From NCBI GenBank assembly GCA_009602725.1, contig WELB01000388.1:1-39640 (forward strand): a DNA stretch of 39,640 nt. Reading direction: 5' to 3'. This DNA comes from Spirogloea muscicola. Lineage: Eukaryota > Streptophyta > Zygnematophyceae > Spirogloeales > Spirogloeaceae. Both the position numbers and the translations under genes were made by a program. This document shows positions 1 through 39,640 of the stretch, in pieces (position 1 is the first letter of the stretch; each line of letters begins with the position of its first letter). The notes beneath the pieces are model-generated. The model was given only the letters and a program-made list of their open reading frames with translations. It had not been told where the DNA came from and ran no database searches.

Positions 1-61
1 GGAGCAGAGCACCGAACGGGTAGCGGCAGGGACCCTGTCCTGGGCCACCAGCTGACAGACT

Positions 62-125
62 TGGAGCAGCGCCATAGAGGGTAGGGGCTGGGGATGGCCA
101 GCCCAAAAAGACTGGACAGGGTCCA
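62..125 (-). repeat. Two-hairpin repeat, copy H1
   Basis: On the minus strand this reads as a short T-rich lead followed by a 7-bp hairpin (GGGCTGG at 85-91 pairs with CCAGCCC at 98-104) and then a CCCCTACCCTC-type second half. It is one of about twelve dispersed copies in the window, listed as H1 to H12. It belongs to the subfamily whose second half reads CAGCCCCTATCCTC. No gene overlaps it. Confidence 0.7.
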
Positions 126-326
126 ACGAGCCAAAGGGGGAACGAGAAAAACCACACTGGGAGACTATATATCACTCAATGCTAGATCTGCTCGGACAGA
201 CAGCACAGCTCTAAGGGCATGCGACAGGCAGCCAAACCGAGCTTGTGAGCTGTTGACGCAAATACACTATATATTCAGAGGGCGCCATCGCTGTGATGTG
301 ACGCCCCACCTCTCCGCGGCAAATCA

Positions 327-399
327 GACCGCGTGGCCTAATGGATAAGGCGTTCGCCTCCGGAGCGAGAGATTGCGGGTTCGAGTCCCGCCGGGGTCG
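327..399 (+). tRNA. tRNA-Arg (anticodon CCG)
   Basis: The 73-nt sequence folds as a standard class I tRNA. The acceptor stem is GACCGCG with CGGGGTC (one G-G mismatch at pair 5-68), the D stem is GCC/GGC, the anticodon stem is TTCGC/GCGAG with loop CTCCGGA, and the T stem is GCGGG/CCCGC with loop TTCGAGT. The discriminator base is G. Anticodon CCG reads the Arg codon CGG, which suits the GC-rich first exons nearby. There is no intron. A run of five T (411-415) lies 12 nt downstream and would serve as a Pol III terminator. The mismatch could mean a slightly decayed copy, but the A-box and B-box regions are intact. Confidence 0.95.
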
Positions 400-1983
400 A
401 CATGCTTTACTTTTTCATTACGCCCGTTGTTATTTGGTCATTTCACGAGTCTTATAATGAATGGTTGTTCCATTAAATGTTCACGGTGCCTGTCAATCGA
501 GCTACTTCTTCTGCTGGCGAATGCGTTCATTACCAAAGTCCTTGACTAGTACCGCTGCAACAATCCCAAGCTTTCTTTAGAATGTGCACCCTGGCAATGC
601 CTTGGCTGCCGCTCAGGATCTACTCTTCCAATTTACGGCAATGGCTATTCCAGTCCGAAGGACTGGACAATGTCTGCAAGGGTTGGAAGGAAAGATACTA
701 GTCCTCAAAACGTCAGCAAGAGGCGCCTCAAGATAATGACGGGTCGTCATTGTACCTGCTGCGCCTTGTGAAGGTTGACCCAGTGGTCATTGAGCGGAAC
801 TATCATGACGACAAGTTTTGTGGTATACTTAGCAGAAGCCATGTGGTTGATTCGTTTACATAAGTTTGCCGTAATCAGGTACATGAGCCATATATATGCT
901 TGAATTTCGTTAAAGTCTGGTTTGGATATTTCACTTCAAGACCAGGACCATTTCAGATGCTTTAAGACCAGGACACTCGAATGCAATCCGAATGTCCTAG
1001 GCTTCATTGTAAGCTGTATCATGGCTTAAACTATGTGGAGTCTTGTTTCAATAAAGGTTGACAACGGGTTCTCTGGAGAAGACTTCAGACATTCTGTTTC
1101 AGTCCCCATGAATACATGCCACCGACTTAATGAATCTGCAACCTGTGTTGCCAACTTAGAGCAGTGCAATCAGGGCACAAGTAGGCTCAGTTGACAAGGT
1201 CTTGTCCGCTTGGACGACGAGCCGTTAGGGTAGGCCCACCACCCTTGAGAAATTTGTGTATCAGTTGCACTGTGGCCTTGTGTCCAAGATTATATGGAAC
1301 AATAGATGACAACTCTCAGCAATTGAGGAATAGATCCTCGATGACAACGGCCACTTTGGCAACTCTGCTAGATCGCATTTCAGAGACTTCCATAACGGCT
1401 AATAGTCACCGAACACCAAATAATACACAAGAGGTGTCTAAATACACCAAATATTCTTTTGTTAACCAGGTATCGAGAGACTGGACAAGCGCCAGATTTT
1501 CAAATCTTGGTAACTAAAAGTGATCAAGACAAAGATGTAGACAATGCCAGTAGCACATGTGCTAGTCTCTAGGGCCTGCCAAAGTAGCTAGAGGTTCCAA
1601 ATGTAATCAACATATCCTGTACTCTAAGCTGACCTCAACGTTTACGTTCCGTGCTGCATGGCTATGTTTGCGTCAAGCTACTCGCAGTGCCTGCTACCGA
1701 ATGATTAGCCTCCACCCTTAGCTGGCAATCTCCAATCGATCCACTTCTACCTAGACACCACAGGTGCACATCCAGGCTTGCGCAGCAACCCTGGTGGCGA
1801 CCACCATGGAGACAATGGTATACTGTGTTCAATGTACAATACACTCCGACCTAGACACATGAGGAGGGTTGCCCACATTGCATGGTGTCGCAACATGTCA
1901 AAATTGTGTCGTCCGCTAGTGCTTCCTAAGCAAGGACTTAGTTTTGTTTGCCACAGCGGTGCTCGTCCAGGTGTTCCACACCT
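400..1983. other. Intergenic region with one possible exon
   Basis: I see no confidently coding gene here. At about 716-830 on the plus strand a CAG-preceded segment stays open for roughly 40 codons with balanced composition (for example LLRLVKVDPVVIERNYHDD). It could be a terminal exon of a gene entering from the left, but I do not recognise the family and could not build upstream exons. Just upstream (about 590-735) another frame is open for about 45 codons. Neither supports a gene model alone. The rest contains only short chance ORFs. The unresolved 3' end of PWP1 lies near the right edge. Confidence 0.3.
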
Positions 1984-2200
1984 TCACAAGGGGAAGCAAT
2001 ACAAAAAGCACCGAACATCACATGCTGTTCTTGGGCAGCAAGACCTGCTAAGCTTCTGCAAGCTTGCAAAAAGTCTCGCTACTGTACTCCACTCCCTAGT
2101 TGCATATAGGAAATTTACTAGCAAGTGCGATGAAGGCTATTTCAATAATGCACATGAGTTCATAGCTGCTGGTGCCTACTACTTTGATTAGCGTTCTTAC

Positions 2201-5200
2201 ATGAAGCTTGCCCTTGGAGCCACCGACCGCAAGTAGGTTTGGGGAGTCGCGGCAGAAGGACAGAGAGAAGATGGCGCCCTGCTTCGCAAGCAATGAGGTC
2301 TTTGAGGCAGCATAAGCCCAGGGAGCTAGGTAATGACAATGAGGAACAACAAACCGGCCACATTCTATAATCTTAAGGTGAAGGTGCAGGCAAGAGGGTG
2401 ATAAGCGAAACTTCTCACCACTTTGGGATTGATGGACGTTAAACATGACGGTGCATCATTTGTAGTATCCCATATCTTCACCTGCGAATCGAGGGGAGCA
2501 ATGACATCAGCTTGACTCCCTCTCCACAGCCATGACATCACCTTGACTCCCTCTCCACAATCTATAGAAGGTTGGAGGTCCACATCCCATCTCCTCGCAA
2601 AGATCCAGAGGTGCACACAGTCCAACTCACCGTCTTGTCGGTGGAGGCTGTAGCGAGCATCTGCATGAAAGGCCAGGCCAATCCGATGGCTCATTATACT
2701 CTTCTAAGGACACATTGCCAACTCCCTAACACCAAAGCATTGTATGTCATGAAGTCTGTGCAGAATAAGCAGGTACACAGAGGGGGGGGCTGTGTGAACG
2801 GCTGTACATGTGGTGTCACGTAATTGAAGGACAGGCTGCAGGTAGCCTTGTCATGGGCGTGCAGCCTGTAGAGGGCCTGCACGTCTGAGCGGCCACTCCC
2901 GGTGCCAGGCTCCGAACCTCTCCGGACGTCGTGACAGCACACAAGGCCGTCCTCAGTGCTGACCTGTGCCACAAGCACCAGTAATCACCCCACATGTCAG
3001 GACGTCCACAAGTTGGTGCTAGTAGCGCCAGCGCTCTGCCGGATCATGTGCTAGACTTAGACTAAGCCCTTGCAGTCTATGTTAACCCAGTCGCCCATTA
3101 CATGACAGCATGAGATACCTGCTGGCTCAGTGCAGGCACATACAAGCAAGCAAACTGCACAGGGCATGTGCATCTCCTACTTAAATCAGAGTGTGCCTGC
3201 ATTGTTACCACGAAGTTCTGCACCGTGTGGGGGTCCCAAGCCAGGCATTCAACGTCTGCAGACATTGACCAGCGCAGGGCTGCTTGATCAGGCAGCCTCA
3301 TATCCACCTGCCTCCACCGAGGACGAATCTATGTCAATCAAAGAGGTGACAAGCGAAACCCAATGGCAATTGCCAGGCTCAAGAGTTGTCGTGCCTTTAC
3401 TGTGTTCAGTGTATATTTAGGAAAATGAGATCCCCAAGGTGATACAAATCTCAGGAAAACGTCAAACAATTTGGAGACACATCTTTTTGTACTTGTACAA
3501 AGCCATTCCCTGAAAGAGGATATTACAGTGTCTCACCAGTGCGGTGGTCTTGTCGAATGACCCAGACAACAATCCCGTCGGCTCTGTGGGGTTCCAGGCT
3601 ACAGCCTGAACTTTATCAGCATGGTGCCTCATCGTGTGTGCACATTTGCCGGCAACCACGTCCCAGACCTTCACCAACTTGTCCGCGCTGCAGCTTGCCA
3701 ACACATTCCTGAACTCGGCGTTCCACGAAAGGCCAAGAACAGCACCCTTGTGGCTGCCAGCTCTCAACTGTATCACAGTGACAGTCTAGTCAGGACACAA
3801 GCCAATAAGACTGAAATAAGTCAGTGACAACAGGAATTGAGCTGCTAATATATACATACACGCAATCAGAGAGCAGATAGGTAATACAAGGGAATCAAGA
3901 GAGAAAGGGAGGGAGAAGAAGGCGCGCGGTGCACATGCAATAAGGAAAGGCTACACCGAGCTAGTCCACCATACAGGCAGCAACATAACAAAAAGCACAT
4001 CATCTCTAGGAGCGGAGTACCCACTTTTGACTTCCGCCCGTTACCAAGTTTTTGCTTTGTCTTCTTGACAGACGCTCCTCCCAGAACCACCGCAGGTTCC
4101 ACCTCATCAGCCTGGACACATGCAAAGGTGTGAGAATCTGAGCTTATGAGAACCTGCCATGCCCTGCCACGGTGAAGTGGTTAGGGTCACTGCTCCACAG
4201 AGAGAAAGCTAGAGGAGCTATTGATCATACCACAGCACGGCTGTTTTGCCGGCTGCAGCTTGGGTGTAACCTTTACGTCTGACTTCTATACTTCTCAAAT
4301 GCAGATGAAGGGTCATCTTGCTCGTATGACGTGGTTGAGTCAAGCAGCTACCAAGGGTGGCTCAGGTGGGGGACAACTACATGCCTTATTCAGGTCCCAG
4401 ATTTCAATCTCTGGCTGCATTGTCCCAACAGCAACGAAGCTACCTGATAATCAGGCCAACGAGCACGGTGCTATTAATAGCAGTTTGAGAGCCAGCCAAT
4501 TGACATACTCCCCAGATTGACATCAAGCATATAAAAGGTGAGGAATTAAAGGAGCAGGCTGCATTTCCAGCTGAAAATTACTACCGTGGTCAGCATCAGC
4601 CCATGTCGGTTCACCTCGCGCTCCATCGCCGGACGTGGAAGGGCCGCAGTCGAGCCACGCGAGTGCGAGCGGAAAGGCTGGGAGCAGAATGTCATGGTGC
4701 ACATACATGTTCCCGCCCTCCTCCTCTGCTGTGGACCCTGCCTCACCCTCTTCGTACACCCACACCTGTGCCGACCCCGCCAGGCCGCAGTATGCGTTGA
4801 TTCTCATGGTGCAATAGATGCGTCAAACGTCTGCCTTCCCAACATTGCCATGAATCCTACCGCTGGAGGCCTTAATGTTCCGTTGGAGGCCTCAGCCTCG
4901 TTGCTCAAGTAAGGACCACCTGAACCTTCCAGGTTCTCCCAAAAAAACCGCCACAGTCATGCACTACTGTGACTTGCAGCGGCCCAGGAAGAGACCTATG
5001 CTTCCTGCACTACACAACAGCTTCCACCTTTGGGAATGATTGAGTACCTCTAGGAGGCTGACTTCGTCTTCGTTTCTGGCCGCGAGGATCAGAAGGTCCG
5101 AGTCGCGAAGCGTCATGTCGTCAGCGTCCTCCTCGTCTTCCTGGCGAAATCAAACAGTGACGCAGGCAGGCGAGGCATCCATGAGGACCACTGAGCAGGA

Positions 5201-5940
5201 AATGTTCGACTGCGACTGAAGTTCCATAGCTGCAGCCTGGAAACCGACCCTTGTGCCTCCTCCGTCAGCGGCAGTGGCACACGGCACCGACGCTGCAGCT
5301 CAAGGACCCCGGCACAGTCCCTGTCGCATCCCCGTGCCAGCAACAGGAGTAGAAGTGTGGCCGTCTCATGCGCCATCGTTCTACTACGGATGCAGGCAGG
5401 CAGCTGGCCTCGTCCATTGCTAGACTTGGGCAAAGGACGCCCACCTCCGCGTCGAGGATGTGGGGGTCTTCCTCCAGCGGCCCATAGTACGCCGCACCCA
5501 GCCCGCCATTGCCGAAGATGCGTAGCTCGCCTGTCGCCTAGACGAGCTCAGCATCTCAGCGCGGGGCCACAGCAGCAGCCGCACCTGGCAGAGCCGGCAC
5601 AGCGGAGCAGCTTCATCACCGCAGCAGCCGCAGCCACGCCGAGTCCGTGCGGCGGCGGTGGAGGCGCACCGGCGGCGTCGTCGGCGTCCTCGTTGTCGTA
5701 GGCGTCCATGTTGAGCATGGCCAGGTCATCCACAAGCCCGACGCCGCCGCCCCCATGGGCTGCCGCCGGCCCGGCCCTGCGCCCGAGCTCGACGGCGATG
5801 GCCCTCGCCCGCGCCGCCGGGTCGCGTGCCGCCGCCGCCGCCGCCGCGTCCGCTGCCGCGTCTGGCTCCCGCCGGTCCTCGTCTTCCCGGCCTCCTTCCT
5901 CCTCCTCCCCGCCGTCGCTGTCCTCGTCATCGCTCCGCAC
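2201..5940 (-). CDS. PWP1: PWP1-like WD40 protein (periodic tryptophan protein 1)
   Basis: PWP1 is a nucleolar WD40 protein of ribosome biogenesis. Exons read on the minus strand are 5940-5670, 5530-5445, 5140-5048, 4765-4615, 4443-4385, 4111-4025, 3767-3537, 3307-3209, 2963-2820, 2660-2631, 2481-2419 and 2278-2201; every phase is consistent. The first visible exon encodes an acidic, Ala-rich region ending in NMDAYDNEDADD, as expected ahead of the propeller. Later exons carry MYVHHDILLPAFPLALAWLD, SFVAVGTMQPEIEIWDL, SHKGAVLGLSWN, LASCSADKLVKVWDV, VQAVAWNP, LLSGSFDK and VECLAWDP, followed by LATASTDKTVKIWDT and FSLSFCRDSPNLLAVGGSKG. The N-terminal exon with the start codon is not seen and probably lies upstream near the N at 6083. 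The last exon is unresolved at about 2110-1984; one reading contains WSTVARLF. One intron (4384-4112) appears to use a GC donor. Confidence 0.92.
2501..2562. repeat. 31-bp tandem duplication in a PWP1 intron
   Basis: Two adjacent 31-bp units (2501-2531 and 2532-2562) both begin ATGACATCA and contain CTTGACTCCCTCTCCACA. They differ at very few positions. They lie in the intron between the 30-nt exon (2660-2631) and the next exon (2481-2419) and leave the splice sites intact. Confidence 0.9.
3895..3960 (-). mobile_element. LINE 3'-tail fragment inside a PWP1 intron
   Basis: The minus strand carries the end signature shared by LINE tails in this window: a purine-rich stretch preceded by GCGCACCGCGCGCC-like sequence (plus strand GAAGGCGCGCGGTGCACATG at about 3918-3937). 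It lies between the exons ending at 4025 and starting at 3767. It is very short, so it is either a strongly truncated insertion or an old remnant. Confidence 0.5.
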
Positions 5941-6451
5941 CTGGCTGCAGGCACGGGGCGGCGCGAATCGGGCGCGGGCCACAAGGGACGCCGCGAGAGG
6001 CAGCGCCACCCGAGCGAGCGCCACAAGCACAGCCGACGGCACGGAGGGCGATCTGGGAAGGAGGCGGGGGCGCGCCCGACCTNCGGCGGAGAAAGCGGAG
6101 AGGGAGTTACGCAGGTAGGGGGGGGGGGGCGGGGGGCTTAAACCCTTCAAAGAGGATACCGGGGCCTTAAACCCCCCTGGGCAGGATAACCCCACCTGAG
6201 CGGTAACCGCGCCAGGGTTACGGCCTCGGGTTAGGCCGAGCCGGGGAGCCACGCCCCCCTCCGACGTGGCAGCCGCGTGGCGCCTCCGTAGCCCCCGAGG
6301 CGGCCGCTGGACGCCACGTCACTCGCACCCGCTCCCCGAACTGGGGTGGCAGCCTGCAACCCCCCTCCCCGCCGCCACCGCCGCCGCCGCAGCTCCCGCC
6401 GCAATATCCGCCGCATCTCCCGCTGCCTCCGCCGCCGCCGCCACCGCCGGC
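5941..6451. promoter_or_regulatory. GC-rich divergent promoter region, PWP1 / OBAP
   Basis: PWP1 (leftward) and the OBAP gene (rightward) are head to head and share this very GC-rich spacer. It holds a single N at 6083, a 12-G run at about 6118-6129 followed by C and six G, and two telo-box-like TTAAACCC motifs at about 6138 and 6170. The part immediately before the OBAP start codon is CCGCCG-repeat rich and is probably 5' UTR. The missing PWP1 start exon is expected on the left side of this segment. A bidirectional promoter is inferred from gene arrangement only; no core promoter motif is certain. Confidence 0.55.
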
Positions 6452-7753
6452 ATGGCGTCGTCGGGCGGAGCCGGCGAGGCCGCCTCCGCGCGCGACGTCC
6501 CCGGCGACCCGCGCTCCACCGCCTCCGCCGTGCTGAACGCCGGCACCTCCGCGGTGCAGAGCTTCCGGCCCCTCGGCGCCGTCCACGCCCACCTCTGCGC
6601 GTGAGTGAGCTGGCGCCGGCTCGAACCCCTGCGCTAGCCCTGAAAATTTCTTAGAGCTCTGGGAACCGCCTTGCTACTGTGCCGTCAGCTTCGCCTTGTG
6701 ATTCCGCCACTTTCCTCACGTCTTTCCCGCCCACTGACGTTCTCGTTGATCTGGCGGCGCGCTGCCGTTACGCCAGGCTTCACTTCTACGCGCACGACCT
6801 GTCGCGGCAGGTGGAGGCGCACCACTACTGCGCGCACCCCACCGAGGACTTCCACCAGTGCCTCATCTACGACTCGGACGAGCCCGGCGCGCGGCTGATC
6901 GGCGTGGAGTACGTAGTGGGGGACGCCGTGTTCGCGGGCCTGCCCGAGGAGGAGAAGAAGCTCTGGCACTCGCACGAGTACGAGGTCAAGTCCGGCATGC
7001 TCATCATGCCCCGCGTGCCGGGCTTGGCCGAGAACCAGATGATGAAGTCACTCGTCAAGTCCTACGGTTTGGCTCCTCCTCCACGGCCCGACACGAGAAA
7101 TTGTAGTAGCTCAAATCATAAGCCCAACTGGAGACCAACCATTACTTCAAGTGCGTACGCCTGCTCAACTCGCGCCTGCTGAAATCCGGGAATGTAAGAG
7201 AGTTGTGTCTGCTATTCTCCGCTCCGTCCTTGCTCCTGAGACTAATCTGTGCCTCACAACGCGTCTCTGATGCATGCTGTCATGCGTAACTGCGAGCTGC
7301 AGGTAAGACTTGGCACTTCTGGCAGTTTGACAAGGGCGACACTCTGCCGCTTGGCACACCCCAGCTCATGATGTCCATGACGCAGGATGGGCAGGCTTAT
7401 CCAGCTCTGTTGAAACGTAAGCTCGCTGAGGACATAACTGGCTGTTATCTCAGTGGCGCTATTCGAGTTTCTGCTGCGAGAGTCTGCCTTATGTTCTGGT
7501 CATTCAGCCAGCGACAGCTTCACCAGCTCTGGCGGAGATTATCCCCAAGGTCGATTGATCTAGGCAAGACTTCCCAGTCGTCATTTGGCCTGCCTGTGCA
7601 GATATTGAGCAGAAGTATGATGTGTCGTTGATGGAGAAGAGGCAGCAGAGAAGCAGCCTGGAAGGGCCAGCAGGAGGCGTGCACCCTCTTGCTGATCACT
7701 GGAAGACTGGCCGTGCTTTCCAAACAAAGGTTGAGGAAGCCAGGGCGGACTGA
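6452..7753 (+). CDS. OBAP: OBAP/DUF1264 family protein (oil body-associated protein)
   Basis: Four exons (6452-6600, 6777-7066, 7303-7416, 7602-7753) join in consistent phases into 234 codons. The protein has the DUF1264 signature in order: [77 protein letters not shown], then [20 protein letters not shown] and a basic C-terminal exon ending at TGA 7751-7753. Plant members associate with oil bodies, and their conserved His-rich core (VEAHHYC) is present here. Length is close to the usual 230-250 residues. The start is the first ATG in a CCGCCG-rich leader. The first exon is GC-rich and Ala/Ser-rich while exons 3 and 4 are near neutral, a pattern seen in other genes here. Enzymatic function of the family is unknown. 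Confidence 0.93.
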
Positions 7754-8786
7754 GGTGACCAGAGCCGCAATGTATTGAGGGCTTGTCCTGCTGCCCGCTC
7801 ATCAATTATTCTGCAGGATTCTGTAAGGCCATGGGCGATCATGGGCACATACTTACTACCTGCCTTGTGGCATTGCCTTGGTGCATACCAAACAAGCTGG
7901 TCATTGTGATGCCCACCTTACTTTCACTCTCCTTGGGCACGAGATGCCACATACAGAATGCACATTACAGTCTCATGTCACATCCACAGGTGGAACACAT
8001 AGCTGCCACTCAAGACGCAGTGGAAGAAGTTTTGACATGGTCTGTCCACATAATTTGGGATTCTGAATGGCATGCATCTGATGACAGTTGTAGTCTGAGA
8101 TGCAGAAGCCGGGAACAGAGGCAAAGTGATATTATCAGCTGTGTCAAAGAGGTGCATGAGCTGGGTGCTGCAATGTTACTGCAAGAAGTCGCTGTGACAG
8201 AGGACCAATATGGTGAGGAATGTAAATAACCAGGCAAGGAGTGGTGTGATGGTGGATACCAATTTGTGTCAAATTTAGCTTGTCCAGCCCTGCTAACATA
8301 CTGACCTGGATGTCAAGTACATCGGCACTTGTGCAAATATACAAAAATATTTCAATTTACGAATAGCTTACAACAGCTACACACTTATCTTGCCTTACTG
8401 GGGGCCCACAGTAGAGAGAGCTGCCCATGAGAATCCTACACCTTAAATGTCTAAATTATTTGCAAGAACTACGTCCTCACTAGTGGTTTTCGTCTGAGGA
8501 GGATTCAGAGAGCTGTAACTGAGGACCACTGCCACTGCCACTGCCACTGCCAATTTGTGAGGAATTTAAAGTATCGTAATGCAGGAAATGAAATCCAAAT
8601 GGTGGATACCAACTTGTGTCAGTACAACATGTCCAGCCATAGTGACCTACTTACATAGTACACTTCAACTACACCACCTCTTACGCAACAAAACAAATGT
8701 ACCAATATACAACAGCCAAAATAACAGCTACTTATATTTCTGCCTTACTGGAGGCCACCACAGCAGGTAGAGCTGCCACTGCTGAC
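7754..8786. other. Intergenic region between convergent OBAP and MAF1 genes
   Basis: This holds the 3' flanks of two convergent genes. The right half is a tandem duplication of the MAF1 3' end: units at about 8211-8517 and about 8555-8868 can be aligned along much of their length, starting with GTGAGGAAT and GGTGGATACCAA. A short CTGCCA microsatellite (about 8529-8550) lies between them. Other ORFs in this stretch look like chance. Confidence 0.6.
8440..8517 (-). pseudogene. Decayed duplicate of the last MAF1 exon
   Basis: On the minus strand this resembles the functional last exon at 8871-8787: it encodes LSESSSDE followed by the GTGAGGACGT stretch. An extra A in the AAAA run shifts the frame and the following codons differ, so no intact tail is encoded. 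It lies about 350 bp downstream of the functional exon in transcript direction and belongs to a tandem duplication that also copied the 3' UTR. It could still act as an alternative 3' UTR or terminal exon. Confidence 0.75.
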
Positions 8787-11596
8787 CTACACCTCAGCAT
8801 CCATATCATCTACAAAAAACACATCCTCACTAGCGGTTTCATCTGAGGAGGACTCAGAGAGTGCCAACTTACTGCAAGCAAGCCCAAGACAAGAGTACAT
8901 CAATACTAGAGAGATATATCCGCAGTGATTGACTACTTCTCTTCACTTCAATGCAGTAAGATCAGCCAAGTAATCTGACAGCAACTGCCAAATGCACAAA
9001 TCATACGGTGAAGTGGCCAATATCGATTTAGCAACACCAAGTGGAACTGACCTCATGCATTTACAACTAAAATACAGGATGCGCCTCAACTTCTTGTTGT
9101 AAAAGAAGTAATTGAAAGACCACCTGTGCATGTGGGCACATGAGACATAAACATCATAAGCAAGCTACCCCAGCATGCATGTGTGCGAGACTGCTATTAG
9201 AAGGGACAAGTCCAAGTCAGGCATACCAAGGGCGCGACCTGAGAAGCAAATTGCACATGCTCAAATGACTTAGCTGGGACACAGCATTTGTCAGGGACAC
9301 TTGCTACTGGGACTGCTGCACATCATGCCATTGAACTTACATGCTGCCCTTCTCGGCGAAGGGATCACCATCAAGCTCACTCTTATATTGATACACTTCA
9401 CAATCTGCAAGGCCTATGACCTGCATGCACGTCCATTTAAGTGCTGAGCCTTCAACCTGTGATGATGACCTTGCCAAGGCGAAGCATTTGGTATATGTGC
9501 AACAAGAACAACCTTTGTTCCTGCCACAAGGCAGGAACATGCTCGCGAGGAAAGCAGCAGGATATGTACCTCATCGATGGTGCTCCATAGACCTTCCAAA
9601 AGGGGGGTATCATCTCCAACTTGAAGTTCCCACAGCTGTGGCAAAGCAGAAAATGCTGTCAACATCCATGACGTAAGCAAGCACCCATAGTACAGTATAT
9701 GAATTTAAGAAAACGAGAATTGCTCAAGCTTCACGCACCAGAAAATGACCTGCAGTGCTAACAATTGCAAAGGCAAGAATCAGAACGTGGGGAGGAAGAC
9801 TGCATGTGTGACCTTCAGCCCTCACCTTTGATACTTCCACAAGACTTTGTTCTATTTGCTGCTTTACAAGGATGACAGCGCACTCCTTGGTGAAATGACG
9901 TGCTCTCAGCATACTGTACAATTTGGCCAGGCACTGGATGCTTAAGCGTCCTCCCAGCTAATTGGCTCTAGGAGGCGTTTGCTTGTACCAGCAGCATTTG
10001 CAAGAAGTGACTGAAGTGACTAAACAATACTTTCTCTGTGGAAGACCCATCCTGCTATTAACACTTGATTGTCTCTGACTGTCGTCCGCAGGGTACAAGT
10101 AGGAAATGGAGAGATTCGAACTCTCAGCTCTCGTAAGAGCAACGGCTAGAGCCGCTTGTCAGCCACTGACAACATTTCCTATTATTACAGCGGCTTGGAT
10201 TGCTTGCTTGCTTTTCTGCTAGCAAGTGTGACCCAGTGCTCCTGTGAAGCTCTATCTGTTGTGTTGTGAAGCAAGACGTGGAAGAAGCAAGCTGCCTCAC
10301 AGACTCGATCTCTTTCACAGTCAAAATCCTTGGTATTACAATGGACATGGTGAGTGCTTAAGCATGTCCACATCTGTACAGAGATCTCTTAAGCAAACCA
10401 TAAGGAGAATGGTCAAGGCTCACACACCTGAAATCGTAGTCTGGATACATGTGGTTGAGGGTGAGGATCAAATATATGAGTGTCCTTCGACTGAAGATGC
10501 CCAGGCACAAAGTGAAGTTGTCAACCCCTTGAGGTTTAGAATTTCTGCTTCGGCACAAACCTCTATGCTTTACAGAGGAGATGCGATTGTTCTCATAGGA
10601 AAGCAAGCAAGGGTACGGCCACTCTGGACACAGTAACAACACTACAGGCAGATCCATACATTGCAATGGAACAGCATCTGTAGAACTCAAGAAACTCATG
10701 ACAGGGTCCGACAGAGTCCCGCAACATGACCAGATTGCATAACCATACATGCAATGATAGCCTACGACGCACAATGCACATGACAGGCATCCAATCTCAC
10801 CTTCCAGAGCTCGTCAGAGGTCCAAGAGGGGATGTGGCAAGATCTTGTGGCGACGTTGCCAGAGAGTCTATGACCTGCAGAATGTAGCGTGAAAAGGGTG
10901 GGAAGCTGCTTGGGCAAGGGTACATAGATGACAACTAACTTCCCCCCTCATGTCGACATGCCACAGATTTAAGCAGACTGAATAACTTGACAGCTGCTGA
11001 CCTCTTGCTCCAGACTCCTGGAAAGCTTCTTGTCAAATCCAGCAAGCTTACCTGCAATATTCAGTAAGAGCAGATCTTATGCCAGCTCGAGAGTAGTGAC
11101 CAGACCATCAAAATTGCATGATGGTTGATTGGAGAAAATACTGAAGCTAGCACACGGGCAATGCCAGGAACTTCACATCATGCTTGGAAGCTGCTCCTGC
11201 AGCAACCTCAGACATGTGTGCACCAGTAGTAATGAACAGATACAAGCCCTTTACTGTGCACTCACATGAGTATGCCTCCAGAACACCTTGTATGAGGTGG
11301 TCTCCAAGGTTGACATGGCTGAGAAAGGTGTTCAATCTGCAACAGCGCCTTCAAGAGTGTCAACAACCTCATTAGACATCTCAGCCAACCAGAAAGGATT
11401 TGCGATAGTTGCAACAATTGTTGGCTGCAGCGTAATACCCATCATGGGGATGAGTCAGGCTCTAATGATGAGCAGCCACGACCTCCTTAAGGAGATCATT
11501 TGTGGATTGCTTGCAGGGGTGAAAAGAACCTTGCAGGCTTGACGGAAAGGGTCTGCTATCGCACCTTGCCAGTGGAGTGTACTCCAGGAACTTCAT
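8787..11596 (-). CDS. MAF1: MAF1, repressor of RNA polymerase III
   Basis: MAF1 is the conserved TOR-responsive repressor that binds RNA polymerase III and shuts down tRNA and 5S rRNA synthesis. Ten exons are visible on the minus strand: 11596-11565, 11336-11266, 11051-11002, 10874-10801, 10490-10428, 9913-9826, 9635-9570, 9420-9341, 9123-9052 and 8871-8787. They total 681 nt (226 aa) with every phase matching and GT-AG borders throughout. Family motifs are clear: start MKFLEYTPLARLN, then VNLGDHLIQG and EAYSCK (residues 19-36), RRTLIYLILTLNHMYPDYDF (about 77-96), LADCEVYQY, DGDPFAEKGSMWSFNYFFYN and KKLRRILYFSC, and an acidic tail ending DDMDAEV. Length matches plant MAF1. The gene carries a tRNA-like element in intron 5 and is preceded by a GC-rich leader and a MITE. 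Confidence 0.97.
10101..10180 (-). ncRNA. tRNA-like sequence (class II fold) in MAF1 intron 5
   Basis: On the minus strand, GGAAATG (10179-10173) pairs with CATTTCC (10108-10102) as a 7-bp acceptor. GTCA/TGAC forms a D stem extendable to 6-7 bp with a very small GTGGC loop. AGCGG/CCGTT forms an anticodon stem. GCTCT-TACG-AGAGC is a long variable arm, and GAGAG-TTCGAAT-CTCTC is a canonical T arm with an intact B box. The anticodon loop has only six bases (CTCTAG), which would place CUA as the anticodon. No T-run terminator follows within about 40 nt. The extended D stem and long variable arm resemble tRNA-Ser/Sec types, but the short anticodon loop argues for a pseudogene, a tRNA-derived element or an organelle-derived copy rather than a working tRNA. 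Confidence 0.5.
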
Positions 11597-12031
11597 GTCG
11601 CGTCTGACAGGTGCAATGAACTGCGTCGTGCTTCTGACGGAACGGCTTCTGACACAACCGCCCTAGCTATCCTGTAGGCCTCAGCAATGGAACAAACTCG
11701 CACATGCAGGCAATGCCTCCATGCCTGGAAGCTCTTGCAGGCTGCGCAACTGCAGTTTCCTGCTGTGGACGTTGTCGGAAGACGTTCCAGGCCTTTCCAC
11801 AACAGCACACGCTCTCTCTCTGTCAACTGCCAGCCGCGAAGAGCAGGGCCCTGGGAGGCGCGACGGCACCGAGACTGGCTGCGGCGGCGGCGCGCGGCCA
11901 GCCGTGCAGTGGCGGCGGCGGCGCCATGGCGCGGCGGGCGCTCGGGGACTGCGGCGGGCTTCTCCTCCGGCGCCGACCTCGGCGCCAGGGGGTCGTCGAT
12001 GCAGCGAGAGAGCACTCGCCCATTGAGAATA
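11597..12031 (-). promoter_or_regulatory. MAF1 upstream GC-rich leader/promoter
   Basis: The 435 bp before the MAF1 start codon become strongly GC-rich at about 11850-12000, like the first-exon regions of other genes in the window. This probably contains the MAF1 5' UTR and promoter. Long open frames cross it on both strands, but none resembles a protein family and they are expected from the composition. A MITE is inserted at the far edge (12032). Confidence 0.45.
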
Positions 12032-12497
12032 CAGTCAAACCTTGTTATAGGCACGTCGGCCGGTTTGGCGAAAATATGTGACTATATCGAGGTGTGCTTG
12101 TTCGTTGTAGAGGCACTATTGCCCCCAAATGTGCTTCTACCGTGACAATCAGCAATATATCAAATTATATTGAAAATGGCTTTTTGGGTTTAGGTTTAGG
12201 GTTAGGGTTTTAAAACTAGACCCTAACCCTAGACCTCAACCCTAAACCCCACACCCTAAACCCTAAACCTCAACCCTAACCCCCTGTAGAGAATATGAGA
12301 AATATGTTGATTTGTTTTCATATAGGCACTTCTAGTGGGGGAATCTGCCCCGAAAACTGTGCCTGTACATACAGGCACGTTCCTGTATCGAGTCACATTT
12401 GCCGGGGGAAAAAAGTGCTTCCCGCAAAATGGTGCCACTATCAAGGTTTTGCCATAATGTGCCTATATCGAGAGGTGCCTATAACAAGGTTTGACTG
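12032..12497. mobile_element. Pogo/Tc1-like MITE with TA target duplication
   Basis: A 466-bp element begins CAGTCAAACCTTGTTATAGG and ends with the exact reverse complement; the terminal inverted repeat GTGCCTATAACAAGG/TTTGACTG is perfect over at least 22 bp. It is flanked by TA on each side (12030-12031 and 12498-12499), the target duplication expected for Tc1/mariner/pogo elements, whose ends often begin CAGT. Subterminal sequences (TATATCGAGGTG near 12090 and TATATCGAGAGGTGCC near 12465) continue the inverted symmetry. No transposase is encoded, so it is non-autonomous. Its centre consists of telomere-type repeats. It lies 436 bp upstream of the MAF1 start. Confidence 0.88.
12184..12284. 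repeat. Interstitial telomere-type repeats inside the MITE
   Basis: About 30 bp of TTTAGGG-type units (12186-12212) are followed, after TTTTAAAACTAG, by about 65 bp of CCCTAAA/CCCTAAC-type units, so the two arms face each other. Units are degenerate (TTTAGG, TTAGGG, CCCTAAACC, CCTCAACC). They lie in the middle of the MITE and are not a chromosome end. Confidence 0.85.
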
Positions 12498-12499
12498 TA

Positions 12500-12545
12500 G
12501 GGTCTGGAAAAGCCAGCCCAAAAAAGAATCAACGAAGGACGAGAA
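12500..12545 (-). repeat. Two-hairpin repeat, partial copy H2
   Basis: On the minus strand the core TTTTTTGGGCTGGCTTTTCCAGACC is recognisable and abuts the right TA duplication of the MITE. The second half is missing, so this copy was cut by, or inserted next to, the MITE. Confidence 0.5.
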
Positions 12546-13482
12546 GGGGGCCAGGGGTGTGAGCTATGATGCCGCGGCCTGTTCAAACATGTGGAGAGCC
12601 CGGGCCCGTGGATTGAACGACCGTGGTGGCTCAAATTGGTGGGGGAGCGTCGCTTCTGAGATTCCCTTCTGGGCCCCGGGGATGCTCCTGCCTCCGTGGC
12701 CACTTGGGCGCCTGGGCGGCGGTGGACCGGACCGGGGGCGGTTGCCGGCACCGGTTGTTTCGCACCGGCACCGGCCCACACCAACCGGATGCGCCCCCCC
12801 GTGGGTTTAACCGCATGGCCCGGTCGCGGCGGGCCGGCCCCATCCTCCGCGACCGCCTGCGGTGTGGCCCGACCGGGCCGGTCGTTGTGGAGCGCTCCGG
12901 ATGGCTCGGGCTGGCCGCCACGCGGCAGGCGCAGAGCGCGAGCGGCCCCTTCGGCGCGAAGGGGCGAGGTAGGCAGCGGCCGAAAGGCAGAAGTCATCAA
13001 ATGCGGCATCCCCGCACGCTAGAATCTGACAATCCTAGTTTCTATAGCAGCGGGGAAGCGGGAAGTGCGTCCTAACGGTATTCCAGGAGCGCGGGCCATC
13101 CGCGGCGCCTGGCGTCGCGGAAAGCCCGCCCCGGGGGGGGGGGGACGAGCCGGGGCCCCGGCCGAGCCGCCACGTGGCGGTCTGCGGAGGAAAGGGGGAG
13201 GGGCGGCCTCGTGCGGGGCGTCCGCACACGAGGCCGGCCTGGTCCCTGCTCCCCAAGCCCAGCCGGGCTTCTTAAGCGGCAATCCTGCCACTGTCTCCGA
13301 AAGCCCGGACGACCCAGCTGCCCCCCCCCGGCCCACCCCGCTCTGCTGGCCCCAGCCCTCGCTCCCGCTCCCTCGCCACCCGGCCTCTGACTCCCTCCCA
13401 CCACCCAACTTCAACCGGCGCCGCCTCTGGCTGCTGCGCATTTCCCCTTGCTGAAGCAATCAGTCCGAAGCACTCTGACCCA
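12546..13482. other. GC-rich region upstream of the Gln-rich gene
   Basis: This is over 65% GC with long overlapping open frames on both strands that resemble no family, probably composition artefacts. The right end (about 13300-13480) is pyrimidine- and proline-codon-rich and leads into the ATG at 13483, so it probably holds the promoter and 5' UTR of that gene. A run of nine or more G lies near 13135. Confidence 0.5.
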
Positions 13483-14522
13483 ATGGTTGCCGCAAGCTCC
13501 GGCAGCCGCTCCTGCAGCCAAGGCTGCACGTCCTACCAAGCTACAGCGCATGAACCCAGCCGTACTCAGGTGAGACGCTCGCCCACTGCCTGTGCATGGC
13601 GGCATTGTACGACTGCATAAGTGCACAGCAGTCCAAATTCACAGCTGAATGAAGGGTCAGAAGTCCTTCGTTGTAGTTCATGCACAGCTGGCGCCCGTCC
13701 TGTGCTAGCCGGCATAGCTGCTATTCTGGTGTGGCTGCATTGTGGCCATCCAGTTGCCAGGCTTCCGAAGTCCTCCTTGCCAGTCGTCGAGCTTGAAGGC
13801 TGTTCCTCACTTTGCTCAATTGCTCCTACTTGATGCAGTGCATGGCCTTCCTGGAACTCGACCTGCAGCTGGCCTTCCGCAAGACAGCAGCATCACTTCA
13901 AAATCGAGACCTTCATCCTGGTGCAAGAGCCCTTCCCGGCAAGGTTCGGGCGTACATACCTTCTGAGGACAAAGCGTCCTCAGGCGTTGCCAGACAGGAT
14001 GATGCTGCGCCGACCGTGACCAACGTCTTCGGCAGATTTGAGAAGATGGACTTGGTAGACGATGTACCAGCTAGGCGACTGCATGAGAATTCCAAAATGG
14101 TCGCCCAACTCGCGAGCCCGACAAAAGTCGAGCTGCCGCGCTGCAGCTATCCTCCCTTCGAGGCTTCTGGAAGAGGGCAACCTGAGGATGCCTCAAAGAC
14201 AGAGACGAAGAAGCAGAAGGCCGAGAAGTTGCTTGAGTTTCTCTCTAGCAGCCAAAATGCTAGCCAGCCGCCTCCCACATCTCCGTCATACACAAGTGAG
14301 AGTGGCCTTGCTCTGGAGAAACTACTGCACCAGCACTGGCTTGTGCAACATAAGGCCTTCTTGCAAGAGCAGCAGCGCAGGCAGGGCATGATGTTGAGGA
14401 GGCAGCAGCAGCAAAAACATTTGGGCTGCTGGCAAAAGAGCAAGGTAGGACAGGGCAAGCCACTGTGGCAGAGGCGGTGCATTTCAAGGCCCAAGACACT
14501 GACTGTGCAGTCAGCAACCTGA
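13483..14522 (+). CDS. Gln-rich protein of unknown function
   Basis: Exon 1 (13483-13569) starts MVAASSGSRSCSQGC and ends at CAG before GTGAGA. Exon 2 (13839-14522) follows TTGATGCAG in phase 0 and runs to a TGA; the product is about 256 aa. The second exon stays open for 228 codons in moderate-GC sequence, which favours real coding. Visible features are a FLELDLQLAFRK segment, a charged KTETKKQKAEKLLEFLSSS stretch that could form a helix, a Ser/Pro linker, and a predicted helical Gln-rich region (LEKLLHQHWLVQHKAFLQEQ followed by QQQQ). No signal peptide or membrane segment is seen. I do not recognise the family; a plant-type nuclear regulator is possible. An alternative donor at 14444 (AAG before GTAGGA) could shorten the C-terminus. 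Confidence 0.5.
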
Positions 14523-15589
14523 AGAGTGACTGGCCTTCTTTGTCGAGGCTGCGGCTGCAAGAGATCTACAGGCATGGTCATGCACAGACAATCATAGCAT
14601 CTATGTAATTCATGTGGAGAATGGCCAAAAACGACTTCCTATTATGCATATTATTGTACTTAGATTATGTACTCTAGGCAGTGGGCATACTGCAATGCCA
14701 CGGACTGCACTCGCTCGTACAGCATAAGGAACACATCAGTGCACGCTTGTAATAGAGTGGAGCCCTTGGCATTCTGCCGCAGCTGTCGTGTTGTCACACT
14801 TCTATGTGTTCACGTGCAGTCTCATCTTTGTCACAGCATTGCACCCTGGTTGGACGGGTTAGTGAGACGGCCACGGCAAGGAGAACTGGAGCATGTGAGC
14901 TTGTACCCTCAAGCAACAATATAAAAGCGCTAATCCTGGCTCTTCAGTGTGTCGCATTTGAATGCTGCAAGCTGGTCATAAGTACGGCTGTCTAGGTCAA
15001 AGTTTGAGCACACTTCCATTGACCAAGTAGGCAGTTGTCTTGCATGTGAGATACACCTGTTGGAGTGACGGTCCTCAAAAAGCTCTGAAGCATATCCCTC
15101 TCTCACTTTGTTGTGAAAAGAAAACGAATCAGTGCTCAGTGAAAGCTGGATAGCTCTGCATTTCCACAGTTTTACTTTCTTTTTATTACCTACTTACCAC
15201 TCTTCGATTACTCTTCACCTACGCGAATCAGTGTTAAGGGGGGTGACCTGTGTCAGCAGTAACTGTCGTAGGTGCAATGACAGTGGTCACAACAGGAGAA
15301 AGGACATGGTAGGCCAAATGCAATGGACAGGACACACTTGACCACTCGTCGACTTCACTATGGATAACCTTCAGCAGGCCCAAGACGGCTTTCCATTGTC
15401 CAGGCCACCTCCTGGCCCTCGGAATCAGTGCACAGACTCATTGGCTTGGCTTGGCCTCCCTTTGCGGCTGCTAACCAGGGCTTACTGAAGCGGCAATTTC
15501 CAACAACTGCTTGTCTCCTGCGTGCCACTCCCGCTTTCTGTCTCCGTCTGGAGCTTGTTAGCCCTCGTTCGAAGGCTGGCCTTATCTGT
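14523..15589. other. Intergenic region, no gene recognised
   Basis: This probably holds the 3' UTR of the Gln-rich gene on the left. From about 15420 the sequence becomes LINE-like (TTGGCTTGGCCTCC) and leads into the truncated LINE. No conserved coding segment or structured RNA was seen. Confidence 0.4.
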
Positions 15590-16440
15590 GGCCCTCGCCG
15601 CCATCGGACGAGCTACTTCCCGCCACCTGGAGAGCACCGGGGTGATGCCCGTCCGAACTCCGCAAAGGGGTCCCTCGGACGAGGCGTGTCGATCTGGTTG
15701 GCGTCCCCCTGCGAGGTGGCAAGCGGCTCCTCATGGACGTCGTCCTAACCGACAGCTTCCGGACGAAGGGACCCGTAACTTCTGAGACCGGCTATGCTGT
15801 GAAGGCGGCCGAACAGACGAAGTTGCACAAGTACAAGGACCACCCGGCGGGTGATACCTTTTTACCCCCTGGCCGTGGACATCCATGGGTGTTACGGGGG
15901 TCGGTGATCCTCGTTACTTCCGCTGCTGGCATCTCAAGCTGACCAGCGGCGCCGGGAACAGGGTGCAGCCCTTCCGGTGGCCTTGTCCATTCTTTTGGGC
16001 TGGCCTTTCCCAGCCACCAGTCAATCTGGCCGCGCTTTCTTCCGGTGGCTCGGTGCCTTTGGGTCTTGTGTCCTGCTACCGTCTGCGATTGTCTAAGTCC
16101 CTACAGCGGTCCCAAGCGCTTGCTTTGCACCGCCGTGCCGGTCGCGCCCTTGCAGCAGCCTCTGGCTAGCGCAGCGGGGTTGCTCCTCCCCTCAGCTCAC
16201 CTGACTTCCTACCGCGCTCTAAGTCAGGCCTCCGGCTTTCGTGGCGGCGCTCCAGCTCCCCAAGTTAGCTTGTCAGATTTGTTTGTGCTCACCCGTGGGT
16301 ACTAATGTCATCTTAGGTACCTTAGATTAGGTCTCCGTATTATGTAGCATTGTTTAGTCTGCACTCGACTCTGCCTGAACAATGTATTGGCTTGAATTGG
16401 CCTCCCTTTCAATTCATGCGCCCCGCGCGCCTTCTCTCCC
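15590..16440 (+). mobile_element. 5'-truncated LINE, ORF2 C-terminus and 3' UTR
   Basis: Frame-shifted pieces encode the C-terminal domain of a LINE ORF2: ESTGVMPV-like, VDLVGVP-like, GKRLLMDVVLTDSFRTKG, TGYAVKAAEQTKLHKYKDH, and the ending LSDLFVLTRGY before a stop. The 3' UTR includes CACCCGTGGGTACTAATG and TTGAATTGGCCTCCCTTTCA and ends near GCGCCCCGCGCGCCTTCTCT. The reverse transcriptase and endonuclease are absent. Frameshifts and a 58-bp hairpin insertion (15981-16038) show that it is dead. Confidence 0.88.
15971..16048 (+). mobile_element. 58-bp hairpin element insertion (H3) with 10-bp target duplication
   Basis: Inside the LINE, a 58-bp copy of the hairpin repeat (15981-16038) is flanked by identical CTTCCGGTGG at 15971-15980 and 16039-16048. 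The related LINE at about 25340-25366 runs GCAGCCCTTCCCGGTGGCTC without interruption and so shows the empty site. The insert has the TTTTGGGCTGGCC core, a GGGCTGG/CCAGCC stem and a second small CCAG/CTGG stem. Confidence 0.85.
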
Positions 16441-16560
16441 TACCGAAGACACGGGGGTACTAAAGAGCGCCCTGGCTGCCTAGCCCGTGGCTCCGTCACG
16501 AACACCCGTAGGCGTCTGGCTGGCTTTCACAGTCGCTCTTTAAATAGCAGCAGCCGCTTC
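16441..16560 (+). mobile_element. LINE 3'-tail fragment of a second subfamily
   Basis: This matches the extreme 3' end of the LINE at 24190-25660 (GACACGGGGG, GGCTCCGTCA, GAACACC, CTGGCTGGC, ATAGCAGCAGCCGC-like). It follows the previous LINE tail directly and stops where the CGG-rich leader of the LACTB2-like gene begins. It may be a separate, heavily truncated insertion. Confidence 0.7.
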
Positions 16561-16591
16561 GTTCCCGCCTGCTCGCCGGCGAGCCGCCGCC

Positions 16592-16626
<35 letters not shown>

Positions 16627-16678
16627 ANGCGGCGGCGGCGACGGCGACGGTGGCGGCGGCGCCGTGAAGCTGGCCGCG

Positions 16679-19600
16679 ATGCCTGGCGACGAGCGCTTCC
16701 TGGCGCTCATTGTGCGAGACCTGTCGCGCGGCGACTCCTTTCGCGCGGCCTGCTCGCCGTCGCCGGACCTCGGCGAGGGCTTCCTGGACGTGCCCGTGGC
16801 GCGCCTGGAGCCGCGGCCCGCGCTGCCGTCGGACCGCGCCGTCCAGTCCTCCGCCGTGGAGGAGCAAGCCGCGACCGTCGAGCGCTACCTGCGCCAATTC
16901 GGGTGGCAGGGCCTGGACGCCGAGAAAGCCATCTTGGAGGTCGGGGCTGTCCTTCGAAGCTAGTCGCGTAGGGACCGTCCCTGTGAACGTCACGACGCAG
17001 ATGCGGTGGTTGCGAAGCCACTGTCCTGACGAGACTGGGACAGCCTACTCACGCGGAGGCTTGACATCCTGTGCATGGCAGGTGCTGCTCAAGGTGGCGG
17101 CTGCTGTGGACCTCAAGAATGAGTGGCGCTATTGGAGCACGTACGATGAGCCTGACTTCGGGCCAGGGCCACCTCGCCAATATATGCTTTTTCATGACTG
17201 AAGCCGCAGAGACATTCACCTTGGAGGATCCCACACAAGGTAGATTGACATTTCCTCTTGAAGTTTCCACCTTGTGCTCCTTGTGGGTGACAGACAGAGA
17301 GTGTGGCTGAGTAGCTGGTGTTGGAGCTGCTATTGACGCTTTCCAGTCGATCACTACACCTCGCTGGCATGCCTACTTGAATATGCAGCAGATGGACTCT
17401 GCATGCATAGCTTGTCATAGTCTTCTCATCGCAATTGTCAAGCAGTAGACTGATCTGTGACGTTCTGCGGTACTACTTCATGCAATCCATTGTAGAGCTT
17501 AGACTAGAAATTTTGTTGCTCATGAATTATTGTATGCATGCAATTGAGACTTTATCAGGTCCTGTAGCTGGCCAAAACTCGTTCCCAGGACATTACTGAC
17601 ATGATCTGCCTGTGACAGATTGGAAGTGGCTAAGCCCCCAGCAAGCACTTGATGCTCTCCTACACAAGGACGTGGCAGTGAAAGTTGGGCCGTTGACAAT
17701 GCATGTCTTCTCGCCACACTACCGCAGCGGACAAGTTTTTAATGCCATGTGTCCATTTCCGGCTCAGGTATGAGCTCTCCTGTTCTTTCTCATGCACAGC
17801 ACACTACTGGTATCTCATGCACAGCACATTACTGGCAGGTTGCAATCGTTTGATTTATGGTCATTCTGGCACTTAGCGTGCCTGATATGGATTTTTGATT
17901 GTCCTGATAGTTTGCTGGTTACCCTGATGGTGGTAGAAGCTTGACAGTAGCTCGCAACTATCAGTTGCAGAAGGTTTGAGAGCAGAAGCTGCAAAAGCAT
18001 GGATATCCATCAGAAGTTGCAAAGGCAGGCCTAGGGGATTTGTCTAGCAGCCATACACAATGATCTTATTTCTAAGTGAATAATTCCAAGGCAGTGCAAG
18101 AAAGTTACAACCATTGGAGCAGTACCTTGCAGAACGGTTGGTACGAATAGCTAAAATTTGATTACGTCTGCTCTTGCAGGTGTACCCCCCTGGCTATCAT
18201 ATTCTTCCAATGCAGACGTTGACGTTGAAGCCGTTCACAAAGACCAATCTTGTAGTCTTTGATGGATTCTACAACAGTTGTGAATCAGAACAACTGTGCT
18301 TGGGTGAATGTTTACTGGTTGATCCTGGAGCTAGTTTGGGCTCTTCTCAGAAGCAGGTCAGGAGGGCAGCAGCTGCAGAAAAGGCAGGGTGATCTTGGTT
18401 GATGTTGATCTATTGCATGGTTTGGCTAGGCCCTTTACGTGTGCCTTGCACAGACCTTGCTTGATCCAGTAAAGCTTACATTGTGTCTCCCTTCTGCTAA
18501 GTGTTGCATGATGTGCTTGTCTTGTCGCTACTTTCGATCAGAATGAGATAGTCTGATGCTGTGCACCTCACTCCTTGTCGTCCATAATGCAGAGCAGCTA
18601 GAATATATCGTGTCAGCCTTACCACACAAGCTCCTGGTCTTTCTCAGCCACCACCATCGAGACCATGTCCAAGGTGACTACAGCAGCTCTTGTGTCAAAT
18701 CTATCCTGGTCATTGTGTTCAGATACTGGCAACCTAAAGTATGTATTTCCACGAAAATGTGTTGTCATTTCTGCTGATACCCAACTATTCCTCATTCGAA
18801 TGATGGAGGTGCTGTGTTGCGACTCTTCTTACAGTTGCAAAACTTCCCTCTTTCTGAATGGCCTTTGGGTGATGCGTGCAGGCTTAGATGTAGTAGCCAA
18901 GAGTAACCCGAAGGCAATTTTAATTGCACATGAAGCTACCTTACTCCGCTTAGGAGAAAGTAAGTCACAGCTGTAAAACTCCTGGTTGATGTGGCTACAC
19001 AGTACAGCATGCACAGGTCCACCCTCTTGGGCCTGCTTACATATTCAGGCCCAGGATAAATCAGGTACTGCTATTTTGGCATCCTTCTGCTGAGAAACTT
19101 CCCAGCTGTGCAGATGGTATACACCTACAGAAGTGGGCAGTCAAGGGTGGGGAAGAGATACTAGTTGGAAATGAAAGAATGGTAGTCATCGAAGCACCAG
19201 TGACTTTTGACCTTCCTCCCGACATTTTTCATCAGCTTGTCCCTCAGAGGAGTTTGTCCTTGTTCTCAAGCACTTTGAGCCAATGAGGATGGCAAGTAGT
19301 CAGGTGCAGTCCAAGGTATGATTCGTATTTGTCTCGTAGCAAGAGGCAGTGGGCCCTATCCCAGATGAAGATTGCCTCTGAAGTATGCAAGATCTGCATG
19401 CAGGGCCACACAGAGGGCCACCTTGCGCTCTTCAATCCTTCAACAAGAACATTGATTGCTGGTGATCACTGTGTTGGGTAAGCTTTTGTAGACTCATGTA
19501 GAGCATCTGTTGAGCAGATCAATCGTGGTGCATGCCACCTGTAGCTTGGCAAGCTTAAGAAAGCTCGAGGTACCTGACAGGAAATTTGAGCATCTGAAAG

Positions 19601-20770
19601 AGCATATGCATGATCTGGCAGGCAAGGGAGCGCTGTTCTTGATAGCTCCTCGGGGGGTGACATGCAGGTCAGCATCACTTAGTCCCCTACTCAGGGGATG
19701 AAGTTGTCTCTCTCCCTTCTTATGGTCAGCATGGCGCGCTTTGAATGTCTCCAAGCGCTCAGTGATTACAATGCAAGAAGCTACTGGAAAATCAAATGGA
19801 AAGGAAGCATCGCAATAAGTAGTATCTAGCAAGCATCAGAAGGACAGCTGTGATGACCTTTTCTTTTTGACAATTGCACTTATGCAGGATTACTTTGACA
19901 CTACACACAGATTCATTGCACTGAAGCCCACCTTTTTGTTACCAATGCACGGTCGCCCAGTATACCAACCAGAGAAGATGCTGCGGTCATACCTCTGGTA
20001 TGCCACTGTCCTGATTGTTGTTGCTGCTCTAAAAGTTCTTGGTTGGGCAAGTATGTTCAACCAAATGCTAAATTACCTTCTAGACTGCCTAGTTCGGCAG
20101 AAATTGCCATTTGAAGATGACCGAATGAGCTGTACGTCTGCTTGTCCTGAGCTGCTGCGGAGATTGTGAGTGATCTTGAGAATGTGTGGGTGTAGGCATA
20201 GAGAGCAGCGGGAGGAGAAGATACTAAGAGCGATTGAGGAAGGCGCCTCAACAGCATATCAAGTTGTATCCGCCGCTTATAGCGACACGCCACCTGACTT
20301 GTGGCCATATGCTTTGAGCAATGCAATGCTTCACGTCCGCAGGTTATCTGAAGCGCAGAAATTACCCACGGTAGGACCTTCGCTCTCCTCATATCATGAC
20401 CTAAGCGAGCCGCAGTATACAGTCGGCAACTAGTTGTGATGCTAGCCTGGGCTCCTGGACAGTAATTGCTGTCTGTCCATTCAACTATGTAATGATGTTA
20501 TTAGCATCACTTGAACATGGTCTGACATCAGTGGCCCGGTTTGTCTGCTCTGGTCAGGACTTCTCGCTGAGAACCTGTGGAAGGTCCTGCGGTGTCGCAT
20601 TTTACATCTGCTGTTTGCCTGCTACAGCAAGAGCATACGTGTCCCTGGCTGCTGCCAAGTCTTCCAGGATCCTCTTCTCAAGGCCTTGGGCGACCGTCAC
20701 TGCTGCAGCTGGATTAGCTATAGGTGCTACAGCTACATTTGCAATCTTGAAATCCAGATACCGTTCATGA
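16679..20770 (+). CDS. LACTB2-like metallo-beta-lactamase-fold hydrolase, plant type
   Basis: Exons: 16679-16939, 17082-17239, 17619-17767, 18180-18356, 18598-18673, 18882-18959, 19114-19199, 19404-19477, a doubtful 19668-19702, then 19888-19997, 20196-20370 and 20558-20770, about 529 codons. The layout follows plant LACTB2-like proteins: an N-terminal Nudix-like half, then a metallo-beta-lactamase half. The zinc motif HHHRDH lies at about residues 266-271, followed by NPKAILIAHEATL, GHTEGHLALFNPSTRTLIAGD, HCVG, DYFDTTHRFIALKP, LLPMHGRPVYQP and NAMLHVRRLSEAQKLP. A C-terminal hydrophobic segment (WATVTAAAGLAIGATATFAI) followed by basic KSRYRS looks like a tail anchor. Exon 2 breaks frame at a T5 run (17188-17192); removing one T gives QYMLFMTEAAETFTLEDP in frame. 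The exon joining HCVG to DYF also needs one base fewer. These may be sequencing errors. The substrate is unknown; human LACTB2 is an endoribonuclease. Confidence 0.9.
17788..17837. repeat. 25-bp tandem duplication in an intron
   Basis: Two adjacent 25-bp units (17788-17812 and 17813-17837) share TCTCATGCACAGCACA and ACTGG and differ at two positions. They lie in the intron after the exon ending at 17767. Confidence 0.9.
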
Positions 20771-21366
20771 GTACTGGCTGTCGTTGATACTGACTGATGG
20801 GAGTCCTCGTGTGCTAAGGATGCGTTTGTGGAAATGTAGCTACGTGCCCAGCTTCCACAGAAGGGAAGCTGCTGCACACATCAAGAGTCCGAGAGAAGGT
20901 GTCTCCCCCTTCCGGGAAGTGTTCTGGAAAATGTTTGTCGCCAGCAATGAGGCCTATACAAGCAAGCAAAACGGAGTACCCCACACGCACTTAATGACAC
21001 CACTTGGACATCGAACCAGAAATGTGCAGGCCATAGAATCTGTGCAGCTGTCAAAGCAGAGTGCAGAAGAGACAGAAAAGAGTGGGAATTTAGGCGCAAA
21101 GAAAGCAATAGTCACCCATTACGGGTGACTGCCTGTAACAATTTAGGCACGCAAGCAATGGTCCTGAATGAATGCGATGTGCAAGAGGTCCAGTGTACTG
21201 CAGGATGCTACAGAGCGAGCAAGCCCTCAACACGACCACTTCAGGATGGCGCCAGCAAACTGGAGGCTGGTACAGCGAGCAGCTGCGATCAGACGACTAT
21301 GTCAACATATCTGCTGCGAGGCAGCACCCGCGGCAAAAACTTATTCAAGGCTACTTCCAGGAGGCG

Positions 21367-21405
21367 GTGGCTGTTGAAAGGCCAGCCCAAAAGGACTGGA
21401 CTGGG
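21367..21405 (-). repeat. Two-hairpin repeat, partial copy H4
   Basis: The minus strand reads CCAGTCCAGTCCTTTTGGGC followed by TGGCCTTTCAACAGCCACC, so the lead and first hairpin are present with a weakened stem. The second half is absent or diverged. Confidence 0.6.
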
Positions 21406-21570
21406 ATGAGAGCGTGAAGCACTTGGCAAAATTATTGTCGACAGGAAACAGCCACGCGGGAATCACTAAGAAGGCGCCTCTTAATGTAAACCTTCTCCAT
21501 TTGGGAGCGTTAGGTGGTGGCCAATCGTTTGACTGAGTGATTGCGCTAGTGTGTTTGGGCTTCCCCTTTG

Positions 21571-21606
21571 ACCCTGTCCACTCCTTTTGGGCCGGCCTTT
21601 CTCAGG
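21571..21606 (+). repeat. Two-hairpin repeat, partial copy H5
   Basis: ACCCTGTCCACTCCTTTTGG followed by GCCGGCCTTTCTCAGG matches the lead and first stem of the family. It is followed by LINE-like tail sequence on the opposite strand. Confidence 0.6.
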
Positions 21607-21639
21607 AATCGCTTGGCTACGCTTGGGAAGGAGGGCTGG

Positions 21640-21800
21640 CTGAGGTCGGGGGCCAGCCTGAGGGGTGAGGGAAGGCACGCGGCGCGCATGCACTGAAAAG
21701 AAATTTGCTCGCCCATGGAGAAGAGGGGCTGAAAGGGAGGCCATAACAAGCCAAGTTATTGTTCACGCAAAAGCTAGTCCAAAGATTGGGGCTACATCGA
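21640..21800 (-). mobile_element. LINE 3'-tail fragment
   Basis: On the minus strand this carries the common tail features (a GCGCGCCGCGTGCC-like block near 21680 and a CCTCCCTTTCA-like stretch near 21740) without ORF2 sequence. It is heavily truncated. Confidence 0.55.
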
Positions 21801-21879
21801 GCGAAGCCCTATGCCAAAAGGGGGAATGAGTGTGTATTAAGATATGGAGGGCCTGTGTGGCCAAGTACAAAGGCAAGCA

Positions 21880-22335
21880 CATTGACAAATGTACGTCACC
21901 TGCTGCTAAGCTGACCCGCTCAGTAACCACGAGTCAGCACATAGAGGTCGCTAACTGATGCCCGAAAACCGGAAGGCAATTGACAAGCTCTCGAGCTACC
22001 AGCTAAGGCTCGACAAGCTTTCTGATGCGACGCATGAGCCTGAGCTCGCTGCAGACAAGCTGACACTCGACGTCGCTAAAATGACAAGTAGGCTGCCGGC
22101 ATGCCCATCTGAGCTGGAAGCATATCCTCACGTCGAGCATATCTCAAACTTGCAATATTCTCCAGTAGGGTATGGAAGCGAGGACCCATGCAGCCGAAAG
22201 TGTCAATTGCCGCCGGTAGGAGGTGATTGCTGCGGAGGTAGTCAGAGTAGTGTCGGAGCTTTCTCTGCTTTGCACCTCCCACTGCGTGGCCAGCAATGTG
22301 CGTCGAAGCGGAACTCTTGTATGAAAATGCTATAA
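21880..22335 (-). mobile_element. 5'-truncated LINE of the STHIAGH subfamily
   Basis: The minus strand encodes SASTHIAGHAVGGAKQRKLR and LLPAAIDTFGCMGPRF, matching the LINE at 23190-24190, then decays to the 3' end with the complement of GACCCGCTCAGTAACCACG (about 21914-21932). A hairpin repeat (H6) joins its 5' breakpoint at about 22335-22340. Confidence 0.8.
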
Positions 22336-22339
22336 AGAA

Positions 22340-22398
22340 TGGCACTCCCAATGAGGGCAAGGGCTGTGAAAAGCCAGCCCGGAAAAAGTTGACAAAAG
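22340..22398 (-). repeat. Two-hairpin repeat, copy H6, at a LINE 5' breakpoint
   Basis: The minus strand reads CCGGGCTGGCTTTTCACAGC then CCTTGCCCTCATTGGGAG, forming two successive small hairpins. It lies directly 5' of the truncated LINE 22335-21880 in the same orientation, with GCTATAAAGAA at the join. The same join motif occurs beside H9. Confidence 0.75.
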
Positions 22399-22502
22399 CT
22401 CGAAGGGGCCGAAAATTGCTTAGCAGCTACGAAGGGGCCTGAAGAAGCTATGTCAGAACGGGGAGAGGATGGAGGGGGGGGTAAAAGGCGGGGTAAAAAC
22501 AA

Positions 22503-22630
22503 CAGCGCTTCCAAATTGACTGGTGGCTGTGAGAGGCCAGCCCAAAAGCATGGACAAGGTCGGGAGGAAGAAAAATCGCCCATTGAGGATAGGGGCTGGA
22601 AATGCCAGCCCATAAAGAATGTACGAGAAG
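22503..22630 (-). repeat. Two-hairpin repeats H7 and H8 in tandem
   Basis: Read on the minus strand, H8 (22630-22566) has TATGGGCTGGCATTTCCAGC and CCCTATCCTCAATGGGCGA. It is followed by H7 (22560-22503) with CTTTTGGGCTGGCCTCTCAC and AGCCACCAGTCAATTTGG. The two copies belong to the two different second-half subfamilies yet sit head to tail. Confidence 0.8.
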
Positions 22631-22689
22631 GGGGCCAGGGAAAGCGCTAAGTAAACCAAGCACACATAGAAACAAAGCAGCTACGAATC

Positions 22690-23150
22690 ACTCAGTAACC
22701 CCTGCTAAGTAGCCGCAGATCAGAGGTGCTAGGCTCCTGGAAGTGGGTCCCATGGCCAGAGCCAGAGGCAGCAGCGAGGGCTCTGCCGGCACGAAGGTGC
22801 AGCGCGCGGGCCATGGACCTCTGCAGCGAGACGGCCAGGCGCATACGATACACTTGCGCCAGTGACCAAGCTGCAGGAAAGTCCACCGGCTCCCCATGGA
22901 AGCGACGGGCGATGGTATGGCGGGCGAGCTGGGTGAGCAGCTCGAGCCACTGAGCGCCCAGCGCCCCATGGGAGTCTTTTGCCAACGGGAAGAACTCGTC
23001 TTCCCGCGGATGGTCGGCGTACTTGAGCTCTTTAGCCCGCGGCGCAGGCGACCGGGAGGGGCCGGATGTAAAGGTAACAGAGCGGGACCATTCCGCCCCC
23101 AAGGATTTCATGAAGGAAAGGGTGGCCAGATTAAGCGAACACACTGTGCT
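22690..23150 (-). mobile_element. 5'-truncated LINE of the DHP subfamily
   Basis: On the minus strand a 150-codon open frame encodes YADHPREDEFFPLAKDSHG, ARRFHGEPVDFP, LQRSMARALHLRAGRALAAA and ends LRLLSRGY before a stop, the same C-terminus as the LINEs ending at 16305 and 25541. It is one of the less decayed remnants but lacks the reverse transcriptase. Confidence 0.85.
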
Positions 23151-23180
23151 GGCAAAAGCTAGTGCAAAACGGAACGAGAC

Positions 23181-24190
23181 CGTGTGTTAGAAAGAAATGT
23201 AGGCCAAATGGCCAGGTACAAAGGCAAGCACATGTAAAGATCTACATAACCTAGAGCAGATTGACCCGCTCAATAACCACGGGTCAAAACATAAAGGTCA
23301 CTACTCGATGCATGAATGCTAGATGCCAGGAACGGAGCCCTTCTGCCACCTACTAGAGCTCGCCCAGCTTTCTGGTGCAAGGCACTAGCCTGAGCACGCT
23401 GCAAACAGGCCGAAACTCGTCGTCGCAAGAGCGACAGATATGCAGCTGGCAAGCCCATCTCAGCCGGAAACACATCTGCACGTCGAGTGTAGCCTAGATT
23501 GGCAATGTTTTGAAGCAGTGTGGAAGCGAGGACCCAGACAGCCAGACAGCCAAAGATGTCGATTGCAGCTGGCAGGAGTTGATCGCATTGGGGGTAAGCG
23601 GAGTAATGCCGCAGTTTTCTTTGCTCTGCTCCGCCCACTGCGTGCCCAGCAATGTGTGTCGATGCTGGGCATTTATATGCCTCCGTAACATCAACGTCGA
23701 CCAGGGCCCGTGGTCCTCCACCAGGTTGCACGCCCACAATGTCAAGTGTGCGGCGATGATGACGTCCCTGGGCGTCCGTGGTGATAGGCATGATATTGTT
23801 GACTTCCACGACCGCACGGTAGCCGGCGTCGCGCATCAAGCCCGCCAGGGCATCGCGAAGGAGGTTGTGAATGCCCACCACTTCTGGTCCAGTGGGGCAT
23901 CTCAGCATGTGAGTGGCGAGCACAGCACCATCTGCACGGAAGCCGCACTCGCACTGGCGCACCCCAATCAGGCAATTAGGTGGGAGGCCGAGGAAGAGTT
24001 GAAAACGGAAGCGATCGGGAGCTCGCCAGAACGCGAGGGCGCCACTGAGGCGGAGTTCCGATGGCCATCGGGGAGGCGTCCGCCCACTCCTGGCAGAGCT
24101 CCCCAGCCTTGGGGACTCTCAGTTGGCAGTGGCCATTTTGACCAGGAGTGTGGCACAGCGGCCGTGCCTACCTCCTGCTCACGGTCCCAC
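23181..24190 (-). mobile_element. 5'-truncated LINE with Cys/His C-terminal domain
   Basis: On the minus strand a 230-codon frame (23962-23270) encodes a CECGF...THMLRC zinc-knuckle-like motif, HNLLRDALAGLMRDAGYRAV, RRTLDIVGVQPGGGPRALVD, VDVTEAYKC, then STHIAGHAVGGAEQRKLRHY and ends LYVLTRGY. This is the C-terminal domain following the reverse transcriptase in LINE ORF2 proteins. Upstream, in other frames, the piece extends to about 24190. Its last 178 bp are about 97% identical to 39463-39640. Confidence 0.88.
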
Positions 24191-25660
24191 CGTCGGTGAG
24201 CTTGGATACTATCTATGCATCCATTGATGTTAAGCTTCAGCAATGCTTTGCTGATCTGATTGCTCACCCACTCCTAGAGCAGTCTCCAGCAGCACTGGTG
24301 CAATGTACGCTGCCCATACGCCACGGTGGGCTTGGTTGTCGCCCCTTGGTCCGCTTGTGCAGACCAGCGTACCTTGGCTGCTGGGCTTAGGGTTTTAGGG
24401 ACGAAGCCACTTGATGGCTCAAGTGGCTTCGTCCATATCTGGACGATTCCTCCTTAAGCAACAACGTGTATTGGCGCCTCACATCAGTAACGTGGTTCAG
24501 GGGAAGTCTGCCTTTCCAAGTGACTCTCAAAGCATGCCAACAGGACCTCTTCGCCGCACACCCGCCTCTGGTGTATGAGCCTTAGTTTTGCTGCCTGGGC
24601 TGACGTTTTTGATGTCAAGGCTCAATTGCGGTTTGCCGTGCTGCAGACGAGCAACCACTGGAGCATCTCCGGAGTCTCCTCCAAGGGGATGCTCGAGGCC
24701 AGGCTCGGCTCCTATCTGTTTCGTCTCTGGGAGCGTCTGAGTGGCTCCGCGCTTTGCCTTTGCATGCGGGCTTGCGGATGGAAAATGCTTAGTTTTGCGA
24801 TGCTATGCGCCGCCGCCTTGGCTTACCATCCCGGTGCTTGGCAGGGGTGACCTAATGTGAATATGGGCTTATTGAGCATGATGCATTGCTCATGGGTGAC
24901 CACATGCTCAGGTGTGCCAGAGGCAGTGAGCGCACGGGCTCCCACAACCCCCTACGTGACGCCATGTATGGCATCGTCAAGGAGGCGGGATATCAAGTGG
25001 CGTTGGAGAGCACCGGGGTGATGCCCGTCCAACTCCGCAACGGGGTCTCTCAGACGAGGCGTGTCGATCTGGTTGGCGTCCCATGGGAGCTGGCAAGCGG
25101 CTCCTCATGGACGTCGTCCTAACTGACAGCTTCCGGACGAAGGGCCCCAGTGCTTCTGAGACCGGCTATGCCGTGAAGGTGGCCAAACAGAATAAGTTGC
25201 ACAAGTACAAGGACCACCCGGCGGGTGATACCTTTTACCCCCTGGCCGTGGACATCCATAAGTATTACGGGGGTCGGTGGTCCTCGTTGCTTTCGCTGCT
25301 GGCCTCTCAAGCTGACCAGCGGCACCGGGAAGAGGGTGCAGCCCTTCCCGGTGGCTCGGTGCCTTTGGGTCTTGTTTCCTGCTACCGACTGCGTCTATTC
25401 ATGTGCCTACAGCGGTCCCAGGCGATTGCTTTGCAAAGCCGGGCTGGTCGCACCCTTGCAGCAGCCTCTGGTTTGCGCAGCGGGGTTACTCTTCCTCCCC
25501 TCAGCTCATCTGACTTCCTACTGCTGACACGGGGGCATTGAGGGCGCCCTGTCTGCCTAGCCTTTGGCTCCGTCATGAACACCTGTATGCATCTGGCTGG
25601 CAGTCTACAGCCGATTCTATAATATCAGCAGCCGCATGCTTCCTGGCACATACTTCTCCT
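24190..25660 (+). mobile_element. LINE ORF2 C-terminal half (degenerate) with 3' UTR
   Basis: This is the longest LINE piece in the window. It starts in the thumb/post-RT region (QCTLPIRHGGLGCRPLVRLC, RPAYLGCWA) and continues through shifted frames with GDHMLRCARGS, HNPLRDAMYGIVKEAGYQVA, RRVDLVGVP, GKRLLMDVVLTDSFRTKG, DHPAGDTFYPLAVDIHKYYG, LQRSQAIALQSRAGRTLAAA and the terminus FLLLTRGH before a stop at 25541. Several stops and frameshifts show that it is inactive. A perfect 16-bp-stem hairpin interrupts it at 24399-24434. The tail stops just before the GC-rich leader of the next gene. Confidence 0.9.
24399..24434. repeat. Perfect 16-bp inverted repeat with 4-nt loop
   Basis: GGACGAAGCCACTTGA (24399-24414) is followed by TGGC and then by its exact reverse complement (24419-24434). 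It lies in a decayed LINE ORF2 and encodes no recognisable motif there. Confidence 0.9.
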
Positions 25661-25878
25661 GGCAGCGTCTTCTTCCGGAGACGTAGTGGACAACGGGGGG
25701 GTTGTCCATACGTCTGCCCACCAGCAGCCGGGGTGGAAATGCGACGCCGTACAGAATGCCCATCAGACGCTTGCGACTGCTGACACTTGAAGAGCCCAAA
25801 AGCTTCGCTCAGCTTCGCCACGCCACCGCCACCCGCGCCGCGCGCGCGGCGGCGACGGCGGCGGCGGGAGAGGCCGCT

Positions 25879-27123
25879 ATGGAGTCGCCGGAGGACCGCA
25901 TGAGGCACCTCGTGGCGCGGGACCCCGCCGCGCCGTACCGCCCGCCGTCGCTGGCCGCCGGCGGCGCTCCCGACCGCTGCCCGCGCTGCGCTGCGCCTCT
26001 CGGCGCCAAGCCCGGGGTCCGCTNACGTAGCTCCTCTTATGCCGTGGTGGCTTTGATGGGAATATATCGCGAGACGAGGTTCATTAGGCTCGCCCGGCTC
26101 GCCCTTGAGCTGCAGCAACTTGCCTATGCCTGCCTCACGCTGTTGAGGCCTTGGTGCTCGTGCACTGTCTGCAGGCAGGTGCCGACTGGACCATTGCACC
26201 CTTCCTGCGAGACAGCCTCGCCATGGCGCGTTCCTTCCCCGTCGCCTCGCCACCTTCCTGTCACAGCTTGATACTCGATTACGGCTGCAACAGGCTCAAA
26301 TTGTTCCTGTCTGACTAGTGTCTAGCTCCTCACTTGAGACGTCATCCTAATGCTTTGCTACGGTATAGCTTCGCCTCCTCCCGTGCTCTTTTTTGCATCA
26401 GGATGATTCTTTGCTCGTGCACTCTCAGTGTGGCACCAGGCAAGTGTCACCTCGAAGCAGGAAGTAGCAGGTAGTGCGGTCCCTCACAAGTTTCTCTGTT
26501 GCGCATTTATACCCCACCAGCTTGACTAATCAAGGTGGCCTGAGGGCTGCATTTAATGGGCTGTTGTGCTGTCTGCGCACTATCAAGCAGGTGGGCACTG
26601 CCTTGGGAGGCACCATCAGTGGTTTCTACGCATTCAACAATGGTAGGTGCTGATTAAGGTGGAAAGTCTCACTTTAGTCAAAGAAATGGTGTAAGGCTGT
26701 CATGAGGACTTGACATTGTGGAAGTTGGTTGTCATGCTGTTGAGCTTGGTGTCAAGTTTACAATCTCCTTATCAGAACGGCTGTAGTTCCTTTCTGCAGT
26801 GATGTACCCATTAGCCAAGAGACTTCCAGGTCGAGTTGGCATGCAGTACCTGATTGGGGTGAGTAGAGCTCATGAGTGCTTTGATTTCAGTCAGCTCAGT
26901 GAGAGGTATAGAGTAGCTCCTGGCATAACAAATGTTGAGTTGTTCAGTTGTGGTGCATGGCTAATTGCTGATGCCTTGACTGGAGGCGACCGTGTACTCA
27001 CGACGAAGCCTGACTTATGAGCAACTAGTAACGTGTGCGATGCAGATTCCACCTGTTGCCCTGGCATCCGTCACTTGTGCAGGCATTACAGGTCTGGTGG
27101 CTCCTGAGCACAGAGTGAAGTAA
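25879..27123 (+). CDS. Small conserved-looking membrane protein, family unknown
   Basis: Exon 1 starts at ATG 25879 (MESPEDRMRHLVARDPAAPY) and contains a CPRCAAPLGAKPG knuckle that could bind metal. Its 3' end is lost near the N at 26024. Three further exons fit in phase: 26521-26642 (LTNQGGLRAAFNGLLCCLRT, then GTALGGTISGFYAFNN), 26800-26858 (VMYPLAKRLPGRVGMQYLIG) and 27046-27123 (IPPVALASVTCAGITGLVAP, then EHRVK and stop). The product would be roughly 145-160 aa. The Gly-rich hydrophobic stretches suggest two or three membrane segments, as in small organellar membrane proteins; I cannot name the family. A missing exon between 26024 and 26521 is possible. A LINE tail ends about 220 bp upstream. 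Confidence 0.7.
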
Positions 27124-28134
27124 AGGTCATTATTAGACTGCGCTTCAAGTGCTGTTGCGTGAGATGCTTGCATGCATGTAGAGGATCTACCACAACGTGA
27201 CACTGTTGCACGTTTCATTGCAGCTGGAGCTTTGCCGGCCTTGGCCCAACTGGCAGTGTCTAGTTACCACGTGTCTCTTGCATTTACAAATGCAACAATC
27301 TCAAAGCTCACTAACAGAGTTGAAGGCCAGCAGGCATGCACATTCCACCATGGTGCTAGAGTATCTGTCACACAGGCTTGCACCACTGTTAGGCAGCTCC
27401 TCAATTGCAAAGTGCTACAACAAGGGCCCTTTCCACATTTGAGCAATTGTATTCTTGCTGCGAACTCATCTCTAGGCTCTACAATCAGTGCAATCTAGTA
27501 CAATCTGTGTGTTTGGTGATGGTAGGAGTATGTCTTAAGAAGGTGTGTTCATTTTTTAACAGATAGAAGACAAAGGGAACAGGTGATGAGGACTTATTGT
27601 TGAGGTTGCCGAGTTCGAACTTCAATGAAGCTGTAAATATTGTCATCCAGGTACATAAGTTTCTTGATCCTTGAAGTTTGCCAGCTCCTAGGTTGGCTTG
27701 ATTCATGTAGAACTGCAGATCTGCTCATTGTGTCATGCATTGGCCGTTCAGCTGTGGCTGTTTTGCCCTTACAAAGAGCTTTTTGCAGTAGGTTGCAGGG
27801 GTAATGGTCGAGGATTTGCAATGGTACTAAAGTACATCTAAAGACTCACCTGTTGTATTGGCCTCAGGCCACTCACTGCCATGTGTGCCCGTGAATCAGG
27901 CGTGGTGCAGAATTTCGCTGTGGGCAACTTCATGTGGTGGTGCGCTTGCTGCCGAGGGACTGAGGTCGAGCACAGCCTGCCGCAGTGCTCGACTCGGCGG
28001 ATGCCCAGTCGAGGCGAGACCCCCGGGCCAAGGGCAGAAATCCTGCTTGAAATTGAGGGTTCAGCAGTCGGGAGTTCAGGGTGAAGGTGTAGGCGTCTGG
28101 GGCTTGGGAGCAAGGCCCTGGAGGAACGGAGTGT
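27124..28134. other. Intergenic region, no gene recognised
   Basis: This is the 3' flank of the preceding gene. The minus-strand frame at about 28230-27838 is long but has no recognised motif and may be decayed repeat sequence. No RNA gene was seen. Confidence 0.35.
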
Positions 28135-28255
28135 GTACCAAGTAATGGAGGGCCTGCGAGGCCAAGTACAAGGCAAGCACATTGATAGATGTACATCACC
28201 TGCTGTTTGGTTGACCCGCTCAATAACCACGAGTTAGCACACTGAGATCGCTATA
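28135..28255 (-). mobile_element. LINE 3' tail, 5'-fused to a hairpin repeat
   Basis: About 120 bp match the tail of the STHIAGH-type LINE (plus-strand GGCCAAGTACAAGGCAAGCA and TTGACCCGCTCAATAACCAC). At about 28250 the LINE match stops at GCTATAAAGAA and hairpin H9 begins, the same junction as at 22335. Confidence 0.8.
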
Positions 28256-28257
28256 AA

Positions 28258-28325
28258 GAAGTGGCTCTCTCAAAAGGGGCAAGGGCTGTGAGCAGCCAGC
28301 CCGAAAGTTGAGTTGTCGACAAGGT
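28258..28325 (-). repeat. Two-hairpin repeat, copy H9, at a LINE 5' breakpoint
   Basis: On the minus strand it reads TTTCGGGCTGGCTGCTCACA then GCCCTTGCCCCTTTTGAGAG. It closely parallels H6 in sequence and in position relative to the LINE tail. Confidence 0.75.
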
Positions 28326-28426
28326 CACAAGTGGCCAAAAGCGCCGTCTCAGAGGTCGCCCGGTGAAATGGATCACTTGGTAACAAAGCTAAGGCTGGGC
28401 TGAACGGTGAGAGCCCCCCGAGACTT

Positions 28427-28492
28427 TGGGGGGTTTAGGGTTTGGGGGGTTTAGGGTTTAGGGTTTAAACCCCCAAAACCCCAAAACCCCTC
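28427..28492. promoter_or_regulatory. Telo-box-like repeat cluster upstream of Peter Pan
   Basis: Four GGGTTTAGGG-like units (about 28432-28468) meet CCCCAAAACCCC repeats in opposite orientation around TTTAAACCC. In plants AAACCCTA telo-boxes are common in promoters of ribosomal-protein and ribosome-biogenesis genes, and the next gene, about 140 bp downstream, is one. Regulatory use is an inference; the cluster could equally be a remnant interstitial telomere repeat. Confidence 0.55.
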
Positions 28493-28633
28493 CCCGTGAG
28501 AAGTCTGAGACCACAGTCCCGCCGCGCGCGAGAGCCGCGCAGCCGCCGCTGCCGCTCGCGGCTCGCGGCTACTCAGCAGGGCTGCTCGCCTGCGCAGCAC
28601 GCCTGCGCGCGCGGGGCAGGCGGAGGCGACGCC

Positions 28634-28896
28634 ATGGCGAAGACGCGGCGGGTGAGGCGCCCGAGCTGCTGGCCCCGCANCCTCAATCGGCGCCTGTCGT
28701 GCCTCTGGATCGCGCAGAAGAAGAAGCGGACGCACTCGTCGGCGGCGCCGGCCGGCGCCCCGGGCCGCGAGCGGCCGCCGCAGAGCTTCGTGTTCTCGCG
28801 CGGCGCCCGCCTGGGCGCGCCGCTGCGCCAGCTCGAGCGCGACCTGCGCCGCCTCATGCTGCCCAACACCGCGCTGCGCCTGCGAAGGCGCTCGCG
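28634..28896 (+). CDS. PPAN: Peter Pan/SSF1-like Brix protein, first two exons only
   Basis: Peter Pan/SSF1 proteins are Brix-domain factors of large-subunit ribosome assembly. Exon 1 (28634-28651) encodes MAKTRR. After an intron containing the N at 28680, exon 2 (28718-28896) encodes KKKRTHSS, then PPQSFVFSRG, LGAPLRQLERDLRRLMLPNT and ALRLRRRSR, and ends at a GTACGC donor in phase 2. Joined, MAKTRRKKKRTH and the following RG/LRQLE/LMLP blocks match the plant Peter Pan N-terminus. The rest of the Brix domain, several hundred residues, is absent: downstream lie LINE tail fragments and then the MAPKK gene. So this is a truncated gene, a rearrangement product or an assembly join. Confidence 0.85.
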
Positions 28897-29204
28897 GTAC
28901 GCACGGATTGCAAGGGGCCAAGCCGAGCTATTGCACTGTCCACGCAATCATGCAGAAAGAGCAGGCACGTGGTCTCGAATGTACTGAAAGAGAGGCAGGC
29001 CAAGCCAGTACACTCTTCGTGCAGAGAGAGAGGCAGAGTAGTTGCAACCATTTGATTGAACCACACCAAGCGAAGCCCTAGAGGGAGAAGAACAAGAAGT
29101 ATTTTTCCAAGCGCTCTTCTGGCGTCTGGTGACGGACGAAGGCCAGTGCCAGAGAGCGAACCGACGGTGGGCGAGGCGCACCAGCGGGCGGGGGCACACC
29201 CCCC
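28897..29204. other. Remnant Peter Pan intron and unassigned sequence
   Basis: After the exon 2 donor no further Peter Pan exon is visible. The stretch contains no recognised coding segment and runs into LINE tail sequence at about 29205. Confidence 0.4.
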
Positions 29205-29490
29205 TATGTGCTCATTCGTGGGTACTAACATACCTGCCTGCATTGCATTGCAGCCTGCGTGTCAGCCTGCTTTCACACTGTTACTTCAGCCCCTTGCTTG
29301 TATGTAGCCCCACTTTTTGCTCTGGCTTTTGCCTGAACAGCGGATTGCCTTGAATGTACATCCCTTTCAATTCACACGCACCGCGCCCCCTCCACCCCTT
29401 ACTATATTGCACTATCATGTGCACTGATCAGGTTGTGCCTTGAACAAGTGTACTGGATCGATCTGGCTTTCCTTCCACGCGCACCGCGCG
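29205..29490 (+). mobile_element. LINE 3'-tail fragments, probably two
   Basis: TTCGTGGGTACTAACAT (about 29214) and, further on, TGCCTGAACAGCGG and CATCCCTTTCAATTCACACG parallel the 3' UTR of the LINE at 15590-16440. A second partial tail follows (TGCCTTGAACAAGTGTACTG to GCGCACCGCGCGGC at about 29435-29490). Both stop just before the CCG-repeat leader of the MAPKK gene. Confidence 0.7.
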
Positions 29491-29896
29491 GCATCGCTCT
29501 TATCCCGTTGCCTCGTCGGGACGTCTGTTAGGCCCATTTATTACTCGCCTCCGCCGCCGCCGCCGCCGCCGCCGCTGCCGCCGCCGCCGCGCCTGGCTTT
29601 GCGAGGGGCGCGGCTGCGTGAGGCGCCGCCGAGAGGCTCGGAGCTCCCTCCCCTGCTTGCCTGCCCGCCATGGCGCCCCCCCGCGGAGTAGCGCGGCCAC
29701 GCTCCGGCGCAGCCCTCCGGGCCAGCCAGCCATGCCGGCCATGACGGCCCCTCATTCCAGGCCCCGCCTCTGGCTGAACCAGCCCTCGTCGCCTGCCCTG
29801 CCGAGGGCCCTCGCTCGGCGCCCTGCCTGACGAGCGGTGCGCTCCTCGCTGGGCGGTCTCGATGATGAGGCCGTCAGCGAGGTAGCCGTGGCGGCC

Positions 29897-31862
29897 ATGG
29901 CGGCGCGCGACCGCGCGCGCAAGGGCCCCGGGCTGAGGCTCGACGTGCCGCAGCGAGACGCCCTGCCCGCGCACGCACCCAAGGCCGTCCCCCTGCCTGT
30001 GCCGCTTCCGCTGCCGGCGGGGGTGCCGAGGCCGGTGCCGCTGCCCATGCCCCAGCCGCTGCCGCTTCCCCAGGCTCCTCCGGGCAACGGCCACGCAGGG
30101 TACAGGCAGCCGCTGCCGCCTGTCAGTGGCTCTTGGGGAAATGGCCACTTGCCAGAGCCAGCCGCCTTGGTGACTGAAAGGGTGAACAAGGTCCAGCTGG
30201 ACGAGCTGGAGAAGCTGGGTGTCCTGGGGCAAGGAGCAGGAGGCCGAGTGTACAAAGTTCGCCATAGACTCACCAATAAGGTCAGGCGGCACCACGTGGA
30301 AGCTCTTCTTCCAGCACCTGCCCAGCAGTTGCAGCAGATTCATCACAGATATCTGGCAGGAGATTGACTAAGTGTCCTTTTTGGAGATACAAGCTGGGCA
30401 GTTTTTGTGCGGACACAGCAGTATCGCTGCAACTTATTGGACGGTTAGAATTTGATGCCTTGCTTGCATCCTTCATCTGGCACTACATGTCCTCAAGCGA
30501 TATGCTTCGCTTGGCGGTGTGCTGGTTTCTGAATGAGCACTCGTGCAAAGCTATGGTGCCAGGTCTACGCATTGAAAGTGATTGCAAACAAGCACGACGA
30601 CGCAGTTCGGCAACAGATTGTGCAGGAGATGGAGATCCTGCAGCGGTCTCGCTGCCAACAGATTGTGCAGTGCTACAATGTTTTTGATGTCGGAGGCCAG
30701 ATTTCCTTTGTGTTGGAGGTACAGCTGTCAAACGCGTGACTTGCCTCGAAAGCTTATGTTGCTGCGAGGCAAGCATTGAAGTAAATGATTTTCGAACAAT
30801 GCAGACAGCCTTCTGTTGCAATTATGAAAATGCTACACCCAAGCTTTCGTTTTTGGAATGTCTATGAAGGGGCAGCATTTGTCACAGATAGAGTAGAAAG
30901 CCAACAGCGTCACATATACGATAAAATGCTAACGGTGTCCTTGCTGTCACGTTCTATACAGTACATGGACGGGGGCACTCTATCAGATGTGATGAAGCTT
31001 TATGGCCAAATACCAGAGCCATATTTGGTGGAGGTCACAAAGCAAGTGCTGTTGGGGCTCATATACCTCCACACAAATCACATTGTGCACCGTGATATTA
31101 AGCCATCCAACCTTCTCATCAACCGCAGGTAAGCATGCATGCTTCTGCCTATGTACTTTGTCAGACATGTTGGAGCCAGGCTGTGGGTAGTCAACCTTGA
31201 TGCTCCACTACAAGTATGTAGGTATCCACTAGTTCAAGGAGATGTGCGCGATCGCCTTTATGCTGCTGCACATTGCAGGCAGGAAGTCAAGATTGCAGAC
31301 TTTGGAGTGAGCTCAATGCTGGAAAACACGCTCGCACAATGCAATTCATACGTGGGAACTTCTGCTTACATGGCACCTGAACGGATCAATCCAGAAATCA
31401 CTTCCGGAAAGTACAATGGCTATGCTTCTGACATCTGGAGCCTTGGTAAGGTGCTCTTGAATGCTGCGGCCTGTGGGTGTCACAAGCAAGCATTGCAGAT
31501 GTCACCAAGGCTTCAGAACTTCTACTGTTGTCTAATTGCATCGCTTATCTGTAAGCAGCCATCTCCTTGCTGGCGCTGTCTTGGCAGGGCTTACATTGTT
31601 GGAGTGCTTGCAAGGGAGGTTTCCGTATGCAATACCAGGCCAGCAGAATGATTGGATGGGCCTGTATTCAGCAATTGTCATGAACGACCCTCCACAAGCT
31701 CCACCTGACTCTTCACACGAGTTCGTCTCCTTCATCAATGCCTGCCTGCAAAAGAATTTCTCAATGAGGCCCACAGCTGCGAGGTTGTTAAAGCACCCTT
31801 GGCTTTTCAAATTCCAGGGACAGTCTGCTGACCTCTCTCGCCTTCTGCCACCCAATACATAG
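29897..31862 (+). CDS. MKK: MAP kinase kinase (plant-type MAPKK)
   Basis: Five exons (29897-30280, 30563-30718, 30962-31128, 31279-31445, 31588-31862) join in phase to 382 aa. Kinase landmarks: Gly loop GQGAGGRV (about residues 111-118), YALK with the ATP-binding Lys at about 133, HRDIKPSN (about 223-230), DFG at about 243-245 and APE at about 268-270. The activation loop has Thr253 and Ser259 separated by five residues, the plant MAPKK S/T-x5-S/T pattern rather than the animal x3 spacing. [19 protein letters not shown] is typical of this family. The N-terminus has a basic-then-hydrophobic [13 protein letters not shown], a likely MAPK docking site, and a Pro-rich PLP repeat region. The start is the first in-frame ATG in the GC-rich first exon. 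The protein should phosphorylate a MAP kinase in a stress or developmental cascade. Confidence 0.96.
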
Positions 31863-32683
31863 TGACAGCAACTTGTTTTGGCACCCCTTCGACCACGTGA
31901 GTGATTTGAAGTTGACGCCCTCCTAAAGTCATACCCTTTCAGTTCCAGCCCAAGCCGTCCCCTGGCATGTCCTCGAAGTTACAGAGTGGTTGAATCACAC
32001 ATGCCAATGGCCAGCCCCAGGCTTTCATACAAGTAGGCATAGTAGTATGTCCGGTGCTTGATGAAGGCTCGCGGCCAATTAGCCAAATGGAGATGACGAG
32101 CATGTGCATTCTGCTGTGCGTGATTCCTGCCTTTGTAAGGTTGCACTGTGATTATGTATTTTGGAATGCAAGCATGCAAGGCAAGGGAAAACGATTTACA
32201 CAAGAGTGAATTGCAATTGTCAATCAGAAATGTGTCAGATGCACATGGTTCTTGCGATTCAGCGGTTCCTGATACCTTCTCACTGGACTTGTACAGTCCT
32301 GTAGGGCTAGCACGGCAACTGCGTATGATATCCATGTAGCCAGTAGCTGCATGCTATGCACGGAACCAGCAGAGCATAGTCGGAGAGGCTTAGGAGCTGG
32401 CAGTATGTCTGCAGACAGTGGCAAATGTCATGTCCAGGCCCTTTCCAGAGGCCCGTCCATTCCGAGGGGAACTCACTTGAGCGTGATGTGCTTCAGAGCA
32501 ATCCCCAAGTGAATACGAAGCCATGCTGATTTGCTTTGCTTTGAGATTGTAACAGAAGGCGCCTGCAAAAAGCGATCCTCAAGCTAACCGGACCATTGCA
32601 GCAGTTTCCATGTCAGCCAGGCAGGTGGACATCAGAGTAAGTGTGAGTCCCACGCTGGCCCCAGCAGGCACAGCCCTCGCGCA
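31863..32683. other. Intergenic region between convergent MAPKK and TOM9 genes
   Basis: This holds the 3' UTRs of two convergent genes. No conserved coding segment, tRNA or clear repeat was seen; short ORFs here look like chance. Confidence 0.5.
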
Positions 32684-33384
32684 TCACTTGGCAAGTGGCA
32701 GGCCTGGGGCAGGGGGAGCCCCCAGCAGGCCAGCCTGCTGGCTCTCCATGTCCAGCATCTGCTGCTCGCGGTCCATCTCGATGATGAGCGGCACGACAAG
32801 GACCAGGAAAGACGTGCCTGCGATCCAGGCCGCCTTCCCTGTGCTCCACAGCACCTGCGCAGGCGGGTACGGAAAGTCGTTGATGAGTAGGTGCAGCGCC
32901 AAAAGTACGACCTTCAAAAGGAAACCCCAGACACGACTGTGAGTCGTGCCCAGCTATGCCACGGTCACTGGTGAGCCGATCGATGAAGCCCTGAGATCCA
33001 GCTCAAAGCACTGCGGCCTCCCTCGACGACAGTGAGAGGCAGGCCCGCTTGGGCTCTGCAGCTCGACCGCCCGCAAGACAGAACGACGAGCGCCGTGGGT
33101 GAGCTAAAGGCGACCGGCAATGCCGCTACCGTCACCGGCCTTGGTAGCTCCCTTGGCTACGATGCCCACCCTGAAAGCTCCGACCTGTCCGGTGGAGCTC
33201 CTGCAGTCACTTGCGCAGCGAGGGGTCCGCGGCAACTGTCCTCCCGCGAGTGCGCGCTCACCTTCTTGGAGAAGGTCAGGGCCCCGGCAGCGGCGCGCGC
33301 GGACGCCTGGTACGTCGGCGAGTCCTGCAGGCGCTGCCAGGGCCCGGGTGCGGCCGCCACCGAGTCGTCCGCCAGGGCCACCAT
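32684..33384 (-). CDS. TOM9: TOM9/TOM22-type mitochondrial import receptor subunit
   Basis: Two exons (33384-33262 and 32854-32684) join in phase to 97 aa, close to the length of plant TOM9-2. Exon 1 gives [27 protein letters not shown] and ALTFSKK. Exon 2 gives [16 protein letters not shown], the membrane anchor LVLVVPLII (about residues 50-66), then [20 protein letters not shown] and a Pro-rich end. [11 protein letters not shown] and [11 protein letters not shown] are near-invariant in plant TOM22. The protein is a tail-anchored-like subunit of the TOM complex in the mitochondrial outer membrane; plants lack the long acidic cytosolic domain of fungal and animal TOM22, as here. The start codon lies 20 bp from the N at 33405. 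Confidence 0.95.
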
Positions 33385-33479
33385 GGACTTCGGCGGGTCC
33401 TCGGNATGTGGAGGGGGGGTGCTGGGGGTGGGGCGGGTCTGCCAGTTGCTCGGGGTTCAGGGGTTTCAGAATAGACTTC

Positions 33480-33600
33480 TTCCCCAAGAGAAGGCGCGCG
33501 GTGCGCATGAAATTAAAGCGAGGGGCGAGCCCTTCTTCTTCCCCAAGAATGAAGGCCAAGGGGGCGATGAACGTGCAAGGCCTGCCCAAGAGCAAACCTC
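33480..33600 (-). mobile_element. LINE 3'-tail fragment upstream of TOM9
   Basis: The plus strand AAGGCGCGCGGTGCGCATGA followed by AATTAAAGCGAGG is the complement of the shared tail end. It lies about 100 bp upstream of the TOM9 start in the same orientation, so it may overlap the promoter. Confidence 0.55.
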
Positions 33601-33683
33601 CCAAATGCAGAAGGGCTTACAACTTGGTCAACAAGTGTACAACGGGGCTCGGAACAGCTCTTTCAATGTAAGGCAATGTATGT

Positions 33684-33738
33684 TCGTTCCATTGGGCTGG
33701 CGTCTCACAACCACCAGTCAATCTGGCCGCGCTTTCTA
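33684..33738 (+). repeat. Two-hairpin repeat, copy H10
   Basis: CATTGGGCTGGCGTCTCACA then ACCACCAGTCAATCTGGCCG and CGCTTTC match the B subfamily seen in H3 and H7. A second GGCCAGCCC follows in opposite orientation at about 33750. Confidence 0.7.
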
Positions 33739-33934
33739 TGTATGTGGGAGGCCAGCCCAGAAGTAGGAGTAGCTAGCAGCCTCCCTCCAGCATCCCAGCA
33801 GCTGCCTCCTGGCAGCTGCCTCCTGGCTTGCATGCGCCCTCTGCTCTCGCTCATCGCATAAGGCACACAGCCTAAGCCGAGCCACACACTATTATAGCAC
33901 ATAAGCAAGGAAGTGCAAAGAATGAGTCCACACG

Positions 33935-34235
33935 AAACGAAGGCCTTAGACAAGAGAAGGCGTGCGGTGCTCATAGTTGGTAGGGAGGCCAAGAGGAGCC
34001 CATGTACTGCTATGCAAAGGCAAAGCAACGCGGCTTTACGCACCAGTTCCCTAGGCTAAAAGGTGCTAAGGCAAGAGAGAAGGCGCGCGGGGCGCATGAA
34101 TTGAAAGGGAGGCCAATTCAAGCCAATACATTGTTCAGGCAGAGTCGAGTGCAGACTAAACAATGCTACATAATACGGAGACCTAATCTAAGGTACCTAA
34201 GATGACATTAGTACCCACGGGTGAGCACAAACAAA
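33935..34235 (-). mobile_element. 5'-truncated LINE 3' UTR, fused to hairpin H11
   Basis: The minus strand from 34230 matches the plus strand from about 16270 over roughly 160 bp: TTTGTGCTCACCCGTGGGTA, then GGTACCTTAGATTAGGTCTC and TTGAATTGGCCTCCCTTTCA. It begins just after the LINE stop codon region. A hairpin copy joins its 5' end at about 34236. Confidence 0.88.
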
Positions 34236-34237
34236 GG

Positions 34238-34305
34238 AAGAGCTCCTATGGAAGATAGGGGCTGGGAAAGGCCAGCCCCAAAAAAGTGGACAGGGTCCGA
34301 AGAGC
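34238..34305 (-). repeat. Two-hairpin repeat, copy H11, at a LINE 5' breakpoint
   Basis: The minus strand reads CCTGTCCACTTTTTTGGGGC, TGGCCTTTCCCAGCCCCTAT and CTTCCATAGGAGC, a well-preserved A-subfamily copy. It lies immediately 5' of the truncated LINE tail 34230-33935 in the same orientation. Confidence 0.8.
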
Positions 34306-34404
34306 CAAAGGGAACCGAAAAGGAAAACCACACAGCTAGACACCACATGACCGCAGATGGAAGCTCGGTAGTCTTGAGTGAGCAAAGGATAGACGGCTGC
34401 AGAA

Positions 34405-34790
34405 GGCCTTAGTACCCAGTGAGCGCACACAAGTTGGACAGGCTGATTAATCTGGAGCCGGAGCACCACTGCGAAAGCCAGTGGCGTACCTTATGGCGTA
34501 CCCAGAATGCTGATGAAGGCCAGGGCCTGCAAGCGCTGCAGGCATAGCAAGAGCCGTATCTGCAGCATGCAACCAACGCCTGCGGTACGCTGGTGTGCCT
34601 AAACTGGCCCCCCCACCACGGCGACGCATGTCGATCTGCTGCACAAGACGCTGGAGGAGGAAGAAGACTCTCATCGTGGCCACCGTAGAAGTCCATGGAA
34701 GCACGGATGGAAGCGGGAGTATTCAAGGTCGTACAAGCGGCCCGGTCCAAGATTTCAGAAGTGTACGAGTGTGCACTCATCACCAATCCT
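34405..34790 (-). mobile_element. Diverged LINE C-terminus fragment
   Basis: On the minus strand a frame ends with RLISLSNLCALTGY before a stop, reminiscent of the LSDLFVLTRGY terminus of the other LINEs, and is followed by GTACTAAGG like the other 3' UTRs. Upstream residues are not clearly alignable, so it is either an older copy or another subfamily. Confidence 0.5.
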
Positions 34791-35689
34791 TAGTACGCAC
34801 AGTCTTAGCTATCACAGCGCTCTCCGACCTCAGCAACAGCGTTGCCTCCCTTTCCCTTACCTCTTCGTTTCTTGTCTGGCCTCTCCAAGCTGCAGCTTGA
34901 AGTCTGCAGGTTTGTTGCGCTCTCCTAGACTGATCCAAGGCTTAGCCCTTCTTTTTCTCTTTGCTCAGTCGCAGCTGAAGAGCCATGCTTGCGCCAGGGA
35001 CGCATTGCCTTCAGCTTGCATACCTGCTTGTATCACAAACCCAATTGCAGTAATTTTGGCAGCAAACCCGGATGTCGTTCGTGTCCCTGACTTCGTGCGA
35101 CGTGCACGGGTCTGGCGAAGGCTCACTAGCTGCTGTGCCCCCTGACCCAAGGCTTGACGCCCTTCAGGCACGGCGCTGGCGTAGTGTGGCTCTCAGGATG
35201 AGACATGCATGCTTGCATGCGGAAGGCTTGGCTTGGGTTCCCCGTACCCCCTTCAATGCCAGTCAGGACGGATGAAAATCCATCCTCAGATAGCCAGGAT
35301 TTGGTCATAGCTAAGCCTATTAACCCTTTTGTGGACCTAATATTGGACCTAGTGGTACCTGGCTCCAGCATCGTTTCGTGGGCGCCTTGTCATTGTTATT
35401 TTGGAGCAACACAGAAGTGAGAACAGGAGCTATCACAAAGACTTACAAGTTGGCACTACTAAGCAGCTGAGACTCTCTTTGACCACCTCTGCAGTACTCG
35501 TGGGGTGCCTGTTACTCTGTAAAGGCCTTCCCTCGTTGTCGTAAACAGGCGGTTTTTTCGGCTGATGTTATGTATGGCATGGGCCCTCCGTCTCCTGCCA
35601 CTCGTCGCGTAAAGTCGAGTATCGGAGACGGTAAGCGAGCTGAGCCAGTCACTCACCAACCAGTCACTTCCCCGTCCTACTTGTATGAG
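34791..35689. other. Intergenic region, no gene recognised
   Basis: Open frames here (for example 34771-35145 plus) show no recognisable domain. The right end approaches another LINE tail. Confidence 0.35.
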
Positions 35690-35965
35690 TTCACTGGTGG
35701 GTACTGATGTCCCTCTTCAGCCGTGCTTTTGCCCATATTTCATAGCCACTCTTAGCCTAGCACGTTGCTTTGTGTAGCCCCAATCTCTGCAAGTCCCTCA
35801 CATGCCTTTCACATGAACAGTGTATTGGCTCGGGCTGGCCTGCCCTGTGCGTCAGCCCCTTCGAATCTTGTTCATTCTTTTTGGGCTGGCCATTCCCAGC
35901 CCCTATCCTCAAAGGGCGAGCACTTCTTCCTGTGTTACATATGCAACGCGCGCCTTCTCATCCGC
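35690..35965 (+). mobile_element. LINE 3'-tail fragment containing hairpin H12
   Basis: It begins with CACTGGTGGGTACTGATGTC, continues with a CATGAACAGTGTATTGGCTC stretch and ends near GCAACGCGCGCCTTCTC, the usual tail order. A hairpin repeat interrupts it at about 35865-35930. Confidence 0.7.
35865..35930 (+). repeat. Two-hairpin repeat, copy H12
   Basis: CTTGTTCATTCTTTTTGGGC, TGGCCATTCCCAGCCCCTAT and CCTCAAAGGGCGAGC make a near-consensus A-subfamily copy with GGGCTGG/CCAGCCC and CCCT/AGGG stems. It is embedded between the body and the last bases of a LINE tail. Confidence 0.8.
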
Positions 35966-36562
35966 AACGGGGGTCCGGCGACTGGAAGGTCTGCAGCAGT
36001 GGACGATGGGGCCCAGCGGGGCACCGAGCGGCACCAGCGGATGGAGCCAGAGGTAAGCAACGCGACTCCTCACCCCTGCGAAGCATGCGTGCACACGCCA
36101 CCTTCTGCTGCCACGCCCACTGCCGCTTTGCTGCGAGCGCCCCTTCGCCGCCGCCGCCGCCGCCGCCGCCACCGCCGCCACCAAGTGCCTGCCCACGTCC
36201 TCGCCGCCGCTGCCGCCGTCGTCGCCGCGGAAGCACGCTCGCGCCGCCGCACACGGGCTGCTGCTGCTGCGCTGCTGCTCGGCCCACCCCTGCCGTAAGA
36301 GCGCGGCGCGCGGAGGCTACCGTGGAGGTTGCCAGCTGAGCGCAGGGCCTCAGGCGGGTCCTGCCAAGGGCCGATCGAGCAGGCGGCTGCGCAGATCGTC
36401 CAAGTCACGGGCCGCAGGAGGACGGCTGATCGCCTGCACGGGCCCCCCTTCCAGCGGCTCCCGCAGGCCTCTCTTTGCCTTGCCTCTCTCTCGCCCTGTG
36501 CTTGACGATGCTGCTGGCGTGAGCGCGACACGCTAAGTGCGAGAGCGAGGGGCCTGCGCGAG
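35966..36562 (+). promoter_or_regulatory. GC-rich leader/promoter of the MVLWEIT gene
   Basis: A GC-rich segment with CCG repeats (36140-36180) precedes the start codon at 36563, as in the other genes of the window. It probably contains the promoter and a long 5' UTR. Open frames on both strands are composition effects. Confidence 0.45.
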
Positions 36563-37742
36563 ATGGTACTGTGGGAGATTACTCTGACCACGGCCTACTT
36601 CCTGGGGCTGCGCCGCACGTACCACCTCGTCCTCAAGCTGCAGCGGCGACTCCTCAAAAACTCCCCCACCACACGCGGCTTTGTTCGAAGGTGTGCCCAC
36701 CCCTCCTGCCTTTGTGCGGAAATGTCCAGCAGAGATGGTGGAAGCGCAAGCTTTCTGCAAGTAGCAGGAAGCTTGACAACAGAGACAGGGGCTGGGCTTT
36801 TCGGATGGTTAGTCGACACGATAGCAAGGTTCTCCAGGCCCTCCAGTCCTGAGTGTGGTAGGTAATGGATGCTCAATTGTAGTAGTTGCATCTGCACCTT
36901 ACTCGGCATGTCGATTGCTGAGGGCTCGGTCTGAGGCAGCATGCAGTCCTCGGCTTTGAGGGGGCTTTGTCAGCTGGGTTAATGGCCCACAGCTCTTCGC
37001 ACACACCATGCTGCCGCCCAGATAAACGGGGTTGTTCGTGAGCTACTAATTTGAGCTGAATTTGTAAGTCTCTTTGCTCAACGGTAGCCCTCTCCTCATT
37101 CCACCTTCTTGCAGGCGCACCAGAGGTGTCTTTCAGCTTGCACTCGGTGCTATCAAGGGCATCCAGGAGCGAGACATCAGCCTCGGTCGCAACATCGGCA
37201 ATCGTGTGCTGCGGTTCCTTGACAGACTGAAACCCTCTGCTCAGATCAGAAAGGACCATAAGATAGAGTGCAAGGGCTCTTCAGCTGGGCTCCATCAAGG
37301 GTCGCCAGCTGCAGTGGCCAGCAAGGAAGGGAGCTTGCCGCATCACAAGGCTCCTGATGTTGGCATCCGTAGTGGAGTGACTGAAAATCATGTACGTAGC
37401 TCAGTTGCCTCAAGATCCTCTGCTCTCCCGTCTGCTCATGTTGGAGGGCTGAAGATTGGTGGTGAAATTGGCCAAACTCGATCACAGCAGCTGCAGCAGC
37501 AGCAGAGGTCTCTGCCGACCATGGCTCTGGCAGGTGCCAGGAGGACCATGCATGATGTGACTTGTAGGAGCTCCTGGAGAAGTGCGGTCCAGCCTTCATC
37601 TTGGCACTGTCCTGCACCTATGATGGCAGATGCCTTGCCTGCGCAGCTACTTCAGAGCCATGCCATCTGGGTCAAGGACTTGGCCAGCCGTCCAACCAGA
37701 CAGCGTCTGGTGAGGAGCGACATTTCAAGGCTGATGAGCTGA
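36563..37742 (+). CDS. Conserved plant protein of unknown function
   Basis: Exon 1 (36563-36690) encodes MVLWEITLTTAYFLGLRRTY, then HLVLKLQRRLLKNSPTTRGF. Exon 2 (37115-37742) continues RRTRGVFQLALGAIKGIQER, DISLGRNIGNRVLRFLDRLK and PSAQIR, with matching phase (AG plus G). This two-exon block resembles a small plant protein family I recall by its MVLWEIT start and LKPSAQIR end; its function is not known to me. The first 20 residues could form a membrane helix, and the rest is basic and helical. After PSAQIR the frame stays open for about 150 further residues, rich in Ser and Gln with a QLQQQQ run, to a TGA; total 251 aa. That extension is longer than the homologs I recall and could be partly spliced differently. 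No targeting peptide is evident. Confidence 0.75.
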
Positions 37743-39455
37743 CTTGGACACACAAACTCCACATTGAGGCGCCGAGCAGATATCTTCTTTGCTACTGGAT
37801 GTGTGGACTGGAGGCGAGGTGTGGTCATAGTGTTAGAAAAAGCAGGCGATCGTCAACTATCTGCTCTGCTGTGTGTGTATGTGTGTACTAGGTAGTGCAG
37901 GAGTACATCTTGCAGCCCACAAACTTTGGCAAGTCATTCACAGGCTGGGGCAGTCATTCACACGCCTTTGCAATCGTCTGCCTGTGTCCTGGGGGTTGAT
38001 GTTTCCTTCAAGGCTGTCCTCTGTGTTCCACTCTCTGGAATACAGGCCTCAAAAAGGCAGTTACTTTATCGATCTTGTTCATTCCTTACATCCCAGCCCT
38101 GCATGACGGTCTTTTAATGAATTGTGTCAACTTTGTGTCAGGGTAACACCGTGACAGTGAACGAGTCATCACCAGTTCAGGCCTGACTTCTTGATAAGTT
38201 GTCTGTGGGCACCTTGCGACAGGCTACAATATTGAGTCAGGTCAATTGCGGTCGAGCAAAGTCAAGGTCATTGCAGGAGTCTTCCTGCTTATGCTGCTTG
38301 GGGACGATGTTCGAGCAGGCTAAGGCGGTAGTAAGGATTGGGTTGTATCAACCTATGCTATACCGATTGGGATACCAATTGCAATGCCGGGCAGCTACAT
38401 TCGCATGGGAGAAGTGCTGAGCATCTAAGCGGGAAACCCTTCTTAGATGATCTTTCAGCAGCTAGTGAGGTACTCTCACCTTGATAAGCAGGCAATGAAT
38501 GTATGGCGGCATGTGATGCTTACTTGTACGAGTGAAAGCGGATAACCTATTCTTGGCACCATCAGCTCTTCCGTTCTCTTCTGTTAGAATACTTCATAGT
38601 CGCAAGAATTCTGTATGATTAAGGTCACTTTTTTGTGTTACATTCCTCTCGACTAGAAGCTTCGAATACCTGGGGGGGGCATACGTTTCTTAAGCTAGGA
38701 CCTCGCAATTGTAATTATCCACGCGTTAGATTAATCTATGTAGATTGAGCCCTTTTTCTGAATGTCTTGATCATATTCTCAGGTAAGCAATACGAGCAAA
38801 GAAGGAAAACGGCTTGTAAATACGGAAGGTTACAGTGGAACGCAAGTGTTGAGAAATAGGTGACAGTATTGTGATGGAGATCTTGCTTCTCGCTTTTGAG
38901 ATTACTTTAGGATATTCGATTGCCTTCTTATTTCACAAAGTCTCGTGAATAGCTGGTAATTTCAACAATACATGGAATGCTGGAGGGCTCTGTACCATCC
39001 ATTCTGACGGAGATTTTTCGACTTGTGTAGCCAAGCGACTAGCAGCAGGACTAGTTTAGCACTTAGAGTCAAACATACTATGTAAGGGGAAAAGCAGAAC
39101 ACCTATGAAGCTTCATCATAAGAACCAGGGGTAAACACCAGGAGGTGCAGTTGGGCAATTCAGCAGCCCAAGCAAGACTGTCTAGCGGCTGACATTAGCA
39201 TATTGAAGAGGAGAGACAACGGGGGAGAGAAGTAAGGTCACCAAGAGCGCCGGCGTTGAGCCACACCAGCCATGGGGCACTCGGAAATGTAGCCAATACG
39301 CATATGGGTACTCAATTTTAGATGTTTGATTTTAGGTGTCCTTGGTGGTGCCAAGGAGCTGGACGAGCAATGGCTGCCAGCACAGAAGCTCTGGCCCGCA
39401 TAGGACAGTACTTTTGAGACCGAATCAACAGACTAAACAGACCTGTCGGCAAGAG
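37743..39455. other. Long intergenic region, no gene seen
   Basis: About 1.7 kb, AT-richer than the rest. I see no conserved coding segment, tRNA or transposon end. The left part may be 3' UTR of the preceding gene. Confidence 0.5.
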
Positions 39456-39460
39456 AAAAG

Positions 39461-39640
39461 ATCGTGTATTAGAAAGAAATGTAGGCCAAATGGCCAGGTA
39501 CAAAGGCAAGCACATCTAAAAATCTACATAACCTACAGCAGATTGACCCGCTCAATAACCACGGGTCAAAACATAAAGGTCACTACTCGATGCATGAATA
39601 CTAGATGCCAGGAACGGAGCCCTTCTGCCACCTACTAGAG
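39461..39640 (-). mobile_element. LINE 3' tail running off the window
   Basis: This aligns without gaps to 23181-23358 (178 bp from 39463) with about five mismatches. It includes GATTGACCCGCTCAATAACC and encodes the end of the ORF2 frame on the minus strand. The element continues beyond the window on its 5' side, so it may be longer than the copy at 23.2 kb. Confidence 0.9.

What the first reader, a model, noticed from the sequence alone, without database searches (positions are those of the whole stretch)
15971..16048. A 58-bp hairpin sequence is a mobile element: filled site with 10-bp target duplication and a matching empty site
Within the LINE at 15590-16440 a 58-bp insert is bounded by identical CTTCCGGTGG. 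The homologous LINE at about 25340-25366 runs straight through with only one copy of this sequence. This filled/empty pair inside one window is direct evidence of insertion. At 58 bp it is shorter than nearly all known transposable elements and encodes nothing. About twelve relatives occur in 39 kb.
Basis: seen in the sequence. Interest (0 to 1): 0.85.

Follow-up and report, generated by a model that had tools for sequence, protein, structure and literature searches.

The report
Tail fragment of a LINE retrotransposon
The 58-base hairpin is a real insertion, but it is the last few dozen bases of a large copy-and-paste element whose copying stopped almost at once, not a new kind of tiny mobile element.

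Summary
In detail: 58 bases (15981-16038) lie between exact 10-bp repeats, and 40 of 40 scored copies of the host repeat, the 25.3-kb one included, are empty. The interpretation changes. The 58 bases are the 3' end of a LINE. Its terminal 25-mer has 730 exact genome matches (reversed control 0). Among the first 100 listed, aligned at that end, 5' ends form a ladder from 28 to at least 585 nt, median 82.5. In 18 of 26 ORF-end matches the tail follows within 190 nt; two such open frames, 1517 and 1521 codons, have reverse transcriptase and restriction-like-endonuclease motifs. The window's 'relatives' match the same two-hairpin tail; for another tail type, 5 copies sit right behind related LINE ORFs. 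Four of 14 copies under 47 nt, lacking part of the first hairpin, still show repeats of 6-8 nt (about one expected), so the 58-mer is not the mobile unit. Best explanation: target-primed reverse transcription with extreme 5' truncation. Mildly notable: very short copies, a tail shared across families, insertion beside older tails.

The parts
15971..15980 (+). left copy of the 10-bp target-site duplication CTTCCGGTGG
15981..16038 (+). 58-nt 5'-truncated LINE copy: the last 58 nt of the LINE 3'UTR
15998..16015 (+). first stem-loop (SL1, GGCUGG/CCAGCC), nearly invariant in sequence among tails
16017..16029 (+). second stem-loop (SL2, CCAG-UCAAU-CUGG), the only helix with paired changes on both sides
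16039..16048 (+). right copy of the target-site duplication
25250..25450 (+). homologous host repeat with the empty site (single CTTCCCGGTGG at 25344-25354)
24843..24975 (+). empty site for another insertion of the same family (C1:1329236, locus L049); the joined filled flanks have 12 nt more, tail letters included
35866..35926 (+). LINE tail of another type (CCCCTATCCTCAAAGGGCGAG)
   Evidence: model seed
34235..34295 (-). LINE tail of another type
   Evidence: model seed
22569..22628 (-). LINE tail about 96 nt after a LINE ORF end, 63.6% identical in protein to the parent LINE
   Evidence: model seed
22501..22559 (-). tail of the finding's own type, directly behind the preceding tail
   Evidence: model seed
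22337..22397 (-). LINE tail (CAGCCCTTGCCC type)
   Evidence: model seed
63..121 (-). LINE tail
   Evidence: model seed
28259..28321 (-). LINE tail
   Evidence: model seed
21347..21405 (-). LINE tail
   Evidence: model seed
33685..33737 (+). LINE tail, 5' part degraded
   Evidence: not a seed
23273..24118 (-). C-terminal ORF piece of a related LINE in the window (CxC..HxxxC and D-X14-D motifs, ends RGY*)
   Evidence: no Pfam match

Best explanation
The 58-bp insert is a severely 5'-truncated copy of a non-LTR retrotransposon (LINE). [quoted passage not shown] copies aligned at the 3' end have many 5' ends, a minority have clear short target duplications, and empty sites exist. Inferred: the LINE protein binds the two-hairpin tail of its RNA, nicks the target with its restriction-like endonuclease, primes reverse transcription at that end and usually stops within the first tens to hundreds of nucleotides. 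The stub is then joined, with a duplication of about 0-10 bp in most cases seen, and cannot move again. The hairpins are conserved because they are the loading signal on the RNA, not because the 58-mer moves by itself.
For: 5' truncation ladder, 28 to at least 585 nt, in 100 copies aligned at the 3' end. Of 26 matches to the LINE ORF end, 18 have the same tail within 190 nt; two of these loci have open frames with RVT_1. Duplications of at least 6 nt in 19 of 100 copies against 2.5% of shuffled pairs; with 7 rows dropped as duplicates or array units and wider tolerance, at least 8 nt in 10 of 93 against 0.67%. Empty sites: 40 of 40 scored host copies and three further filled/empty pairs. Copies of 28, 33, 36 and 37 nt lack part of SL1 yet have exact repeats of 8, 7, 6 and 6 nt (4 of 14 copies under 47 nt, about 1 expected). 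One other tail type stands 96-114 nt after ORF ends of related LINEs (5 of 53 matches held, protein identity 63.6-73%).
Against: No duplication of 6 nt or more was found for 70 of 93 copies; L109 and L116 look like insertions with little or none, and L106 has a 25-nt repeat. The sample is the first 100 of 730 listed matches (contigs C1-C11), chosen by an exact 3' 25-mer, so the 3' end is fixed by choice. 8 of 26 ORF-end matches have no tail of this type in the next 190 nt. Covariation is modest and confined to SL2. Recognition of the tail by the protein is not tested.
Confidence: 0.95

Rival explanations
1. A self-contained 58-bp hairpin transposon (MITE-like or double-hairpin element) moved in trans by an unknown enzyme.
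For: Two small hairpins, a perfect 10-bp duplication and an empty site at the window copy. 8 of 41 copies of the first set (7 of 40 fetched rows, and the window copy) begin at the same CCTTG.
Against: 5' ends are spread over hundreds of bases; in the sample chosen by the 3' end only 4 of 100 copies are 58-60 nt by alignment; no terminal inverted repeats; copies without a whole SL1 have flanking repeats; the sequence continues into a LINE ORF.
Confidence: 0.02
2. A SINE: a short non-autonomous RNA with its own head, borrowing the LINE tail.
For: The same tail structure occurs behind different upstream sequences.
Against: Long copies lead into LINE 3'UTR and ORF; I saw no other recurring head in the 100 copies (by eye). 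Rfam found only a tRNA in the window, none at the hairpin. SINEs elsewhere in the genome are not excluded.
Confidence: 0.03
3. The segment was lost by deletion between repeats in the 25-kb copy, the filled state being ancestral.
For: Direct repeats can mediate deletion (general knowledge).
Against: 40 of 40 scored host copies are empty; the inserted sequence belongs elsewhere, at the 3' end of a LINE.
Confidence: 0.01

Closest known systems
5'-truncated LINE copies made by target-primed reverse transcription
   Same: common 3' end, variable 5' end, short duplications, empty sites, autonomous-looking parent with RT
   Different: copies are very short (25 of 93 at most 60 nt; that this is unusual is recalled, not compared here); the tail ends in GCGCTT and pyrimidines rather than poly-A
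Stringent-type LINE 3' tails such as UnaL2, ZfL2, SART1 (PMC4176376: abstract; PMC5135761: passages)
   Same: a conserved stem-loop at the very 3' end of the LINE RNA; probably the RT recognition signal
   Different: two adjacent small hairpins here; SL1 conserved mainly as sequence; recognition not tested
R2 and its 43-nt two-stem 'R2 tag' (PMC10499050: passages)
   Same: N-terminal finger motifs, RT and C-terminal restriction-like endonuclease motifs in one frame; two stems of the 3'UTR suffice for R2 in vitro
   Different: copies lie in many contexts, not at one 28S site; no alignment of the two tails was tried; clade not assigned
Utopia/NeSL/HERO restriction-like-endonuclease LINEs (PMC4640811: passages)
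   Same: order of zinc fingers, RT, zinc finger and endonuclease; HERO contains many non-specific families
   Different: no RT phylogeny made; U2 targeting not examined
Mitochondrial double-hairpin elements (search listing only; otherwise recalled)
   Same: short, two hairpins, apparently mobile
   Different: those are described as elements of mitochondrial DNA; this is a LINE end on contigs of a 153-Mb genome

Membership tests
5'-truncated LINE copy | common 3' end, variable 5' end | tested here: met
   100 copies aligned at the 3' end; lengths 28 to at least 585 nt; the 3' end was fixed by the search pattern
5'-truncated LINE copy | parent element with RT carrying the same 3' end | tested here: met
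   L140 (1517 codons, RVT_1 E=2.3e-10), L139 (1521 codons, E=1.2e-14); frames measured from the previous stop
5'-truncated LINE copy | target duplications and empty sites | tested here: met
   only a minority of copies show a clear duplication
Restriction-like-endonuclease LINE | D-X12-14-D core and KX2KY motif downstream of RT | tested here: met
   RRADLVASALGGGPRLIADV and KELKY/KERKY in L139 and L140; KX2KY from PMC5678591; the D spacing is recalled; the window's C-terminal piece has the D motif but no KX2KY. Motifs only; the fold prediction failed
Restriction-like-endonuclease LINE | CCHC knuckle CX2-3CX7-8HX4C before the endonuclease | tested here: inconclusive
   strict pattern (PMC5678591) absent in 3 of 3 proteins; a CX1CX11-12HX3C motif stands at that place
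Restriction-like-endonuclease LINE | no apurinic-type endonuclease | tested here: met
   no such Pfam family at E<=0.1 in two frames; a divergent one is not excluded
R2 clade | insertion at one site of 28S rDNA | tested here: not met
   copies lie in many different contexts
Stringent-type LINE | conserved stem-loop at the 3' end | tested here: met
Stringent-type LINE | RT requires that stem-loop | not testable with these tools
   needs an activity assay
MITE / hairpin transposon | both ends fixed, terminal inverted repeats | tested here: not met
SINE | own head with internal promoter, recurring with this tail | tested here: not met
   ladder leads into LINE UTR and ORF; the genome was not searched for other SINEs

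The most novel reading that the evidence does not exclude
The terminal two-hairpin module (about 45 nt) is a natural, complete loading tag for a restriction-like-endonuclease LINE enzyme, the wild counterpart of the engineered 43-nt R2 tag. It is kept across families whose protein ends are only about 63-73% identical, so enzymes may mobilise one another's RNAs, and new copies land preferentially in or just behind older tails, building same-orientation chains of stubs.
Probability: 0.3. Interest if true: 0.6.

Novelty: new member of a known kind. Interest (0 to 1): 0.33.

Why it matters
It removes a claimed new class of 58-bp transposon and shows that many 'mystery hairpins' in this genome are LINE stubs, a number of them so short that repeat annotation would probably miss them (inference). 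The stubs are also a natural record of where the enzyme stops and how ends are joined, and the shared tail offers a compact candidate tag for in vitro target-primed reverse transcription.

Tried and rejected
Rejected: stand-alone hairpin element, SINE, deletion in the 25-kb copy (see rivals). A dinoflagellate origin was considered; the 21-nt spliced leader (recalled) has no exact match. Green-type chlorophyll a/b proteins are encoded, so a photosynthetic eukaryote of the green lineage, or one with a green plastid, is likely; the species is not known. Single-sequence folding of the RNA is not decisive (z -0.19 to -2.43 for four tails), and RNAalifold's covariation term is only -0.13 kcal/mol. 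Covariation counts: 12 tails, 7 cells changed on both sides against 2.4 shuffled, but 3 such pairs against 1.6 (55 of 500 shuffles reach it); 84 distinct rows fitted to the model, 35 cells against 15.8, 3 pairs against 2.8 (326 of 500); all of it in SL2. SL1 hardly varies and so says nothing about pairing. A preferred 5' start was noticed: 8 of 100 copies have length 35-36 (two of them, L062 and L081, are near-duplicates), partly where an older tail ends in CTT; it looks like microhomology but was not tested. Structure prediction of the window's LINE C-terminus failed (mean pLDDT 35.6), so no fold search was made. phmmer against solved structures gave an R2 protein at E=0.0017 for L139, above the usual 0.001, and none for L140. 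One of the 13 rows of alignment A1 turned out, on checking, to be pieced together by eye from two loci and to occur nowhere in the sequence held; I repeated the alignment, pair count, profile search and window model without it, with the same 13 window matches; still contain that row.

Full report
OBSERVATION. The window carries CTTCCGGTGG at 15971-15980 and 16039-16048 with 58 nt between. The homologous repeat at 25.3 kb has one such site, spelled CTTCCCGGTGG. A 201-bp query over this empty site found 40 full-length places of 40 scored, the query itself included; all are 196-201 bp long and so lack the insert (901 candidates, 861 not scored). The filled state is therefore most likely the derived one.

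COPIES. The 78-bp query matched 42 places in the 153-Mb genome, 40 of them over the whole core (659 candidates, 40 scored). I fetched 38 regions. Of the 40 full-core rows in them, 33 continue 5' with shared letters and 7 begin at CCTTG, as the window copy does. To avoid choosing by the 5' side I searched the terminal 25-mer: 375 forward and 355 reverse exact matches, none for the reversed control. The first 100 listed (contigs C1-C11) were fetched in 92 stretches and aligned at the 25-mer. The 5' ends form a ladder: 28 to 209 nt, the limit of the first consensus, with 11 copies at that limit; median 82.5; 26 of 100 at most 60 nt; 60 of 100 at most 100 nt. Against the ORF-bearing L140 the longest reach the fetched limit of 585 nt. 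Ends come from local alignment and may be off by a few bases. After dropping five rows as near-duplicates and the remaining rows of the tandem array L052, 93 copies remain: 25 are at most 60 nt, 58 at most 100 nt.

TARGET DUPLICATIONS. Exact repeats of at least 6 nt at the two junctions occur in 19 of 100 copies against 2.5% of shuffled pairings, of at least 7 nt in 13 against 0.8%. With wider tolerance on the 93 copies: at least 6 nt in 23 against 6.5%, at least 7 nt in 14 against 1.9%, at least 8 nt in 10 against 0.7%; 70 of 93 have none of 6 nt. One copy, L106, has a 25-nt repeat. Joined flanks of 98 copies were compared with the sequence then held: L049's empty site is in the window itself at 24843-24975 (12 nt extra in the joined filled flanks, tail letters included); L109 matches two window copies with 1-2 nt difference, and L116 matches L156 without a gap at 85% identity, i.e. 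little or no duplication. Other matches involve older tails or duplicated loci and were not used. Copies of 28 (L051), 33 (L113), 36 (L061) and 37 nt (L059) lack at least part of SL1 yet have repeats of 8, 7, 6 and 6 nt: 4 of 14 copies under 47 nt, where the shuffled rate gives about 1. By the histogram, 13 of 100 copies are at most 42 nt, too short for a whole SL1. So the hairpin is not needed in the DNA copy.

PARENT. A 112-aa ORF end taken from a long copy had 18,642 first-look candidates, of which 150 were scored (candidate counts are rough). In the loci fetched around such matches and two RT loci, 26 match rows were examined: 18 show the tail within 190 nt after the ORF end; 8 do not: one place present in two loci, one that leaves the family, one running into N, and four matches of other families at 39-73% identity, one of which is followed by another tail type. 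In L140 SL1 begins about 75 nt after the stop codon, in L139 about 80 (counted by me). L140 and L139 have open frames of 1517 and 1521 codons with RVT_1 at residues 792-991 and 795-996, two N-terminal C2HC-type finger motifs, YADD (L139) or CADD (L140), a C-C-H-C motif, R-x-x-D...D and KX2KY. KX2KY as the catalytic motif of restriction-like-endonuclease LINEs is from PMC5678591 (passages). One solved R2 protein matches L139's RT region weakly (E=0.0017); L140 has no such hit. The knuckle spacing differs from the published one, so I call the parent a LINE with restriction-like-endonuclease motifs and assign no clade.

RELATIVES. Tails from window and loci give a consensus of two adjacent hairpins (repeated without one faulty row). 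The model of 12 true tails finds 13 tails in the window at E<=0.05, 9 of them its own seeds; the earlier 13-row model gave the same 13, and 89 in 32 chosen sources at E<=0.01. Of 53 matches of the CAGCCCCT type in the sequence held, 10 have a LINE C-terminus within 420 nt upstream; in 5 of these (L039, L085, L055, L114 and the window) it lies 96-114 nt before the hairpin and is 63.6-73% identical to L139's; the other five lie farther off or are nested. Of 12 of the CAGCCCTTGCC type 5 have one, only L149 close by (20 nt, 75%); of 10 of the CAGCCACCGC type none; of 164 of the finding's type 71. So the tail is shared by at least two LINE families; for the third and fourth types this is inferred from likeness. 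SL1 is almost invariant; SL2 shows paired changes in three of four pairs. That is support, not proof, of the structure, since rows are related and the structure came from the same rows.

CLUSTERING. With a DNA profile of the 12 tails, 23 of 100 copies (21 of 97 without the L052 array) lie within about 15 nt of another tail; 12 of the 14 on the 5' side have the same orientation (24 with the 13-row profile). A random point would do so in about 1.5% at the window's tail density and 7.6% at that of the fetched loci. Insertion into pyrimidine-rich tails, or template jumping from one RNA to another as reported for R2 (search listing; a passage in PMC10499050), could both do this; I could not separate them.

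MECHANISM. Shown: insertion, common 3' end, sliding 5' end, duplications in a minority, relatives with long open frames. Inferred: tail recognition, nicking, priming at the 3' end and early termination. [quoted passage not shown] the two hairpins here could be the same kind of signal. PMC4176376 (abstract) and PMC5135761 (passages) describe stem-loop recognition in other LINEs.

NOVELTY. A search of the paper library for non-LTR retrotransposon, green alga and restriction-like endonuclease found no paper with all three terms; related queries listed nothing that I recognised as this family. The library covers only open-licence papers, so this is weak evidence. Truncated LINE copies and 3' hairpins are well known; the families are probably new members.

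Noticed in passing
window 327-399 (+): A tRNA gene (Rfam RF00005, 60.9 bits).
   Followed up: no
window 22501-22628 (-): Two LINE tails in tandem, the first about 96 nt behind the ORF end of a related LINE, the second of the finding's own type.
   Followed up: partly
L052 (C1:1708136-1709178): Tandem array of the LINE 3' end, three units 164 nt apart, next to a run of N.
   Followed up: no
L044, L061, L072, L087, L097: Copies of 35-36 nt starting in the SL1 loop directly after an older tail of the same orientation; suggests microhomology joining or template jumping.
   Followed up: partly
L134 4872-5810: Very long simple repeat translating as (RE)n/(SL)n near a LINE copy.
   Followed up: no
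L157 644-695 (+): A weak LINE-tail match (29.5 bits) about 0.8 kb from a light-harvesting protein exon.
   Followed up: no
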